From contig NZ_AULZ01000014.1 in the NCBI RefSeq assembly GCF_000422545.1, positions 62,001-126,000 of the forward strand: 64,000 nt of DNA, read 5' to 3'. The translations under genes and the position numbers were made by a program. The notes under the pieces were generated by a model. The model was given only the letters and a program-made list of their open reading frames with translations, did no database searches and was not told the DNA's origin. This document shows positions 1 through 64,000 of the stretch, one piece after another. Numbering within the stretch: position 1 is the first letter of the stretch; the number at the start of each line of letters is the position of its first letter. The DNA comes from Desulfocurvibacter africanus subsp. africanus DSM 2603 (GTDB taxonomy: Bacteria > Desulfobacterota > Desulfovibrionia > Desulfovibrionales > Desulfovibrionaceae).

Positions 1-1689
1 AAGGCGGAAGCGGTTGCCGCTGTTGGACTGGGTGATGTCGCGGGTGGTGGTATCCGTGAAGTGCATCACGCCATCGGAGCGAGTGTCGCGCACATAGTCC
101 AGGATGGCCTTGGCGTCGCCACGTGGGTAGGGTGACGTCCAAGCATCCTTATCCGACTTGGGCAGTACCGGGTTGAAACGGCCTGTGCGCATGTCACCTT
201 GGCCGCGGTACTTACCTAGCGATACGTAGGGGTTGTAACCCTTGGCCGAAATCTCGGCTACGAACTGCGAGAGTCGGATCTCCTCGGACTCCTCGTCCGT
301 ATAGCATAAGAGTTCAGGCGTGCAGTCGATGAATTTGGTGTCATACTCGACGTTCTGAAACTTGGGGTGCTGCAATACCTGTAAATGGAAAGGAATGGTC
401 GTCTTTACGCCGCCGACCATGTATTCGCGCAAAGCGCGCTCCATGATCTTGTAGACTTTGGGCCACTCGTGTCCAAAGGAGATGAGCAACGCTGCGGCCG
501 AATCATACTGCGAAGGGAAATCGTAGCCAACGGATACGCAGGAATCAAGGCGGATGCCCTGGCCACCAGGCGATACATAACGGGTGATGACGCCGGCATT
601 CGGCTGGAAATTGTTGCGCGGGTCTTCGCTGTTAATGCGGCACTGCATGGCCTTCACGCTGGGCTTCGTGTTATCCTCGGTGAAGCGCAGCTTGGAGCCC
701 AGGGCAACAGCGATCTGTTCCTCCACCAAATCGATGCCATAGCGCATTTCGGTGATACCGTGTTCCACCTGCAGGCGCGTATTGACTTCGATGAGGTACG
801 GCGTGCCCTGACCATCCACAAGAAATTCCACGGTGCACAGGGAATGATATTTTACAGCGCTCACCAGATCGGTGGCGTACTGCTTGAGTTGCGTCCGCAA
901 CTCGTCGGTCATGCCTGGCCAGGGCGAGGGTGTGACTTCGATGAGCTTTTGGTGCTTGCGCTGAACCGTGCAGTCGCGCTCGTCAAAAGCGAAAACATTA
1001 CCGTACTTGTCAGCGATGACCTGAATTTCGATATGGCGGATATTGGTGAGCAGCTTCTCCACATAAAGGCGTGGGTTGCCGAAAGATGCCTGAGCCAGTG
1101 CCGAGGCCTTATGGAAAGCGCTCTCCAGTTGCTCGTCGGTATAAATCTCGGAAATACCACGTCCGCCGCCGCCGCCTTCAGCCTTGAGCATGATGGGATA
1201 ACCCATCTCCTTGGCAAGCCGCCTCGCCTCGGGGATGCTCACCGAATTCTCGGAGCCCGGCACCACGGGCACGCCGATCTCCTTGGCAAGCTTACGCACC
1301 TCGACCTTGTTGCCGAGCTTGCGCATTGCCTCGGACGTGGGTCCGATAAAGATAATTCCCGCTTCGTCACATTTCTGAGGGAAAGTATCGTCCTCTGCGG
1401 CAAAGCCCCAGCCGGGGTGAATTGCTACGATGCCACGGCGTTTGGCTTTGCGAATGATAAGATCGATATCGAGGTATGAGCGAGGGTCCTCGCCCAAAAG
1501 CAGTAGTTCGCGAGCTGCGGAAGCCGAGGGAGACGTCTTGTCCACATCGGTCACCGTCAAAACGGAAATGGCTTGAAACTGCTCCCGGAGCGTGCGCACG
1601 ATCCTGCGCGCTGGAATGCCCCGGTTGGCCACCAGGACCGGCTTACCCTTGATTTCGGAAAGGACTTTCTCGAAGGTCTTCGGTGCCAT
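1..1689 (-). CDS. pyc: Pyruvate carboxylase, N-terminal part (3' end beyond window)
   Basis: Biotin-dependent enzyme that carboxylates pyruvate to oxaloacetate. The 563 codons visible give a biotin carboxylase half: the ATP-grasp glycine-rich loop GGGGGRG, the motif EVNTRLQVEH, and then the start of the carboxyltransferase domain with RDTRSDGVMHFTDTTTRD near the window edge. That last stretch separates it from a stand-alone AccC, which would end earlier. The start is the ATG at 1689-1687. The biotin-carrier domain must lie outside the window. It follows birA by about 75 bp on the same strand, so the ligase that biotinylates it is probably co-transcribed. The family assignment is firm; pyruvate as substrate is inferred from the domain order. 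Confidence 0.88.
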   Translation of the reverse strand, partial: MAPKTFEKVLSEIKGKPVLVANRGIPARRIVRTLREQFQAISVLTVTDVDKTSPSASAARELLLLGEDPRSYLDIDLIIRKAKRRGIVAIHPGWGFAAEDDTFPQKCDEAGIIFIGPTSEAMRKLGNKVEVRKLAKEIGVPVVPGSENSVSIPEARRLAKEMGYPIMLKAEGGGGGRGISEIYTDEQLESAFHKASALAQASFGNPRLYVEKLLTNIRHIEIQVIADKYGNVFAFDERDCTVQRKHQKLIEVTPSPWPGMTDELRTQLKQYATDLVSAVKYHSLCTVEFLVDGQGTPYLIEVNTRLQVEHGITEMRYGIDLVEEQIAVALGSKLRFTEDNTKPSVKAMQCRINSEDPRNNFQPNAGVITRYVSPGGQGIRLDSCVSVGYDFPSQYDSAAALLISFGHEWPKVYKIMERALREYMVGGVKTTIPFHLQVLQHPKFQNVEYDTKFIDCTPELLCYTDEESEEIRLSQFVAEISAKGYNPYVSLGKYRGQGDMRTGRFNPVLPKSDKDAWTSPYPRGDAKAILDYVRDTRSDGVMHFTDTTTRDITQSNSGNRFRL

Positions 1690-1763
1690 ATCAATCCTTC
1701 GTTCGTGATATGCTTGGCGGGAGAGGAAAAGATAACGTATCTGGCTGCTGTGGCGAACAAATC

Positions 1764-2669
1764 CTATAATGGAATAATAGTGCCTGAGTAAAGCACTTGT
1801 TCACCTGCATCCTCGGCCAGCCGAAGACCGCCATCCTCCGACAGCCCGATAAGGGTACCCAGGCGCTCCCCCTCCCCTGTTTCTCGGATTCTGACCCTGG
1901 AGCCTCTCCAGGCCAACAACTCCTCCATGGATCGCACGAATTGGCAGGGCTCGCCTGCCTGTATTCTCTCAAGTTCACGGTAGGCAGGCGTGATCAGTCT
2001 CAACCATAGGCCCAAAATGCCGAAATCATGCCCCAGACTGCTCAGGTGGCCTGCCGGTGCAACCGCGCCAGCGCGCATGTCCTGCGGGCCGGGCGCAGAA
2101 CTCAAGTTGAGTCCGAAACCCACCAAAAGCAAATCCTTGCGCTCCTCTACTAACACTCCACCAACTTTGGCATCGCCATGCAGCAGATCGTTGGGCCATT
2201 TCATGCGCAAATCAGGCACGTACACCTGCAAGGCCTTGCATAAAATATAACCGGCCAGAAGAGATGCAAGCCGTGTCCACTGTTCGGGAAGCCTTGGCCA
2301 AAGCCAGGCGGCATACAGATTTCCGGGGGGAGAATCCCAGTGGCGGCGAGTCTGGCCCCGTCCGCACTGTTGGCTCACGGCCAAAATGGAGCTCCAAGGT
2401 GGGAGCGCGTTCTGGGCGGCAAGACGCCAAGCCAGGTCCATGGAGGATCCGCATGGCCCGCTGACCAGTACTGGCCAAGCAATCTCCACGGCTTCACTGG
2501 TCCAACAATCCAGGTGTTCTCCACCAAATGATTGCCGGCGACGCACCCAAGGGGCCAAGCCTTGAACATCTAAACCCCAAAGCGGGTGCGCTTGCGCAAG
2601 TTCGTCGGGCGTGACGGCAGCTCCGGGCTCCAGTTCATCGGCCAAGAGATGTATACCTTTTTCAATCAT
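1764..2669 (-). CDS. birA: Biotin--protein ligase (BirA family)
   Basis: Activates biotin with ATP and attaches it to the lysine of a carrier protein. The 301-aa product has the biotinyl-AMP loop GRGQTRRHWDSPPGNLY near residue 105 (GRGR-type motif) and KWPNDLLHGDAKVGGVLVE near residue 160, both diagnostic of the catalytic domain, plus a short C-terminal SH3-like domain. The N terminus (about 70 residues) shows no clear winged helix, so it is more likely a pure ligase than a repressor. It sits directly upstream of pyc, its probable substrate gene, and diverges from cca. Confidence 0.88.
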   Translation of the reverse strand: MIEKGIHLLADELEPGAAVTPDELAQAHPLWGLDVQGLAPWVRRRQSFGGEHLDCWTSEAVEIAWPVLVSGPCGSSMDLAWRLAAQNALPPWSSILAVSQQCGRGQTRRHWDSPPGNLYAAWLWPRLPEQWTRLASLLAGYILCKALQVYVPDLRMKWPNDLLHGDAKVGGVLVEERKDLLLVGFGLNLSSAPGPQDMRAGAVAPAGHLSSLGHDFGILGLWLRLITPAYRELERIQAGEPCQFVRSMEELLAWRGSRVRIRETGEGERLGTLIGLSEDGGLRLAEDAGEQVLYSGTIIPL

Positions 2670-2739
2670 GCAGTTCCTCGCAAATGCCAGGCATGCCGCG
2701 GTGCTGGTGGACCACGAGCGGTTCTGTTAGCAAAAAGAC

Positions 2740-3900
2740 ATGAAGTTGTTCCTTGTAGGCGGCGCCGTACGTGACCTACTGCTAGGCAGACCGCGTAGCG
2801 ATGAGGACATCCTCGTTTTCGGCATGAGCCGCGAGGAATTCCGGCAGCGCTTCCCCATGGCCAAAGAGGTCGGCAGAACCACGCCTTCATTTGTGCTTGA
2901 AGGCCGGGAATATATGCTCCCACGTGGCCCAGACATCGATGCGGACTTGGCTGCCCGCGACCTTACCATCAATGCCCTGGCTTTGGATGAGCAGGGGCAA
3001 TTATATGCACATCCTCGGGCCTTGGAAGACCTGCATTACAGAATTCTTCGCCCCGCCTCGCCGGACTCCCTGATCGCCGACCCTGTGCGGGTGCTGCGTG
3101 CAGCACGCTTCAGCGCAGAACTGCCAGAGTTTACGGCTTCAGGCGAACTACTCCAGTCCATGCGTGAGGCCGCGCAGAAAGCAGATTATGCGGAACTGCC
3201 CCGCGAGCGCGTCAGTAAGGAAATCCTCAAAGCCATGGCCGCACCCCAGCCTTCGCGCTTCGTCGGGCTGCTCGCGCAGACAGGAGCCCTTGCACCGTGG
3301 TTTGCGGAAATCGAAGGATTCGACCGCATACCTGCCGGACCAGCACCCTATCATACAGGCAGCCTATTAGCCCATCTGCAGCGGGTTATGGACAGACTTG
3401 CCGGCTCGCCCCTGGCCGTATGGATGGGCCTTTGCCACGATCTGGGCAAGGCAGGCACAGATCCGTCGCGCTGGCCGAAGCACCACAAGCACGACAAACT
3501 CGGTGCGCCGCTAGCCGAAGCTTTGGCCCGCCGTCTGGGCCTGCCGGAACGGTACGTACGGGCTGGACGCATCGCCGCGGCGCTGCATATGACCGCCGCA
3601 CACTACTCCATTCTAAGACCCGGCACTCGCGTGGACATCCTCAGCCAATTGCATAACCACGGCCTGCTCGAAGAGATGTTTGCCCTGATAGCCGCCGACC
3701 AGCCCGAGAGCGCGCCTTTGGCCGATGCAGCCAAGATGGAGGCCCAGGCCCGCCATGATCTTCAGACGATGCTCAAGGTACGCCTCCCGCCAGAGGACCG
3801 CAATCGTGGCCCGCGCTCAGGCCAAAGACTGCGCGAGTTGCGCTGCCTGGCTTTGGCCAAATCAGAACGCAGACAACACTCCGTGGACAAGCCTGCCTAA
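2740..3900 (+). CDS. cca: CCA-adding tRNA nucleotidyltransferase
   Basis: Adds or repairs the 3' CCA of tRNAs. The 386-aa protein begins with the class II nucleotidyltransferase signature FLVGGAVRDLLLGRPRSDEDI, in which DED stands for the usual metal-binding DxD. The RDLTINALALD and RPASPDSLIADPVRVLRAARF segments follow. The C-terminal half carries an HD-type site (LCHDLGKAG, residues about 230-240) as in the E. coli-type enzyme, so phosphatase/phosphodiesterase activity is possible. The ribosome site is weak. The stop codon directly abuts dispersed repeat copy 1. Confidence 0.88.
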   Translation: MKLFLVGGAVRDLLLGRPRSDEDILVFGMSREEFRQRFPMAKEVGRTTPSFVLEGREYMLPRGPDIDADLAARDLTINALALDEQGQLYAHPRALEDLHYRILRPASPDSLIADPVRVLRAARFSAELPEFTASGELLQSMREAAQKADYAELPRERVSKEILKAMAAPQPSRFVGLLAQTGALAPWFAEIEGFDRIPAGPAPYHTGSLLAHLQRVMDRLAGSPLAVWMGLCHDLGKAGTDPSRWPKHHKHDKLGAPLAEALARRLGLPERYVRAGRIAAALHMTAAHYSILRPGTRVDILSQLHNHGLLEEMFALIAADQPESAPLADAAKMEAQARHDLQTMLKVRLPPEDRNRGPRSGQRLRELRCLALAKSERRQHSVDKPA

Positions 3901-4025
3901 AGCAGATTGCTTTTAAGACGCCCGCTTCGGCGTTGACGGCGCAAGTGAATTGCGCCTACGCCTACGCGGCGGCAAGCCATGCCGACGCATGGCTTGCAGA
4001 GCATTTTCAAAAGCAAAATGCTCTA
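3901..4025 (+). repeat. Dispersed three-hairpin repeat, copy 1
   Basis: First of four copies of a 125-bp element. Read on the plus strand it opens AGCAGATTGCTTTTAAGACGC and contains three inverted repeats in order: GGCGCAA/TTGCGCC, GCAAGCCATGC/GCATGGCTTGC, and AGAGCATTTT/AAAATGCTCT at the end. It lies between convergent cca and the amidohydrolase gene, with no ORF of its own. This copy has a CCTACG duplication in the middle compared with copy 4. Confidence 0.9.
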
Positions 4026-4071
4026 AAGGAGCATTCAGAGCCTTGGCATCGCGACCAGAAAACAGCCGTGC

Positions 4072-5295
4072 TTAATGCAATGCTCGCCGGCGAGGAGCCC
4101 TCCTCTTCCCTACGGGCCAAGCCGCCACATCCTCGGGAAGAACGCTGAAAACCGCCCGCCGGCCGGGTGCGATGCTCCCGTACTCTTCTGCTACACCCAG
4201 GGCGCAGGCGGGGTTGTACGTGACCAGGGCCAAAGCCTGAGCCAGATCAAGCGAATCGAGCAATCCCTCGCGGAAAAAACGCAGTTCGTTCCATAAGTCC
4301 AGATCGGCATTGGAAGTCAGGCCATCGGTGCCAAGACAAATGTTCACCCCGGCGGCAAACAGCGCTTCCCACGGCGCACGCCCCACGGCCATGCGCGCGT
4401 TGCTGCGTGGACACAGACAGACATTCGCGGCCCTCTCATGGAGGAGTCCGATGTCCACGTCATCCACGTGCACGCAGTGCACAGCCAAAGTCGAGGAGTC
4501 GAGCAACCCCAGGGAATCGGCGTAAACCACGGATGAAAGCACTGGAGGCTGAAAATCGTGCGGCAGGATGCCTGCCCGGCGATAGAACTCGGCCAAAGCA
4601 CCGCCTCCCGAGTTCAACAACTCAGCCTCGCCTTCGGGCTCGGCCAAGTGAATGCTGAAAGGCCTGCCATGAACTCTGGACCATTGCTTGGCTTGCCGCA
4701 GGAAGTCGGGATGTGTGGAATACGGTGCGTGGCCTGCCGTCGCTGCATGCCTGAGAGCCGCGTCCGACAGCGTTCGCTCACAAATCACGGCAGGCCCGGC
4801 ATGAGATTGGCTGGAAAAGCCGAATACTTCCATGAACTGCCAGTAGCCAAGTCCGGCGGAATCCAGCGCCGCAGCCACAGCTTCGCAGTTGCGGCCCGTG
4901 ATATCAGCCACGAAAGCCGTGCCGCAATCCAGCATCTGGCCCAAGGCCGTCTGGAGGGCTTCAGGACGGAGTGGCTCGCGCAGATGGGGCACAAGGCTGC
5001 GGACCCAGGGCAGGAAACCCTTGCCCAAGGTCAGGCCATGGCCGAGGTGCGATAATTCGAGGTGACAATGCGCATTGACCAGTCCTGGGGCCAATGCAAC
5101 TCCGCGAAAGTCGGCCACCTCGCTATGGATACGTCCCCGTAACTCGCGCCATGGACCCACCGCTTCGACTTGGCCGTGATCGCCCAGGATCAAGGCGTCC
5201 TCCAGGGGGCCGCCGTCCTCGACAGTCATGGTCCACGCGAACCCCACCCGGAGGGCGAATGGCTCTTGCGGAAAAGCAACACGTCGCACGGTCAC
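4072..5295 (-). CDS. Amidohydrolase-family deaminase
   Basis: Metal-dependent hydrolase of 407 aa. Visible metal and active-site motifs are NAHCHLELSHL (HxH, residue about 75), a histidine in SIHLAEPEGE (about 220), HCVHVDD (about 270) and GTDGLTSNADLDLWNEL (about 320). This is the pattern of the cytosine/guanine/chlorohydrolase branch. The NAHxHLELS form resembles aminodeoxyfutalosine deaminases of the futalosine menaquinone route, which these organisms use, but the substrate cannot be settled from sequence. Its start overlaps the stop of the upstream secreted-protein gene by 4 bp (ATGA), indicating translational coupling. Confidence 0.75.
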   Translation of the reverse strand: MTVRRVAFPQEPFALRVGFAWTMTVEDGGPLEDALILGDHGQVEAVGPWRELRGRIHSEVADFRGVALAPGLVNAHCHLELSHLGHGLTLGKGFLPWVRSLVPHLREPLRPEALQTALGQMLDCGTAFVADITGRNCEAVAAALDSAGLGYWQFMEVFGFSSQSHAGPAVICERTLSDAALRHAATAGHAPYSTHPDFLRQAKQWSRVHGRPFSIHLAEPEGEAELLNSGGGALAEFYRRAGILPHDFQPPVLSSVVYADSLGLLDSSTLAVHCVHVDDVDIGLLHERAANVCLCPRSNARMAVGRAPWEALFAAGVNICLGTDGLTSNADLDLWNELRFFREGLLDSLDLAQALALVTYNPACALGVAEEYGSIAPGRRAVFSVLPEDVAAWPVGKRRAPRRRALH

Positions 5296-5789
5296 TCGAA
5301 GAGGTAGGAAAACCGCTTGGCGATCTCTTCGGTGCGGGAGGCCACGCTCACGGCTACGTCGCCCAGGTCCTCGCGGCCAGTGAAGCCAAGATCGCTCTCC
5401 AGGTAAAAGCCGAGGACATCACTCTGTTCCGTGAACAGCCAGATCACAGCCCACCCCGATGCCAAACCCGGCCTATCCGTGAACTCGGCCTTGGTGGCCA
5501 TGCGCAGGGTTATCTTCTTCTCCTCGCCCACTGCAAGTCGGAAGAGCGTCGACTTGCCAAAGGTTTCCTTGAGGGCAAAGGCCAGCCGGATGCCTATGGG
5601 ATCCGAGCCCGCATGCTCCACAATGACAGGAATGCGCGGACTACTTTCCTTTTCTGCTTCGGGGACTGCGCGCGGCGTAGATCCCGGCCGCTGTGGAGAA
5701 ACTTCCTGAGCTTGGGCGTTTGGTATCCCCGCGAAAAGGGTTCCGAAGCAAATTACGGTAAAGATAGCAACGAGCAGTTCTCTGTACAT
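5292..5789 (-). CDS. Secreted or periplasmic hypothetical protein
   Basis: Not recognised. The 165-aa product has a Sec-type signal peptide (hydrophobic LLVAIFTVICFGTLFAG, then AQAQE as a likely cleavage region), a proline/serine-rich spacer of about 25 residues and a compact C-terminal domain of about 110 residues. It is translationally coupled to the downstream amidohydrolase and lies in a minus-strand run with the 265-aa hypothetical protein. A periplasmic location is inferred from the signal peptide alone. Confidence 0.7.
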   Translation of the reverse strand: MYRELLVAIFTVICFGTLFAGIPNAQAQEVSPQRPGSTPRAVPEAEKESSPRIPVIVEHAGSDPIGIRLAFALKETFGKSTLFRLAVGEEKKITLRMATKAEFTDRPGLASGWAVIWLFTEQSDVLGFYLESDLGFTGREDLGDVAVSVASRTEEIAKRFSYLFE

Positions 5790-5811
5790 GGCCCTCCCAG
5801 GTCAGCGCGGA

Positions 5812-6609
5812 TCAGTGGCTACCGCGCGTCCTCAATCGCCGCATGAGTTCGTGAATCTCTTTCGCGTGCTCCCTGTGGACCGAAGCCAGAAACGCCTCGA
5901 GCCGTCCACGCACCACGTCGAGGCGCGGCAAACCTTGGACTGTAACAAGCCCAAGGCTGTCGAAATCCAGTGGGGCCATGGCCATGGACTCGTCCAGGTG
6001 CTGGGAATAGCCTTCCAAGGTGGCTCCGGTGCACCGCTCCTTCTCCTGTTCCAGAGGGTCCAGGGAACGCATATAGCACATTACATCCGATGGGCGCCCT
6101 TCCTTGTTGGCCTGTTCGATGCTTCGGTTCGATGCATCGGCCAATTCACGCACCTGGTTATAATTCGCAGTGAGCCGCTTGCGCCGCGGGTCCTTGGAAT
6201 CGGGCTCATAACGGCCATGGAGGTATACTTCGACCTCACTCTGAAGAATCCCGTATGTCTCAAGCACGCTCTTGGTCCACCTGCCCTTGCTGGTCAAGGC
6301 AAAGGAAGGTTTGAAAACATGCCGCCACTCGCCCGGATCCTGCTCGGCAAGTTGCAGATAGGGTTCGGCTAGAACCCCGATGTTATCATAGAAGCTCTCC
6401 GTCGTGGCTCTGTCAAGAAGCAGATAACGCAAGGCGGCGGCGCTACGACGAAGATGCGGTAGGCGCTCCCGAAGCTCCCCGGCAAGTTCGGCCAGCTTGG
6501 ACAAGACTCGCTCGATCTCTACGCGCGAACCGAAAAACGTATCGGCCATTTCAGCCAAGGTTTCCTCGGCTAGATCATCCACCAATGTTCTCGGTCCTTT
6601 GTCCATAAC
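5812..6609 (-). CDS. Conserved-looking hypothetical protein, cytoplasmic, helical
   Basis: Not recognised. The open frame runs from 6702, but the first 31 residues look non-coding and the ATG at 6609 (MDKGPRTLVDD) follows GGAGAA at a reasonable distance, giving 265 aa. The protein is charged and predominantly helical by composition, with heptad-like leucines around residues 10-60 and no signal peptide or membrane segment. It is separated by 22 bp from the secreted hypothetical protein downstream, so the two and the amidohydrolase probably form one operon. Confidence 0.65.
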   Translation of the reverse strand, partial: VMDKGPRTLVDDLAEETLAEMADTFFGSRVEIERVLSKLAELAGELRERLPHLRRSAAALRYLLLDRATTESFYDNIGVLAEPYLQLAEQDPGEWRHVFKPSFALTSKGRWTKSVLETYGILQSEVEVYLHGRYEPDSKDPRRKRLTANYNQVRELADASNRSIEQANKEGRPSDVMCYMRSLDPLEQEKERCTGATLEGYSQHLDESMAMAPLDFDSLGLVTVQGLPRLDVVRGRLEAFLASVHREHAKEIHELMRRLRTRGSH

Positions 6610-6770
6610 CGCTAGCTTCTCCACACTAAAAACTTGGTTGGATTTTTTAATACCATCTGCCTGATTGGCGGGCAACCAGAGCACCGATCTGTCGCAATAC
6701 AATCCCCAACCAAGGCTTTTATCCGCACAAGGTGATCAACCCTAAGCGTATGATTTCGCTCCTGGTAGGC

Positions 6771-7319
6771 TCAACCTATCACAGGACGATTCGTGGCTCG
6801 CGTCACGAGAGGACCAGCATCGGATTCGGAAGGAAACTTCTCCCGCAGCTTGTCGAGCACGGCATGGGGCACGAGGCCATTGATATTGCCATGGTGTTTG
6901 GCGGCTTCCTTGATAATTGTGGAGCTGCTGTACAGCCACTGGTAATCGGTCATGAGAAAGACCGTCTGAACCTGCCTGTTCAGCTTGCGGTTCATAAGCG
7001 CCATCTGGAACTCGAACTCGAAGTCGCTTACAGCGCGTAGCCCGCGCAGGATGACGTTTGCACCGCGCTTGGCCACATAATCAACCAGCAGCCCGGAGAA
7101 GGGTTCGACCATGAGCCTGGGCTCATTCCGAAAGGCTTGTTCGGCCATGGCCACGCGCTCTTCCAAACTGAAGAGAGGCATCTTGTGCGTGTCCTTGGCC
7201 ACGGCGAAGATGATCGTTTCGAAGATCTGCAGCCCCCGCCGCACCAAGCTTACATGCCCGTTGTGCAGGGGATCGAACGTGCCGGGATAGACGGCTACGC
7301 AGGATCTGTAGTTCGCCAT
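6771..7319 (-). CDS. coaD: Phosphopantetheine adenylyltransferase
   Basis: Fourth step of coenzyme A synthesis: transfer of AMP from ATP to 4'-phosphopantetheine. The 182-aa protein has the nucleotidyltransferase motif YPGTFDPLHNGHVSL (HxGH at residues 19-22), the GANVILRGLRAVSDFEFEFQ region and the C-terminal YSSSTIIKE motif. The ATG at 7319 (MANYRS) is chosen over a start nine codons upstream because it fits the family. The gene begins inside the end of rsmD (about 25-bp overlap), the usual rsmD-coaD pairing. Confidence 0.92.
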   Translation of the reverse strand: MANYRSCVAVYPGTFDPLHNGHVSLVRRGLQIFETIIFAVAKDTHKMPLFSLEERVAMAEQAFRNEPRLMVEPFSGLLVDYVAKRGANVILRGLRAVSDFEFEFQMALMNRKLNRQVQTVFLMTDYQWLYSSSTIIKEAAKHHGNINGLVPHAVLDKLREKFPSESDAGPLVTRATNRPVIG

Positions 7320-7867
7320 AGTAGTATCCTCGTCTGACCGTAACACCGGTCCGTTTCCAGGGCCAGCCCGGGCAGGCTTTCCAGGTCCTTGAAATCCAGC
7401 GAAGCTTCAACCTCGGCCAAGATGAGTGCGCCGGGCGCAACCCAAGCCTTGCTAAATGCAAGCTGCAAGGCTGGCTCCAGTAAATTTTGGCCATAAGGAG
7501 GATCGATAAAAATGAGACCGAAGGCTTCGTCGGGCCGGGCCTTGAGAACCGTGAACAGATCCCTTGCCTCGACGCGATAACGGGCAGGCTCCACGCCCAA
7601 GCCACGCAGGTTCTCACGTAGCATGGCCGCGGCCTTACGGTTCATTTCCACGAACAAGGCGAACTCCGCCCCACGGCTCAAGGTCTCAATACCCAGGCTG
7701 CCGCTGCCGGCGAAAAAGTCCGCCACGCGCAAACCTTCGAATTCCAAGCCTCTGGCAGAGAGCATGTTAAAGGCCGCCTCGCGCACCTTGGCCGTGGCCG
7801 GCCTGTAGCCTGGACCTTCCACGGTCTTGATTGACCGCCCGCGAAACGCGCCGCTATGAATGCGCAT
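7295..7867 (-). CDS. rsmD: 16S rRNA (guanine966-N2)-methyltransferase
   Basis: Methylates G966 of 16S rRNA using S-adenosylmethionine. The 190-aa protein shows the Rossmann SAM loop VADFFAGSGSLGIE (about residues 48-61) and the catalytic DPPYG (about 120), with the typical N terminus RIHSGAFRGR and RPATAKVREAAFNML. It overlaps coaD downstream and its ATG is directly adjacent to the stop of the MBL-fold gene upstream, so three genes form a tight minus-strand operon. Confidence 0.92.
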   Translation of the reverse strand: MRIHSGAFRGRSIKTVEGPGYRPATAKVREAAFNMLSARGLEFEGLRVADFFAGSGSLGIETLSRGAEFALFVEMNRKAAAMLRENLRGLGVEPARYRVEARDLFTVLKARPDEAFGLIFIDPPYGQNLLEPALQLAFSKAWVAPGALILAEVEASLDFKDLESLPGLALETDRCYGQTRILLWRTTDPA

Positions 7868-9475
7868 CTACATCTCGGAGTTGAGCTTCATGAGCGACTG
7901 GTTGACTTCCAGCAGTCGCTCGCGCAACTCGGTTTGATCTATCCAAGGCTTGGACTTGACCTCGCCCAAGCGCGAGCGGAAATCTCCAAGAAGCTTTTGC
8001 GTGGTGCCCAGCAGATAATCCCAATCCACGCTCGGGCGGGCCTTGGCCACGTCCACTTCAATGGCAGGCGCACGGCCGGGCTCAAGAGTGACATCCTCCA
8101 GGTAATCGGGAATGTGCACTTCGAGGCCAAGGCGGCTACGGATCAATTCAGCAAATGTCTCTTGCGCCTTAGCCTCGCCGTGCACCAGGAAAACCTTCAT
8201 GGCCTTGTTGCGGAAATTCGACAGCCAGTCGAGCATCTGGCTCTGCCCCGCATGGGCCGAGAACCCGCCGATGGTGTAGACCTTGGCATTGACGGCTACT
8301 TCCTCGCCCAGGATGAGGATCTTCTTGGCTCCGTCCACTATCTTGCGTCCCGGCGTGCCCATGGCCTGGAAACCGGTGAAGACGATGCTAGCGCCCTTGC
8401 GCCAGAGATTGTGGCGCAAGTGGTGCTTGATGCGCCCGGCATTGGCCATGCCGCTTGCCGAGATGATGATGGCCGGCTTGCGCAGATTGTTGAGGGCCAT
8501 GGACTCCTGGGCCGTCTGAGTGAAACGCAGATTGGGAAATTCCAGGGGGTGCTCACCGTTATTGATCAGCTCCCTAGTCTCTTTGTCCAGGTACTCGGGA
8601 TGCTGCTTGAAGACCTCCGTGGCCTTGATGGCCAAGGGACTGTCGAGATAGATGGGCATATCGGCTGGCAGCTTGCCTTCCTTGGCCAGGATGAACAAAG
8701 TATAAATGATCTCCTGGCTGCGTTCCACGGCAAAAGCCGGGATGATGACCTTCTCGCCATTGGCATAACTGTAGCGGATGGCCTCGGCAAGCTCCTCGCG
8801 GCTCTTTTGCGGATCCTTGTGGTCGCGGTTGCCGTAGGTGGATTCCATCAGCAAATAATCCGCGGTCTCCACAATGGAGGGGTCCTGAATGAGCAGCTGA
8901 TCCGGTCGGCCCAGGTCGCCGGAAAAGACCAGTTTGGTCTCCTTGCCATCCTCCTGCACGAACAGCTCGATGACCGCCGAGCCAAGAATATGCCCTGCGT
9001 CCAAGAAGCGCGCCCGTACGCCAGGCACCGGCTCGAACCAGTCCATGTACTCCTTGGGTCGAATAAGCCCCACGGCCTTGAGCGCGTCGGCTTGGTCGTA
9101 CAATGGCTCGACGGCTGGCTGGCCACGACGCAGGTTCTTGTAGTTGCGCCATTCCGCTTCCATCTCCTGGATGTGTGCACTGTCCTGGAGCATGATATCC
9201 AGAAGGGCACGCGTGGGCACAGTGGCGTATACGGGACCGTTGAAGCCGGTCTTGACCAGGCGAGGCAGCAATCCCGAATGATCGATATGTGCGTGGGTGA
9301 CTAGGATGCTCTCCAGGTCCTCGGGGGCGTAGGGCTGCATATCCTCGTTGCGCTTGTCGATCTCCCGATTGCCCTGATGCATGCCGCAGTCCACGGCAAA
9401 ACGCCTGCCGTTGGCCTCAAGGACATAGCAGGAGCCCGTCACGGTCCTGGCCGCGCCTAAGAACTTGATTTTCAT
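7868..9475 (-). CDS. MBL-fold beta-CASP RNase-like protein
   Basis: Metallo-beta-lactamase fold with beta-CASP and RMMBL regions, the architecture of CPSF73-like and YsjH-type nucleases. Motifs: THAHIDHSG (HxHxDH zinc site, about residue 62), SGDLGRPD, ESTYGNRDH, SASGMANAGRIKHHL and GGFSAHAGQ near residue 405. At 535 aa it exceeds the usual 450-470 aa because of a C-terminal extension of about 80 residues after the RMMBL region. An RNA substrate is the family expectation, not shown here. First gene of the rsmD-coaD operon. Confidence 0.82.
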   Translation of the reverse strand: MKIKFLGAARTVTGSCYVLEANGRRFAVDCGMHQGNREIDKRNEDMQPYAPEDLESILVTHAHIDHSGLLPRLVKTGFNGPVYATVPTRALLDIMLQDSAHIQEMEAEWRNYKNLRRGQPAVEPLYDQADALKAVGLIRPKEYMDWFEPVPGVRARFLDAGHILGSAVIELFVQEDGKETKLVFSGDLGRPDQLLIQDPSIVETADYLLMESTYGNRDHKDPQKSREELAEAIRYSYANGEKVIIPAFAVERSQEIIYTLFILAKEGKLPADMPIYLDSPLAIKATEVFKQHPEYLDKETRELINNGEHPLEFPNLRFTQTAQESMALNNLRKPAIIISASGMANAGRIKHHLRHNLWRKGASIVFTGFQAMGTPGRKIVDGAKKILILGEEVAVNAKVYTIGGFSAHAGQSQMLDWLSNFRNKAMKVFLVHGEAKAQETFAELIRSRLGLEVHIPDYLEDVTLEPGRAPAIEVDVAKARPSVDWDYLLGTTQKLLGDFRSRLGEVKSKPWIDQTELRERLLEVNQSLMKLNSEM

Positions 9476-9519
9476 GGGACCCTCAACGATTTAAGTTACT
9501 CACAAGCGAGTATGCACTT

Positions 9520-9646
9520 AGAGCATTTTGCTTTTGAAAATGCTCTGCAAGGCATGCTTCGGCATGGCTTGCCGCCGCGTAGGCGTAGGCGCAATTCATT
9601 TGCGCCGTCAACGCCGGAGCGGGCGTCTTAAAAGCGATCTGCTCTA
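9520..9646 (-). repeat. Dispersed three-hairpin repeat, copy 2
   Basis: Inverted copy of the family seen at 3.9 kb, read here from AGAGCATTTTGCTTTTGAAA to GATCTGCTCTAGA. The middle stem is slightly degenerate (GGCATGCTTCGGCATG). It lies just upstream of the MBL-fold gene, so it is not confined to gene ends. Confidence 0.9.
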
Positions 9647-10080
9647 GAAGAGCAATAATCATTTACGCAGACTGAAAACAGCTCATACGCCGGGAATATG
9701 TAGCAGAATGCAGCTTCGTGCCTTTCCTGAATACGCGGATGCAGATAAAAATACAAACCAGACTAAAACTGCAATTAACATGCAGTTCTCACTGATGGAA
9801 ATGCCCAGCAAACCATAGAACAGCCTCCAGAGGGCTTGTCAAGCAGATGCCAAGCGCGGCTCAATGGCCATATTCAACATGGCGATCACTTACGGGCCCG
9901 GAACCGAGTTCCTGGGGTCCTTGGTGACCCCGGCATTTTGGCTGTCTCTGCGACACCTCTTGCCTGTCAGGCTACTGCTCTACGAGCCGCCGAAGTAGCC
10001 GCTTAGCGAAATGGACGAGCGATCTCAGCAATGATTTCCCCCAATCGCCGGAGGCATTTTCCTTTGCAGTCCGCATCGCA
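9647..10080. other. Intergenic region, no gene seen
   Basis: About 430 bp between repeat copy 2 and the uvrC stop. No convincing ORF or RNA gene. One short hairpin (GGGGTC/GACCCC near 9915-9935) is present without a T run on either strand. Confidence 0.6.
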
Positions 10081-11895
10081 TCAGTTCGCTCGCGACTTGC
10101 GCAAATCATTCAGCGAAGCGAGGATGCGCTCGGCGCGCTTGCCGCCCAGGCCGGGTATGGATTTGATCTCGTCCGGCGCGGCCGCGAGCATCGCATCCAC
10201 CGAATCGAAGCGCTCCCAAAGCAAGCGGGCGGTCTTGGGGCCGATGCTCGGCAGGGACAGCAGCTCGCTCTGGAGCACCTGCCTGCGCCGCCCCTGGCGT
10301 TGACGCCCTAAGACATAGTTGTGGGCCGCATCGCGCAGCCGCTGCAGAAAGAGCAGCTCCGGGCTACCTGGCTTCAGCGGCAGAGGATTCTTGCGACCGG
10401 GGCGGAAGATAAGGTCCTCCAGTTCGCCGGCCCGGCGGCCAGCCTTGGCAATGGAGGCCAGCTCGAAGAGATTCGGCTGCCCTGCTTCGCCCAGCGCGCG
10501 CTCCACTGCCGCGAGTTGTCCCCGGCCGCCGTCGATGAGCACCAGATCGGGCCAAGGCTCTCCCGATTCCACACGTCGCTTGGCCCAGGAAGCAAGAGCC
10601 AGATAGTCGTCGGCTGTGCCTTCCAGCTCCGGCAGAGAATAGGTGCGGTAGGCGTCTTTGAGTGGCTCGCCGTCCATATAGACTATCTGCCCCACGCGCA
10701 TGCCTTCGCCTCCCAGGTGCGAGACATCCACGCACTCGATGCGCCGGGGCTCGACAGCCAGCCCGAGTTTGCGGCCAAGCAACTCGGTCATGGGCTGGCG
10801 CTCGGCCGAACGGATGGACTCCAGTGCATTGCGCTTGGCCGTGTCTATGAGCTCCTTCTCGGCCAGGCTGCGCGGCTCGGCCAGGATCACTAGCCCGCCC
10901 CGCCGTTCCACCAGGAGCTGCACCACGCCGTCTTCCTCTTCCGAAGGCGGGAAGGGCATGACGATTCGCGAAGGGATAAAGCGCGCCGGCGTATAGTATT
11001 GAGCCAGGAAGCTGGCTACCACCTCCGGCCCATCCTCTAGTTCCATGCCTGAGAAAAAGAAGGACTTGTGGCCCAGGAGCCGCCCCTGCCGGATGAACAG
11101 CAGCCCCAGCGAAAGGCCGCTGCCCGTCGGAGCCAGGGCCATGACGTCCATGTCGCGTTCTTCGGGCAGAACCACGGTCTGGCGCTCCACGGTGCGCCGC
11201 ACCGCGGCGGCCTGATCGCGCAGCACGGCCGCGCGCTCGAAGTCCAAGTTATCCGACGCCGCGCGCATCTCAGCCTCGAGGTTGGCCATCAGTTCGCCTG
11301 AACGGCCCGACAGCAGCATCTCTACCTGCATTACCAGGCGACGGTACTCTCCCTTGTCCACTTCATTCACGCATGGACCGAGACAGCGGCCGATGTGGTA
11401 GTTGAGGCACGGGCGCACGCGGTTGGCGAAGACATGGTCGCCGCACTTGCGCAGCGGAAAGACCTTGTTGATGACCTTCCAGGTCTCGCGCGCGGCCACG
11501 GACGAAGTAAACGGCCCGTAATAAATCGAGCCGTCCCTGGTCACTTTGCGGGTCATGACCAGGCGCGGGAATTCCTTGTGCCTGTCCAAGCGGAACAGGA
11601 CATACTGCTTGTCGTCGCGCAGAAGCACATTGTAGCGCGGCCGATGCTTCTTGATGAGGCTCTCCTCCAGCAGCAGAGCCTCTTTCTCCGTGGCGGTGAT
11701 AAGCGTGTCGATGCGCTCGATCCTGGCCACCAGTGACTGCGTCTTGGGCGTGAGCCCAGAGCTGGACCGGAAATAAGACGCAAGCCGCTTGCGCAGACAC
11801 TTGGCCTTGCCAACGTACAAGATGCGGCCCTGGGCGTTCTTCATGAGATAGACGCCGGGCTCTTGGCTGAAAGCCTTGGATTCGAAAGTGAACAT
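10081..11895 (-). CDS. uvrC: Excinuclease ABC subunit C
   Basis: Makes both incisions of nucleotide-excision repair after UvrAB damage recognition. The 604-aa protein has an N-terminal GIY-YIG nuclease (GVYLMKN...ILYVGKAKCLRKRLASYF, residues about 14-45), a cysteine cluster (CGDHVFANRVRPCLNYHIGRCLGPC, about 147-171), a UVR motif (about 195-230), the RNase H-like second nuclease domain (CVDVSHLGGEGMRVG, LIDGGRGQL) and C-terminal tandem helix-hairpin-helix motifs (LPSIGPKTARLL, IPGLGGKRAERIL). Monocistronic as far as seen. Confidence 0.95.
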   Translation of the reverse strand: MFTFESKAFSQEPGVYLMKNAQGRILYVGKAKCLRKRLASYFRSSSGLTPKTQSLVARIERIDTLITATEKEALLLEESLIKKHRPRYNVLLRDDKQYVLFRLDRHKEFPRLVMTRKVTRDGSIYYGPFTSSVAARETWKVINKVFPLRKCGDHVFANRVRPCLNYHIGRCLGPCVNEVDKGEYRRLVMQVEMLLSGRSGELMANLEAEMRAASDNLDFERAAVLRDQAAAVRRTVERQTVVLPEERDMDVMALAPTGSGLSLGLLFIRQGRLLGHKSFFFSGMELEDGPEVVASFLAQYYTPARFIPSRIVMPFPPSEEEDGVVQLLVERRGGLVILAEPRSLAEKELIDTAKRNALESIRSAERQPMTELLGRKLGLAVEPRRIECVDVSHLGGEGMRVGQIVYMDGEPLKDAYRTYSLPELEGTADDYLALASWAKRRVESGEPWPDLVLIDGGRGQLAAVERALGEAGQPNLFELASIAKAGRRAGELEDLIFRPGRKNPLPLKPGSPELLFLQRLRDAAHNYVLGRQRQGRRRQVLQSELLSLPSIGPKTARLLWERFDSVDAMLAAAPDEIKSIPGLGGKRAERILASLNDLRKSRAN

Positions 11896-12023
11896 GTTAC
11901 TCGTCTTGGCCCGCTTCGGCTTAATAAATGTCCGGCCGCATGGCGGTCGGGAGTGCGTTGTTGTTGCTATAATCCTTGCGGAGCAAAAGGGAATCCCTGT
12001 CCGAGTGGTTCAATTTATTGTAC

Positions 12024-12179
12024 GGTAAAAAAAATTATACCCAGCGCCAAAAAGGTGAACTTTCCCGTTGCCAGCTCTTTTTTAAAGCGCTAGAACACTC
12101 CCGTATCCTTTAGGATATGCGTGTCGGAATGGGTTGCCTCTGTTTTTGCCAATAACGCAACAGAAAGAAGGAAGACACC
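12024..12179 (+). promoter_or_regulatory. Leader/promoter region of porin 1, conserved with porin 2
   Basis: The 156 bp before porin 1 align along their length with the region before porin 2. Shared blocks include GGTA-A-rich-ATTATAC followed by CAGCGCCAAA (start 12024), a CTAGAA block, a GTCGGA-TGGGTTGCC-like block and GAAGGAAGACACC just before the ATG (ribosome site). The spacing to the ATG is nearly the same (156 and 155 bp), so promoter or leader function is likely. No perfect sigma-70 pair is assigned. Confidence 0.6.
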
Positions 12180-13475
12180 ATGAAACGCATCGTGACCCTT
12201 GTGGCCGCCGCCGCCCTGATCATGGGCCTGGCCGCCACCGCGTCCGCCGAGCTGGCCGTCAAGGCCGCCGGCGCCTGGCGCGTGCACGGCAACGTGCTGA
12301 GCAACTTCGGCGACTTCGACGACGATACCTCCAGCACCGGCGCTGACACCTTCACGGTCCAGCACCGCGCTCGCACGCAGCTCCGCTTCGTGTACAACGA
12401 GAACGTCATGGCCGAGCTGTACACCCAGTACGGCAACGTGACTTGGGGCCAGGGCGCTGCCGCGTACGGCGCGACCTCTTCCGCCGCTGGTAGCTCCCTC
12501 AACATCAAGCGCGCCTTCATCCAGTTCCGCTGGCCCGACACCGACGTGCTGATCACCGCCGGTGAGCAGGACGTGACCTTCCCCAGCTCCGGCGCGTTCA
12601 GCAACATGGTCCAGGGCGGCGATGACGGCTCGGCCATTGCCGTGTCCACGCCCATCACCGACATGCTCGGCCTGACCGTGGCCTACACCCGCCTGGCCGA
12701 GGTTGCCACCCCGACCTCGGGCAACGACTTCGACGCCTTCCTGGCCGCCGTGCCCGTGACCCTGGACGGCATGAAGCTCGCGCCCTGGTTCTCCTACGCC
12801 ATGGCCGGCGAGAACTCCGGCTTCAACACCGACACCGATAACGCCAATGTCTGGTGGGCTGGCGTTGGCTTCAACATGGACATGCTTGATCCCATCGTGA
12901 TCTACGCCGACTTCATGTACGGCTCCGCCGACGAAGGCTACGTGAACGGCAGCGACTCCGACGGCTGGTTGATCGACGCCATGGTCGAGTTCAAGGGCCT
13001 GGACTTCGCCGTACTGCAGGGCTTCGGCGCCTACAGCTCCAACAATGACGACGGCGACGGCGCCATGCCTTACATCGACTCCGACTTCACTGTCGGCGGC
13101 ACGCTGATCAACGGCTCTTCCTTCACCACGGACCTCGGCCCCGCCACTCCCGGCTTCTGGCTCATCGGCGCCGCTGCCCGCCAGATCACCTTCGTCGAGA
13201 AGCTGTCCCACGACGTGATCGCCCTGTACGCCAAGGGCACGGCCGACTCCTCGGGTGATGCCGACGGCGATGGCGTTGCCGACAACGCTGGCTTCATTGG
13301 CGCTGCCCCGCTGACCGCCGATGACAGCTACTGGGAAGTGGACTTCAACACCCGCTACCAGATCTACGAGAGCCTGGCCGCCATCGTCGAGCTGACCTAC
13401 GCCGACTACGACCTGGATGCCGGCGACACCGATCCGCTCATGAAGGCTGCCTTCGGCTTCCTGTACAAGTTCTAA
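12180..13475 (+). CDS. Outer-membrane homotrimeric porin 1
   Basis: Beta-barrel porin of 431 aa, of the type abundant in Desulfovibrio outer membranes. It has a clear signal peptide (KRIVTLVAAAALIMGLAATASA, cleavage before ELAVKAAG), alternating aromatic beta strands and a C-terminal aromatic residue (FLYKF), the BAM recognition feature. A GDADGDGVADNAG loop near residue 360 matches the DxDxDG calcium-binding pattern. Codon use is strongly biased (GGC, CTG, GCC), as in highly expressed genes. It is followed by its own terminator and a paralogue of identical length. Confidence 0.88.
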   Translation: MKRIVTLVAAAALIMGLAATASAELAVKAAGAWRVHGNVLSNFGDFDDDTSSTGADTFTVQHRARTQLRFVYNENVMAELYTQYGNVTWGQGAAAYGATSSAAGSSLNIKRAFIQFRWPDTDVLITAGEQDVTFPSSGAFSNMVQGGDDGSAIAVSTPITDMLGLTVAYTRLAEVATPTSGNDFDAFLAAVPVTLDGMKLAPWFSYAMAGENSGFNTDTDNANVWWAGVGFNMDMLDPIVIYADFMYGSADEGYVNGSDSDGWLIDAMVEFKGLDFAVLQGFGAYSSNNDDGDGAMPYIDSDFTVGGTLINGSSFTTDLGPATPGFWLIGAAARQITFVEKLSHDVIALYAKGTADSSGDADGDGVADNAGFIGAAPLTADDSYWEVDFNTRYQIYESLAAIVELTYADYDLDAGDTDPLMKAAFGFLYKF

Positions 13476-13501
13476 GCCTGAAAGCCTTACCCGACACGCT
13501 T

Positions 13502-13532
13502 GGCCGGAAACCTTCGGGTTCCGGCCTTTTTT
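13502..13532 (+). terminator. Rho-independent terminator after porin 1
   Basis: Stem GGCCGGAA/TTCCGGCC with loop ACCTTCGGG, followed by six T residues. Placed 26 bp after the porin 1 stop. The same stem recurs after porin 2. Confidence 0.92.
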
Positions 13533-13624
13533 GTGACAAAACACTCTTTTGCCTTGCGCATCGGCATTGCCTCACTGACGGCACATCGCCCAGTACCCCG
13601 TATGAGAATACGAAAGATCTATTT

Positions 13625-13779
13625 GGTATAAAAAATTATACTCAGCGCCAAATATTTGTATTTTCCTATTGTCAACAGGCTTGAAGAAGTCTAGAAAACA
13701 TCTTTATATCGTTACATTGGCATTGTCGGATGGGTTTGCCTTTAGCATTTGTCAAAAATCGCAAATAAAGGAAGACACC
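13625..13779 (+). promoter_or_regulatory. Leader/promoter region of porin 2
   Basis: Counterpart of the porin 1 leader: GGTATAAAAAATTATAC then CAGCGCCAAA at 13625 and GGAAGACACC as ribosome site before the ATG at 13780. The conservation shows that the duplication unit included the leader. Confidence 0.6.
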
Positions 13780-15075
13780 ATGAAACGCTTCGTGACCCTC
13801 GTGGCCGCCGCCGCCCTGATCATGGGCCTGGCCGCCACCGCGTCCGCCGAGCTGGCCGTCAAGGCCGCCGGCGCCTGGCGCGTGCACGGCAACGTGCTGC
13901 AGAACTTCGGCGACTTCGACGACGATACCTCCAGCACCGGCGCTGACACCTTCACGGTTCAGCACCGCGCCCGCACGCAGCTCCGCTTCGCGTACAACGA
14001 GAACGTCATGGCCGAGCTGTACACCCAGTACGGCAACGTGACTTGGGGCCAGGGAGCTGCCGCGTACGGCGCGACCTCTTCCGCCGCCGGTAGCGCCCTC
14101 CTCGTCAAGCGCGCCTTCATCCAGTTCCGTTGGCCCGACAGCGACGTGCTGATCAGCGCCGGCGAGCAGGACATCACCTTCCCCAGCTCCGGCGCGTTCA
14201 GCAACATGGTCCTGGGTGGCGATGACGGCTCGGCCATTGCCGTGTCCACACCCATCACCGACATGATCGGCCTGACCGTTGCCTATGCCCGCCTGGCCGA
14301 GGTTGCCGCCCCGACCTCCGGCAACGACGCCGACGCATTCTTGGCCGCCGTGCCCTTGTCCCTGGACGGCATGACCATCGCGCCCTGGTTCTCCTATGGC
14401 ATCATCGGCCAGAATTCCGGTCTGAATTCTGATGACGAGACCGCCAATGTCTGGTGGGCTGGCGCTGGCTTCAACATGGACATGCTCGATCCCATCGTGA
14501 TCTACGCTGACTTCGTCTACGGCTCCGCCGACGACGGTTTTGGCGGCCTCGACGACGGCACCAGCGGCTGGTTGGCTGACGCCATGGTCGAATTCAAGGG
14601 CCTGGACTTCGCCGTGCTGCAGGGCTTCGGCGCCTACAGCTCCCAGAACGACGACGGCGACGGCGCCATGCCCATCATCCAGTCTGACTGGGGCATCGGC
14701 GGAACGCTCATCTGGGGCTCCGCGTTCACCACGGACATCTCCGCCGCCACCCCCGGCTTCTGGCTGGCCGGCGTAGCCGCTCGCCAGATCACCTTCATTG
14801 AGAAGCTATCGCATGACGTGATCGCCCTGTACGCCCAAGGCACGGCCGACTCCTCGGGTGATGCCGATGGCGATGGTGTTGCTGATAACGCTGGCGTCGC
14901 CCCTGTGGCTCTCACCGCCGACGACAGCTACTGGGAAGTGGACTTCAACACCCGCTACCAGATCTACGAGAGCCTGGCCGCCATCGTCGAGTTGGCCTAC
15001 GCCGACTACGACCTGGATACCGGCGACACCGATCCGCTCATGAAGGCCGCTTTCGGCTTCCAGTACAACTTCTAA
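13780..15075 (+). CDS. Outer-membrane homotrimeric porin 2
   Basis: Paralogue of porin 1, also 431 aa. The frame is open from 13669 but the ATG at 13780 (MKRFVTLVAAAALIMG) follows GGAAGACACC and restores the same signal peptide. The N-terminal third is almost identical to porin 1 at the DNA level, whereas the middle (residues about 200-330, including SDDETANVWW and GGLDDGTSG) differs mainly at presumed loops. The GDADGDGVADNAG motif is kept. C terminus FQYNF. Tandem duplication with loop diversification or gene conversion is the simplest reading. Confidence 0.88.
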   Translation: MKRFVTLVAAAALIMGLAATASAELAVKAAGAWRVHGNVLQNFGDFDDDTSSTGADTFTVQHRARTQLRFAYNENVMAELYTQYGNVTWGQGAAAYGATSSAAGSALLVKRAFIQFRWPDSDVLISAGEQDITFPSSGAFSNMVLGGDDGSAIAVSTPITDMIGLTVAYARLAEVAAPTSGNDADAFLAAVPLSLDGMTIAPWFSYGIIGQNSGLNSDDETANVWWAGAGFNMDMLDPIVIYADFVYGSADDGFGGLDDGTSGWLADAMVEFKGLDFAVLQGFGAYSSQNDDGDGAMPIIQSDWGIGGTLIWGSAFTTDISAATPGFWLAGVAARQITFIEKLSHDVIALYAQGTADSSGDADGDGVADNAGVAPVALTADDSYWEVDFNTRYQIYESLAAIVELAYADYDLDTGDTDPLMKAAFGFQYNF

Positions 15076-15105
15076 GCTGTACTGCCCCGCCCTTCCGACA
15101 TGCCG

Positions 15106-15140
15106 GGCCGGAACCTTCGGGTTCCGGCCTTTCTCTTTTT
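15106..15140 (+). terminator. Rho-independent terminator after porin 2
   Basis: Stem GGCCGGAA/TTCCGGCC with a seven-to-eight-base loop followed by TTTCTCTTTTT. Same stem as the porin 1 terminator. The rest of 15141-15401 holds no ORF, only a short CCAGGG/CCCTGG hairpin near 15315-15335. Confidence 0.9.
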
Positions 15141-15401
15141 CATAATTTACAGGAAAGCTCACCCACATGCTGCCCAGCAGTTGCTCTAGCCGTCCAAGCG
15201 CCACGCCACACCTCGCTTTGCGGTGTAGCGCAACCTGAGGACATAATGAGGAGTTTTATATAGTCAGTTAAGGTCAGCAAGGCATCTCAGGAGCGAAAAC
15301 GCGAACTCCACCAGGGCTGGGACTCCCCTGGCCGGAAACATGGCTGCATTCGCTCCCAACACGCTGAAATGATATCTTGCCATCGGGGCCGGCAATACTC
15401 T

Positions 15402-16343
15402 TTAGTCGTCTTTTTTCTTCGATCTCGGATGGGCCGCATCATAAGCGCGGGTGATCTGGGCCAGATTGAGGTGAGTGTAACGCTGGGTGGTAGTCAAGCG
15501 CTTATGGCCGAGCAGCTCTTGAACGCTGCGCAGGTCCGCGCCGGATTGAAGCAGGTGCGAAGCGAAGCTGTGGCGCAGGGTGTGCGGACTGATGGATTGG
15601 GGCAAGCCGGCCAGCCCGGCCATGTGCTCCACGATGCGCGCGGCCTGCCGGCGGTTGAGGCGGCCGCCCCGGCTGCCCAGGAACAAGGCCCGCTCCTGAG
15701 GCTCCACCGGAAAAGCGTGGCGCTGGACAAGATAGGCCTTGAGTCTGCGCACCGAGGCGTCGCTGAGCGGCACGATGCGCTCCTTGCGACCCTTGCCCAT
15801 GACCCGCAGGATACCCGAGCCCGGATCGATATCGTCCACGTTCAAATCCAGTGCTTCGCTGATGCGCAGCCCGGAGCCGTAGAGCAGTTCGGCCAAGGCC
15901 AGGTCGCGCAAGCCCTCGGGCCCAGCCGAAACCTGAGCCTCCATGACAGCCAATGCCTGATCCACGTTTAGCGACTTGGGATGGCGCTTGTCCTGCTTGG
16001 GATTGCCGACGCCAGCCATGGGGTTGCCGGTGGCCAGCCCGCTCTTGCGCAGGTAACGAAATAAGGTGCGCAGGGAGGACAGCTTGCGCGACATGGAGGA
16101 CTTGCGCACACCCATGCGATGCAGTTCGGCCAGGAACGAGCGCACGTCGTCGCGGTCCACGCCCTCGGGTTCGGCCAGGCTTCTGTCCCGCCGGGACAGA
16201 AAGCGCTCGAACTGCTCAACGTCCCGGCCATAGGCCTGCACTGTGGCCGGCGAGTAACCCTTCTCCACGTCCAAATGCACGAGAAAAGCCAGACAGGAGT
16301 CCGGAAGTTCGAACTCAGGGATAGGCCCGACGGTCGACGACAT
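15402..16343 (-). CDS. xerC: Tyrosine recombinase XerC
   Basis: Site-specific recombinase that resolves chromosome dimers at dif with XerD. The 313-aa product has the SAM-like N-terminal domain (FLVHLDVEKGYSPATVQAYGRDV) and all catalytic residues: Arg in LLYGSGLRISEALDL, Lys in GKGRKERIVPL, HTLRHSFASHLL, and GHKRLTTTQRYTHL with the nucleophilic Tyr. The ATG at 16343 (MSSTVGP) is preferred over ATGs at 16358 and 16430; it overlaps the end of the GGDEF gene by 29 bp. A full-length chromosomal Xer, not an island integrase. Confidence 0.88.
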   Translation of the reverse strand: MSSTVGPIPEFELPDSCLAFLVHLDVEKGYSPATVQAYGRDVEQFERFLSRRDRSLAEPEGVDRDDVRSFLAELHRMGVRKSSMSRKLSSLRTLFRYLRKSGLATGNPMAGVGNPKQDKRHPKSLNVDQALAVMEAQVSAGPEGLRDLALAELLYGSGLRISEALDLNVDDIDPGSGILRVMGKGRKERIVPLSDASVRRLKAYLVQRHAFPVEPQERALFLGSRGGRLNRRQAARIVEHMAGLAGLPQSISPHTLRHSFASHLLQSGADLRSVQELLGHKRLTTTQRYTHLNLAQITRAYDAAHPRSKKKDD

Positions 16344-17271
16344 ATCCGCTTTTTCCATTCTGCTTGGCCAGAGTCTTGAGCGCCGAAGCCGCGGCCGAAG
16401 CCTGGCCATAGTGCTTGAGCCGACCGCCAAAGTTGTGCGTCACGCCGATGGATACGGTCATTATGGGATAGTCGCGTTCATTGCCGCTACGGTCCTTGGA
16501 GCGGATGCCACCAGCCAACCTGTCCTTCTCGTCGTAAAAGCTCGGGATGATGGCATCGAACGAGCTTATGATGCTGCGGCAGGTGGCTTCGGCATATGTA
16601 CAAGGAGTGATGAAGACGAAATCATCGCCGCCCACGTGGCCCAAGAAACTCTGTTTGGCCGGCGCGCCACGAACTGAATTGACCAGCAAGCGGGAGGTCA
16701 TCATGAGCACTTCATCCCCGCGAGAGAAACCATATCTATCATTGAAGGACTTGAAAAAATCGAGATCCACATAGCCCACGGCGAATTCCTCGCCGCACTC
16801 GATGCCGCGCTGAATACGCCGGATGATGCTCGTGTTACCTGGCAGGCGGGTCAAAGGATTGGCATCGAAAGAGCGCTTGCCCCGCTGCAGGGCGAGCATG
16901 ATGCGCAAGCGGGCAAGCTCGGCTTCGCAGGGCAAAACCAGAAAATCGTCTATTTCCAGTTCGCGGAAATCGACCCCCTCAAATGCTTCCGCCCTGGCAA
17001 GCAGCAGTACCACGGGTATTTGCCTGTAGACGTTTTCGCCCTTGACGAGCCGGGCCAGTTCAATGCCCGAAATATCCGGGATGCGATTGTCTATGAGGAA
17101 AAGCTCTGGAGGTTCCAGCAGCAGCTTCTCCACGGACTTGCGTCCTTCACTGAAAGTCTGCCACTCGGCCTGACTTCCTGGCCAAAGCCCTTTGAGCATC
17201 CGCTCCAGGCCAGCGTCGGCAGTGATCAGATGGAACTTGCCTACCCAAGAATCCGCGCACGTGGCAGTCAT
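16315..17271 (-). CDS. Receiver-like/GGDEF diguanylate cyclase protein
   Basis: Probable cyclic-di-GMP synthase. The N-terminal 130 residues resemble a response-regulator receiver (FLIDNRIPDISGIELARLV, with the Asp in DNR, then PVVLLLARAEAF). The C-terminal GGDEF domain begins at DANPLTRLPGN and has the active-site form GHVGGDDF. No RxxD inhibitory site is seen upstream of it. The start at 17271 (MTATCADSW) follows GGAAGAG; an ATG 11 codons upstream is also possible. It lies between an HDOD gene and xerC. Confidence 0.8.
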   Translation of the reverse strand: MTATCADSWVGKFHLITADAGLERMLKGLWPGSQAEWQTFSEGRKSVEKLLLEPPELFLIDNRIPDISGIELARLVKGENVYRQIPVVLLLARAEAFEGVDFRELEIDDFLVLPCEAELARLRIMLALQRGKRSFDANPLTRLPGNTSIIRRIQRGIECGEEFAVGYVDLDFFKSFNDRYGFSRGDEVLMMTSRLLVNSVRGAPAKQSFLGHVGGDDFVFITPCTYAEATCRSIISSFDAIIPSFYDEKDRLAGGIRSKDRSGNERDYPIMTVSIGVTHNFGGRLKHYGQASAAASALKTLAKQNGKSGYVVDRRAYP

Positions 17272-17322
17272 ATGCTCTTCCAGACGGCAGGGGGACAAGG
17301 CCATTTCACCGCACCTCTGGCG

Positions 17323-18159
17323 CTAAAGAGAAAATGAGGGAACAAGCGAATGCTTAGCGAAGAAATCTTCTATAATAAGGCCGAAATCCTGGGTCGTCAG
17401 GCCCAGAATATCCAATGCTTTCGGCTCAAGGTAAGGCACGAGGTCCTTGCCCTCCGACCCGCCATCCAGGACATGCACGATGAAGTCGGCTAGATGCACG
17501 ACGCTGGCGAACTTGGGATAGTTGCGCGCCAAGTGCGGCTTATGATGATGGCTCAGACCTTCCTCAAGGCTTGGCGGAAGATTCCAATGCTTTGCCAACC
17601 AAGCATTGACGCGATCATGCCCAAAGCCGAGCATCTCCTTTTCAGCCAACAGCGGGTGTGTGTCATCCTGGGCTATCTTATCGTCGATGGCCGCCTGCAA
17701 GTCCGGAAGCTGCAGGGCGATTACCAGCTTGCCAAGATCATGCAGCAACCCGGCCACGGAATATTCGTCGGGGTCCTTTAAGCCGGCCCTGCGTGCGATA
17801 CAACCCGCGGCCAAGGCGCAGCCAACGCTGTGAGTCCATAAACGTGTCATGGACTGGGCCATGATTTCGAGCACCGAAGTGCTGATGACAATACCCCGGA
17901 TGACATTGAAGCCCAGCAGCACCAAGGCGTGGTGAATGGAGCCGATACGTCCGGGGAAGCCGTAGATGGGCGAATTGACCATCTTGAGCACCTTGGCCGA
18001 AAGCACCTGATCGTAGGCGATGATCTTGGCGATCTGCTCCGTGGAGGTCGTTGGATCCTCGACCAGCGCCACGACTTCATCGAGAACCGAGGGCAAGGTG
18101 GGCAGATCCCTGATGGCTAGGATTCGCCCCTTACGGAGCCGTAGATCCGAATGGGCCAT
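17323..18159 (-). CDS. HDOD-domain signalling protein
   Basis: HDOD proteins are non-catalytic HD-fold signalling modules often tied to second-messenger or chemotaxis pathways. The 278-aa product has LPTLPSVLDEVVALVEDP, IIAYDQVLSAKVLKMVNSPIYGFP and HALVLLGFNVIRGIV typical of HDOD, plus HDLGKLVIALQLP and GFGHDRVNAWLAKHWNLP in its second half. It sits within 50 bp of the GGDEF gene and 1 bp from the small upstream gene, so the three are probably co-transcribed. Confidence 0.82.
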   Translation of the reverse strand: MAHSDLRLRKGRILAIRDLPTLPSVLDEVVALVEDPTTSTEQIAKIIAYDQVLSAKVLKMVNSPIYGFPGRIGSIHHALVLLGFNVIRGIVISTSVLEIMAQSMTRLWTHSVGCALAAGCIARRAGLKDPDEYSVAGLLHDLGKLVIALQLPDLQAAIDDKIAQDDTHPLLAEKEMLGFGHDRVNAWLAKHWNLPPSLEEGLSHHHKPHLARNYPKFASVVHLADFIVHVLDGGSEGKDLVPYLEPKALDILGLTTQDFGLIIEDFFAKHSLVPSFSL

Positions 18160-18160
18160 A

Positions 18161-18523
18161 TCAGGCTCCCTTGTCAGCGGTCTCGGCGTTTTCTGAGGGC
18201 CGAGTCTCGCCTATGGAGCTGCGCAAGAGAAAATAATTCTTCAGATGACTTTTAACCTCTTCCATCCAGGCGTCGCCGGAGTGCTTACGAAAAAGATGGT
18301 CCAATCTGGCGGCTCGATCACTCCATATGCATTGGCAAGGGGCTTGGCAGCCAATCTCCGTAGAAACGACGACAACGGAGTCAATGCCCATCTCCTTTAG
18401 CCTGGACAACAAAAACTCGTTGAGCTCGCAGCCTTGGCCGACGACAACCATGCCGCTCGCCCTGCACACGGGCTCCGCGAGGAGCATGCCTGCTTTTGCC
18501 ACCGAAAGCGGTATCTTATGCAT
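18161..18523 (-). CDS. Small protein resembling the N-terminal domain of HDOD/HD-GYP proteins
   Basis: Product of about 120 aa. The segment SVAKAGMLLAEPVCRASGMVVVGQGCELNEFLLSRLKEMGI matches the pattern of the accessory domain usually fused in front of HD-GYP or HDOD domains. Here it is a separate ORF placed 1 bp before the HDOD gene, suggesting a split module. The start is uncertain: ATG at 18523 or GTG at 18547. It contains several cysteines (GCQAPCQC) of unknown meaning. Confidence 0.6.
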   Translation of the reverse strand: MHKIPLSVAKAGMLLAEPVCRASGMVVVGQGCELNEFLLSRLKEMGIDSVVVVSTEIGCQAPCQCIWSDRAARLDHLFRKHSGDAWMEEVKSHLKNYFLLRSSIGETRPSENAETADKGA

Positions 18524-18569
18524 TCCTATCCGCCGAGGCTTATGCACTGTTCAAAAAAGCTGAGCAGAT

Positions 18570-19853
18570 TCAGCTGCCCTTTCTGCTATAATACATGCCC
18601 GGCCACTGTCGAACAAGTCCTTTCAGCTCCAGTGCCAACAGTATACCGCTTAAAGTGCCGCTGGCCAAGCCTGTTGTCCTGCCCAAGACATCTATATGCG
18701 TTCTGGCATCCGCGGCGAGCACGAGCAGTACCGCGTTTTCCTCTGGGGCAAGATCGTCGATTTGTATGTGGCGTCCATTTTCTAGTTGAACATTTGCATT
18801 CAAAGATATCGGAATGCGTGCCTCCTCACGCCGGCCTCCATCTGACTGCATGATAATCGGTGCATGGTCTTTGACGTCAAGCTGTGCGTCCCCATTTACG
18901 ACGGAACTGAGTGCGGAGCGCAACTCATAATCCAGCGTGGCGATAATCTCTACAGCACTGGTCACCAACTGCGCGCCCTGGCGAATGAGCGCATGGCATC
19001 CGCCGTAAGTCGCCTGCGTAACGGGGCCAGGCAGGGCAAAGACCTCGCGGCCCTGGTCCAGCGCAAGTTTGGCGGTGATGAGGCTGCCGCTTTTCTCCGC
19101 AGCCTCGGCCACGAGCACACCCAAGGACAGACCGCTGATGATCCTGTTACGTACTGGAAAGTTTTGCGGCTCTGGAATGGTGAGCGGTGGAAACTCCGTG
19201 ACAATGAGTCCCCGAGTCCGAAGCTCCTCCCATATATCCGTGTTAGCTTCAGGGTAGATTCGGTCAAGGCCGGTGCCAAGCACGGCAACGGAGGAGCCAA
19301 TGGCGGAGAGGCCAGCCAGGTGAGCCTGGCGATCAATGCCCATGGCCAAGCCCGAGACAATGGTGATGCCTGCCCTGGACAACTCCTCGCCCATGGCGCG
19401 TGCAGCCTTGAGACCGTACTCGGAACATTGCCGCGAGCCCACCAGGGCAAGGCTCGGCGTGTTCATGAGCGCAACATCGCCCAGATAGTAAAGGTAAAGC
19501 GGCGGGTCAGGAATAGTCTTGAGCAGGCGTGGGAATTGCGGATCACTCCAGGTCACATAACGCAGCCCGCGCTCGCGGACCAGGCCGTATTCCTGCTCGG
19601 CGGCCTTGAGCCAAGCCTTTGACAGAAAAGATGCGGATACCGTGCTGCGCGTCAGTCGCAGTCCCGGCCAAGCCCCGGCACTGCGCGCCGCATCCGTAAG
19701 CGTCGGAAAGGCCTCGGCGATCCGCTTCCACGTACGAGGCCCAAGTCCGGGAGTATGGCGCAAGGCCAAGGCCGCCCGGTACTCGTCATGCAGAGCCTGC
19801 TGCGCGACAGCACTCTCCGCTCCCTGTCCATCCGCAGTCTGTCGATTGCTCAT
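18570..19853 (-). CDS. dprA: DNA-processing protein DprA
   Basis: Binds incoming single-stranded DNA and loads RecA during natural transformation. The 427-aa protein has an N-terminal SAM/HhH-like region (GLGPRTWKRIAEAFPTL), the Rossmann-like core LALVGSRQCSEYGLKAARAMGEEL followed by GITIVSGLAMGIDRQAH and GTGLDRIYPEAN, and a C-terminal winged-helix segment (DVLGRTTGLASGTLSGILLALELKGLV). Length and motifs are complete. It lies just upstream of the small/HDOD/GGDEF/xerC run. Confidence 0.9.
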   Translation of the reverse strand: MSNRQTADGQGAESAVAQQALHDEYRAALALRHTPGLGPRTWKRIAEAFPTLTDAARSAGAWPGLRLTRSTVSASFLSKAWLKAAEQEYGLVRERGLRYVTWSDPQFPRLLKTIPDPPLYLYYLGDVALMNTPSLALVGSRQCSEYGLKAARAMGEELSRAGITIVSGLAMGIDRQAHLAGLSAIGSSVAVLGTGLDRIYPEANTDIWEELRTRGLIVTEFPPLTIPEPQNFPVRNRIISGLSLGVLVAEAAEKSGSLITAKLALDQGREVFALPGPVTQATYGGCHALIRQGAQLVTSAVEIIATLDYELRSALSSVVNGDAQLDVKDHAPIIMQSDGGRREEARIPISLNANVQLENGRHIQIDDLAPEENAVLLVLAADARTHIDVLGRTTGLASGTLSGILLALELKGLVRQWPGMYYSRKGS

Positions 19854-19905
19854 GGCGGTTCAGACATATCCGGCCTCGAGCCCATGCCCTCGCATACGCC
19901 GGACA

Positions 19906-20634
19906 TCAGCCCTCGAGCTGCTTGAGTTTCGTGCGCGCCAACTCGGCCGAATTGGAATCTGGATAAGTCTTCAGCAAATTCTTGAAAACAAGGCGCGCGT
20001 TCTGCGTGTCACCGAGCTGCTCGTAGGAATAGCCGATCTTGAGCGCTGCGTCGGATGCCTTGGAATGCACCGGGAAGCGCCGCATGACGTCCTTGAAGGT
20101 TAGTATGGCCAGGGAGTAGCGTTTCTGGCTGTAATACGTTTCACCAAGCCAGTACAGGGCATTGGGCGTAAGATTTGATGTGGGAAAATCCACCAGGAAT
20201 TCATTGAGCAGTGTGCGAGCCGCCTCGGGCTTTTTATCCCATACGAGCGCCAGCGCTTTGTCATAACGCGCCTTCTGTGCCGGGGTTAAACCCTTGGTTC
20301 CGGCATCCACCATCGTCGTCCCGGAAGCAGCCACAAGTACTGCTCCAGGAGACAGAGGCTGCTCCGCAAGCGTCATTTCCATGACGACCGGGCTTTCGAT
20401 TGCGGTGGTCAACGCAGGAAGGTCGAGGCTTTGCACCATATCCCCTTCGGTGAACCTCGGCCGGTCCTGGCTCGCTTCCGATGAAGGGTTCGCTGAGGCC
20501 AGAGAAGCCCTGAAAGCATTCACCGTGGCCGTCACACGTCCGTCTGGAGGCGGCACAGTGGCCGTCACTGTAGGCACGACGCATATCGTGAAGATCGTCA
20601 GCAAAATTAATAGGCAGATGGAGTATCGTCTCAT
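19906..20634 (-). CDS. CpoB/YbgF-like periplasmic TPR protein
   Basis: Coordinates cell-wall synthesis with the Tol-Pal system in related bacteria. The product of about 242 aa starts at 20634 (MRRYSICLLILLTIFTICVV, signal peptide) and ends in a TPR region, residues about 125-240, with ALYWLGETYYSQKRYSLAILTFKDVMRRFP and ALKIGYSYEQLGDTQNARLVFKNLLKTYPDS, the hallmark of the YbgF C-terminal domain. The N-terminal linker is low complexity rather than coiled coil. No tol-pal genes are adjacent, so the role is assigned by similarity only. Confidence 0.7.
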   Translation of the reverse strand: MRRYSICLLILLTIFTICVVPTVTATVPPPDGRVTATVNAFRASLASANPSSEASQDRPRFTEGDMVQSLDLPALTTAIESPVVMEMTLAEQPLSPGAVLVAASGTTMVDAGTKGLTPAQKARYDKALALVWDKKPEAARTLLNEFLVDFPTSNLTPNALYWLGETYYSQKRYSLAILTFKDVMRRFPVHSKASDAALKIGYSYEQLGDTQNARLVFKNLLKTYPDSNSAELARTKLKQLEG

Positions 20635-20927
20635 GTTCTCCTCGCTGGCGCCTGTCCACGGCCTCGGCAAGCAGCCTGGTCAGTCCGGACAATTCAAAAA
20701 CTGGATGCTTGCTGAGCTTATTACAAGCATCATGCCAGCCAGGCCATTTTCGATCAGTAAGGCCGCTCAGCTTGCGAGCATGCTCGCGTTATGCTGGCAT
20801 TGCGTTCTGCCTTGCATGCCAGCAAGAATTAAGGCAAAACGGCGAGGTTTCCAGCCCCGGTCCACTCTGGCGCATTGCCGCTTGCGTGCCTGGTTCCGAG
20901 GCCAATCCCATGTTGGAGGAGAAACAC

Positions 20928-21869
20928 ATGCCCCTTTCCGCCGACCTGACAACGTTAGCCTTGTGGGCCGCACTCGCAGCACTGGCTCTGCTGGCTTGGC
21001 TGTCGGCCCTTGGGTCACCCGTGTTGAGCGCCTCGGCCGAGATCCTGGCTGACGTGCGCAGCAAGGTCTTTTATCACAAGTTCGCCCAGCAAATGAGCAA
21101 AGCCGGTTTGATCTGGCTCCTGGTGGCCTTGCTCCTGACGGGCTTGGTAATGGCACTGCGAAAAGCCGAGACCAGCATGTTGCTCTCGTTCCTCAACGAG
21201 CAGCCGATGCTCTTACTGCCGCTGGTCATAGCCCTGGCCCTGCTGATCTCGTTTGCGTTGCTGCACGCCACGACTTGGCGCGGGTTGAAGGAATCCCGCG
21301 GCCTGCACAAGCTGCTGGGATTGCTGGCCGCCTTGGCCAGCCTGGCCTCGATCTGGTTTGCCCTTTCCCTGTGCAGGCTACTGGCTATCCAGAACCGGGC
21401 TGATCCAGCTATCGTGATCCAGGATCACTTCCTTATTCCAGCTACAGCGCCCTTCTGGCTCCTGTTGGGCTTGGTCGTGATGCTGGCCCTGGCCTGTGCC
21501 GGCGGCCTTGGACTTGCCTACACCGTCATGCGCCGCAACAAGGATGATTGGGGCAGGGATTACTACGGCTTCGCCCTTCGTCTTGGCGCCGGCTGGACAC
21601 TGCTCAGCCTGGGATTGCAGGCCGGCTTCCTGGGGTGGCTGGCCAGTGTGCACTTGCTGGCCGGACTTGCCCTGGCGGCCGATCCGATCCTGCGCGCAGG
21701 CGTCATCATTACGGCTTCGGCCCTGCTCGTGGCCATGCTGGCCTATCTATTCGTGTGGCGGAGCGACACCCCGCTGCGCCATAAGCCGGTCATCGGCCTG
21801 GCCGTTCTGTTCCTGCTGCTTATGCTCGCGGGACTCTGCTTGGCTGGCTTTCAGTTCCTGGGGCAATAG
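20928..21869 (+). CDS. Multipass membrane protein of unknown function
   Basis: Not recognised. The frame is open from 20709 but GGAGGAGAAACAC precedes the ATG at 20928 (MPLSADLTT), giving 313 aa. By eye there are about eight hydrophobic segments (residues about 8-28, 55-75, 93-112, 128-150, 170-195, 220-245, 255-275, 285-310). Short charged loops separate them, with KVFYHKFAQQMSK and RRNKDDWGRDYYG the most polar. Followed by a strong bidirectional terminator that separates it from cheA. Confidence 0.7.
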   Translation: MPLSADLTTLALWAALAALALLAWLSALGSPVLSASAEILADVRSKVFYHKFAQQMSKAGLIWLLVALLLTGLVMALRKAETSMLLSFLNEQPMLLLPLVIALALLISFALLHATTWRGLKESRGLHKLLGLLAALASLASIWFALSLCRLLAIQNRADPAIVIQDHFLIPATAPFWLLLGLVVMLALACAGGLGLAYTVMRRNKDDWGRDYYGFALRLGAGWTLLSLGLQAGFLGWLASVHLLAGLALAADPILRAGVIITASALLVAMLAYLFVWRSDTPLRHKPVIGLAVLFLLLMLAGLCLAGFQFLGQ

Positions 21870-21886
21870 CGTCAATTATCCGCAAT

Positions 21887-21926
21887 AAAAAAAGGCCGGC
21901 CAGGACACACTCCTGGCCGGCCTTTT
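21887..21926. terminator. Bidirectional terminator between the membrane protein gene and cheA
   Basis: Twelve-base-pair stem GGCCGGCCAGGA/TCCTGGCCGGCC with loop CACAC, flanked by A residues on the left and T residues on the right, so it can terminate both the plus-strand gene and the minus-strand chemotaxis operon. Confidence 0.92.
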
Positions 21927-21939
21927 CCATTATGTACGC

Positions 21940-24681
21940 CTAAATGGAGCGTGCCGTGGTAGATGTCGCAAGGGAGTAGATTTCATGGGGGTCAAGGATG
22001 AGCACCACGCTGCCATCGCCCATGATTGTCGCACCGGACACGCCCTTGAGGTCGAAGTCGCTCAGGTAACTTCCAAGAGGTTTGATGACAATTTCCTGGC
22101 GTTCGAGCAGCTTGTCAACGACGATTCCCAGCCTGCGATCCTGGTCCTGTATGACCACAATGGGCAGAATTTCCCTTTGTTCCTCGCCGATCGACAAGCC
22201 AAGGATCTCGCGCAAATCAACCACGCCCAACACATCGCCGCGCAGGGTCACGGCCTTGCGGGTGTTCACTTCCGTCAATCTGCTCGCCTCGATCTTGGTC
22301 GTTTCCGAAACAGCATCCAGGGGAATGGCGAACACCTCGTTATCAATGGTGACCATGAGCGCGTCGATGATCGCCAGGGTCAGCGGAAGCAGCAGAATGA
22401 ACTTGGCGCCCTTGCCCACTTCGGAAGTGATGCTCACGCTGCCCTTGAGGTTCTTGATGTTGTTACGCACCACATCCATGCCCACGCCGCGACCAGAAAT
22501 ATCCGTGATCTTTTCGGCAGTGGAAAAGCCCGGGGCGAAGATGAGCTCGATAGCCTCCCGGTCGTCCATTGCCGCAGCCTCTTCCTCCGAGATCAACCCT
22601 TTCTTCACCGCAGCGCGGCGCATCTTGACGGGATCGATGCCTCGGCCGTCATCCGCGATCTCGATGGCCACGGAGTTGCCTTTATGGTAAGCCCGCAACC
22701 ATACCCGACCCATCGGCGGTTTGCCCGCCGCCGTTCGTTCTTCGGCCGTCTCGATGCCGTGATCAACGGAGTTGCGAATGAGATGCACGAGAGGGTCGCC
22801 GATGACCTCGACCAAACTCTTGTCCAACTCCGTTTCCTCTCCCTCGGTGAGCAACTCCACGTCCTTGCCGCTTTTGCGCGACAAATCTCGAATAAGACGG
22901 GGAAAGCGCGAAAAGACAGAGGACACCGGAACCATGCGCACCTTCATGATGGTGTCCTGCAGGTCGTCTGAGATGCGCGCCATGGCGTCGGTCGTTTCGG
23001 ACAAGGATTGGGCGACTTTCTGCACGTCCTCCTGGCCGGACTCCAAGGCCCTCGCCAGCATGGAAAAGCGATTGCGGTTAATAATCAGCTCGCCGATGAC
23101 GTTCATGAGATGGTCCAGTTTCTCATGATCCACGCGGATGGTGGTTGTGGCCTTGGCCGCTGCCTTTTGCGACGCTTGAGCCTGACCAGCCTGCGCCGAC
23201 TTCGCGGCTGATGGCGCGGCGGTAATGCCGGTGGTGGGCTCGCCATCCTCCAGCTCCATTATCTCATCGATCTCCGCAGGCGCGGCCTCTTCCTGTCGGG
23301 TCCTGTCCAAAGAGGCGGCTAAAGCTGGTTTTGGAGCAGCCACAGATGACTTGGCAGACGGCTCCGCGTCGCCGGATTTGGAGCCGTACGTCGAGCGCAG
23401 GACGGAGAGCCGCTTGTGCACTCCGTCGGCGATGATAGAGCATTCCTGCTTGAGAATGTCGAGCATGAGCTCGAAATCGAGGCCGCTCTTGCGCGCCTGG
23501 TCCACAAGGCCGGCCGTGCGCTCGGCCATGACCTTGAGGTCGCCGAAGCGCATGTAGCCGCAAGAATTCTGGATCGTCATCAGGCTGCGGTAAAGGCCAT
23601 CGACAAAATCCTTCTGCGAGCTGTCCTGGGACAAGGTGCGCAGCGCGATGCCGATATTTTCGAGCTGTTGAACCACTGTCTGGTCAAAAGCCTGCACGTC
23701 CTCGGGATCATACTCGCCCTCGGCCATGCTGGAGGATGCGCTATCCCCAGCCGATGCGGAGTCGGCGGGAATGTCGCCCTCCAGGGCTCGCTTGACTCGC
23801 GCCAGGGTAAGTCTGGTGTCCACGGGCTGAATTCTGGCCGTTTTTGAGTCCACCTGCGAAAGGATCTCGGCCATGGCATCCGACACGGCCAGCAAAAGGT
23901 CGATCAGGCCTCGACTTGGCGCCAATTCGCCCTTGCGCACGCGGCCCAGAAGCGTCTCGGCTTCGTGAGTCAGGGCATTGAGTTCCTTGAAACCGATTAT
24001 GCCCGAGTTGCCCTTGATGTTATGGAAGTAGCGGAACAAATCGTTGATGAGTTCCTTATTGCCTTGCGGATTCTTCTCCAACTGCAACAAGGCATTGCCT
24101 AAGCCATCCAGGATCTCCTCAGCCTCTTCCAGAAAATCCTGCAGGTGTCCTTCGCCGATAACGGTCAAGGTGTAGGGTTCGGCGTCGAACGGTGGCAAAT
24201 TCTCCACATGGAGCGGTTGGGCTTTTTCTTTGCGCTTGCCCGGCTTCGGAGGCACTGTTGAAACAGATGAAGGTTTGACCGAGCCACCGCCGTTCATGAG
24301 CGACTCGATATGCGCGATTATGTCACGCGTTTCAATGTCGCCCTCATCATTGGCGGTTTCCAGATTGTTGATCATGTTGGTCAGGGCATCAGTGGCAGAG
24401 AGTATGAGGTCCATAATCTCGGAAGTCGCGACCATCTTCCCGTTGCGCAATTCATCCAGGATACTCTCGGCCTTGTGGGCCAGACCATTGATCTTGTTCA
24501 GCCCAAGAAATCCCGAGGCACCCTTCAGGGAATGCATGGGTCGGAATATATCGTTGAGCAGATCCGAGTTTCCAGGCGACTTTTCCAGCTCCAGAAGCGC
24601 GGGCTCAATGGTTTCCAGGTGCTCCCTGGCCTCGACAATGAAATCCGAAAAGATTTCAGGATCCAAGAAATCCTGGCTCAT
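21940..24681 (-). CDS. cheA: Chemotaxis histidine kinase CheA with multiple Hpt domains
   Basis: Central kinase of the che operon (913 aa). Hpt1 carries His50 in RPMHSLKGASGFLG, Hpt2 carries His220 in FRYFHNIKGNSGIIGF. A third Hpt-like segment near residues 335-430 reads YRSLMTIQNSCGYMRF, where Met368 replaces the phosphorylated His. An Ala/Gln-rich linker follows, then the dimerisation domain (HEKLDHLMNVIGELIINRNRF), HATPase (NSVDHGIETAEERTAAGKP, DDGRGID, GRGVGMDVV) and a C-terminal CheW domain. Last gene of the operon, ending at a bidirectional terminator. Confidence 0.93.
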   Translation of the reverse strand: MSQDFLDPEIFSDFIVEAREHLETIEPALLELEKSPGNSDLLNDIFRPMHSLKGASGFLGLNKINGLAHKAESILDELRNGKMVATSEIMDLILSATDALTNMINNLETANDEGDIETRDIIAHIESLMNGGGSVKPSSVSTVPPKPGKRKEKAQPLHVENLPPFDAEPYTLTVIGEGHLQDFLEEAEEILDGLGNALLQLEKNPQGNKELINDLFRYFHNIKGNSGIIGFKELNALTHEAETLLGRVRKGELAPSRGLIDLLLAVSDAMAEILSQVDSKTARIQPVDTRLTLARVKRALEGDIPADSASAGDSASSSMAEGEYDPEDVQAFDQTVVQQLENIGIALRTLSQDSSQKDFVDGLYRSLMTIQNSCGYMRFGDLKVMAERTAGLVDQARKSGLDFELMLDILKQECSIIADGVHKRLSVLRSTYGSKSGDAEPSAKSSVAAPKPALAASLDRTRQEEAAPAEIDEIMELEDGEPTTGITAAPSAAKSAQAGQAQASQKAAAKATTTIRVDHEKLDHLMNVIGELIINRNRFSMLARALESGQEDVQKVAQSLSETTDAMARISDDLQDTIMKVRMVPVSSVFSRFPRLIRDLSRKSGKDVELLTEGEETELDKSLVEVIGDPLVHLIRNSVDHGIETAEERTAAGKPPMGRVWLRAYHKGNSVAIEIADDGRGIDPVKMRRAAVKKGLISEEEAAAMDDREAIELIFAPGFSTAEKITDISGRGVGMDVVRNNIKNLKGSVSITSEVGKGAKFILLLPLTLAIIDALMVTIDNEVFAIPLDAVSETTKIEASRLTEVNTRKAVTLRGDVLGVVDLREILGLSIGEEQREILPIVVIQDQDRRLGIVVDKLLERQEIVIKPLGSYLSDFDLKGVSGATIMGDGSVVLILDPHEIYSLATSTTARSI

Positions 24682-24752
24682 AGCATGTCCTCTGCGTCAT
24701 GCGCTGTCACACTGCCTGCCGTTTCCAAAAAAACCAACCGGCACGGCATCGG

Positions 24753-25124
24753 CTATTCAGTGCCGAGCAGCATCCTGATGTTTATGACCATCTTTTCCGG
24801 CTGTGCCGGCTTTACCAGATAAAGATTAGCGCCAAGATTCATGCCCTGTTGGATGTCCTTCTCCTGACCTTCGGTGGAAAGGACGACGATAGGCGTATCC
24901 TTGTACGCCTCTTGCTCGCGCACGATCTTGATGAAAGTGAATCCATCCATGCGAGGCATGTTGACGTCCGAGATTATCAGGTCAATGGAGTTGGAGTAGA
25001 GCTTCTCGAGTCCGTCAAGGCCGTCCTCGGCCGTAGTCACCTTGAAGCCTTCCTTCTTCATGATGAAGGCCACGAGGTTGCGGACGGTTTTTGAATCGTC
25101 CACGATAAGGATATGCTTGGACAT
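24753..25124 (-). CDS. cheY: Chemotaxis response regulator CheY
   Basis: Single receiver domain (123 aa) with acidic pair VDDSKTVRN at the N terminus, phospho-acceptor Asp in LIISDVNMPRMDGF (about residue 54), the conserved Thr/Ser position in IVVLSTEGQEKD and Lys in LVKPAQPE. No output domain, so it probably acts on the motor or as a phosphate sink. Lies between cheW and cheA. Confidence 0.9.
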   Translation of the reverse strand: MSKHILIVDDSKTVRNLVAFIMKKEGFKVTTAEDGLDGLEKLYSNSIDLIISDVNMPRMDGFTFIKIVREQEAYKDTPIVVLSTEGQEKDIQQGMNLGANLYLVKPAQPEKMVINIRMLLGTE

Positions 25125-25133
25125 GGCTTTCTC

Positions 25134-26090
25134 CTACCTCGCTATGACCCTATCAACAAGCTGGTCGATGGAGAGTATGTTGATGAGCTTATCGTCCTTT
25201 TTCATCAAGCCCGCGACAAAAGCGGAACTGATGCCCACCTGGGACTCGACATTCCATTCGATATCCCGCGCCGGGGGACGGTACATGGTCGAAATGGCCG
25301 TGACTATCAGGCCGACCTGCAGTCCCTTGTGCCGGCAGACTACGATGAAGCGGTCGATTTTACCGTTTCCTTCCTGGCCACTCCTCTGTCCCATCAGAGC
25401 CCGCAAGTTCAAAAGCGGTGTGACCTTTCCGCGCAGGTTGATGACGCCGGACACAAAGACCTGCGCCGACGGAATCTTAGTGGGCTCGATGTAGCGAATG
25501 ACTTCCTGAATGCACTGGATGGGCAGGGCCATCTCCCGTGCGTCGAGCAGGAAGCTTACAAGTTGCAGCCCTTCCTTGAACCTCAGATCCTCCGCCTTTT
25601 CCTCTTCCCTGGCTGGGGCCGCGGCATGCACGGATTTGACAGGCGCAGCCTTTTCCTGGTTCAGCGGCTTATCCGGAGCAGTCGCGGCAGGGCTTCCCTG
25701 GCCCTTTGCCTTGCCCGCCAATTGACTATCCACCACCGTGTTGGCGACAGCCGATGCCGCAGGGACCTGGGCCTCCGGGGCTATGGAAGGCGGGGCTTTC
25801 TCCGCGGGCGCGGAAACAACCATGGGCGTTACAGGGGCAGAAACGACAGGAGCTGACGGACCAGTCTGGGCAAGTCGTTCCTGGGTTTTGGCTGGTGCGG
25901 CTTGTGCCGCTCCTTGCACGATGTCGATCTCCCTGGGATCGACCCTGGGCACCTTGGCCAGGAACTGCTCGCCGTCCATGCCGAGGTATTTGTCGATGAA
26001 GGCCTGTTCCGCATCGCTAAACGGACAGTCCTTCTGAACTTCTTCTGGGATGAAGACGCTTTCCGTTATGTACTCTTCAGGAGTTTTCAT
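25134..26090 (-). CDS. cheW: Chemotaxis coupling protein CheW with long N-terminal extension
   Basis: Couples receptors to CheA. The C-terminal 150 residues form a CheW domain (LQLVSFLLDAREMALPIQCIQEVIRYIEPTKIP, VINLRGKVTPLLNLRALM). It is preceded by about 160 residues: an acidic N terminus with MDGEQFLAKVPRVDPREIDIVQG and a long Ala/Pro-rich linker, making the protein about twice the usual CheW size. The ATG at 26090 is preferred (MKTPEEYITESVF); it overlaps the end of the ParA gene by 14 bp, implying coupling. Confidence 0.85.
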   Translation of the reverse strand: MKTPEEYITESVFIPEEVQKDCPFSDAEQAFIDKYLGMDGEQFLAKVPRVDPREIDIVQGAAQAAPAKTQERLAQTGPSAPVVSAPVTPMVVSAPAEKAPPSIAPEAQVPAASAVANTVVDSQLAGKAKGQGSPAATAPDKPLNQEKAAPVKSVHAAAPAREEEKAEDLRFKEGLQLVSFLLDAREMALPIQCIQEVIRYIEPTKIPSAQVFVSGVINLRGKVTPLLNLRALMGQRSGQEGNGKIDRFIVVCRHKGLQVGLIVTAISTMYRPPARDIEWNVESQVGISSAFVAGLMKKDDKLINILSIDQLVDRVIAR

Positions 26091-26895
26091 GAGCGATAAT
26101 CTCTTTGGCGAGTTGGAGGTACTGCTTGGCGCCACTACACTTGGGATCAATGTCGAAGATCACCTGTCCCTGGGCGCTGGCTTCCCGAAATTTAGTATCC
26201 ATGCTGATGACCGATTTGAAGAGGCGGTCAGGCATCTTCTTTGTGAGGATGTCGAGCACCCTGCGACAGGCGCTGGCGCGCTGATCGTACATGGTGGCCA
26301 AAGCGCGAAAACGGATTGGCCGCCCCAAAGCCTTGCTCAAAGTACGGATGGTGTCGAAAATGAGCCGCACGCCATGCAGGGCCAAAAAATCGGTCTGGAT
26401 TGGAATAATGAGCAGATCTCCGGCCACCAGTGCGTTGACCAGGATGATGCCCACATGAGGCGGGCAATCCAGGAGGACATAATCATATTCGGAGCTCACG
26501 GCCTCCAGGGCCTTGCGCAGGATGAGCCCCTTGCCAGGCTTATCCTTGAGATCCACCTCCAGTTCGGAAAGCCGGATGTGGCTGGGCACGAAGTCGAAGC
26601 CGCTGCCCTTGTCCGGATAGATGATCCTGTCCCAGATATCAGGCTCCGGGCCTTTAGACAGGAACAGATCAAGCACTGTGTACTTGAGCTTCTCCGGAAA
26701 GAAGGCCATGTGGATGGAGGCGTTGGCATGCGGGTCTAAATCCACGACCAAGACCTTCTTCTTGAGTCTGACCAAGGCCGCGCCCAAGGACAGGGCCGTG
26801 GTGGTCTTGCCCACTCCGCCCTTCTGGTTGGCGATCGGCAGTATTGTTGCGCCCACGGTCTTCCCTCTGTTGCGGTTAGTGACGCCTACGGACAT
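26077..26895 (-). CDS. ParA-family ATPase of the chemotaxis operon
   Basis: Deviant Walker ATPase of 272 aa: NQKGGVGKTTTALSLG (Walker A with the ParA signature Lys), VLVVDLDPHANAS (Walker A') and YVLLDCPPHVG (Walker B). Being inside a che operon it is probably of the ParC type, which partitions cytoplasmic or polar chemotaxis arrays, rather than a chromosome-segregation ParA; no parB is nearby. This functional reading rests on context. Confidence 0.82.
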   Translation of the reverse strand: MSVGVTNRNRGKTVGATILPIANQKGGVGKTTTALSLGAALVRLKKKVLVVDLDPHANASIHMAFFPEKLKYTVLDLFLSKGPEPDIWDRIIYPDKGSGFDFVPSHIRLSELEVDLKDKPGKGLILRKALEAVSSEYDYVLLDCPPHVGIILVNALVAGDLLIIPIQTDFLALHGVRLIFDTIRTLSKALGRPIRFRALATMYDQRASACRRVLDILTKKMPDRLFKSVISMDTKFREASAQGQVIFDIDPKCSGAKQYLQLAKEIIAHENS

Positions 26896-26917
26896 AAGCC
26901 CGCCCGACTCCCGCGCT

Positions 26918-27316
26918 TTATTTTCTTAGTTCGCTTTGAATCTTGAGATGCAACGCCTTCCAATCATCCTGATCGATATCCACGAACTTGATGCCCAACA
27001 TCGAACCGCGCAGGCCTGCTTCCACACGAACAACCTCGCCGATGGCCTGCATGCTCTGATCGGTGGCGCTCTCGAAGACCTTTAGGAAACCTGGATGAAA
27101 CTTGTTCAAGCTCGGTATGAAGATACGCACCTGAACCTTGTCCCCTGCCTCAAAGGTGCCTCGGCACTCCACACGTAATCCGCCAACGCTTATATCCACG
27201 CTCTCCACGAACTGCGCCGGATGCGCATTCAGGGGGAAGGCAAGCTTCCTGATCTCGACCCGAAAGCTTTTGGGCAGCCGCGTGTATTCTCTTTTCTCTT
27301 CAACCACGGATTTCAT
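26918..27316 (-). CDS. PilZ-domain protein
   Basis: Probable cyclic-di-GMP receptor of 132 aa. The N terminus reads EKREYTRLPKSFRVEIR (RxxxR-type motif), followed by ESVDISVGGLRVECRGTFEAGDKVQVRIFIPS, which matches the (D/N)xSxxG motif of PilZ domains. Placed 7 bp upstream of parA direction-wise and immediately after cheR, it would link second-messenger level to the chemotaxis cluster. Confidence 0.8.
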   Translation of the reverse strand: MKSVVEEKREYTRLPKSFRVEIRKLAFPLNAHPAQFVESVDISVGGLRVECRGTFEAGDKVQVRIFIPSLNKFHPGFLKVFESATDQSMQAIGEVVRVEAGLRGSMLGIKFVDIDQDDWKALHLKIQSELRK

Positions 27317-27322
27317 GCCCGG

Positions 27323-28201
27323 CTAATCCTCCTTGCGGTAGATAATGGCGCCGGGATGATGCACCGGTTTGAAAGCTCGGGTTATATTGTGCAGCGACTC
27401 GGAATGGCCGATGAACAGATAGCCACCGGTAAGCAGGTTGTCGTAAAAGGAGCTGATGACCAACTTCTTCATCTCGTCATCGAAATAAATGATCACATTG
27501 CGACAAAAGATCAGATGAGAGCGCTCCACCCGTTTCATCAGCGCTCTGTCGCTAAGGTTGATGGCGCCGAAGGAGACGAGTTTCTTGACTTCCGGCTTGA
27601 TCAGGAACTTGCCATCCTGCGCCGTAAACCACTTGTCCACTATGACCTTGGGAGTGGTACGTAGCGCGTACTCCGTGTATACGCCCGCGCGGGCGGACTG
27701 AAGCACGTTTTCAGAAAGATCGTTGGCCGTGATCTTGATGTTCCACATGCTGATCTCTGATCCCAGGGCTTCATGCAGAATAATGCCCAAGGTATAAGGC
27801 TCTTCGCCTGTGGAGCAGCCTGCCGACCAGATGCGCAGCGTCCGTGTACGCTTCTTGCGTTGATCCTCGAGTATCTCGGGCAATACCTTGTCTTGAAAGA
27901 CCTGAAGCTGCGGCGGATTGCGATAAAAGCTCGTCTCGTTGGTCGTCACTGCATTGAAGAGCTCGGTCATCTCCCCTTGACGCTTGGAGTCGTACTGCAA
28001 ATAATAGTAATACTCGCCGAAATCTTTTAGATTCAGAATCTTGAGTCGATTGGCGAGACGATTTTCCAGCAGATACTTGCGATTGTCGGCGATGAATATA
28101 CCGCTCTTCTGATAGATGAAGTCGCGCAGCTGAGCGAACTCGCTATCACTTATCTTGAGTTCTTTTCCAAGAGTGATTGTCTTGGAGAACAGGGATGACA
28201 T
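27323..28201 (-). CDS. cheR: Chemotaxis methyltransferase CheR
   Basis: Methylates glutamates of chemoreceptors using S-adenosylmethionine. The 292-aa product has the N-terminal helical domain (DFIYQKSGIFIADNRKYLLENRLANRLK) and the SAM domain with RIWSAGCSTGEEPYTLGIILHEAL, ITANDLSENVLQSARAGVY and HLIFCRNVIIYFDDEMKK. Start codon directly follows the stop of the HEAT-repeat gene. Confidence 0.92.
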   Translation of the reverse strand: MSSLFSKTITLGKELKISDSEFAQLRDFIYQKSGIFIADNRKYLLENRLANRLKILNLKDFGEYYYYLQYDSKRQGEMTELFNAVTTNETSFYRNPPQLQVFQDKVLPEILEDQRKKRTRTLRIWSAGCSTGEEPYTLGIILHEALGSEISMWNIKITANDLSENVLQSARAGVYTEYALRTTPKVIVDKWFTAQDGKFLIKPEVKKLVSFGAINLSDRALMKRVERSHLIFCRNVIIYFDDEMKKLVISSFYDNLLTGGYLFIGHSESLHNITRAFKPVHHPGAIIYRKED

Positions 28202-30154
28202 CTAGCGTACCTCTTCCTGGTCCTGAATCATCGCAACGGCTTCTGCTGCGGCGGACTGGATCTGCGGATCGTCATGGCTTGTCAACTCCAACAGGGCGCG
28301 AAAGGCGGCACGCCCTCCGATCTCGCCAAGGCACGCGATGGACTTGATTACCAGAAGCGTGTTCTCCGAATGCAACAGGGGAATCACCAGTGGTATGGCG
28401 GAAGTCTCCTTGCGTTCGGCAAGCGCTTCCATTGAACGTATGCGCACCCAATCGTTGCCGTCATCCAGGCCCTGCATGAGCAGCGGCACGGCACCGTTCA
28501 GAGCCATTTTGCCGAGCTCTTCGACCACGGCCATGCGTACTTCGGGCACCTCATCGCTCAGAACACCAGCCAAAATGGGCAGAACGCTCTCGTCGGAACC
28601 GCACAGCGTGACGAGCGCCTCCACGGCAACCTTGCGCACGTCCGGCACCTCGTCGCCAAGGGCTTCCTCGATCCTGGTCTTGGAGGTCATATCACCGGAT
28701 TTGCCCAAGGCGTAGACAGCCATGAGACGATGCACCGGGTTTTCGCTACGAAAGAAATCCTCGAAACGTTCGCGCATGCTGCTGTCGAAAATGGCCAGGC
28801 AAGCCTCCAGCGCAGCTTCCTTGACGTCGTCGTATGGATGGTCGAGCAGGCCGAAGAGCTTGTCGCCAGCCTGCTGCGCCTTGACCTTCATGCCCAGGAA
28901 AGCGATGGCGCCTTTAAGCACGGTACCGTCATTATGCCGGTCAAGGATATCCATGAAGAACAGTGTGTCCTCCGGGCCCCCAACGCGCAGCAGGGCCGAG
29001 ACTATCTCGCGCTGGATGTCGCGGCTCTTGGCCCAGAAGGCCTGCATAAGCGCCTGATTGAGGGTATTGTCCTTGAGCCTGGCCATGACCTCCACGGCCA
29101 CCGTGGCTTTCTGGCCATCGTCCTGGTTCAGAACCTGGATCAGGGCTGGGCTGGGCCCGATGGCCACGAGCATGTCGATGGCGTGTAGGATACGCTCGCG
29201 ATCAAGCTCCGGGTTCATTTTCCCGGCCAAGTCCAGTATCTCTACAGCAGCCGCGTCATTGCCCAGGTATCCCAGGCCATGAATGGCCGCGTCCTGGATC
29301 TCGACATCCTCGTCCCGGATGGCCACCAGCAGGTAGTCGCGGAACTTCTCCCGCTCTTTTTCAGTGAGCAGGGCCAGGGACTTGCCGCCCAGGATCTTAA
29401 CCACGGCCTTGACAATCTTGTTGCGCAAAGCCGTCGGACTGGCGTCCATGCGACGCAGAAGCAGATTGACGGCCTTGATATTGCCCATCTCACCCAAGGC
29501 ATCAACAATCATGGAAGCAACGAGATCCGAGGTACGGTTCAGAGCCAAGACCAAGGCACCCACCGACGTGTCGTCCTTGATTTTGGCCAAGGCTTCGATA
29601 ACTGCGAACTGTACCCACTCCTCGTCCTCCAGGGCCCTGTTTAGACAACGCGCGCCCTCATGGAAGGCCAAATCTCCCAAACTGACGGCCGCCTGGTAGC
29701 GCACGTTGACTTCGGGGTCCTTGAGCAGCGCATCGCATAGCGGCGCCACGGCCAGGACATTGCGAGTGGAGCCGAGGATGTCCGCGGCAAAGATGCGGAT
29801 GTCGGCATCGTCATCGCGCAGGATGGTCACCAAAGACTCGAAATCCTGGTCGCCAACGGAGCGAAGGATATCCATGGCCACGTTGCGCACGGGTGCCTCG
29901 TCGCTACGCAACAGTGGCAACACGGACCTGACCGTGCTGGCTCCTCCGAGCTTGCGCAAGGCGACCTCGGCCGCCTCCTGGATGCCGATATTCTTGCTGC
30001 GCAGGAGCCCGGCCAGAAGTGGCACGCTTTCCTCGCACCTGGACTCGCCCGCGTTGTAGGCCGCCTCGCGCACGAGCTCGGTCTGGCCGCTGGACAACTG
30101 TGTAAAAATACTCTGGCATTCCGCCATCTTATACCTCAGATGCGGGTCCGCCAC
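28202..30154 (-). CDS. HEAT-repeat protein of the chemotaxis operon
   Basis: Scaffold-like protein of 650 aa made almost wholly of about 30-residue HEAT/PBS-lyase-type repeats. Examples are VREAAYNAGESRCEESVPLLAGLL, VRYQAAVSLGDLAFHEGA and VRKVAVEALVTLCGSDESVLPILAG. No signal peptide, membrane span or enzyme motif is seen. Position between cheB and cheR, with 0-bp spacing to cheR, argues for a chemotaxis-array or regulatory scaffold function; no direct function is known to me. Confidence 0.82.
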   Translation of the reverse strand: MADPHLRYKMAECQSIFTQLSSGQTELVREAAYNAGESRCEESVPLLAGLLRSKNIGIQEAAEVALRKLGGASTVRSVLPLLRSDEAPVRNVAMDILRSVGDQDFESLVTILRDDDADIRIFAADILGSTRNVLAVAPLCDALLKDPEVNVRYQAAVSLGDLAFHEGARCLNRALEDEEWVQFAVIEALAKIKDDTSVGALVLALNRTSDLVASMIVDALGEMGNIKAVNLLLRRMDASPTALRNKIVKAVVKILGGKSLALLTEKEREKFRDYLLVAIRDEDVEIQDAAIHGLGYLGNDAAAVEILDLAGKMNPELDRERILHAIDMLVAIGPSPALIQVLNQDDGQKATVAVEVMARLKDNTLNQALMQAFWAKSRDIQREIVSALLRVGGPEDTLFFMDILDRHNDGTVLKGAIAFLGMKVKAQQAGDKLFGLLDHPYDDVKEAALEACLAIFDSSMRERFEDFFRSENPVHRLMAVYALGKSGDMTSKTRIEEALGDEVPDVRKVAVEALVTLCGSDESVLPILAGVLSDEVPEVRMAVVEELGKMALNGAVPLLMQGLDDGNDWVRIRSMEALAERKETSAIPLVIPLLHSENTLLVIKSIACLGEIGGRAAFRALLELTSHDDPQIQSAAAEAVAMIQDQEEVR

Positions 30155-30205
30155 ACGACCGCGACGCTAATGCGCACGGTCAGGCCGACCCGGCAGGCCG
30201 CAACC

Positions 30206-31264
30206 TCAATTCTCGTACAGGCTGCTGATGATTGCCGGACCCATTTCGTCAATCCCTAATATTCCATCGGCAAGTCCCGCATCGACTATAGCCTTGGGCA
30301 TGCCGTAAACCACGCAGGTGGCATCATTCTGGGCCAAAACCCGGCCGCCACGAGCCTTGAGTTCGCGAATTCCTTCCAAACCATCGTTTCCCATGCCCGT
30401 AAGAATGACCCCCAGAGCTCGACGCCCCAGAGTCTCAGCCACCGAGGAGATGAGCACGTTGACCGATGGCTTGTAGAGGGCGCCGGCTGGGTCCGGACTC
30501 ACGACGACATCGAGCTTGGTGCCCCGTTGGGCTATCTTGAGGTGCTTGCCGCCGGGCGCAATGTAGACCGTACCGGGCTTAAGCGGCTCGCCGTCCTCGG
30601 CTTCCTTGACGCTGATGGCGCATACGTTGTCCAGCCTTTTGGCGAAGGGTCCCGTGAAGGCTGGCGGCATGTGCTGCGCAATAAGGACCGCGGCCGGAAA
30701 ATCCACGGGCAAGGAGGACAGGACCTTCTGCACCGCCGGAGGTCCTCCCGTGGAAACGCCGATAGCCACTATGTCCCGTACAGGCCGCCCGCCAATGGCC
30801 GCGATGCGTTCGCGCAGGTGCGACTCGGCAGTACGCGGCACGGGTCGAAACGGTATCCGGTGGCGTAACTTCCGCTTGGCAACGGCCTTAACCTTTTTCT
30901 GTAAGTCAGCTTCGATCTTTATGATATCCAAGGAAACCTTGGACAATTCCTTGGAGATGAAATCAACGGCTCCGAGTTCCATGGCCTTGAGCGTTGCCTC
31001 GGCGCCTTCGGTGGTCAGCGAGCTGACCATGATCACCGGCCGGGGCATTTCCATCATGATGCGTCGCAAGGCGGTCAAGCCGTCCATGACGGGCATCTCG
31101 ATATCCAGCGTTACGACATCGGGGTCGAGTTCGCGGATGCGTTCGATCCCTTCGTTGCCGTTATGGGCCGTACCCACGACCTGGATTTCCGGGTCCTTCG
31201 CGAGCATGGTACTTATAGCCTTGCGCATGAAGGCGGAATCATCAATGACGACTACCCGAATCAA
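30206..31264 (-). CDS. cheB: Chemotaxis methylesterase/response regulator CheB
   Basis: Removes methyl groups from receptors when phosphorylated. 352 aa: receiver domain (VVVIDDSAFMRKAI, Asp in VTLDIEMPVMDGLTALRRI about residue 56), linker, then the esterase domain with VAIGVSTGGPPAVQKVL (catalytic Ser), IAQHMPPAFTGPFAKRL (catalytic His) and ILTGMGNDGLEGIRELKARGG (catalytic Asp region). First gene of the che operon; a promoter is expected in the 31265-31650 gap but not assigned. Confidence 0.93.
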   Translation of the reverse strand: MIRVVVIDDSAFMRKAISTMLAKDPEIQVVGTAHNGNEGIERIRELDPDVVTLDIEMPVMDGLTALRRIMMEMPRPVIMVSSLTTEGAEATLKAMELGAVDFISKELSKVSLDIIKIEADLQKKVKAVAKRKLRHRIPFRPVPRTAESHLRERIAAIGGRPVRDIVAIGVSTGGPPAVQKVLSSLPVDFPAAVLIAQHMPPAFTGPFAKRLDNVCAISVKEAEDGEPLKPGTVYIAPGGKHLKIAQRGTKLDVVVSPDPAGALYKPSVNVLISSVAETLGRRALGVILTGMGNDGLEGIRELKARGGRVLAQNDATCVVYGMPKAIVDAGLADGILGIDEMGPAIISSLYEN

Positions 31265-31719
31265 TGTTCTCCCCCTGTAATGTAAAGCGCTTGTCGCCTT
31301 CCGCCCTATTGTAAAGGCTGTCTTGATCGCACATTATAAGGGTTACTAGCGCAATCACCGGCTTATCCTGGCGTTTATGCAAACACTGCGCGAGCTTATG
31401 CTTGCCGAGTGCTTCAGAATACAGTTACTACTGCATATAACGTCTAGAGGACTTCAAAAATAGCACCGAATACGAGGAAAAGCTAGATATCTGTGTGCCG
31501 CGCCCGTTTCGGGCCAGCGACAGCATAAAACATGATCTGCATCTGACTGGAGTAAAACAGTTTTCGTTTAAACTATCTTGACCTGCACCCCTAAGACAGC
31601 GAAAAGGGGCTGTCACATTTCCCGTAACTGCGGCTGTCAGGATGTAATTCTCTTTTGCCTTGTTCTCTTCCTGGACTTATGATCGTGACATCACCGTTAG
31701 GTCGATAAAAGGACATACC
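31265..31719. other. Divergent intergenic region between cheB and the DEAD-box gene
   Basis: About 450 bp with no convincing ORF. A short GACAGC/GCTGTC hairpin lies at 31595-31614. Promoters for both flanking genes should be here; no clean consensus pair could be assigned by eye. Confidence 0.5.
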
Positions 31720-33309
31720 ATGAATCAAGACCCCATTAACGACGGCAACACCCCCAAGCAGGGCGTTCAGCCCTCAACGGAGGAGCCGATCAAGGCCGGC
31801 GGAAGCTCTGCGGTCACCCAGGTGGAGCCTGACGAGGGGCTCAAAGAAATGACTCTGGAAATGCTCCCGCCCCTCCTCCGAGAGGCCTTGTCCCGTGCAG
31901 GCTGGACCAGTCTGATGCCTGTTCAAGCAAAGTCCATGCCCATAATAATGGGCGGCCACGATCTCATGGTTCAATCCAGGACCGGCAGCGGTAAGACCGG
32001 GGCCTTCGTGCTGCCCATCTTGGAACGCATTGATCCGAATTTGGCCGCTACCCAGGCCCTTGTGCTCGTACCCACGCGTGAACTGGCCCGCCAAGTGGCC
32101 CACGAGGCCGAGGTACTGGTAGGAGACCGCGCCAGAGTCGTGGCCGTCTATGGGGGAGTAAGCTTCGGCAAGCAGGTCGAAGGCTTCAAGGCCGGAGCGC
32201 ACATCGTGGTCGGCACGCCCGGCCGCATCCTGGACCACCTGCTGCGCCACAACTTCAATCTGCAGGAGTTGCGAGCGCTTATCTTTGACGAGGCCGACCG
32301 CATGCTGTCCATCGGCTTCTATCCCGACATGAAGCAGGTGCAGCGGTACATGCCCAAACGGCGCGTCAACACCTTCATGTTCTCGGCCACCTACCCAGCC
32401 TTCGTCATGCGTTTGGCAGGCGAGTTCATGCACAAGCCGCAGATGCTGTCCCTATCGAGCAAGCAGGTACATGTGGCAGAGGTGCAGCACGTCATTTACG
32501 AGGTGCCGCGCATGGGCCGCGAGCGGTGCCTCATGCGCATCATCGAGGTGGAGAACCCAACCTCGGCCTTCATCTTCTGCAATACCAAAGCCCAGGTGGA
32601 ATACGTATCAACGGTGCTGGCCAATTTCGGCTACGACGCCGACGGCCTCACCGGCGACCTGTCTCAAAGCAAACGTGAGAGCATCTTGGACCGCGTACGC
32701 GCGGGCTCCCTGCGGCTGCTCGTCTCCACGGATGTGGCCGCGCGTGGCATCGACATTCCCGACTTGTCGCACGTCATCATGTACGAGCCGCCCGAGGACC
32801 CCGAGTCCTACATTCACCGAGCCGGACGCACCGGTAGGGCTGGAGCCAGCGGCGAGGTCATTACCCTGGTCGACGTCATCCAGAAGCTTGAGATGCAACG
32901 TCTGGCAAAGCGCTTCACAATCGACCTCGTGACACGTCCCTTGCCCACGGATGAAACCGTGCGATCCGTGGCCTCGGAGCGCGTGACCGCGCTTCTGGAG
33001 TCCACTCTACGCGCTCGGCCGCCTCTAAAACAGGAACGCATGATGCGCTTCATGCCCCTGGCACAGGAATTGGGCAAAAACGAAGAGGAACTGGCCATCA
33101 TCGCCATGCTCCTGGACGACTATTATCAGCAGACTCTACACTCTCCGCCCGAACTGCCGGTTATCCGCCAATCCGCGCCTCGCACGGAGCCGGTAACGGG
33201 TCACGAGCCAGCCTCCGCGCATGAAGGCGAAGAACGCAAGAAGCGCCGCCGTCCTCGCAATAGGCACAAAAAGAGCTCAGGAACAGACAACAGGGGAAGT
33301 GACGCCTAA
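31720..33309 (+). CDS. DEAD-box ATP-dependent RNA helicase
   Basis: RNA remodelling enzyme with motifs Q (WTSLMPVQAKSMP), I (SRTGSGKTGAF), Ia (PTRELARQ), II (IFDEADRML), III (FSATYP), V (STDVAARGIDIPD) and VI (HRAGRTGR). The ATG at 31720 follows AAAGGACATACC and gives 529 aa. The C terminus is basic (ERKKRRRPRNRHKK), as in RhlE/CsdA-like proteins that use it for RNA binding. Exact orthology is unresolved. Confidence 0.88.
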   Translation: MNQDPINDGNTPKQGVQPSTEEPIKAGGSSAVTQVEPDEGLKEMTLEMLPPLLREALSRAGWTSLMPVQAKSMPIIMGGHDLMVQSRTGSGKTGAFVLPILERIDPNLAATQALVLVPTRELARQVAHEAEVLVGDRARVVAVYGGVSFGKQVEGFKAGAHIVVGTPGRILDHLLRHNFNLQELRALIFDEADRMLSIGFYPDMKQVQRYMPKRRVNTFMFSATYPAFVMRLAGEFMHKPQMLSLSSKQVHVAEVQHVIYEVPRMGRERCLMRIIEVENPTSAFIFCNTKAQVEYVSTVLANFGYDADGLTGDLSQSKRESILDRVRAGSLRLLVSTDVAARGIDIPDLSHVIMYEPPEDPESYIHRAGRTGRAGASGEVITLVDVIQKLEMQRLAKRFTIDLVTRPLPTDETVRSVASERVTALLESTLRARPPLKQERMMRFMPLAQELGKNEEELAIIAMLLDDYYQQTLHSPPELPVIRQSAPRTEPVTGHEPASAHEGEERKKRRRPRNRHKKSSGTDNRGSDA

Positions 33310-33329
33310 CCCTTGCGCCCCACATTGAT

Positions 33330-33353
33330 CTGAGGAGGGTCCCCCCTCCTCAG
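33330..33353 (+). terminator. Hairpin after the helicase gene, possible terminator
   Basis: Ten-base-pair stem CTGAGGAGGG/CCCTCCTCAG about 20 bp after the helicase stop. No T run follows, so termination is only suggested. Confidence 0.4.
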
Positions 33354-33876
33354 GCTGCTGATGTAGTATGGCTTGGCCGGCCAACGACCTGCACTCGCTT
33401 GCCTTCACCTGTGCCCCCGCAAGAAATGCATAATGTGCCTTTCCCGCCTAGACGGCGGAAATGCTCACAAGTCAGCAACACTAGCACTGCTAGGCGTTGC
33501 TGACAGGGGCTGTCTATGATCCAAAGGGGAATTCAAGCCAGAACGGTTAGCAATTAGCCAGAGAAACACACAGTCATTAAACCGTCTCCTCTTGCATAAT
33601 CAGAGGACCCTTGTTCAAAGCGATTGCTCGTGTCTTTGTTAAGAGCCTCTCTTGTCGGATCTGATTTCCTTGGATGCTAGAGCAATTTGCGTTTGAACTG
33701 AGAGAGGGCGCTGCCCTCTCTCAGACTCTCTCCCGGCAGGGAGCGGCGCTCCCTGCACCCCCATTTTTCATTTTATTTGCAAGGTGCTGTATTGCCATAC
33801 GGCAAGCTAATCACGCCTACATCATTTTGTAAGACGCGCGATTGGGGGCCGCCTAAGAATGGCCTTGCAGAGACGC
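33354..33876. repeat. Intergenic region with two strong hairpins and a lone repeat end
   Basis: No gene seen in about 520 bp. At 33678-33697 TAGAGCAATTTGCGTTTGAA resembles the end of the dispersed repeat (TAGAGCATTTTGCTTTTGAA). It is followed at once by a 12-bp perfect stem, CTGAGAGAGGGC/GCCCTCTCTCAG (33698-33724), and a 9-bp stem, GCAGGGAGC/GCTCCCTGC (33736-33756), then ACCCCCATTTTT. This may be a different repeat type or a plus-strand terminator. Confidence 0.55.
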
Positions 33877-33910
33877 AAAAAGCCCGACCTGGAAATCCAG
33901 GTCGGGCTTT
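33877..33910 (-). terminator. Rho-independent terminator of ppaC
   Basis: Stem AGCCCGACCTGG/CCAGGTCGGGCT with a four-base loop. On the minus strand a run of T follows it. Located about 20 bp beyond the ppaC stop. Confidence 0.9.
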
Positions 33911-33931
33911 GTAGATTCAGGAGGATTCAGC

Positions 33932-34852
33932 TTACTTGCCGAAAGCCTTCTCGAAGGGGGGCACGACCTGCTTCTTACGGCTCATGACGCCCTTGAGCCA
34001 AACGGAGTCGCCGTTGGCCTTGACGCCGAAGGCCTTCTCGACCACGGAGGCATCCTTGGTCGCGATAAGCATCTCGGAGCCTTCCTTCATGATGTCGGTG
34101 AGCAGCAGGAACACGCTGTGGCGGCCTTCGCCCTGCATCTTCTTGATCTCGGCGAGCAGGCCAGCCTTGACGGGCTCGAGGATGGACAGATCGACAACTT
34201 CCAGCTGGCCGATGCCGATCTTGTTGCCGGACATGTCGAAGTCCTTGTAGTCGCGGTGCACCAGATCCTTCATGGAGGCGCCCTCGACGGCGGACTTGAC
34301 CTTGAACATTTCCATGCCCAGGGCCATGACGTCCGTCACGCCGGCGATCTTGGCCAGGGCCTCGACAGCCTTCTTGTCATCATCGGTGCAGGTCACGGAC
34401 TTGAACATGACCGTGTCGCTCAGGATGGCGCAGAGCATGCCGCCGGCGATGCCCTTGGGAATCTCGATCTTGTAGAAGTCGTACATGCCCTTGATGACGG
34501 TGCAGGTGCAGCCGGCGGGCCAAACCCACATGGTCAGGGGGTTGGAGGTGGTGATGTCGCCCAGCTTGTGGTGGTCGACAATGGCCAGCAGCTCGCCCTT
34601 GGCCAGATTTTCCACGGTCTGGGCGATGTCGGAATGGTCGACCAGCATGATCTGCTTGCCGGTGGCATCGTCGATCAGCTCGGGAGCCTTGAGCCCGAAC
34701 TTGTCCGCAACGAACTTGGACTCGGGGGTGAGAGCGCCCTGAGCGGCGGCAACGGCCTGAATGCCGCGCTTGGTCATCAGGTCGGCAAGAGCAATGGCGG
34801 AAACGATGGAGTCGGTGTCCGGATTCTTGTGTCCAACAACATAGGCAGCCAT
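33932..34852 (-). CDS. ppaC: Manganese-dependent inorganic pyrophosphatase
   Basis: Class II (DHH family) cytoplasmic enzyme hydrolysing pyrophosphate to phosphate. In sulfate reducers this pulls sulfate activation to APS forward. 306 aa: VGHKNPDTDS at the N terminus, LVDHSD, IVDHHKLGD (DHH motif, about residue 96), and the DHHA2 C-terminal substrate-binding motif SRKKQVVPP. Size matches the short, CBS-free form. Separate from the PTS genes upstream by 114 bp and ended by a clear terminator. Confidence 0.92.
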   Translation of the reverse strand: MAAYVVGHKNPDTDSIVSAIALADLMTKRGIQAVAAAQGALTPESKFVADKFGLKAPELIDDATGKQIMLVDHSDIAQTVENLAKGELLAIVDHHKLGDITTSNPLTMWVWPAGCTCTVIKGMYDFYKIEIPKGIAGGMLCAILSDTVMFKSVTCTDDDKKAVEALAKIAGVTDVMALGMEMFKVKSAVEGASMKDLVHRDYKDFDMSGNKIGIGQLEVVDLSILEPVKAGLLAEIKKMQGEGRHSVFLLLTDIMKEGSEMLIATKDASVVEKAFGVKANGDSVWLKGVMSRKKQVVPPFEKAFGK

Positions 34853-34966
34853 GGTAGGTTCCTCCTATATGGAATTGCGAAATTGCAGCCAAGAGAGGCT
34901 TGTGCCAAATAGCACAAACATACTGCGCTGCCAAGACATTTCCACATCCAGTCTATGGAAAACTCA

Positions 34967-35676
34967 TTATGTACCAAGATTTGCAAGATAAGCCGCAAAC
35001 GCTGTAGCTGCCGCAGCCACGGCCAGCAGAATGTACCCAGGCCGGAAACGAATGGAAAGCAAACCGCCCAGACTGGCACCGAACCAGACATGCCACCATT
35101 TTACCGGCAGCAGGACAACATACCGCTGCAGGAACGGCAAGACTAATCCGGCGATCCACACGAGCGTAATGGAGCTGACGAGGAAGAAAAGCCAATTAAT
35201 GATGGCCATTCGAACGAAGCCCTTGCGCACGAGCCCCCCGGGAGAGAACGCGTCCATTCCGCCACGGGAAGAACGCAGCAGCTCGTTGTAGCTCTTGTTC
35301 TGCCGTTCACGTTCCATGGCCTCGATGCGCGTGCCAAGCCAGGCCAGGGGCAGACAGGCGATGATGGCCAGCACTGCTAAAGGTGGAGCAGTGAAATGAT
35401 AGACTTCTACGAGAGTCAACGCCGCCAGGGTCGATGCGGCCATTTGCGGGGGAATGAAAGTGCCCGCAGGTATGAGATCCATCCAGAACAGCTCGAAGAA
35501 CAGGCTGATGGAAATCGCTGTGGCCAGGTCACCGAAAAGCAGGCCCCACACGAGGCCGATAGCCAGCGGCCGCTCGAGGAGGCCTATGTTGAGCTGGAAA
35601 CGGAAGAGGGAAAACAGGACAAAAAAAAACCGACAAGGGGCAACAGCGCCTGCAAGGGCATCTGGCCCAAGGTCAC
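34967..35676 (-). CDS. PTS mannose-family IIC component, apparent frameshift at a homopolymer
   Basis: Membrane component of a mannose/fructose/sorbose-type PTS. The GTG at 35676 overlaps the IIB stop (GTGA) and opens VTLGQMPLQALLPLVGFF. The matching continuation FVLFSLFRFQLNIGLLERPLAIGLVWGLLF is in the next frame, and the switch falls at a run of nine A (plus strand 35621-35629). One extra base there would give a continuous protein of about 236 aa with 5-6 membrane segments. Without it, the downstream frame could only begin at an internal GTG (35551). Sequencing error, phase variation, slippage and true decay are all possible. Confidence 0.72.
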
Positions 35677-36140
35677 GAAAAGATCCTCACCTGGACGGAA
35701 TCGTTGGGCACGCAACGGAAGTCCAGCTTGACACCCTTACGGCTGAAGAATTCGATGCAGGACTGATCTTCATCGCCAAGTGCGACGTGCGCACAGATCT
35801 GTCTCTTTCCAGGACTGTAATGGAGATTGCCGATGTTCAACCCTTCGAAGGCGAAGCCCTGCTCGTATGCCCGCCTGGCGTCGGGACAAGACGAAAAAAG
35901 GACAAGGGCATTGGACCGATCACCAGTGCTGAAACGGGCCACCAAATCGGTCACGGCATTGATTTTTGTAAAAACGACTTTTACATCGTTGGGAATGGCC
36001 AAAGACATGATCTCCTGGCGCAAGGCATCGGTGGCCAGTTCGTCATTGGCAATAATAAGCAGCGCCGCCCCGGTATAGGGCAGCCATGTCTCGATGATCT
36101 GGCCATGGATCAAGCGGTTGTCGATGCGCACCCAGAGCAT
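35673..36140 (-). CDS. PTS mannose-family IIB component
   Basis: Cytoplasmic phosphocarrier of 155 aa. The N terminus WVRIDNRLIHGQIIETW holds the conserved phosphorylated histidine (DNRLIHGQ, residue 12). The rest follows the IIB fold (VVFTKINAVTDLVARF, LNIGNLHYSPGKRQI). It overlaps the IIC start by 4 bp and starts 3 bp after the IIA stop, so IIA-IIB-IIC form one operon. No IID gene is visible next to them. Confidence 0.85.
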   Translation of the reverse strand: MLWVRIDNRLIHGQIIETWLPYTGAALLIIANDELATDALRQEIMSLAIPNDVKVVFTKINAVTDLVARFSTGDRSNALVLFSSCPDARRAYEQGFAFEGLNIGNLHYSPGKRQICAHVALGDEDQSCIEFFSRKGVKLDFRCVPNDSVQVRIFS

Positions 36141-36143
36141 GGC

Positions 36144-36584
36144 TTATCCGTCTGCGATCTTCTGCCGCAGCACCTCGCCGGCCACGACAATACCCTGCAC
36201 ACCGGCTTTTTTGGCTTCACGGGCCAGATCCGCCGGCGGCAGATGCCTGCTGCCGAATACCTTGAGCAGCATGGGCAGGTTCACGCCGGTGATGACCTCG
36301 ATATGCGCCGTGCCAAGCAAGGACAAACTCAAGTTGGTGGGCGTCCCGCCGAACATGTCCGTCAGGATAAGGGCGCCATTGCCGGTATCGGTGTCCTGAA
36401 TGGCGGCCTTGATGGTCCGGACAGTTTCTTCCACATTGGAAGTCACATCCACGGGGATGGACCGGCAGCCACCCTGCTGACCCAGGATGAGTTGAGCCGC
36501 TGCCAGCAGACGTTCGCCATAGTCCGTGTGCGTGACGATGATGACGCCCGTGATCTTGGGCTGGTCCTTGCGTATAACTTTCAT
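36144..36584 (-). CDS. PTS mannose-family IIA component
   Basis: Phosphoryl acceptor from HPr. The open frame extends to 36698 but its first 38 residues are translated from the dispersed repeat. The ATG at 36584 (MKVIRKDQPKITGVIIVTHTDYGERLL) gives 146 aa, with the active His in THTDYG and LTDMFGGTPTNLS typical of EIIA-Man. Located beside rapZ, ptsN and rpoN, suggesting a regulatory PTS. Confidence 0.85.
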   Translation of the reverse strand: MKVIRKDQPKITGVIIVTHTDYGERLLAAAQLILGQQGGCRSIPVDVTSNVEETVRTIKAAIQDTDTGNGALILTDMFGGTPTNLSLSLLGTAHIEVITGVNLPMLLKVFGSRHLPPADLAREAKKAGVQGIVVAGEVLRQKIADG

Positions 36585-36629
36585 CGCGTTCTGATTATCG
36601 CCTCGCCTTTCCCCTGTCCACAGGCAATT

Positions 36630-36887
36630 AGAGCATTTTGCTTTTGAAAATGCTCTGCAAGCCATGCGTCGGCATGGCTTGCCGCCGCGTAGGCGCAATT
36701 CACTTGCGCCGTCAACGCCGGAGCGGGCGTCTTAACAGACTGTTGAAAAAGTCCGTCCTGGACTTTTTCAACTCCGTAATAGTGGAGCAAAGCTCCACTA
36801 TTACGGGCGATTGCTTCGCAACCAGCGGGCCTTCCTGGCCCGCACAGCCCTTTTTCCAACGGGCTGTCAAAAGCAATCTGCCCTAAA
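36630..36887 (-). repeat. Dispersed three-hairpin repeat, copy 3, interrupted
   Basis: Minus-oriented copy that runs from AGAGCATTTTGC (36630) to GGGCGTCTTAA (36735), is broken, and resumes at AAAAGCAATCTGCCCTAAA (36869-36887). In the intact copies CTTAAAAGC is continuous. Lies between rapZ and the PTS IIA gene. Confidence 0.88.
36736..36868. repeat. 133-bp hairpin-rich element inserted in repeat copy 3
   Basis: Starts CAGACTGTTGAAAAAGTCC and ends CCAACGGGCTGTC. The ends are imperfect inverted repeats (CAG-C-GTTG-AAAA pattern). Inside are GTTGAAAAAGTCC/GGACTTTTTCAAC, CCGTAATAGTGGAG/CTCCACTATTACGG, GCGGGCC/GGCCCGC and CAGCCC/GGGCTG stems. The flanks imply a 2-bp (AA) target duplication. No ORF. 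Probably a non-autonomous mobile element (MITE-like). Confidence 0.75.
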
Positions 36888-36889
36888 AA

Positions 36890-37774
36890 TCAGCCCTTCT
36901 CGATATGCCGATGCTCAAGACTGACGGCGTAGCCCTGTTCCTTAAGGTTCCTGAACAGCATCTCGGCGGCGGCGACAGATCGATGCCGCCCCCCGGTGCA
37001 GCCGAGACCGATGGTCACCCTGAAGCGGCCCTCGCGAGCATAGAGCGGCAAAAGAAATAAAACAAACTCCATGAGCTTGTTCGCAAAAAGCTTTCCGCTT
37101 TCGTCCTGAAATACATAATCGGCGACAATCTGGTCCTTGCCCGTAAGTGGACGCAGCAGAAGATCGAAATACGGATTGGGCAGAAAACGCAAGTCGAAGA
37201 GGAGGTCGGCTTCCTTGGGCGGGCCGTACTTGAAGCCGAAGGAGATTATGTGCACGCGCAGGCCGGAGGTTTGCTCCTCCAGATAACTCCATTTCTCCTG
37301 CAACACGCGCCGGAGGTCGTGCACCGAATAATGCGTGGTATCGAGCACTAAGTCGGCCTCGGCACGCACAGGTTCCAGCAGGTTCCGCTCCAACTCAAGG
37401 GCCTGTTGCAGGCCGAGTTGCTCGGACTCGAGCGGATGGGGCCGCCGGGTGGTGGCGTAGCGGCGCATGAGCTCCGGCAGTTCAGCCTCGATGAAGATGA
37501 CCTGCAGGGAGATGTCATACTGAGCCAAATCTTGCCGGGCCTGACCCCATTGACGAAGGAAATCCTGCTGACGGATATCCATGCCCAAGGCCAGCCCCTT
37601 GCCGGGCAACACCTCCTGCCCCTCATACAGGCTAACCAGCTTGGGCAGCATGGATGCAGGCAGGCCGTCCACGCAGAAAAAACCCAAATCTTCAAACACA
37701 TTCAAGGCAGTGCTCTTCCCTGCTCCGGACAGCCCGGTCAGAACGAGCACGGGAATAGGCGAAGGCCTAGGCAT
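36890..37774 (-). CDS. rapZ: RNase adapter / nucleotide-binding protein RapZ
   Basis: P-loop protein of 294 aa (LTGLSGAGKSTALNVFEDLGFFCVDGLP at residues about 12-40). In enterobacteria it directs small-RNA decay controlling amino-sugar synthesis. Its C-terminal domain has GFKYGPPKEADLLFDLRFLPNPY and IGLGCTGGRHRSV, diagnostic of the family. The gene lies immediately downstream of ptsN in the common rpoN-hpf-ptsN-rapZ-PTS order. Confidence 0.9.
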   Translation of the reverse strand: MPRPSPIPVLVLTGLSGAGKSTALNVFEDLGFFCVDGLPASMLPKLVSLYEGQEVLPGKGLALGMDIRQQDFLRQWGQARQDLAQYDISLQVIFIEAELPELMRRYATTRRPHPLESEQLGLQQALELERNLLEPVRAEADLVLDTTHYSVHDLRRVLQEKWSYLEEQTSGLRVHIISFGFKYGPPKEADLLFDLRFLPNPYFDLLLRPLTGKDQIVADYVFQDESGKLFANKLMEFVLFLLPLYAREGRFRVTIGLGCTGGRHRSVAAAEMLFRNLKEQGYAVSLEHRHIEKG

Positions 37775-37786
37775 GGAGCGCCTCGA

Positions 37787-38236
37787 TCAAAGTGTTTTCA
37801 GCAAGGTGTACAGCTCGTCGCGCCCCTCGGCCTCAAGGAAGGAACGCCGGAATCCCTCGTCCTTGAGCAGTTTGGAGATGTGCGCCAAAATGCGCAGATG
37901 CATACCCGCGGCCTGTTCCGGAGCCAGCACCAGGAAGAAAATGGTGCATGTCTTGCCATCCAGGGATTCGAAACGCACCCCTTGGCGGCTACGGCCGACC
38001 ACGAGAATGATCCTGTCGAGTCCCACGAGCTTGCCGTGAGGAATAGCCACGCCATCGCCGATGCCAGTCGTGCCCAACTGCTCGCGCTCCAGCAGGACCT
38101 GCAACGCATTGGCCAGGTCCAGATCTGGGAATTCGCTTTTGAGAGGCTCGACAAGTTCAGTCAACGCCTCCGACTTGGCTACCGCAGCCAAGTCCGGAAG
38201 AACGAGATTCTTGTGCAGGTAATCCGCAATCAGCAT
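37787..38236 (-). CDS. ptsN: Nitrogen-type PTS IIA protein
   Basis: EIIA-Ntr regulatory phosphoprotein of 149 aa. The frame is open well upstream, but the ATG at 38236 (MLIADYLHKNLVLPDL) lies just after the hpf stop and fits the family. The phosphorylated His67 is in GVAIPHGKL, followed by VGLDRIILVVGRSRQGVRFES. Between hpf and rapZ, it probably balances nitrogen/carbon signals with the adjacent mannose-type PTS. Confidence 0.9.
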   Translation of the reverse strand: MLIADYLHKNLVLPDLAAVAKSEALTELVEPLKSEFPDLDLANALQVLLEREQLGTTGIGDGVAIPHGKLVGLDRIILVVGRSRQGVRFESLDGKTCTIFFLVLAPEQAAGMHLRILAHISKLLKDEGFRRSFLEAEGRDELYTLLKTL

Positions 38237-38240
38237 GTGC

Positions 38241-38774
38241 TCATATCCCCGGATCGATGAGGCCGTAGTTGCCGTCCTTGCGCTGATAAATGACATTGAC
38301 GCGCTCGGTCTCGGCATTGTGGAAGACCAGGAACTCATACCCCAGGCTCTCCAGCTGCATGGCCGCCTCGTCCACATCCATGGGCTTGGGGATATAGCTG
38401 TCTGTCTGGATGATGGTGCGCTCCTTGCGGTCACCGGCCTGCGCATAACTGAACACGTCCAGGCGAACCGAAGTCTGTCCGGGCTTTTTGCGCAGGGATT
38501 TCTTGTCGCCGCTCTTTTTGACTTGCGCCACGAGCTTATCCAAGACCATGTCGATGGTGGCGTACATGTCCTGTGATTCCTCATTGGCGGACAGATGCAG
38601 ACTATCGCCGGAAAGAACCACTTCGGCCATGTGCCGATGCTTCTCGACACTCATATTGACCTGCAGCTCGGCACTGTTGATCCCATGCTTGGAGAGCTTG
38701 CCAAACCGGGTTCGCGCGTAGTTCTTGAGGTGCTCGGAAGGCTCGAAGTTCTTGAACGTGAAATGGATGTTCAT
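38241..38774 (-). CDS. hpf: Ribosome hibernation promoting factor, long form
   Basis: Binds ribosomes in stationary phase. The ATG at 38774 (MNIHFTFKNFEPSEHLKNYA) gives 177 aa: an N-terminal S30AE/YfiA domain (residues 1-100) and a C-terminal dimerisation domain (KPMDVDEAAMQLESLGYEFLVFHN...VNVIYQRKDGNYGLIDP). The two-domain length makes it a long HPF able to form 100S ribosomes by itself. Located between rpoN and ptsN. Confidence 0.9.
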   Translation of the reverse strand: MNIHFTFKNFEPSEHLKNYARTRFGKLSKHGINSAELQVNMSVEKHRHMAEVVLSGDSLHLSANEESQDMYATIDMVLDKLVAQVKKSGDKKSLRKKPGQTSVRLDVFSYAQAGDRKERTIIQTDSYIPKPMDVDEAAMQLESLGYEFLVFHNAETERVNVIYQRKDGNYGLIDPGI

Positions 38775-38805
38775 ACCTGCTCCTTTTGCGCGGGGTTGGC
38801 AGAAA

Positions 38806-40248
38806 TCAGAAGATTTGCTTGCGCTTGGAAGAGGATTCGATGCCCAAGGCCGAGCGGTACTTGGCCACGGTCCTGCGGGCAATATTCACCTGGAGTTTTT
38901 CCTTGAGAATCTCGGCTATGCGCTCGTCGCTGAGAGGCCTCTTGGAGCTTTCGTCGGATATGAGCTGCTTGATGAGCGCCTTGACGCTCTCCGAGCCTAC
39001 TTGGCTGCCGTCATCAAGGTCCAGGGCGCTATTGAAGAAAAATTTCAGCTCGAAAACGCCATGAGGCGTGGCGACATACTTGTTGGTCGTAATGCGGCTG
39101 ACCGTGGACTCGTGCATGCTGATATCGTCGGCTACATCCTTGAGGATAAGGGGCTTCAGATGGGTGACCCCCTCCTCGAAGAAGTCGCGCTGAAAGCGCA
39201 GAATGCTGTCGAGGACCTTGTAGAGCGTACGCTGGCGTTGGTAAAGGCTCTTCATGAGCCAGACTGCCGAGCGCATCTTCTCTTGCATGTATTCCTTATC
39301 CGAGGAATTGCAACCCTGCAGGCTGTCCATATACATGGAGTTGAGCTGCAGCTTGGGCATGCCCTCCTCATTGAGCATGATTACGAATTCATCGTTGAAT
39401 TTGTATACGTAGGCGTCCGGGCTGACATAGTACGGCTCGGTGGAGGAGTAGCTGGCTCCCGGCAAGGGCTCCAGGGTCTGCAGAACCTCAAGGTACTCCT
39501 TGAGCTGATCGAGAGTGATCTTGAATTTGCGAGCCAGAGGTTTGTAGCGCCGTTTTTCCAGGTCTTCCAGATGCTCGGAAACCAATGCCCGCAGTATGGG
39601 GTCATTGTGTTCATAGACATCGAGTTGCACCAGCAGGCACTCCTGAGGGGTCCTGGCTGCGACGCCCACGGGATCGAAACGCTGGATGCGCCGCAGGATC
39701 ACCTCGACCTCTTCCGGCGTGGTGTGCGCCATGGCCGCGATTTCCTCGGCCGTGGACTGCAAGTAACCCGCCGGGCTCAGGCAACCGATAATGATCTCGC
39801 TGACTTGCTTCTGCTTTTCGCTGAAATCGGAAAGCCGCACCTGCCAGAACAGGTGCCCTTCCAAGGACGGCTTTGAGGAAAGGCGAGCCTCGAAACTGAC
39901 GCCATCCTCGGGAACTTCGGACTCGCGCATCTGCATCTGCTTGCCCGAGCTGGAAAACTCACCGAGGTAATCTTCCCAGTCCGCATTGCGGGTCAGTTCA
40001 CGCGTCAGAATCTCATCGCGATCCTTGGAAATTTCCTGAACAGGCTCATGGACCTCAAGGGCCTGGATCTCATTACCAAGATCACTGGCCTGTCCCTCTT
40101 CGAGCAGCGGGTTCTCCATGAGTTCCTGCTGCACGGTATCGAGCAGCTCGAGCCGGGAAAGCTGAAGCAGCTTGATCGCCTGCTGCAGTTGGGGAGTCAT
40201 GACCAACTGCTGCGAAAGTTTGAGTTGTTGTCGTAGTTCTAAGCCCAT
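38806..40248 (-). CDS. rpoN: RNA polymerase sigma-54 factor
   Basis: 480 aa with three regions: the Gln-rich N-terminal activator-interacting segment (LELRQQLKLSQQLVMTPQLQQAIKLLQLSRLEL), the core-binding region (about 120-320), and the C-terminal DNA-binding region ending with the RpoN box ARRTVAKYRSALGI. Needed for activator-dependent promoters such as the one predicted at 51212-51225 in this window. Upstream of hpf and downstream of lptB by about 200 bp with no gene. Confidence 0.95.
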   Translation of the reverse strand: MGLELRQQLKLSQQLVMTPQLQQAIKLLQLSRLELLDTVQQELMENPLLEEGQASDLGNEIQALEVHEPVQEISKDRDEILTRELTRNADWEDYLGEFSSSGKQMQMRESEVPEDGVSFEARLSSKPSLEGHLFWQVRLSDFSEKQKQVSEIIIGCLSPAGYLQSTAEEIAAMAHTTPEEVEVILRRIQRFDPVGVAARTPQECLLVQLDVYEHNDPILRALVSEHLEDLEKRRYKPLARKFKITLDQLKEYLEVLQTLEPLPGASYSSTEPYYVSPDAYVYKFNDEFVIMLNEEGMPKLQLNSMYMDSLQGCNSSDKEYMQEKMRSAVWLMKSLYQRQRTLYKVLDSILRFQRDFFEEGVTHLKPLILKDVADDISMHESTVSRITTNKYVATPHGVFELKFFFNSALDLDDGSQVGSESVKALIKQLISDESSKRPLSDERIAEILKEKLQVNIARRTVAKYRSALGIESSSKRKQIF

Positions 40249-40452
40249 AATCTCCCAATGGCGTTCACGAAGGATTCGTTGCCGCGACGGCAGTGCAGTG
40301 ACGCCTTCCCGTATAAATAAAGCGGCCTGAAGGGCTTCGGGGAAAGCGTATCCACAGTTTCATCAGGCAGCCGTGGGTGTATTCATGCCATACTTGATGT
40401 GTGTATGCAACCATTGCGCCAGAACGCGAGAAGCATTGTGGGACAAGGATTC

Positions 40453-41205
40453 TTAGATATCTCTTCCCTGCAGACGAAAGCCTTGGCCCAGGTAGACCTG
40501 CTGTGCCTTCGGATCGGAGACTATCTGCTCTGGGGAGCCCTCCAGGATTATGCTGCCTTGGTAGGCCAGGTAGGCTCGATCGCAAATAGACAGGGTTTCA
40601 CGTACGTTGTGATCGGAAATGAGCACGCCGATGCATTTTTCCTTGAGTCCTTTAATGATATCCTGGATATCCAGCACGGCCAAGGGATCCACGCCGGCAA
40701 AGGGCTCGTCAAGGAAGACGAAACGGGGACGGCGGATAAGGGCGCGGGCGATTTCGAGCCGACGGCGCTCGCCGCCGGAAAGGCTCGAAGCCTTCTGGCC
40801 CGAAAGGCGCGTGATGCCCAGTTCATCCAATAGCTCCTCGGCCCTGACGGCCCGCTCACGGCGGGAGAGCCCCGTATGCTCCAGGATGATGTCCATATTC
40901 TGCCGCACGGTGAGCTTTTTGAATACGGAACTCTCCTGGGGCAGATAGCTGATGCCCAACCGCGCCCGTTCGTGCAGCGGCAGCATGGTAATTTCGCGCT
41001 GGTCAAGGAATACCGTGCCGTCATTCGGCTTCACGACGCCCGCCAGCATATAAAAGGTGGTCGTCTTGCCGGCGCCGTTGGGTCCCAGGATGCCCACCAC
41101 TTCTCCCTGAGTGATGTCCAGGTTCACATTGGAAACAACGTCGCGCTTTCCATAACGCTTCTTGAGGCCCGCAGCCCGCAATTGAGAGAACTCGTTCTGG
41201 CTCAT
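40453..41205 (-). CDS. lptB: Lipopolysaccharide export ABC ATPase LptB
   Basis: Cytoplasmic ATPase of the LptB2FG extractor. 250 aa with Walker A (GPNGAGKTTTFYML), Q loop (YLPQESSVFKKLTV), signature (LSGGERRRLEIARAL), Walker B (FVFLDEPFAGVDP) and H loop (LISDHNVRET). The PQE-S-F pattern and the neighbours lptA and lptC identify it as LptB rather than a general ABC ATPase. Its start overlaps lptA by 4 bp. Confidence 0.93.
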   Translation of the reverse strand: MSQNEFSQLRAAGLKKRYGKRDVVSNVNLDITQGEVVGILGPNGAGKTTTFYMLAGVVKPNDGTVFLDQREITMLPLHERARLGISYLPQESSVFKKLTVRQNMDIILEHTGLSRRERAVRAEELLDELGITRLSGQKASSLSGGERRRLEIARALIRRPRFVFLDEPFAGVDPLAVLDIQDIIKGLKEKCIGVLISDHNVRETLSICDRAYLAYQGSIILEGSPEQIVSDPKAQQVYLGQGFRLQGRDI

Positions 41206-41756
41206 TTCTTCTTCTCGGCCCCCTTCTCGGGGGTAACGAAGATCATCTCCACGGGGCGTTTGGTGTTGCCAATGACCTCGCTACGGTTCTCATTGATATA
41301 GATCCGTATTTCCTTGCCTTGAAGGGTATTCTCACCTTCCTTGAGGACAGGATCGCCCTCCAGGATAATCATGCTCTTATCCGCCAGGTAGGTGGCCTTG
41401 CGGCATTTGCCCTCGCTCTGGCCTCGGCGCATGCGCACGTTGCCCAAGGCGATAATCCTGTTGATGCGCGAAGCGCCCTCGGTTGTGGCGAAGGCCATAT
41501 CCGGTCCGCTGGCGCCGCTCTTGCCATCACCGTTCGGACGCAGGTCGATTTCGATACGATCGGCCCACAATTCCATATCCTGCCGAACGACATGCACCTT
41601 GCCCTCAAATACGGCCCGGTTGCCTTCTTGGGAATAAGTCAGACGATCCGCTGTCACCTTGGTGGGGACAAGGTTCTCCTCAGCGGCCTGGGCAGTGATG
41701 GGCAGTATCCACGCCATGGCGCAAATTAGGAATACGATAAGATGGCTAGGGTGCAT
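41202..41756 (-). CDS. lptA: Lipopolysaccharide transport periplasmic protein LptA
   Basis: OstA-domain protein (184 aa) that bridges the periplasm. Signal peptide LIVFLICAMAWILPITAQA, then the beta-jellyroll pattern: TKVTADRLTYSQEGNRAVFEGKVHVVRQDMELWADRIEI, IIALGNVRMRRGQSEGKCRKATYL. Overlaps lptC upstream by 11 bp and lptB downstream by 4 bp. Confidence 0.9.
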   Translation of the reverse strand: MHPSHLIVFLICAMAWILPITAQAAEENLVPTKVTADRLTYSQEGNRAVFEGKVHVVRQDMELWADRIEIDLRPNGDGKSGASGPDMAFATTEGASRINRIIALGNVRMRRGQSEGKCRKATYLADKSMIILEGDPVLKEGENTLQGKEIRIYINENRSEVIGNTKRPVEMIFVTPEKGAEKKK

Positions 41757-42333
41757 TAGCTTTCAAGGGGTCAGTAAAAATCTTGTCAGTACCGGATTCG
41801 ACAACCACTCCGCCCTCCGCGACAAAGACGCGCGCATTCAAGTCAAAATGCATGACCGGCGCCATGAGCGTGACCCCTTCCTGCTTAACGACCGCTCCGC
41901 CGCTAGCGGTCAACAAACCCTGGCCATCATACATTATCTCCTTGGCCGTAAGCGAGGCTTTTTCATATACGGCCGTAACCTCAGGCCAGAAATGAACCTC
42001 GCTGCTTTCCTGATGCACGGAGCCTTGAGGGGCCCGGACATGCAGCAATTTGTCACTTGGCTGCGTGAAGTAGTCTATGTTGGGAGTCTGGACGAGCACG
42101 AGTCCTTTCTCCTGATCATAGCTCGCGCTTTCGGCTCGCAAACGCCAGATGAGCTTACCCTCGTTTCCATGGGTTAGTTCAATTCCCTTGGCGGCCATGT
42201 CGATTTCGACATCAGTGACGAAGCCGCTGAGATCGGGCATGAGCCCGGCTCGCTCGGTAAGCTTCACCAGCGCGAAGCCGATTACGGCGAGCAGGGACAA
42301 CACCAGAAAGAACACGGCCAGACGCCTGAGCAC
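41746..42333 (-). CDS. lptC: LPS export protein LptC
   Basis: Inner-membrane-anchored receiver of LPS from LptBFG (195 aa). One N-terminal membrane segment (LAVFFLVLSLLAVIGFALV) followed by a periplasmic jellyroll: DVEIDMAAKGIELTHGNEGKLIWRLRAESASY, VTAVYEKASLTAKEIMYDGQGLLTASGGAVV. Its stop and lptA start overlap, and its ATG abuts the kdsC stop. Confidence 0.86.
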   Translation of the reverse strand: MLRRLAVFFLVLSLLAVIGFALVKLTERAGLMPDLSGFVTDVEIDMAAKGIELTHGNEGKLIWRLRAESASYDQEKGLVLVQTPNIDYFTQPSDKLLHVRAPQGSVHQESSEVHFWPEVTAVYEKASLTAKEIMYDGQGLLTASGGAVVKQEGVTLMAPVMHFDLNARVFVAEGGVVVESGTDKIFTDPLKANAP

Positions 42334-42855
42334 CTAGCCGCTCCAGTGCCGATAGGCTTGCTCGTATGTGCCCTGGGCCTTGAGAATCATCACGACGGCT
42401 TCGCGCACTGCCCCGTGGCCTCCGTGCGCCGAGGCGACCCAGGCTGCCAGCGCCCGGATCTCGGGCTGGGCATTGGGCACCGCCAAGGGCAAGCCTACAC
42501 GAGCCATGGGTGCCGCGTCCACCCAGTCGTCGCCCATATAGGCGATCTCGTCGTAACGGATGCCCAATTCCGCGCATAAAGCGTCCAAGATGGGCAGCTT
42601 CTGCACGTGGCCGGCGAAGTAATGCTTGATGCCGAGATCCTTGATCCTGCGCGCGACACCTGCATGGTCAAGGCCGCTTATGACCGCGAAATCCAAACCC
42701 ATGTGCTGGCCGGCCTTGATGCCAAGGCCGTCCTGGACGTCGAAGCGTTTGGTGATGCGGCCTTCCTCGTCGTACGCGAGCCCGCCGTCGGTCAGGACTC
42801 CATCGCAATCCAGAACCAGGAGCTTCACCCTGCGTGCGCGTTCTTCAAATGTCAT
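42334..42855 (-). CDS. kdsC: 3-deoxy-D-manno-octulosonate 8-phosphate phosphatase
   Basis: HAD-family phosphatase (173 aa) forming free KDO for lipid A inner core. Motif I LLVLDCDGVLTDGGLAYDEEGR (DxDGVLTDG), motif II VISGLDHAGVARRI, and MGDDWVDAAPMARVGLPLAVPNA as motif IV. The tetrameric KdsC length without a cap is kept. It lies between pyrG and lptC; the kdsA gene that commonly separates pyrG from kdsC in this group is not here. Confidence 0.92.
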   Translation of the reverse strand: MTFEERARRVKLLVLDCDGVLTDGGLAYDEEGRITKRFDVQDGLGIKAGQHMGLDFAVISGLDHAGVARRIKDLGIKHYFAGHVQKLPILDALCAELGIRYDEIAYMGDDWVDAAPMARVGLPLAVPNAQPEIRALAAWVASAHGGHGAVREAVVMILKAQGTYEQAYRHWSG

Positions 42856-42894
42856 TAGAGCTCGCTCCTGACTGACCTGTTTCAGGCTCTCGCC

Positions 42895-44772
<1,878 letters not shown>

Positions 44773-44777
44773 CGCCC

Positions 44778-44806
44778 AAGCTAGTCAGGCGGGAACCCCC
44801 TGTCAA
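44778..44806 (-). promoter_or_regulatory. Sigma-70-type promoter toward pyrG
   Basis: Minus strand: -35 TTGACA (44806-44801), 17-bp spacer, -10 TAGCTT (44783-44778). The next bases are GGGCGGGGCTC, so initiation should fall in the G run at about 44770-44773. Confidence 0.7.
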
Positions 44807-44829
44807 GAAACCAATGTGGAGGTCGCACG

Positions 44830-45639
44830 GTGGCCTTAGTAAAAGCCCTCGTCATCACCGGCTATGGAACCAATTGCGAAAAGGAATCGGCCTATGCCGT
44901 GCGCCAGGCCGGCGCCGATGAGGTCAACGTCGCCTACTTCTCGGACCTGGTCTCGGGCCGCATCCGGCTGGACCCATTCAACTATCTTATCTTTCCAGGC
45001 GGCTTCCTGGACGGCGACGATTTGGGCGCGGCCCAGGCCGCGGCTTTGCGCTGGCGCTACGCCAAAACCTCCGAGGGAGAACCCATCGTCTCCCAACTCG
45101 AACGCCTGTTCGCGTCCGGCGGAGTAATCTTGGGCATATGCAACGGCTTCCAGCTCTTGGTCAAGCTCGGGCTGCTGCCTGCCATGGACGGCGCCTACTT
45201 TGAGCGCCAAGCCTCCTTGGGCAACAACGACTCCGCCCGTTTTGAGGACCGCTGGGTGCAGCTCAAGGCCAATCCTGCCTCGCCTTGCGTATTCACCAAG
45301 GACCTGGGCGTACTCGCCCTGCCCATACGTCACGGCGAAGGCAAGATGGTCTTTCAGGACGCCGAGCTCATGGGCAAGGTCGTGCGCGAGAATCTCGTGG
45401 CACTGCAATATGTCCATCCCGAGACTGGCGAGCCCACCGAAGAGTATCCATTCAACCCCAACGGCTCTCCCCTGGGCATCGCCGGCCTGACCGACCCTTC
45501 GGGTCGCATCCTCGGCCTTATGCCCCATCCCGAGGCCTTCAACCATCCTACCAACCATCCGGGCTGGACTCGCGGCGAACACGCCGAACTCGGCATCTCC
45601 GTGCTGGCGGGCGGCGTGCGCTACCTGAAGGCGCAGTAG
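44830..45639 (+). CDS. purQ: Phosphoribosylformylglycinamidine synthase, glutaminase subunit (PurQ-type)
   Basis: Supplies ammonia from glutamine for the FGAM step of purine synthesis. The GTG start follows TGGAGG. 269 aa of class I amidotransferase: GYGTNCEKESAYAVRQAGA, FPGGFLDGDDLGA, catalytic Cys104 in GICNGFQLL, and His/Glu in LMPHPEAFNHP. It is longer than typical PurQ (about 225-230 aa) and resembles the glutaminase end of large PurL proteins. No other pur genes are adjacent. Confidence 0.85.
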   Translation: MALVKALVITGYGTNCEKESAYAVRQAGADEVNVAYFSDLVSGRIRLDPFNYLIFPGGFLDGDDLGAAQAAALRWRYAKTSEGEPIVSQLERLFASGGVILGICNGFQLLVKLGLLPAMDGAYFERQASLGNNDSARFEDRWVQLKANPASPCVFTKDLGVLALPIRHGEGKMVFQDAELMGKVVRENLVALQYVHPETGEPTEEYPFNPNGSPLGIAGLTDPSGRILGLMPHPEAFNHPTNHPGWTRGEHAELGISVLAGGVRYLKAQ

Positions 45640-45651
45640 CCACCTGCGTCC

Positions 45652-46176
45652 ATGATCTCTCCTCAGTTGTTGCCTCCCGTTTCGCCGCCTGCAGGCTGGG
45701 CTTCCTGGCGCGAAGTCATGGATGTGGCTTTGCGCCAGGCGCACGAAGCAGGGAGCATGGGCGAAGTGCCCGTGGGCGCGGCCCTGCTTTCGGCTGAAGG
45801 AGAGCTGCTGGCCCAGGCGCACAACGCGCCTCTGAGCCTGAACGATCCCACGGCCCATGCCGAGATGCTCTGCCTGCGCCAGGGCGCGAGCACGCTCGGC
45901 AACTACCGCCTGACCGGCTGCATCCTGGCCGTGACCCTGGAGCCGTGCATCATGTGCCTGGGCGCCCTGGTCCACGCGCGAATCGCCGGGCTGGTCATCG
46001 GCGCCCGCGATCCCAAGGCCGGCGCAGTGCTGTCGCGGCTCAAGGGGCTGCGCCTGCCCTTCCTCAACCACCAGTTCTGGGTTCTGGAGGGCATCATGGC
46101 CGAGGAATGCGGCACGCTCCTGTCGAGCTTTTTCCTGCGCAGGCGAAAGGCACGCCAAGACCTGCTTTCCCCTTGA
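45652..46176 (+). CDS. tadA: tRNA-specific adenosine deaminase
   Basis: Deaminates the wobble adenosine of tRNA-Arg(ACG) to inosine. 174 aa with the zinc/cytidine-deaminase motif THAE-type AHAE (His69, Glu71) and PCxxC (EPCIMC, Cys99 and Cys102), plus GARDPKAGAVLSRL. About 12 bp after purQ, so probably co-transcribed, and immediately upstream of tRNA-Ser. Confidence 0.92.
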   Translation: MISPQLLPPVSPPAGWASWREVMDVALRQAHEAGSMGEVPVGAALLSAEGELLAQAHNAPLSLNDPTAHAEMLCLRQGASTLGNYRLTGCILAVTLEPCIMCLGALVHARIAGLVIGARDPKAGAVLSRLKGLRLPFLNHQFWVLEGIMAEECGTLLSSFFLRRRKARQDLLSP

Positions 46177-46221
46177 CCTCGTTACGCATCGTGGGTAATT
46201 AACCTGTCCTCCTACCAACGC

Positions 46222-46315
46222 GGAGAGGTAGCGAAGTGGCCGTAACGCGCCCGACTCGAAATCGGGTTACGGGTTAATAGCCTGTACGTGGGTTCAAATC
46301 CCACCCTCTCCGCCA
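46222..46315 (+). tRNA. tRNA-Ser (anticodon CGA)
   Basis: Ninety-four nucleotides including an encoded CCA. Acceptor stem GGAGAGG/CCTCTCC, anticodon stem CCCGA/TCGGG with loop CTCGAAA (anticodon CGA, reads UCG), a long variable arm and TGGGTTCAAATCCCA as the T arm. The final 17 bp (46299-46315) recur at 57141-57157, marking it as an integration site. Confidence 0.95.
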
Positions 46316-46326
46316 CATTGCTTATC

Positions 46327-46354
46327 AAAGGGTCAGACTCGTCTGACCCTTTTT
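46327..46354 (+). terminator. Terminator after tRNA-Ser
   Basis: Perfect stem AAAGGGTCAGAC/GTCTGACCCTTT followed by T residues, 11 bp after the CCA. A related but diverged terminator follows the att copy at 57.17 kb. Confidence 0.88.
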
Positions 46355-46443
46355 CATTTCAACAGGTTCCAGCTTCCCAACTTTTACACTAATAGAGAAT
46401 AGTGGAGTTGCCCCTGAGTAGCTTCCTTGAGAGGTGGCTCCAG

Positions 46444-47088
46444 CTATTGTCTCTTGAATCCTTCGACCACCCATAAGGTTATTTTTCTGAGGCCAAGAAG
46501 GGATATGTAAGTTCCAGCTGTGGTTAGGCAGAACACCAACAAACAAGCTATTATGTATTGAGCAACCAGAGAGGGTTTGAAGTCGCCCTTAGTTGATAGT
46601 GACAATAGAAACGCTTTTTGCGAATATTTTGACAAACTCAGATTAGTGTAGCGCTTGGCAAATATATACCAAGCTTGTTCCTCTGTAAGGAAGTCGAAAA
46701 TGTGAGGGAGCCGCACTTTATAGGGATTGACCAGATTAAGATCTTCATAAATATATGCATTGTGCGGCCTATCATAGCTAATGTCACTGTTGTCTAAGAA
46801 CGTCGGCACTTGGTTATTTGTAACAGCCTCCTCGTAGTCCTTATGGATCTCAGACTCATGCTCTCTGCAAAAGTGAATTATATCATCTAGTCCAGTTTTG
46901 TACTCTCTTTTTAGTTCACTATCGAGTTCCTTTTGTAGTGAGGCTTGGATGGCTTCTTGTATCTCATATTCCTCGGTATAGAACGATGGTGCGTTTTGGA
47001 CGGCAAGGACTGAACCGACAACGAACCAACAGATGGATAAGATGAGGAAAAGACGCTGCCATCCGTTCAGCCTAGATAGAATACTCAT
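46444..47088 (-). CDS. Two-span membrane hypothetical protein (island cargo)
   Basis: Not recognised. About 214 aa from the ATG at 47088 (MSILSRLNGWQRLFLIL); an ATG four codons upstream is possible. One membrane segment near the N terminus (LFLILSICWFVVGSVLAV) and one near residue 190 (YIIACLLVFCLTTAGTYISLLGL) enclose an acidic, presumably periplasmic domain rich in Glu/Lys. Base composition is clearly more AT-rich than the chromosome around it, supporting acquisition by transfer. Confidence 0.65.
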   Translation of the reverse strand: MSILSRLNGWQRLFLILSICWFVVGSVLAVQNAPSFYTEEYEIQEAIQASLQKELDSELKREYKTGLDDIIHFCREHESEIHKDYEEAVTNNQVPTFLDNSDISYDRPHNAYIYEDLNLVNPYKVRLPHIFDFLTEEQAWYIFAKRYTNLSLSKYSQKAFLLSLSTKGDFKPSLVAQYIIACLLVFCLTTAGTYISLLGLRKITLWVVEGFKRQ

Positions 47089-47308
47089 ACGGCACCTCAA
47101 GTCGTCCTATTATGCCGACAGCGATATACGATTTGGTTTCCGTGTCAACGTCGCGGAATTCCGAGGGAGGAAGGTGGGTGGAATCGGATGCCTTGGTCTA
47201 AAAATATGAGCGGTATACTCGGCGGATTTTATAGCTTCTCCTGTGGGAAACCATAAAGCCGAAAGGCTGCTGACTAGGTTTGTTAGAGGTTCCTAGCCAC
47301 CGCTGAAT

Positions 47309-48010
47309 CTAGTTCTTTAGCCTGCCTACGTTTACATGAATCATCTCCTCAATCCCATTTAAGATAGAGCTAGATTCGTAATTAGTAGAAATGCAGGTAA
47401 GTTCTCCAGTGTCCCCATGGTTTCCAAACTGACTTATCGTATAACTCCGTCCACTAACCTTATGGTAGCCGCCACGCATACTAATATAAGTATCAATGAC
47501 AAGAAGATACGTTGACGCAACGCTAACATTTGTCAATTCTGAAGCAATTGGATTTACTTTAATTGTCGAAGTTATTTTTAGAGCTGTTCGCTGTTGATAC
47601 TTAGACTTCCTTCTGCCCTCACCTTTCTCATACTCTGCATAATTAGCGACAGCCGGAATAGACTTCTGTGAATACAAAGACGTTCTCCTAAAAAACGGCA
47701 AACCACTCCTCCGATTGACAGTGTAAGTATTGCTGCCACAGTCAACAAAACCACTTGGATCCTCAGTTTGCTGTTCAATTCTAATGACGCTAGAGTCCTT
47801 GTCTATTCGCATCTGGTTTAATGGCAATTGACCAAGATGTTCTACTAAAGAATGCCACACTATATTCATCGGATATGGATATTGACGCTCTATTTCCGTC
47901 CGGCTCTGCTGCTGCACTGGTTTGACATACTCGAAATCAGTCTTGAGTCGCGCGCAAGCCGGAAAGGTTAATATCGTAAGAACTAGCAAACACGAATATT
48001 TTCCGAGCAT
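47309..48010 (-). CDS. Putative lipoprotein (island cargo)
   Basis: Not recognised. 233 aa starting at 48010 after TGGAGGCTTGTC. The N terminus MLGKYSCLLVLTILTFPAC is a lipoprotein signal with the lipobox Cys at residue 19. The mature part has alternating strands (SSVIRIEQQTEDPSGFVDCGSN, LKITSTIKVNPIASELTNVSVASTYLL) suggesting a beta-rich fold. AT-rich like its neighbour; 208 bp without a gene separate the two. Confidence 0.68.
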   Translation of the reverse strand: MLGKYSCLLVLTILTFPACARLKTDFEYVKPVQQQSRTEIERQYPYPMNIVWHSLVEHLGQLPLNQMRIDKDSSVIRIEQQTEDPSGFVDCGSNTYTVNRRSGLPFFRRTSLYSQKSIPAVANYAEYEKGEGRRKSKYQQRTALKITSTIKVNPIASELTNVSVASTYLLVIDTYISMRGGYHKVSGRSYTISQFGNHGDTGELTCISTNYESSSILNGIEEMIHVNVGRLKN

Positions 48011-48401
48011 GACAAGCCTCCATCAGGTCGCATTCAAAACGCCTTCTCGATACCCCTTTAGCATCAGAAAATCTAGATACCAATGTAACCGGCATGCGCC
48101 TGCGATACTCTTCCAATTTCGATTGATAGGATGTTGACTGCGCTTATCACCAATCGGTTCCATGCCTAAACCAGCGACCGGTAGTTGCACAGAGATATAT
48201 CCGCAGACCCTATACAAAAGCCGGAAACTAATCTTGTGCTTGGACCTAATTTCAGGATGAACTACACCACCCTCACCACCACTCAATTCCAACCATCATA
48301 AATTAATACCCAAACATGTAAGCTTCTGCCTTGCTTCTAATGGTGCATTTTCACTAGTGCCTTCTGCCCAACCTGCCCCCTCCATCTCCCTCCAAGCCCG
48401 C
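48011..48401. other. AT-rich intergenic stretch in the island
   Basis: About 390 bp. A weak 89-codon minus-strand frame (48023-48292) ends just before the lipoprotein ribosome site but shows no recognisable domain. I see no other feature. Confidence 0.4.
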
Positions 48402-49190
48402 TCAACAGACTCCAAGAATCCACCCCTCCAGCCGAGCTTGCGCCTGCTCGGAAGTAGTGAGCGGCGGCGTGAAGTAATATTCAAGCAGCCCGGCTTCATC
48501 CCGTTCCTTTAGCCATCGTGCGACACAGTACGCATCGAAAAGGTCCGGATTGGCAGCCTTGCTGAACTCGGCCGGCGCAACCTGCTCGTATCTGCGCTTA
48601 TAGATAGCCGGGTACGCCTCGCAAATGACATGGCTTCCCGCTGGAACGCTCCAGCCATCGAAAGGCCAGAAGTGCGTCTTGATCCCCTGTCGCCTCAACC
48701 CCTGCCGCAGTCTGTACAGCTGGGCTAGGCCCGCCCTGGTGGCGGGCCCGACCTGCCCTTGCCCTCCGAACCAGAGCACGCTTTTGGCGGAAACGGTCCA
48801 CATCTCGGCAAGGCGAAGAGGATAACTTGGGCCAACCAACTGCCCTGCTCCGTGCAAGGCAGGCCGTTCACTTTCATTGTGCAAGCGGAATATGTGCTCC
48901 AACAGGTCGTCCCAGCAGTCGATATTTTGCTGTTGAAGATAGCTGAGTGGATAGGAGAAGCCGTGGTCGAGCCCGATGATGACTGGCCCTTCTGCCGTGG
49001 CAAGCCGATCGGTGATCCACTCGGAGACAGCTTGCCTGCTCCAGTGGCGACCGGCTGGCGACCTTGCATTCTCGCATGCATCAGCCATGTGCTTCCAACA
49101 GCAGCATTGGATATTGGCCTGCCCTTGGTCATCTCTGCCAGCACCGGAATAATCGATGCCGATATACTGTGAAAAGCTCACTGCGCTCAT
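48402..49190 (-). CDS. DUF429-like RNase H-fold hypothetical protein
   Basis: 262 aa beginning FSQYIGIDYSGAGRDDQG, the GID(F/Y)SGA opening seen in DUF429-type proteins with an RNase H-like fold. PVIIGLDHGFSYP and ICEAYPAIYKRRY (a second acidic residue region) and NPDLFDAYCVARWLKERD follow, consistent with dispersed acidic active-site residues. Biochemical role unknown. Composition is closer to the chromosome than the two AT-rich genes, and it is divergent from the broken recombinase. Confidence 0.6.
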   Translation of the reverse strand: MSAVSFSQYIGIDYSGAGRDDQGQANIQCCCWKHMADACENARSPAGRHWSRQAVSEWITDRLATAEGPVIIGLDHGFSYPLSYLQQQNIDCWDDLLEHIFRLHNESERPALHGAGQLVGPSYPLRLAEMWTVSAKSVLWFGGQGQVGPATRAGLAQLYRLRQGLRRQGIKTHFWPFDGWSVPAGSHVICEAYPAIYKRRYEQVAPAEFSKAANPDLFDAYCVARWLKERDEAGLLEYYFTPPLTTSEQAQARLEGWILGVC

Positions 49191-49285
49191 CGCTGGACAC
49201 TCGCATCTATTTGCAGGCTATTAGCTGTTTTGGACGGCATACACCCCCGTGACCCGAAGGTCATCTTTCGCGTACACAGGTTTGA

Positions 49286-49732
49286 ACGGACAGGCCCAAA
49301 CTCCGCAAGTCCCTGGAGCCCTGCAGGCTGACCGGGGCAGCCCTGGTCATTGCCAAGCTTGACCGGCTCTTTCGCGATGCCCACTTCCTTCTTGGCCTAC
49401 AGAAATCCCAAGTGCGCTTCGTATGCGCAGATATGCCCCAGGCGAACGAGTTGACTGTTGGCATCATGGCCCTGGTTGCAGAGGAGGAACGCAAGGCCAT
49501 CTCCAAGCGCACCAAGGAAGCGCTGGCTGCGGCCAAGGCTCGTGGTGTAAGGCTAGGGTGTCCGAACGGGGCGCAGCATTTGCGGAAGTACGTTAATGCC
49601 GCTGGTGTCGAGATTCAGGGGCTGACACGTGCAAATGCCATAGCCCCGGAATTGAATCGCCAGCGGATTGCAACGCCTCGCGGCGGTAAATGGTACGCGG
49701 CATCTGTATCCAGATTGCTGCAACGTCTTTGA
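49286..49732 (+). pseudogene. Serine recombinase (resolvase/invertase), 5' truncated
   Basis: The readable part is TDRPKLRKSLEPCRLTGAALVIAKLDRLFRD...VRFVCADMPQANELTVGIMALVAEEERKAISKRTKEALAAAKARGVRLGCPNG, then an HTH-like tail TPRGGKWYAASVSRLLQRL. The catalytic N-terminal Ser segment is missing: an in-frame stop (49283-49285) precedes TDRP and no resolvase-like start is found upstream. A plausible relic of the island's entry machinery. Its end is 40 bp before the NtrC-type gene. Confidence 0.8.
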
Positions 49733-49772
49733 CGTGGAGTATCAGTCTTTTCAAAAGAAAAGGTATCGTATC

Positions 49773-51107
49773 ATGGGCAAACGCTCTGCCTTGATTGTGG
49801 ATGATGATGCCAACCTGTCCACAACGTTTACATTCCTCCTTGATGAGCGGGGATATACAACTTTGACCGCGAATCAAGGCAGGCTGGGCATTGAGGCATA
49901 TGACTCCAGCTTGCCTGACGTAGTCTTTCTTGATCTCAAGCTACCTGACATGAGCGGCCTCGAAGTGCTGGAGGAATTAGGCAAACGAAGCCACAAGGCC
50001 AGCATTGTGATGATAACCGGCCATGCTTCGGTGGATACGGCTGTCTCGGCAATCCGAAAGGGGGCGTTCGATTATCTGGTCAAGCCGTTCTCGGCAGCCC
50101 AGGTGGAGCACGTCCTGGACATGATCGAGAGGTTTCGCAGCCTGGAAACCGAAGTGAAAAGCTTGCGATCGGAGCTGAACGGCATAGTGCATCAGGGTGC
50201 GTTCCTGACCAGGAACGCACAGGTGAAGAAGGTCTTGCAGATTGCAAGACAGGTAGCGGAAACCAAGGCCAGCATTCTCATCACTGGCGAGAGCGGCACG
50301 GGCAAGGGGTTACTGGCACGGCTTGTCCATGACTGGAGTCCTCGCTCTGAGCAGCCATTCGTCACGGTTGACTGCACCGCTCTCCAGGAGAGCCTACTCG
50401 AAAGCGATCTTTTCGGCCATGTTAAAGGAGCTTTCACTGGAGCCGTGCGTGACAAGCCAGGCAAGGTCGAGTCCGCCGATGAAGGCACGCTTTTCCTCGA
50501 CGAGGTGGGGGAGCTGTCGCCAAGCCTGCAGGCCAAGCTGCTGCGTTTCCTCCAGTCCAGAGAGTTTGAGCGAGTCGGTGACACGAAGGTGCGCACGGTG
50601 GATGCGCGTGTGATCGCAGCAACCAACCGGAACCTGGAGGAGATGGTACACGAGGGCCTATTCAGGCAGGATTTGTATTTCCGCCTCAATGTGGTTGAGC
50701 TGTCCATGCCGCCTCTTCGGCAACGTCTGGACGACATTCCTGTGCTTGCGGACCATTTTCTTGATCATTTTCGAAATATGCATGGAAGAGATGTGAGAGG
50801 TTTCGCTCCAAGTGTAATAAGCCAACTGACCCGCTATCCATGGCCGGGCAATGTCCGGGAATTGGCTAACGTCATCGAGAGGGCTGTAGCCATGGCTTCG
50901 GGGCCGCAACTCACACCTGAAGACTTTCCCGAAGGAGTTCGCCGTCCCAAACCAATTGCCGGTATCCCCCCGACCCTTGAGGAACTGGAGCGCGAGCACA
51001 TCAGCTCGGTACTCGTGCAGACTGCAACCATGGATGAAGCCGCGCGCATACTCGGGATCGATCCCGCCACGCTGTGGCGCAAGCGCAGGAAGTATGGCCT
51101 TGGGTAA
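49773..51107 (+). CDS. NtrC-family sigma-54-dependent response regulator
   Basis: 444 aa from the ATG at 49773, preceded by AAAAGG. The receiver has Asp54 in VVFLDLKLPDMSG. The AAA+ domain has Walker A GESGTGKG (172-179), the sigma-54 contact loop GAFTGA (219-224) and Walker B-like LFLDEVGEL. The C-terminal Fis-type helix-turn-helix is MDEAARILGIDPATLWRKRRKYGL. It lies 141 bp before the operon it probably controls and just upstream of two palindromes and a sigma-54 promoter. The cognate kinase is likely the one encoded at 51836. Confidence 0.9.
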   Translation: MGKRSALIVDDDANLSTTFTFLLDERGYTTLTANQGRLGIEAYDSSLPDVVFLDLKLPDMSGLEVLEELGKRSHKASIVMITGHASVDTAVSAIRKGAFDYLVKPFSAAQVEHVLDMIERFRSLETEVKSLRSELNGIVHQGAFLTRNAQVKKVLQIARQVAETKASILITGESGTGKGLLARLVHDWSPRSEQPFVTVDCTALQESLLESDLFGHVKGAFTGAVRDKPGKVESADEGTLFLDEVGELSPSLQAKLLRFLQSREFERVGDTKVRTVDARVIAATNRNLEEMVHEGLFRQDLYFRLNVVELSMPPLRQRLDDIPVLADHFLDHFRNMHGRDVRGFAPSVISQLTRYPWPGNVRELANVIERAVAMASGPQLTPEDFPEGVRRPKPIAGIPPTLEELEREHISSVLVQTATMDEAARILGIDPATLWRKRRKYGLG

Positions 51108-51110
51108 TCG

Positions 51111-51144
51111 TGCAGAATGCAAGGTGGTTTTCGTGCATTATGCA
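51111..51144 (+). promoter_or_regulatory. Paired palindromic activator sites
   Basis: CGTGCAGAATGCAAGG and CGTGCATTATGCAATG: two near-identical palindromes, TGCAGAATGCA (51111-51121) and TGCATTATGCA (51134-51144), centres 23 bp apart (about two helical turns). They lie roughly 70-100 bp before the sigma-54 promoter, where enhancer-binding proteins of the NtrC type bind. Confidence 0.65.
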
Positions 51145-51211
51145 ATGAGTCGGGCTGACTCCCCTGGGTTATCTTGATTTAAGTATTTTAAATATAAAAA
51201 TATTTCTTCTG

Positions 51212-51225
51212 GGCACACTTCCTGC
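51212..51225 (+). promoter_or_regulatory. Sigma-54 promoter of the Trk operon
   Basis: GGCACACTTCCTGC keeps the GG and GC doublets at -24/-12 spacing (10 bp between) against the consensus GGCACGNNNNTTGC. The following CCTGCC/GGCAGG hairpin (51221-51238) ends in the AGGAGG ribosome site of the first gene at 51249. Confidence 0.75.
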
Positions 51226-51248
51226 CTATAAAGGCAGGAGGTTACCCG

Positions 51249-51827
51249 ATGTCTCCCGTAGCACCCCCAAAATACCTGCTCTACCATGAAGGTGAAGTGC
51301 CCCCGACTGCCGGTCAGAGCTTGGAAGTCGTCACGAGTCCTGCCACATACCTGCATGAAGCCAGGGAGAAGGACGTCGCGGCAGTGTTCATATCCTTCCA
51401 CGGCCTGGGACAAGAGAAGAGAGATCTCGCCATCGAGCTATGCAGGATATTGGACAGCCTGGAGAAAGATAGGAAGCCATTGATCTATGTGCTTCTCACA
51501 AGCCCCAATCGGGACATCCTGCAAGCGCTTTCAGGGGCTGGCGTTACGGGGGTTCTTTACTGTGACCCTATACAGCTTGCCTTGCACGCGCTCCATCCTC
51601 AAAACATGACTGCGGCCTTGAAGTGTTCCCGAAGTCCCGAACAGGAGTTGGCCTCGATTTGCCCACACCTGCTCGCCGAACTTGCGGGAGATGGCCAGGA
51701 CATCCACTTCTGCCGGGCGTACCGGAGCATCATGGTCGTCAACAAGACGAGAATCCGCTCCTTTTGCGTGGACCGGTACTCGCACTGCCAGCAATATAAA
51801 AATCCGGTATTCTCCCAAGATGAGTAG
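51249..51827 (+). CDS. Hypothetical protein, first gene of the Trk operon
   Basis: Not recognised. 192 aa, strong AGGAGG site. Residues 1-120 show alternating hydrophobic strands (KYLLYHEGEV, VAAVFISFHGLG, KPLIYVLLTS, GVTGVLYCDP) reminiscent of a pseudo-receiver without the phospho-acceptor Asp. The C-terminal 50 residues hold four cysteines (CPHLLAEL, HFCRAYRS, RSFCVDRYSHCQQY), possibly metal or redox binding. No signal peptide. Its place ahead of the kinase suggests a sensory or adaptor role; that is inference. Confidence 0.65.
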   Translation: MSPVAPPKYLLYHEGEVPPTAGQSLEVVTSPATYLHEAREKDVAAVFISFHGLGQEKRDLAIELCRILDSLEKDRKPLIYVLLTSPNRDILQALSGAGVTGVLYCDPIQLALHALHPQNMTAALKCSRSPEQELASICPHLLAELAGDGQDIHFCRAYRSIMVVNKTRIRSFCVDRYSHCQQYKNPVFSQDE

Positions 51828-51835
51828 GCTACCCC

Positions 51836-53680
51836 ATGGCTGAACTTTTTGGGTTGCGTTCGTTCCGGGTGCGAATCCTCCTGGGTTATGGCGCGGCCAT
51901 CGTCATTATCGCCATCGTCTTCGGGTGGTCCGTGACGAACGTGCGAACGCTCGGGCTGGCGTCTGAGTCCATACTCAAAGAAAATTACAAGTCCATCCTC
52001 GCCGCCGAGAACATGATCAACGACCTGGAGCGCCAGGACAGCCTGCTCCTTTACGAACTCCTCGGCATCAACCCGGCAACTTCCGAAGCCTTTCGCGCGA
52101 TGGAGAGCGATTTCCTGCAATGGCTCGGCAAGGCCAAGGACAACATCACCATCGAGAGTGAGGTCGCACTGCTTGAGAAGCTTGAAGCAGGATACCTAGC
52201 CTTTCTGGGCAATGCACATGGCTTTTACCAGAAGCCTACGGCCGAGAGAGCCACCTTCTACCAGACGGAAGTCCAGCCGTTGTTCTTTGCCGTCAGACAG
52301 TCCTGTGTCGATCTGCGGGAGCTGAATCAGGAGGCCATGGTCCAGGCCAGCGCCCAGGCGCAACAGCTTGCCTCCAAGGCGGTACTGCGCATGGTCGCCG
52401 CGGGAGCGGCGGTAACGGTGATCGGGCTTGTGCTCAGCATCTTCCTGGCCCGCCGTCTGGCTAGTCCGGTTGAGCGCATGCGCGAGGCTGCCAAGCGTAT
52501 CGCCGATGGCGACTATGGTGTGCAGGTGCCGGTCTCGGGACAAGATGAACTCGCGCAACTCGCGGGCCAGTTCAATTCCATGGCCAAGCGGCTTGAGCAG
52601 TATCACGCCATGAACATCGGGAAAATCCTCGCGGAGAAGCACAAGACCGAGGCGATCCTGCAGAGTGTGGATGATGGCATTGTAGTCGTTGACCCGGAGT
52701 TCTCGATCATGAGCATCAACCTCATGGCCGGGAGTATCTTCAATGTGAGTCCAGAAGAGGTCAGCGGCAAGCACGTGCTTGAGGCGATCAGAGATGAGCG
52801 GCTCTCCAAGTTGATCAAGCAGGCCATCGAAACTGGCCAACAGCCTGAACTTGATGAGCAGGAAAGCACGCTGTCCGTGTCTCGCGGGGAGAAGCAGGTA
52901 TACTATTCCTTTTCGGTTGTCCCGGTGCACATCGGCCATGGCCCGGTCATTGCCGCAGTTCTGTTGTTGCGAGACGTTACCCGCCTGCGCGAATTGGACC
53001 GGCTCAAGTCGGAGTTCGTAATGACGGCCTCTCATGAGCTGCGCACGCCACTTACCAGCATCGGCATGAGCATCGATCTGCTCAAGGACAAGGCCGGGAG
53101 CAAGCTCAGCGATCGAGAGCGTCAGCTTCTCACCGTGGCCCAGGAAGATGTGCAACGCCTTAAGGCGCTCGTGAACGAGTTGTTGGACCTCTCGAAGATA
53201 GAGGCCGGAAAGCTGGAGATCGACTTCGAGCGCGTCCCCTTGCCGCTCATCTGCGAGAAGACCGCCAAGATCATGGCCACCCAGGCGGAACAGGCTGGTG
53301 TGGAACTGGCTTTCAGTTGCGATGAGGGGTTGCCTGAAGTCAGGGTTGACCCGAACAAAATCACCTGGGTGCTGGTGAACCTCGTGGGCAACGCCCTGCG
53401 TCATACGCCCGAAAATGGGCATGTGCGGGTTGCCGCCAAGCAAGCGGGCCGATTCGCGCACGTGTCCGTCAGTGATGACGGAGAGGGCATTCCACTGGAA
53501 TTTCAGACCAAGATCTTCGATAAGTTCGTGCAGGTGAAGTCTCGGAGGACCAGCAGTGGGACAGGCCTGGGGCTGGCCATCTGCAAGGAGATCGTTCGCG
53601 CTCACGGTGGGACGATCTGGGTGGAGTCCACTCCGGGAGAGGGGACAACCTTCACCTTCACTGTCCCGATCGCGGAATGA
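51836..53680 (+). CDS. Membrane histidine kinase (HAMP-PAS)
   Basis: 614 aa. One membrane span near residues 12-35 (RILLGYGAAIVIIAIVFGWSV), a helical sensor domain of about 150 residues, a second span about 185-207 (MVAAGAAVTVIGLVLSIFLARRL), HAMP, PAS (about 270-385, SVDDGIVVVDPEFSIMSINLMA), HisKA with FVMTASHELRTPLTSIGMS and HATPase (NALRHTPENGHV, SDDGEGIPLEFQ, GTGLGLAICKEIV). Its end overlaps the next ORF start region. It probably phosphorylates the NtrC-type regulator and/or the receiver-TPR protein. Confidence 0.9.
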   Translation: MAELFGLRSFRVRILLGYGAAIVIIAIVFGWSVTNVRTLGLASESILKENYKSILAAENMINDLERQDSLLLYELLGINPATSEAFRAMESDFLQWLGKAKDNITIESEVALLEKLEAGYLAFLGNAHGFYQKPTAERATFYQTEVQPLFFAVRQSCVDLRELNQEAMVQASAQAQQLASKAVLRMVAAGAAVTVIGLVLSIFLARRLASPVERMREAAKRIADGDYGVQVPVSGQDELAQLAGQFNSMAKRLEQYHAMNIGKILAEKHKTEAILQSVDDGIVVVDPEFSIMSINLMAGSIFNVSPEEVSGKHVLEAIRDERLSKLIKQAIETGQQPELDEQESTLSVSRGEKQVYYSFSVVPVHIGHGPVIAAVLLLRDVTRLRELDRLKSEFVMTASHELRTPLTSIGMSIDLLKDKAGSKLSDRERQLLTVAQEDVQRLKALVNELLDLSKIEAGKLEIDFERVPLPLICEKTAKIMATQAEQAGVELAFSCDEGLPEVRVDPNKITWVLVNLVGNALRHTPENGHVRVAAKQAGRFAHVSVSDDGEGIPLEFQTKIFDKFVQVKSRRTSSGTGLGLAICKEIVRAHGGTIWVESTPGEGTTFTFTVPIAE

Positions 53681-53700
53681 GCCGCAAAGGAGGAGAAGAC

Positions 53701-54387
53701 ATGCCCGATAGCCAGGACCGCATTCTTGTTGTCGATGACGAGAAGAATATCCGCATCACCCTCTCCCAGGCACTGGAGGACCTGGCTGAAGTGGACACGG
53801 CGGTGAACGGCGAAGAGGCCCTGGAAAAAATCGGCCGGCAAGCCTATCAGGTGGTGCTGCTCGACCTAAGGATGCCGGGCATGGACGGAATGGAGGTGCT
53901 CCGGCGCATTGCCGAGCAACGCCCGGAGATCAAGTTCGTGATTATCACGGCACATGGCACGGTGGACAATGCTGTCGAAGCCATGAAGCTCGGCGCGCTG
54001 GACTACCTGCAAAAGCCGTTCACCCCATCCGAGGTCCGAGAAGTCGTCACGCGCATCCTGAATCGTGAAGCGCTCGACGAGCACCAGCATGCGGAGTTCG
54101 ACCATCTGGTTGAACTGGCCCTCAGATCGATCACGGAGCGCCGTTTCGAGGCTGCCATGGAACTGCTGCACAAGTCGGTCGCCATACAGCATGACAGCCC
54201 GGAAGTCTTCAATCTCATCGGAGCCATTCACGAACTTCAGGGTGAGCGCGAGGAGGCGCTCAAGAACTACCGGAACGCCTACTGGCTGGCGCCATCCTAT
54301 GCCCCTTCGCGTGACAACTTCGAGCGACTCAGCGGCATACCCAGTTCGAGCGGAACAATCGATCTGGGCGACAGGCAAAGGAAGTAG
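53701..54387 (+). CDS. Response regulator with receiver and TPR-like output
   Basis: 228 aa from the ATG at 53701, preceded by AAAGGAGGAGAAGAC (a start eight codons upstream is possible). The receiver has Asp55 in VVLLDLRMPGMDG and Lys in DYLQKPF. Instead of a DNA-binding domain, residues about 135-215 form TPR-like helices (FEAAMELLHKSVAIQHDSPEVFNLIGAIHELQGEREEALKNYRNAYWLAP), so the output is likely protein-protein contact, perhaps with the Trk subunits encoded just downstream. Confidence 0.85.
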   Translation: MPDSQDRILVVDDEKNIRITLSQALEDLAEVDTAVNGEEALEKIGRQAYQVVLLDLRMPGMDGMEVLRRIAEQRPEIKFVIITAHGTVDNAVEAMKLGALDYLQKPFTPSEVREVVTRILNREALDEHQHAEFDHLVELALRSITERRFEAAMELLHKSVAIQHDSPEVFNLIGAIHELQGEREEALKNYRNAYWLAPSYAPSRDNFERLSGIPSSSGTIDLGDRQRK

Positions 54388-54389
54388 CC

Positions 54390-54833
54390 ATGGATCTATT
54401 GGGTATGCTCTCGAAAAAGAGTTTCGTGGTAATCGTCGGGTGCGGCAGGCTCGGCTCGCACATCGCGAATACTCTCTCCAAGGAGGGGCATAGCGTGGTC
54501 GTGGTTGATCTGCGCCAAAAGTCCTTCCAGGAGCTATCGGGCGACTTCAGCGGTTTTTCCATACCAGGCGACGCCACGGAGTTCGATACCTTGCGCCAGG
54601 CCAAGCTGGACAAGGCCGACGTGCTCATCGCGGCCACCGAGAGCGATACGGTGAATATGCTGGTAGCTCAGGTCGCAGCCAAGATATTCAAGGTCAGTAA
54701 GGTATTGGCCAGGGTATTTGACAAAGATCGGCAGGACCTCTGCACCCGCCTTGGCATTGCCACCGTCTGCCCCTCCACGGTCGTAGGCACCATTTTTCTC
54801 AATTCTCTTTTTGGCATCCAGCGGGAGATGTAG
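54390..54833 (+). CDS. TrkA-type K+ channel regulatory subunit, short
   Basis: 147 aa with one RCK/TrkA-N Rossmann domain: VVIVGCGRLGSHIANTLSKEGHSVVVVDLRQKSF (GxGxxG and Asp at the end of beta 2), PGDATEFDTLRQAKLDKADVLIAATESDTVNMLVAQ. It lacks the TrkA-C domain. Ribosome site GGAAG; stop (TAG) directly followed by the ATG of the second TrkA. Probably forms a ring with the next subunit on TrkH. Confidence 0.85.
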   Translation: MDLLGMLSKKSFVVIVGCGRLGSHIANTLSKEGHSVVVVDLRQKSFQELSGDFSGFSIPGDATEFDTLRQAKLDKADVLIAATESDTVNMLVAQVAAKIFKVSKVLARVFDKDRQDLCTRLGIATVCPSTVVGTIFLNSLFGIQREM

Positions 54834-55508
54834 ATGGCTTCACTGCGGATCATGCTCGTGGGAGGTGGCAAGCCGGTCTACTTCCTGGCGCGTTCGTTCA
54901 TATCCAAGGGTCATGGCGTGACCATCGTAAACAGTGACCAGGAAGAATGCGCCTGGCTGGCCCGTAAGCTCAAGGCTCTGGTGGTGCATGGCGACGCAAC
55001 TCAGCCCCGCCTGCTCGCGGATGCGGGTGTCCAGGACGTGGACGTCATCCTGGCTGCCACCCTGCGGGATGAGGACAATCTAGCCATATGCCAGAGCGCG
55101 GCCAAGCAGTTCGGCGTCCGGCGCACCCTGGCCCTCGTGAACGATCCCGAGTTGGAGGCGGTTTTCCATGATCTCGGAGTGACCGATGCCTTCTCCATGA
55201 CGCAGGTTCTCACCGGGCTTATCGAGCGCAGGGTCGAAACCGAAGGAGTGCTCAACCTGCTTCCCTTGGGCGGCGGCAAGGTCAACCTCACTGAAATCGT
55301 CCTCGACGAGGACGCTCCCGTAGTAGGCAAGACCCTCATGGATGTGCGCATGCCGGAAGACAGTCTCGTAGCCTGCATCTTCCGCGAGGGGAATCCGCTC
55401 GTGCCCCGAGGCTCGACCATGCTCTTGGCCAGGGACCGGCTCGTGATCTTGTCCCTGCCCGAAAACTACGGGCAGATTCTGCGCATGCTCACCGGGGAGA
55501 AGGGGTAA
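54834..55508 (+). CDS. TrkA-type K+ channel regulatory subunit, two-domain
   Basis: 224 aa: RCK-N domain with a degenerate nucleotide loop (IMLVGGGKPVYFLARSF, GGGKPV instead of GxGxxG) and VVHGDATQPRLLADAGVQDVDVILAATLRDEDNL, then a TrkA-C domain (about 140-224: VNLTEIVLDEDAPVVGKTLMDVRMPEDSLVACIFREGNPLVPRGSTMLLARDRLVIL). The altered loop suggests it may not bind the same nucleotide as its partner. 0-bp spacing to the preceding gene. Confidence 0.87.
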   Translation: MASLRIMLVGGGKPVYFLARSFISKGHGVTIVNSDQEECAWLARKLKALVVHGDATQPRLLADAGVQDVDVILAATLRDEDNLAICQSAAKQFGVRRTLALVNDPELEAVFHDLGVTDAFSMTQVLTGLIERRVETEGVLNLLPLGGGKVNLTEIVLDEDAPVVGKTLMDVRMPEDSLVACIFREGNPLVPRGSTMLLARDRLVILSLPENYGQILRMLTGEKG

Positions 55509-55512
55509 GGAC

Positions 55513-57009
55513 ATGGGCTACCTTCCCGGTCCAGCTCTTCGTCTGAGGACCATGTTTTCCTATGCCGGCTTAATTTGGACGCTGGTGGGGCTGCTCATGC
55601 TCGCCTCGCTGGCCGTCCTGCCGTTCGCTGACGGGGAGGCCGCTTGGTCTTGGGCATTTCTGTATCCAGCCTCGGCACTCCTTCTCGGAGGACTGACGAC
55701 CTGGCGCGTGGCCCGACCTCGCACGTACGTGACTCTAACTCTACAGGACGGCGGCGTGGTCGTCCTGCTCGGTTGGATTGTCTGCTGTCTGGCGGCTACA
55801 TGGCCCTTCCTGTCCATCCTGGACCTGACTTTCACGCAGGCGCTCTTTGAGACGGTCAGCGGGTTCACCACGACAGGATTGTCCGTGGTCGATGTCACCA
55901 CCGCTCCCAAGGTTGTCCTCTTGTGGCGCAGCCTTATGCAACTAGCGGGCGGCGCTGGCTTGGCCATCATCATGCTGGCGGCCATCGCCGGCCCAGCCGG
56001 GACCAGCCTCTCTGGAGCCGAGGGGCGCAGCGATCAACTTGCGCCCCATGTGCGTTCGTCCGCGACTCTGGTGCTGGTCATCTATTCCGCATATGCCCTC
56101 GCGGGCAGCCTCGCCTACCGCATCGCGGGCATGGAGTGGTTCGATGCCGTGAACCACGCCTTCGCGGCCATTTCAACAGGTGGTTTTTCCACCCGGCCGG
56201 AATCCATCGGCTACTGGAATTCGTCCGAGATTGAACTGGTCACCGTTGTGCTCATGATTCTTGGAAACCTTAACTTCGTGACCGCCTACCTCCTGCTCAC
56301 GGGCAAATGGCGATCCGTCTTAAAGAATGGCGAGCTGCGCTTTAGCCTTCTCCTCTTTCTTGCCGCCGCAGGCCTGCTCTTTTGGTTCGTTACCCATCAC
56401 GGCTACACCGGGCTGGGCAAGCAGGTGCGCGTGGCTCTGTTCGAAGCGGTTACCGCAGCCACGACAACGGGTTTCTCCACCGTGGGCTACACCGGATGGC
56501 CGGCCATCGGTTGGCTGGTCATGCTGCTGCTCATGCTCGTGGGCGGAGGCACCGGTTCGACCGCCGGCGGGATCAAGCAGTATCGGGTGTACCTGCTGAT
56601 CAAATCCGTGTGGTGGGAAATCAAGCGCGCGCTGCTGCCGCGTGGGAGTGTGCCCGCCGAGTCGATCTGGATGGGCGAGCGACCGAAGTTCATTGATGAC
56701 TCCGACCTGCGCAGGGCGACATGCTTTGTGACACTCTACCTGGTGTGCTTCACTTTGGGCGTCGGCATTATGGTCGCGTACGGCTATCCACTGCGGGAGA
56801 GCCTCTTCGAGTATGCTTCAAGCATCGGGACAGTAGGACTGTCCATCGGCATCACCTCGGCGGATGCTCCCCCGGCGGTGCTGTGGACCCAAATCATGGG
56901 CATGTTTCTGGGCAGGCTCGAATTCTTCATCGTGTTCATCGCTGCATTGCATGCAGGCAGGATCGTTCTCCCCATCATATCGAGGAGGAAACGACCTGCT
57001 CGATCGTAG
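55513..57009 (+). CDS. trkH: TrkH-family potassium transporter
   Basis: Pore-forming K+ uptake protein of 498 aa with four membrane-pore-membrane repeats. Filter-region glycines are visible in VSGFTTTGLSV, AISTGGFSTRPES, AATTTGFSTVGYTGWP and SIGTVGLSIGITS. The gating-loop-type GGGTGSTAGGIKQYRV is present in repeat three. Ribosome site GGGGTAAGGAC. Last gene of the operon; the stop lies 130 bp before the right island repeat. Confidence 0.92.
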   Translation: MGYLPGPALRLRTMFSYAGLIWTLVGLLMLASLAVLPFADGEAAWSWAFLYPASALLLGGLTTWRVARPRTYVTLTLQDGGVVVLLGWIVCCLAATWPFLSILDLTFTQALFETVSGFTTTGLSVVDVTTAPKVVLLWRSLMQLAGGAGLAIIMLAAIAGPAGTSLSGAEGRSDQLAPHVRSSATLVLVIYSAYALAGSLAYRIAGMEWFDAVNHAFAAISTGGFSTRPESIGYWNSSEIELVTVVLMILGNLNFVTAYLLLTGKWRSVLKNGELRFSLLLFLAAAGLLFWFVTHHGYTGLGKQVRVALFEAVTAATTTGFSTVGYTGWPAIGWLVMLLLMLVGGGTGSTAGGIKQYRVYLLIKSVWWEIKRALLPRGSVPAESIWMGERPKFIDDSDLRRATCFVTLYLVCFTLGVGIMVAYGYPLRESLFEYASSIGTVGLSIGITSADAPPAVLWTQIMGMFLGRLEFFIVFIAALHAGRIVLPIISRRKRPARS

Positions 57010-57140
57010 TGGCCGATTCCAGCCTCGCCCTGCCTGCTTGCCCCACGTACAAACGATGGGTACACCGAGGCATCCACCAGAGAGGATGGACCTGAGAGCT
57101 GGCAAGGATTCCGGGGCCTTGATACCCCGCAACACCCGAT

Positions 57141-57157
57141 TCCCACCCTCTCCGCCA
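57141..57157 (+). repeat. Right att-like repeat of the tRNA-Ser island
   Basis: TCCCACCCTCTCCGCCA, identical to the last 17 bp of tRNA-Ser including CCA (46299-46315). No further tRNA sequence precedes it. ATTTCAACAGGTTCCAGCTTCC at 57196-57217 also matches the stretch after tRNA-Ser (46355-46376). Confidence 0.8.
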
Positions 57158-57167
57158 TAAGTCATCT

Positions 57168-57196
57168 AAGGGTCAGTATTCACTGGCCCTTTTTTA
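57168..57196 (+). terminator. Terminator to the right of the island repeat
   Basis: GGGTCAGT/ACTGGCCC stem (one wobble pair) with loop ATTC followed by six T residues. Homologous in position to the tRNA-Ser terminator but diverged in sequence. It may also end the trkH transcript. Confidence 0.82.
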
Positions 57197-57734
57197 TTTC
57201 AACAGGTTCCAGCTTCCAAACTGTTATACCACTGTGTTTAGCGCGGCACCTGATTTTGGCACCTGCGACAGCCAACTTTGACACCCCGTTGATCTACTTC
57301 AGTCCCCCCCTTTTGGCCTTGTCTTATGGCCTAGCGTCCACTGGATTTGATACGGTTTCGTGGAGAAGATTGTTCTTGGGCAGAAAGCGCAAGGGCAAAT
57401 AGCTCTCGAATAAGAGCCACCAACAAAACCCTCGGGCATCCTCCGAGGGGCCTCGCCCTTGCTCACTTGCCATCGGGGCCGAGTCCATACATGGCTCTAA
57501 GAACTGGCAGTCGCCGACCGATCTCTACGCGCATGAAGGATGGCCGCACCCGCTTGGCCAACAAGCCAAGCACGCCTGCCCATGATCTTCGTGAGGCTGG
57601 GAGAGGAAGTGGAAGTCCTGCGACTCTTCAACGACAAGGACTACGCCCAGGCGCTTCTGGGCAGCTAAAGCATCTTGCACAAAACAGGACAGGCCCCTGC
57701 CCTGTCCTCTCAGCATGGGGAAGCGAGAGCCCCT
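57197..57734. other. Decayed region with a probable transposase remnant
   Basis: No intact gene. At about 57527-57590 STRMKDGRTRLANKP resembles the catalytic-region stretch of IS5/IS1182-type transposases (MKDGRTxLAxKxEHA); the following AKHA is in another frame, so it is a broken fragment. GGCACCTGATTTTGGCACC near 57243-57262 is a short direct repeat of unknown origin. I see nothing else. Confidence 0.4.
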
Positions 57735-57864
57735 TAGAGCAGATTGCTTTTAAGACGCCCGCTCCGGCGTTGACGGCGCAAGTGAATTGCGCCTACGCCG
57801 AAGCTAGCGGCAAGCCATGCCGACGCATGGCTTGCAGAGCATTTTCAAAAGCAAAATGCTCTAG
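57735..57864 (+). repeat. Dispersed three-hairpin repeat, copy 4
   Basis: Plus-oriented copy, TAGAGCAGATTGCTTTTAAG to AAAATGCTCTAG, with all three stems intact. The middle has CCGAAGCTAGCGG instead of the CTACGCGGCGG of copy 1. Here both ends read as TAGAGC/GCTCTA, showing that the complete unit has short inverted termini. Confidence 0.9.
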
Positions 57865-57929
57865 AAGGATGATCGAACTCGGGATCGCACGATGCCCTGT
57901 GGATTTGCAGTTTCTGGAAGGCTACAACT

Positions 57930-58898
57930 CTAGCCTCTGCCGCCGCTCCCGGCTGTGCGCCGGATCTTTATGGCGGAGTTGCGTTTGTACACACTGACCT
58001 GCTTCCAGGCGAAGACAAGCAGGGAGCAGGCCAGGACGACGCCCGCCTCCACGATCCAGCGCAACAACCCCTTGCCGGCAAGCCCCCAATTACCATACGC
58101 AGCCCCCATGCCTACAAGACAGGCCGAGGGTACCAGGGCCAGCGCGATCATGACCCCGGCTGTCAGCACGGACCTGTGGATTACCACGAGAACAGCCCCG
58201 GCAATGCTTGCGGTGATTGTTACCCACAGGGAGGGGCCGGAGATAGAGGTCCAATACGTGATGAGCACTCCGGCGGGTAGGTACGAGGAATGCTCATACG
58301 GCGTATCGATGCCTGTCAGGCGGAGGCCCAGCGAAGTCACGGCCGCGCCGAGGACCAGGGCCGCATAGCCCATGGCCGTGTGTGGCAGGCCCAGCCTCCA
58401 TGATCCACCTCTATTGACGATGCCCATGGCGATGCGCGTGATCGGCTCGAAGCCGGGCGCGATGAGCATGGCCCCAACTACGATGTGCAAGGCATTCGTT
58501 AGTATGCCCACGGCGGCGATCACCCCGGATATGGCCATGATCAGGAGTGAGTTCACTGTCATGTTGCTCTCGCGGGCCAGGGACATTTCCATTTCTTCCC
58601 AGGATGCCTCGGTCCTGCCGCGCGGTATTTCCTCCTCCCACTCTTTGGAGACAAGTCCCATAGGCTGGCTTGTGAGCCAGGATCCGCCCGCCTCCTGTCC
58701 GATTCCGTGCCGGTCGAGCAGGCGCATGAGCTCGTGCAACGCCTGAGTCGTGACCTGCACGGTGATGACATCCCCAGGCGGCTGGACGGATATGCCGCGC
58801 TCCACCTTCAGGCCGATAACGCTTAGGCTCCCTTGGATGTCCCGCACAATTTCATCGCTCTTGCCAGCGGACGCCGTTATCTCGACCACGCGTATCAT
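57930..58898 (-). CDS. DUF389 membrane protein
   Basis: 322 aa from the ATG at 58898 (MIRVVEITASAGKSDEIVRDIQG); the frame is open 32 codons further. About 110 residues of soluble N-terminal ACT-like domain precede SNMTVNSLLIMAISGVIAAVGILTNALHIVVGAMLIAPGFEPI, the signature of DUF389 proteins, and five to six membrane spans. Members are proposed transporters or sensors of unknown substrate. Lies outside the island, beyond repeat copy 4. Confidence 0.8.
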   Translation of the reverse strand: MIRVVEITASAGKSDEIVRDIQGSLSVIGLKVERGISVQPPGDVITVQVTTQALHELMRLLDRHGIGQEAGGSWLTSQPMGLVSKEWEEEIPRGRTEASWEEMEMSLARESNMTVNSLLIMAISGVIAAVGILTNALHIVVGAMLIAPGFEPITRIAMGIVNRGGSWRLGLPHTAMGYAALVLGAAVTSLGLRLTGIDTPYEHSSYLPAGVLITYWTSISGPSLWVTITASIAGAVLVVIHRSVLTAGVMIALALVPSACLVGMGAAYGNWGLAGKGLLRWIVEAGVVLACSLLVFAWKQVSVYKRNSAIKIRRTAGSGGRG

Positions 58899-59614
58899 GC
58901 TCGCCTCCCGTGCGGGTGTTACCTCTGCCACAGCTGTTTGCCCATTTGAAAAGGCGACATGCACGCGGCGGAGAATCCAAACAGGATAGCCCATCCCTCC
59001 GAGTGTCGCGAGAAGGAAGACGAAACGCCCAGTCCTGGGAAATGTTCGGGAACGTTCTCACAGAGCTGAGGGCAATAGGGCTATGGGACTCGCGCATCGA
59101 TCCCCTTCCAAACCCCTATTGGAGTCCCCGGCCTGTCAGTTCCTTCGATTATTAAGGATTCAAATAATCACAGAGCTACACGGATGCGGCCTGTATTCTG
59201 AAATACGGGCCATAGTTAGCTCGTTGCTCACCTCCACTAGTTTGCCCGGTTGCCGTTTTGGTGGCCGGGCATTCTACATCCTTAGGGAGTCGCAGTATCC
59301 TTGAAATCACTGCACTCGAATGTTCCCAATCCCGTCCTCGGCCACGGTCGGATGATGCGGTATCGCATCCCTGCTGTGGTTCTAACTTTGCTCACTTGGT
59401 GGCCTTTCTTGCACCGGCCTTCCCAGACTTTCTCAATAAAATAAACTTGGATCCAGATATCTGGCTCAAAGTAACATTTGTGGCATTGGGGTATGGGCAT
59501 GGTAGCTGGTTAGCGCGTGAGGACCATGTAGGCAATGAGAAGGTCGGGCCTAAGGTCGAAGTGATCACCTATGATATTAACGCTCCCTGCCGTAATTATC
59601 AGGATTGATCCCGC
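58899..59614. other. Intergenic region, probably decayed
   Basis: About 700 bp. A plus-strand frame near 59353 begins MMRYRIPAVVLTLLTWWPFL, like a signal peptide, but stops after about 30 codons. An adjacent frame continues KINLDPDIWLKVTFVALGYGHGSWLARED to 59608, which may indicate a frameshifted small secreted-protein gene. Not recognised and not called as a gene. Confidence 0.35.
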
Positions 59615-59860
59615 TTATGGGACCAAAGCGGCATACAGCGTCTGACGACTGATGCCGTACTCCTGGGCCAATCCCTTCTTCGTCTCGCCTTTTGCGACCC
59701 TCGCCTTGATCTCCTCGACTTGGACTGGAGTGAGAGCCTTGGCTCGTCCCATCTGCTTCCCGGACTTCTGAGCGGCCCTGATGCCCTCTCGCTGCCTCTC
59801 TTTGATGATCGCCCGCTCGAACTCAGCAACCGCGCCGATGATCTGGAGCAGGAGCGGTGG
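59615..59860 (-). pseudogene. Serine recombinase C-terminal fragment
   Basis: Reads LLLQIIGAVAEFERAIIKERQREGIRAAQKSGKQMGRAKALTPVQVEEIKARVAKGETKKGLAQEYGISRQTLYAAL: the long E helix and Hin-type helix-turn-helix of a resolvase/invertase. The catalytic N-terminal half is absent; upstream codons to 59935 do not match. It is a different subfamily from the fragment at 49.3-49.7 kb. Confidence 0.8.
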
Positions 59861-60354
59861 CATCAAAGTCGTAGCGCATACCTTATGACAGTTGAATGCC
59901 CCCCACGGGGGGAAACGATATGGAATTGAGTTCATATCCCCGTTTCACATTTTTCCCCCAAATGATGGGTTGATATCCTTTAGGCGATCCTTGCCGTTGC
60001 CATTGCAGGTTTGAGGCATTATCGAAGCCCTTCAAGTCTAAAAGCACTTCTAAAATCATATCAGGCTGAATATAACCGGTAGCCACGATTCGACCTTTCG
60101 AGGTCTATCGACTTGGAGGAACCGGACTGGACTGGCAATCATCATGGGCAAACAGGACATCGTAAGCGGGCGGCTAACTGCGTTGGGACTCCTATTGTCA
60201 GCGTCTCGCATGCCGATGTTCCGAATGGGAACACCAAGCTGATGATAGAAAAAGTTGCTCAAAGCGGTTGGGGTTCATAGGTGTCGAGGCGCTTATACTT
60301 GGGTTCCCAAGCAACCGAATCTCAACGAAGGAGAGGATAGGCAAGAATCAGCTT
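59861..60354. other. Intergenic region before the hybrid kinase
   Basis: About 490 bp without a convincing gene. The kinase promoter should lie here; none assigned. Confidence 0.4.
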
Positions 60355-62724
60355 ATGCATACTTCGGACGTAGGCACACATAAAGCAAACGGTACAGGGC
60401 GTCTCCTGAGACGCACCGGCTTTGCAGCCATTGTTGCGGCAGGCATCTTCGGGATGTACCTGACGATATCCTACAGCTTTAATCTATTCCACAGCTTAGT
60501 GGAGTTCTTCAGCATTGCCATCGGTGTTAGCATATTCCTGATACTCTGGAATACTCGCGACCATACGAAATCCAGCTACTTCAGAATCGTTGGCGTCGCA
60601 TTCCTGTCCATCAGTTTCGTCGATCTCCTCCATACACTTGCCTACAAGGGCATGGGCGTGTTCATCGGTTATGACGCCAACCTACCAACTCAACTCTGGA
60701 TCGTTGCACGCTACATTCAGGGCGTTTCCTTGCTCTTCGCGCCCTTTGTGGTCCATTGGCGTCTACGGTTCGTCCCGACGCTCGCGGTTTTCGCGGCCCT
60801 GACAGGCGGCCTGCTCCTCTCGGTCTTCACGGGATGGTTCCCTGACTGCTATGTGGAAGGATTTGGCCAGACCCGTTTCAAGATAGTCAGCGAGTACGTC
60901 ATCTCGCTCATACTGCTCGCCTCGATGGGAGCGCACTACGTTCACCGAGACCGTTTCCCTGTCGAAGTGTTTAGGTATCTAATAGCAGCGGTTTTCCTCT
61001 CGATCGCCTCGGAGCTGGCCTTCACCACATACGTAAGCGTTTTTGGCATGGCTAACGCCCTCGGTCACTTCCTCAAAATTGGCGCGTTCTTTTTTATCTA
61101 CAAGGCCTTTATAGCCACAAATCTGCAGCGACCGTTCGAGTTTCTGCTCCGTGAGCAGCGTATGCGAGAGGACGCCCTGCGCGAGCGCGAGGAGTTGTTG
61201 CGACTCTTCGTGGAACATGCACCGGCAGCGATTGCCATGTTCGGTAAAGATATGCGCTATCATGCCGTGAGCCGCCGCTGGTTCCAAGACTACAATCTTG
61301 AAGGGTGTGAGCTTATAGGGCACAGCCACTACGATATTCTTCCCGAGATTCCCGAGCACTGGAAGATAATCCACCGGCAAGGCCTTGCTGGAGAGGTGCT
61401 CCGCTCTGATGAGGATTCATTTCAGCGGGCAAACGGCTCACTCCAGTGGCTCCGCTGGGAGGTCCGGCCTTGGCACACTGCCGCAGGCGAGATCGGTGGC
61501 ATAATCATGTTCACCGAGGATATCAGTGAGCGCAAACGTGCTGAGGCAGAGCTGCATCAGGCCAAAAGGGAGGCCGAGGCCGCCAACCGTGCCAAATCCG
61601 AGTTCCTGGCAAGCATGTCCCATGAAATTCGCACGCCCATGAACGGCGTCATCGGTATGGCCGAGCTGGCGCTCATGGTCAGCAAGGAGCCGCGCACCAG
61701 GGAGTACCTGGGCCTGATCAAGAAGTCGGGCGCGCAGCTTCTGGAGATCATAGGCGACATCCTCGACCTGTCCAAGATCGAGGCCGGCAAGGTCGAGTTG
61801 GAGGAGTCTCCTTTCGACCTGCGCGAGGACTTGGAGTTGGTCCTTTCGACCCTCCGTGTGAGCGCACGCGACAAGGGCCTGCGCTTCGTGCATGCCATCG
61901 ACCCCGACGTCCCCGCTCGCCTGGTCGGCGACTCGGTGCGCCTGCGCCAGGTGCTCACAAACCTAATCGGTAACGCGATCAAGTACACACCCAGGGGCAT
62001 GATCTCCCTGTCCGTGCGCTTGACCGATGAAGCAGCTTGCAGGCCAGGAGGCGTGCGGCTGCTCTTCCGCATTCGGGATATGGGTATCGGCATCCCAGAG
62101 GACAAGCTCCGAAGCGTCTTTGACAGTTTCACGCGTGCAGTCGGTCACGACCAAGCCAAGTACGGCGGCACGGGTCTTGGGCTGACCATCAGCAAGCGCC
62201 TCGTGGAACTCATGGGTGGACGCATCTGGGTTGAGAGCGAGCAGGGCGAGGGCAGCACGTTCTTCTTCACCGCTGAGTTCGGGGTACCGGTCGAGCAGGC
62301 AGTGCCGGTCGAGAAGCCGGAGCCGACTTCAGCGCGTGTGCAGGCCCTCAAGATTCTCGTCGCCGAGGACAATGAGATCAACCGCCTTTTGGCCGTTGAC
62401 CTGCTCAAGGCCAAGGGCCACGAGGTCAAGGTCGTGGAGGACGGCCAGCAGGCTCTGGATGCGCTCAAAGCCGAGTCCTTCGATCTCGTGCTCATGGACG
62501 CCCAGATGCCGGTCATGGACGGTACGGAGGCCACCCGGCGCATCCGGGCGGGCGAAGCGGGTGATCCGACAATCCCCATCGTGGCGCTCACGGCCTACGC
62601 ACTAAAGGGTGATAGGGAGAAGCTCTTGGCTTCGGGCATGGACGACTACCTGTCCAAGCCAATCGACATGGGGGAGCTTGACCGCGTTCTGGCTTGGATC
62701 GATCAGGCACGAGAAAGCGGATAA
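60355..62724 (+). CDS. MASE3-type hybrid histidine kinase
   Basis: 789 aa from the ATG at 60355 ([10 protein letters not shown]); the frame is open 29 codons upstream and the ribosome site is unclear. Order: about seven membrane spans with [36 protein letters not shown], typical of MASE3 (about 25-265), PAS (about 290-400), HisKA ([20 protein letters not shown]), HATPase ([22 protein letters not shown]) and a C-terminal receiver ([13 protein letters not shown]). Ligand and partner unknown; no phosphotransfer protein or regulator gene is adjacent. Confidence 0.87.
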
Positions 62725-63132
62725 GGCTCACTCGTTACATGGTTGGCGGCGATGATCCGCTCTCAGGGAGGCTCCGTGGCCCTTTCCAGGCTTCTGAGGC
62801 TAGGCCCAGGAGCCGCTGGAGCGCGAAAAGCGGCTACACCCAGCCAGACGCGCAGAAACGGCCAGAATGCATTCTGCGTCCTAGAGGCTGTTATGAACTG
62901 GCTTTCTAGCGGCTGGAATCACAACAGAATCAAACTTGCGATCTGTAAAGGTTTCTTACAGAATTTCGGCCACTTACATGAGGGTTCATAACACGCTCTA
63001 AAAACGTCGCAATAACTGGTTATATTTAATCAAGTCTCCTCAACTTGCCATGCAGGCAAGTTTCGTATCTTGTCTGTGCTTGAGATCATAAGCGCACAGA
63101 TTATTACAATGGAACGAAAGCGCAAACCAGAT
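62725..63132. other. Intergenic region with a terminator-like hairpin
   Basis: About 400 bp, no gene seen. AACTTGCC/GGCAAGTT (63042-63062) is an 8-bp perfect stem; the T run is poor, so termination of the kinase or permease transcript is only possible. Confidence 0.45.
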
Positions 63133-64000
63133 TTACGTTGACTCCATATCCAGCCAAATCAAGAACAACTTGTAACCCAAGGACAAGATCACAGCGCCTA
63201 CGAACAGTCCGATGATACCGGTGAGCATCATACCCCCGATAGCCCCCATCAGAATGACAAGCATGGGGATTTCCACCCCGCGCCCGAAAAGCAAAGGCTT
63301 GAGCACGTTGTCCAGCAGCCCAACGGTTATGCACCATACCGTTAAGACAGTTGCTGCGGTAGGCGGCATGATGCTGTAGCCATATATGCATACGGGAATT
63401 AAAACCAAGAGCACTGGAATTTGGATGATGGCCAGAAGAAGCACCAGAAAGGCCCATAGTCCTGCCGCGGGTATGGAGGCGACGAAGAGACCCATGCCCG
63501 CCAGCAAGGACTGGATTATGGCTACTCCCACCACGCCCAAGGCCACGCTGCGAACCGTATCCCGCGAGATGGCCACGTATTCCTCATGGCGTCTGCCGAT
63601 AAGGCGGGCAAATAAGCGGTCCACGAAGAGTTTTCCCGCCTCGGCCTTGTACATGACCACGCCGGCGATAATGAGCGACAAGCAAAATTTCAGCAGGCTG
63701 AAGCCGAGGCCCATGACGGTGGTAAGCAGCCACCTCCCCATGACTCTGATTTGCGGCGCGAATCGTACCAGAACGGCCTGCAGGTTATCTGCGGCCAAGC
63801 TCCATATTTCATGCAATTTATTGCCGATCACTGGCCAGCTCAGCACTTTCCCGGGGGGCGCGGGAACGGTCAGAGCGCCTGCGCTGACATGTTCGTAGAG
63901 CGTCACGGCGCTTCGCGTCATCGAGTCGAGCAGAATGAATGCCGGCAACAGCAGCAAGCTTAGGAAGAACAGCGTAATAAGCGTCGCCGAGAGCCCCGCC
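63133..64000 (-). CDS. AI-2E family (PerM-like) permease, N terminus beyond window
   Basis: The frame is open to the window edge (no start needed inside; TTG at 63957 is internal). The 289 visible codons show the family's membrane pattern: a loop with LHEIWSLAADNLQAVLVRFAPQI, then several spans. They end with VLTVWCITVGLLDNVLKPLLFGRGVEIPMLVILMGAIGGMMLTGIIGLFVGAVILSLGYKLF, the conserved C-terminal signature (DNVLKPxLxG...GxxGLFxGPxxL). Substrate unknown; the family includes autoinducer-2 and Na+/H+ exporters. Confidence 0.85.
   Translation of the reverse strand, partial: AGLSATLITLFFLSLLLLPAFILLDSMTRSAVTLYEHVSAGALTVPAPPGKVLSWPVIGNKLHEIWSLAADNLQAVLVRFAPQIRVMGRWLLTTVMGLGFSLLKFCLSLIIAGVVMYKAEAGKLFVDRLFARLIGRRHEEYVAISRDTVRSVALGVVGVAIIQSLLAGMGLFVASIPAAGLWAFLVLLLAIIQIPVLLVLIPVCIYGYSIMPPTAATVLTVWCITVGLLDNVLKPLLFGRGVEIPMLVILMGAIGGMMLTGIIGLFVGAVILSLGYKLFLIWLDMEST

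What the first reader, a model, noticed from the sequence alone, without database searches (positions are those of the whole stretch)
53701..55508. Receiver-TPR regulator next to two unequal TrkA subunits
The response regulator has TPR-like helices instead of a DNA-binding domain and is followed at once by a TrkA lacking the C domain and a second TrkA whose nucleotide loop is degenerate (GGGKPV). This suggests direct phosphorylation-dependent control of the TrkH gating ring, besides transcriptional control by the NtrC-type protein.
Basis: inference. Interest (0 to 1): 0.6.

Follow-up and report, generated by a model that had tools for sequence, protein, structure and literature searches.

The report
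Receiver-TPR regulator of potassium uptake operons
A bacterial signalling protein that has a protein-binding tail in place of a DNA-binding one travels with genes for potassium uptake of several unrelated kinds, which suggests that it serves potassium balance in general and not only the one channel it sits beside here.

Summary
In detail: 53701-54387 encodes an intact receiver plus two TPR repeats and no DNA-binding domain, followed by an N-only TrkA (GCGRLG) and an N+C TrkA with a degenerate loop. That TrkA pair is a known type; its nearest solved structures are Thermotoga TM1088A/TM1088B, where A binds AMP and B does not. The same asymmetry occurs in loci without the regulator, so it is no sign of phosphorylation control.

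New here: histidine kinase plus receiver-TPR is a recurrent cassette. Of 56 distinct loci, 43 have TrkA-TrkA-TrkH next, 10 have Ktr, Kup, Kdp or KimA/KimA-like genes instead, 3 have none in the fetched DNA. Of 20 control receiver loci, 1 lay near a potassium importer. The most conserved ligand-face residues of the TPR (E168, N171, E178, R209) are the same whichever transporter is there. A sigma54-type promoter lies between the NtrC-type and kinase genes in 30 of 36 loci tested; the window's own site is weaker (p 0.063).

So transcriptional control by the NtrC-type protein is plausible; TrkA-specific docking by the TPR is not supported. More likely the TPR binds a partner common to these loci, identity unknown.

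The parts
49773..51107 (+). NtrC-type response regulator (receiver, sigma54 AAA+, Fis HTH)
   Evidence: Pfam Response_reg 3.6e-25, Sigma54_activat 2.8e-69, HTH_8 5.7e-10
51211..51226 (+). candidate sigma54 -24/-12 promoter GGGCACACTTCCTGCC (GG-N10-GC)
   Evidence: score 16 of 19, shuffle p 0.063 for this site alone; similar distance from the NtrC stop as in relatives, where 30 of 36 loci (this one included among the 36, not the 30) score p < 0.05. The consensus used is recalled.
51249..51827 (+). ORF192: protein with a weak receiver-like N part and four conserved Cys in the C part
   Evidence: no Pfam or NCBIfam hit at E <= 0.1; present in 21 of 56 loci; C138, C155, C173, C180 invariant in 18 aligned rows; model and weak receiver-like fold matches
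51836..53680 (+). sensor histidine kinase (HAMP, PAS, HisKA, HATPase)
   Evidence: HisKA 4.3e-19, HATPase_c 4.2e-32, HAMP 3.2e-18; a kinase hit directly upstream of the receiver-TPR gene in 52 of 56 loci
53701..54387 (+). receiver-TPR response regulator, the finding
   Evidence: D12, D13, D55 and K105 in 54 of 54 rows
54390..54833 (+). TrkA subunit 1, N domain only, GCGRLG intact (TM1088A-like)
   Evidence: TrkA_N 3.1e-26; 3l4b_A 1.7e-33
54834..55508 (+). TrkA subunit 2, N+C domains, GGGKPV (TM1088B-like)
   Evidence: TrkA_N 2.1e-21, TrkA_C 6.8e-13; 3l4b_C 8.1e-48
55513..57009 (+). TrkH potassium channel subunit
   Evidence: PF02386 1.7e-51; one of 3 TrkH-family matches in this genome

Best explanation
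This is a potassium-uptake cassette with two regulatory arms. Arm 1, inferred: the NtrC-type protein turns on the operon ORF192, kinase, receiver-TPR, TrkA1, TrkA2, TrkH from a sigma54 promoter between its own gene and the operon. Arm 2: the membrane kinase and the receiver-TPR form a cognate pair (inferred from their linkage). When phosphorylated, the receiver-TPR would expose or orient a conserved TPR groove that binds a partner. Because the groove residues and the pair are kept when the neighbouring transporter is Trk, Ktr, Kup, Kdp or KimA/KimA-like, the partner is most likely something common to these loci (the kinase itself or a general cell protein) and not the TrkA ring. The TrkA pair would work as in TM1088: an octameric ring with one nucleotide-binding and one nucleotide-blind subunit. 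Shown by sequence: domains, intact phosphorylation residues, linkage, conservation, promoter-like sites. Inferred: phosphotransfer, potassium as the signal, and the partner.
For: K+ uptake genes near 53 of 56 receiver-TPR loci: 43 Trk, 10 others (families checked; the L126 permease matches solved KimA at 1e-63). Control: 1 of 20 generic receiver loci, beside KdpABC, plus one weak 26% KtrA-like hit. Tree of 54 rows: the 13 rows without Trk need 9 changes, at least 3 forced by well supported branches; L126 (KimA) is sister to L145 (Trk), L127 (Kdp+Ktr) is sister to L118 (Trk). E168, N171, E178 and R209 are identical in 13 of 13 rows without Trk and in 52, 53, 53 and 52 of 54 overall. D12, D13, D55, K105 54 of 54. 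Kinase directly upstream in 52 of 56; NtrC-type gene upstream in 40 of 56; in 8 of those 40 the NtrC-type gene has a kinase of its own upstream, so the second kinase is free for the receiver-TPR. Sigma54-type site in the NtrC-kinase gap, p < 0.05 in 30 of 36. Precedent: NtrC-type DVU3334 controls Kdp in D. vulgaris (passages).
Against: 43 of 56 loci have the TrkA pair immediately after the receiver-TPR gene, which a direct interaction would also predict. 3 loci show no potassium gene (L107, L114, L130; L130 is a 3.2 kb contig). Kinase not directly upstream in 4 of 56: L109, L124 (contig starts at the regulator), L134, L180; in L134 only a sensor-like protein was hit there. Two genomes whose receiver-TPR lies by Kup or Kdp (G587, G658) carry a TrkA pair elsewhere, with a P-type ATPase, so action in trans is possible. 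In the closest receiver-identity bin (0.80-0.95) cross-group TPR identity is lower, 0.68 against 0.76, with 5 cross-group pairs. The window's own sigma54 site is only p 0.063, and 6 of 36 loci miss p < 0.05. The partner is not identified.
Confidence: 0.5

Rival explanations
1. One reading: the phosphorylated receiver-TPR docks on the unequal TrkA subunits and opens or closes the TrkH gating ring.
For: Immediate adjacency to TrkA1 in 43 of 56 loci; no DNA-binding domain. Control of TrkA by a phosphorylatable protein has a precedent in E. coli enzyme IIANtr (only the title of Lee et al. 2007, seen in the reference list of PMC9239096).
Against: 10 of 56 loci have another K+ importer and no adjacent TrkA pair, with the same TPR residues. 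In the 395-genome sample, 5 of the 14 genomes with a strong receiver-TPR hit gave no TrkA1 at E <= 1e-28 (G379, G433, G439, G445, G486; G486 is a fragment; at most 10 candidates a genome were scored). TrkH-linked TrkA pairs exist without it (L072, L073, L221, L222, L223).
Confidence: 0.2
2. The receiver-TPR binds the membrane part or tails of whichever K+ importer is next to it, as a general post-translational switch for unrelated importers.
For: Linkage to Trk, Ktr, Kup, Kdp and KimA/KimA-like genes in 53 of 56 loci; conserved TPR ligand-face residues. KdpD shows that one sensor can act on both transcription and activity of a K+ pump (abstract of PMC11018627).
Against: These importers belong to several unrelated families, so one conserved groove would need a shared peptide; none was looked for here.
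Confidence: 0.15
3. The receiver-TPR is a phosphate sink or feedback partner for the kinase or the NtrC-type protein, tuning only transcription.
For: Kinase directly upstream in 52 of 56, NtrC-type gene upstream in 40 of 56; a TPR protein bound to a receiver is known in RapH-Spo0F (3q15 appears among fold matches; a Rap paper seen in a search listing only).
Against: 16 of 56 loci show no NtrC-type gene upstream in the fetched DNA (some contigs end there); in 8 of 40 the NtrC-type gene has a kinase of its own.
Confidence: 0.15

Closest known systems
Two-subunit TrkA TM1088A/TM1088B of Thermotoga maritima (PDB 3L4B; PMC4380455)
   Same: N-only subunit with intact nucleotide motif next to an N+C subunit that does not respond to nucleotides; adjacent genes; TrkH partner
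   Different: The paper parts read mention no response regulator; here kinase, receiver-TPR and NtrC-type genes precede the pair
DVU3334 Kdp regulation in Desulfovibrio vulgaris (PMC3333781, PMC4641369; passages)
   Same: NtrC-type sigma54 activator controlling K+ uptake genes
   Different: Kdp and not Trk; no receiver-TPR beside it is mentioned in the passages seen
KdpD dual control (PMC11018627; abstract and outline)
   Same: Two-component sensor with both transcriptional and post-translational control of K+ uptake
   Different: KdpD acts by an N-terminal serine kinase domain, not by a receiver-TPR
Enzyme IIANtr control of TrkA (Lee et al. 2007; title in a reference list only)
   Same: A phosphorylatable protein regulating TrkA
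   Different: PTS protein, not a response regulator
REC-PAS-TPR and TPR-TPR-TPR-REC regulators of archaea (PMC5847659; one table passage)
   Same: Receiver joined to TPR
   Different: Other domain order and other organisms; no potassium link in the passage seen

Membership tests
Two-subunit TrkA (TM1088 type) | First subunit TrkA_N only, with GxGxxG | tested here: met
   GxGxxG in 41 of 41 linked relatives
Two-subunit TrkA (TM1088 type) | Second subunit TrkA_N plus TrkA_C, without GxGxxG | tested here: met
   0 of 41 linked second subunits keep GxGxxG in their first 30 residues
Two-subunit TrkA (TM1088 type) | Nearest solved relatives are TM1088A and TM1088B respectively | tested here: met
   3l4b_C 8.1e-48, 3l4b_A 1.7e-33
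Two-subunit TrkA (TM1088 type) | 4:4 octamer, AMP bound to the first subunit only | not testable with these tools
   known for TM1088 (sections read); no complex prediction available
Response regulator | Receiver with the acidic pair, phospho-acceptor Asp, Thr/Ser and Lys | tested here: met
   D12, D13, D55, K105 54 of 54; position 83 T in 49 and S in 5
DNA-binding response regulator (OmpR, NarL, NtrC, LytR types) | A DNA-binding output domain | tested here: not met
   no such Pfam family at E <= 0.1; TPR instead
TPR domain | Helix-turn-helix repeats with TPR consensus positions | tested here: met
   sub-threshold Pfam TPR hits plus model helices 109-145, 149-162, 167-179, 183-196, 201-210 and G174, A186, Y190, A193, P198 conserved; the consensus positions are recalled
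Receiver-TPR regulator that controls the TrkA ring directly | TPR binds TrkA | not testable with these tools
   indirect evidence is against it
Sigma54-dependent operon | -24/-12 element upstream with an NtrC-type activator | tested here: inconclusive
   30 of 36 loci p < 0.05, the window itself p 0.063; no expression data

The most novel reading that the evidence does not exclude
One kinase plus receiver-TPR pair is a portable, phosphorylation-switched adaptor that controls the activity of potassium importers of unrelated families (Trk, Ktr, Kup, Kdp, KimA) through one conserved TPR groove, so that bacteria of many phyla share a post-translational two-component switch for potassium uptake.
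Probability: 0.18. Interest if true: 0.8.

Novelty: new variant of a known kind. Interest (0 to 1): 0.5.

Why it matters
As far as I know (recalled), control of Trk, Ktr, Kup and KimA importers outside c-di-AMP and PTS signalling is poorly known. A two-component pair that stays with potassium uptake while the importer is exchanged offers a natural experiment: the same regulator beside several importer types. Its output is not DNA binding, so it points to a protein partner that can be fished out, and the conserved TPR residues give ready mutants.

Tried and rejected
Rejected: that the degenerate loop of the second TrkA is special to this regulator. It is degenerate in 41 of 41 linked and 5 of 5 unlinked TrkH-type pairs, and TM1088B was not stabilised by nucleotides. 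Rejected: that the receiver is a pseudo-receiver; the phosphorylation residues are kept. Rejected: that the linkage is a local accident; it recurs in several phyla.

Led nowhere: the first genome-contig scan with TrkA1 gave no relatives. Foldseek and VIA-align on the receiver-TPR model returned mainly receivers; the TPR part was not searched alone, so nothing is said about its nearest fold. I considered reading through a stop to fold receiver-TPR and TrkA1 as one chain and did not do it: without an interface score the result could not be judged. The second fold job went to ORF192. Co-variation between receiver-TPR and TrkA was not tried (too few sequences). Comparing linked with unlinked TrkA pairs gave no clear regulator-specific surface: 31 of 64 conserved TrkA1 and 27 of 82 conserved TrkA2 positions are kept in all 5 unlinked rows, but these rows are few and diverse.

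Rows dropped before the count of 56: L133 (same contig as L071), L070 (same contig as L119), L147, L149, L150, L177, L178 (copies of L117, L135, L114, L107, L130), L141-L144 (other proteins), L157 (fragment), L158 (TPR only). L123 and L124 were left out of the tree as partial (54 rows). Weak TPR hits were not followed. Of the 21 ORF192-type genes, 18 were aligned. Sampling bias: the searches were seeded with Trk-linked proteins, so the Trk share may be too high.

Full report
Observation. The four genes are as described. The regulator at 53701-54387 has a receiver with the phosphorylation residues and two TPR repeats with a cap helix; the last receiver helix runs on into the TPR part (helix 109-145). 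The two TrkA proteins match TM1088A and TM1088B of Thermotoga best among solved structures. In the published work the pair forms a 4:4 ring, AMP co-purified with TM1088A, and TM1088B was not stabilised by nucleotides (PMC4380455, abstract, first part of the text and sections 9, 11 and 15 read). So the unequal pair by itself is ordinary for this Trk type, which the authors expect to be fairly commonplace.

Reach of the cassette. In the window's family it is rare: in a search of 59 genomes, the own one included, one other has a full-length match (G031, 66% identity), and 5 of 297 genomes of the class, the own one included, have a strong match to the TPR part (E <= 1e-13). A scan of one genome per species with the TPR alignment gave 42 loci; phylum and class searches added more (searches added nothing distinct). 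After removing copies and non-orthologues 56 distinct loci remained. Record names and taxonomy place them in Thermodesulfobacteriota, Myxococcota, Aminicenantota, Acidobacteriota, Chloroflexota, Fidelibacterota, Planctomycetota, Rifleibacteriota, Glassiibacteriota and Pseudomonadota; most of the named records are metagenome bins, so single assignments may be wrong.

What stands next to it. In 43 of 56 loci the TrkA pair follows the receiver-TPR, with alignment ends 6 to 101 bases apart in 42 and 379 in one; in L108 and L137 the contig ends after TrkA1. Ten loci have other importers: L136, L154 and L179 KtrBA; L155 Kup; L156 Kup and KtrBA; L148 Kdp on the opposite strand; L127 Kdp and KtrB; L134 Kup, an APC permease and a KdpD-like sensor; L126 a KimA homologue (E 1e-63 to the solved KimA); L135 an APC permease with weak KimA similarity (1.6e-7). 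Three have no potassium gene in the fetched DNA (L107, L114, L130). Of 20 control loci, other receiver proteins found and fetched with similar flanks, one lay by KdpABC (L196), and one more had a 26% KtrA-like hit (L201). Counting L135 as unproven gives 52 of 56.

Exchange of importers. On a tree of 54 regulators the 13 without Trk (3 of them without any importer seen) need 9 changes, at least 3 forced by well supported branches. L126 (KimA) pairs with L145 (Trk) and L127 (Kdp, Ktr) with L118 (Trk), both with starred support; L179 (Ktr) pairs with L121 (Trk) at 92/93, not starred. At equal receiver identity, TPR identity between Trk and non-Trk rows is not lower than among Trk rows in five of six bins; in the sixth, with 5 cross pairs, it is lower. 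The residues at positions 2, 5 and 12 of the second repeat (E168, N171, E178), which by recalled TPR knowledge are ligand-face positions and usually variable, are 52, 53 and 53 of 54, and R209 in the cap is 52 of 54. All four are kept in 13 of 13 rows without Trk. This argues that the conserved TPR face meets something other than TrkA.

The reverse also holds. In the 395-genome phylum sample, 14 genomes have a strong receiver-TPR hit (E <= 1e-20) and 15 a TrkA1 hit at E <= 1e-28. Seven have both side by side. Two (G587, G658) have both but apart. Five have the regulator only (G379, G433, G439, G445, and the fragment in G486). Six have TrkA1 only: three TrkH-linked (G442, G480, G620) and three P-type-ATPase-linked (G364, G568, G576). 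At most 10 or 11 candidates per genome were scored, so absences are not proof.

Transcriptional arm. An NtrC-type gene lies upstream in 40 of 56 loci, and GAFTGA is found in 39 and GSFTGA in 1 of 41 NtrC-type sequences (the motif is recalled as that of sigma54 activators). In the gap before the kinase a GG-N10-GC element scores p < 0.05 against shuffles in 30 of 36 loci, uncorrected, at 102 to 138 bases after the NtrC stop in most; in the window p is 0.063. In 8 of 40 the NtrC-type gene has its own kinase upstream, which leaves the second kinase for the receiver-TPR. In D. vulgaris an NtrC-type regulator, DVU3334, is reported to control Kdp (passages of PMC3333781 and PMC4641369).

Mechanism. 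Best reading: a potassium two-component cassette with a transcriptional arm (NtrC-type, sigma54) and a second arm in which the kinase and receiver-TPR act through a conserved protein-binding groove on a partner common to these loci. Direct action on the TrkA ring is possible in the Trk loci but is not what conservation points to. Potassium as the signal is inferred from gene context alone.

Literature. Searches in the held open-licence library listed no paper whose title or abstract start describes a receiver-TPR regulator of potassium uptake operons; six papers were opened, mostly for passages or abstract, and subscription journals are mostly missing.

Verdict: observation confirmed; interpretation partly supported; a new variant of a known kind.

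Noticed in passing
window 51249-51827; L104:9956-10549: A protein family without Pfam hit in 21 of 56 receiver-TPR loci, in 14 of them just after TrkH, with a weak receiver-like fold (best Foldseek E 1.6e-3) and four invariant cysteines in 18 aligned rows; perhaps a metal- or redox-sensing potassium-operon protein.
   Followed up: partly
L224, L225, L226, L227, L228: A TrkA1/TrkA2-like pair next to a cation P-type ATPase (ORFs of 775-1033 aa) with no TrkH hit in the fetched DNA; in L224, L225, L226 and L228 the second subunit keeps GxGxxG. Possibly an RCK ring on a cation pump (Pfam for four of the five ATPases).
   Followed up: partly
window 49412-49732 (+) and 59615-59935 (-): Two resolvase-like fragments flank the cassette, whose orthologue is rare in the family; it may have been gained horizontally. 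GC content of the cassette itself is not unusual.
   Followed up: partly
L127, L134, L148, L180: KdpD N-terminal-like genes near receiver-TPR genes; the one in L148 is by NCBIfam closest to KdpD and to the KdpD-like non-kinase potassium sensor, below both cut-offs.
   Followed up: no
window 57930-58994 (-): A DUF389 protein gene converges on the TrkH gene.
   Followed up: no
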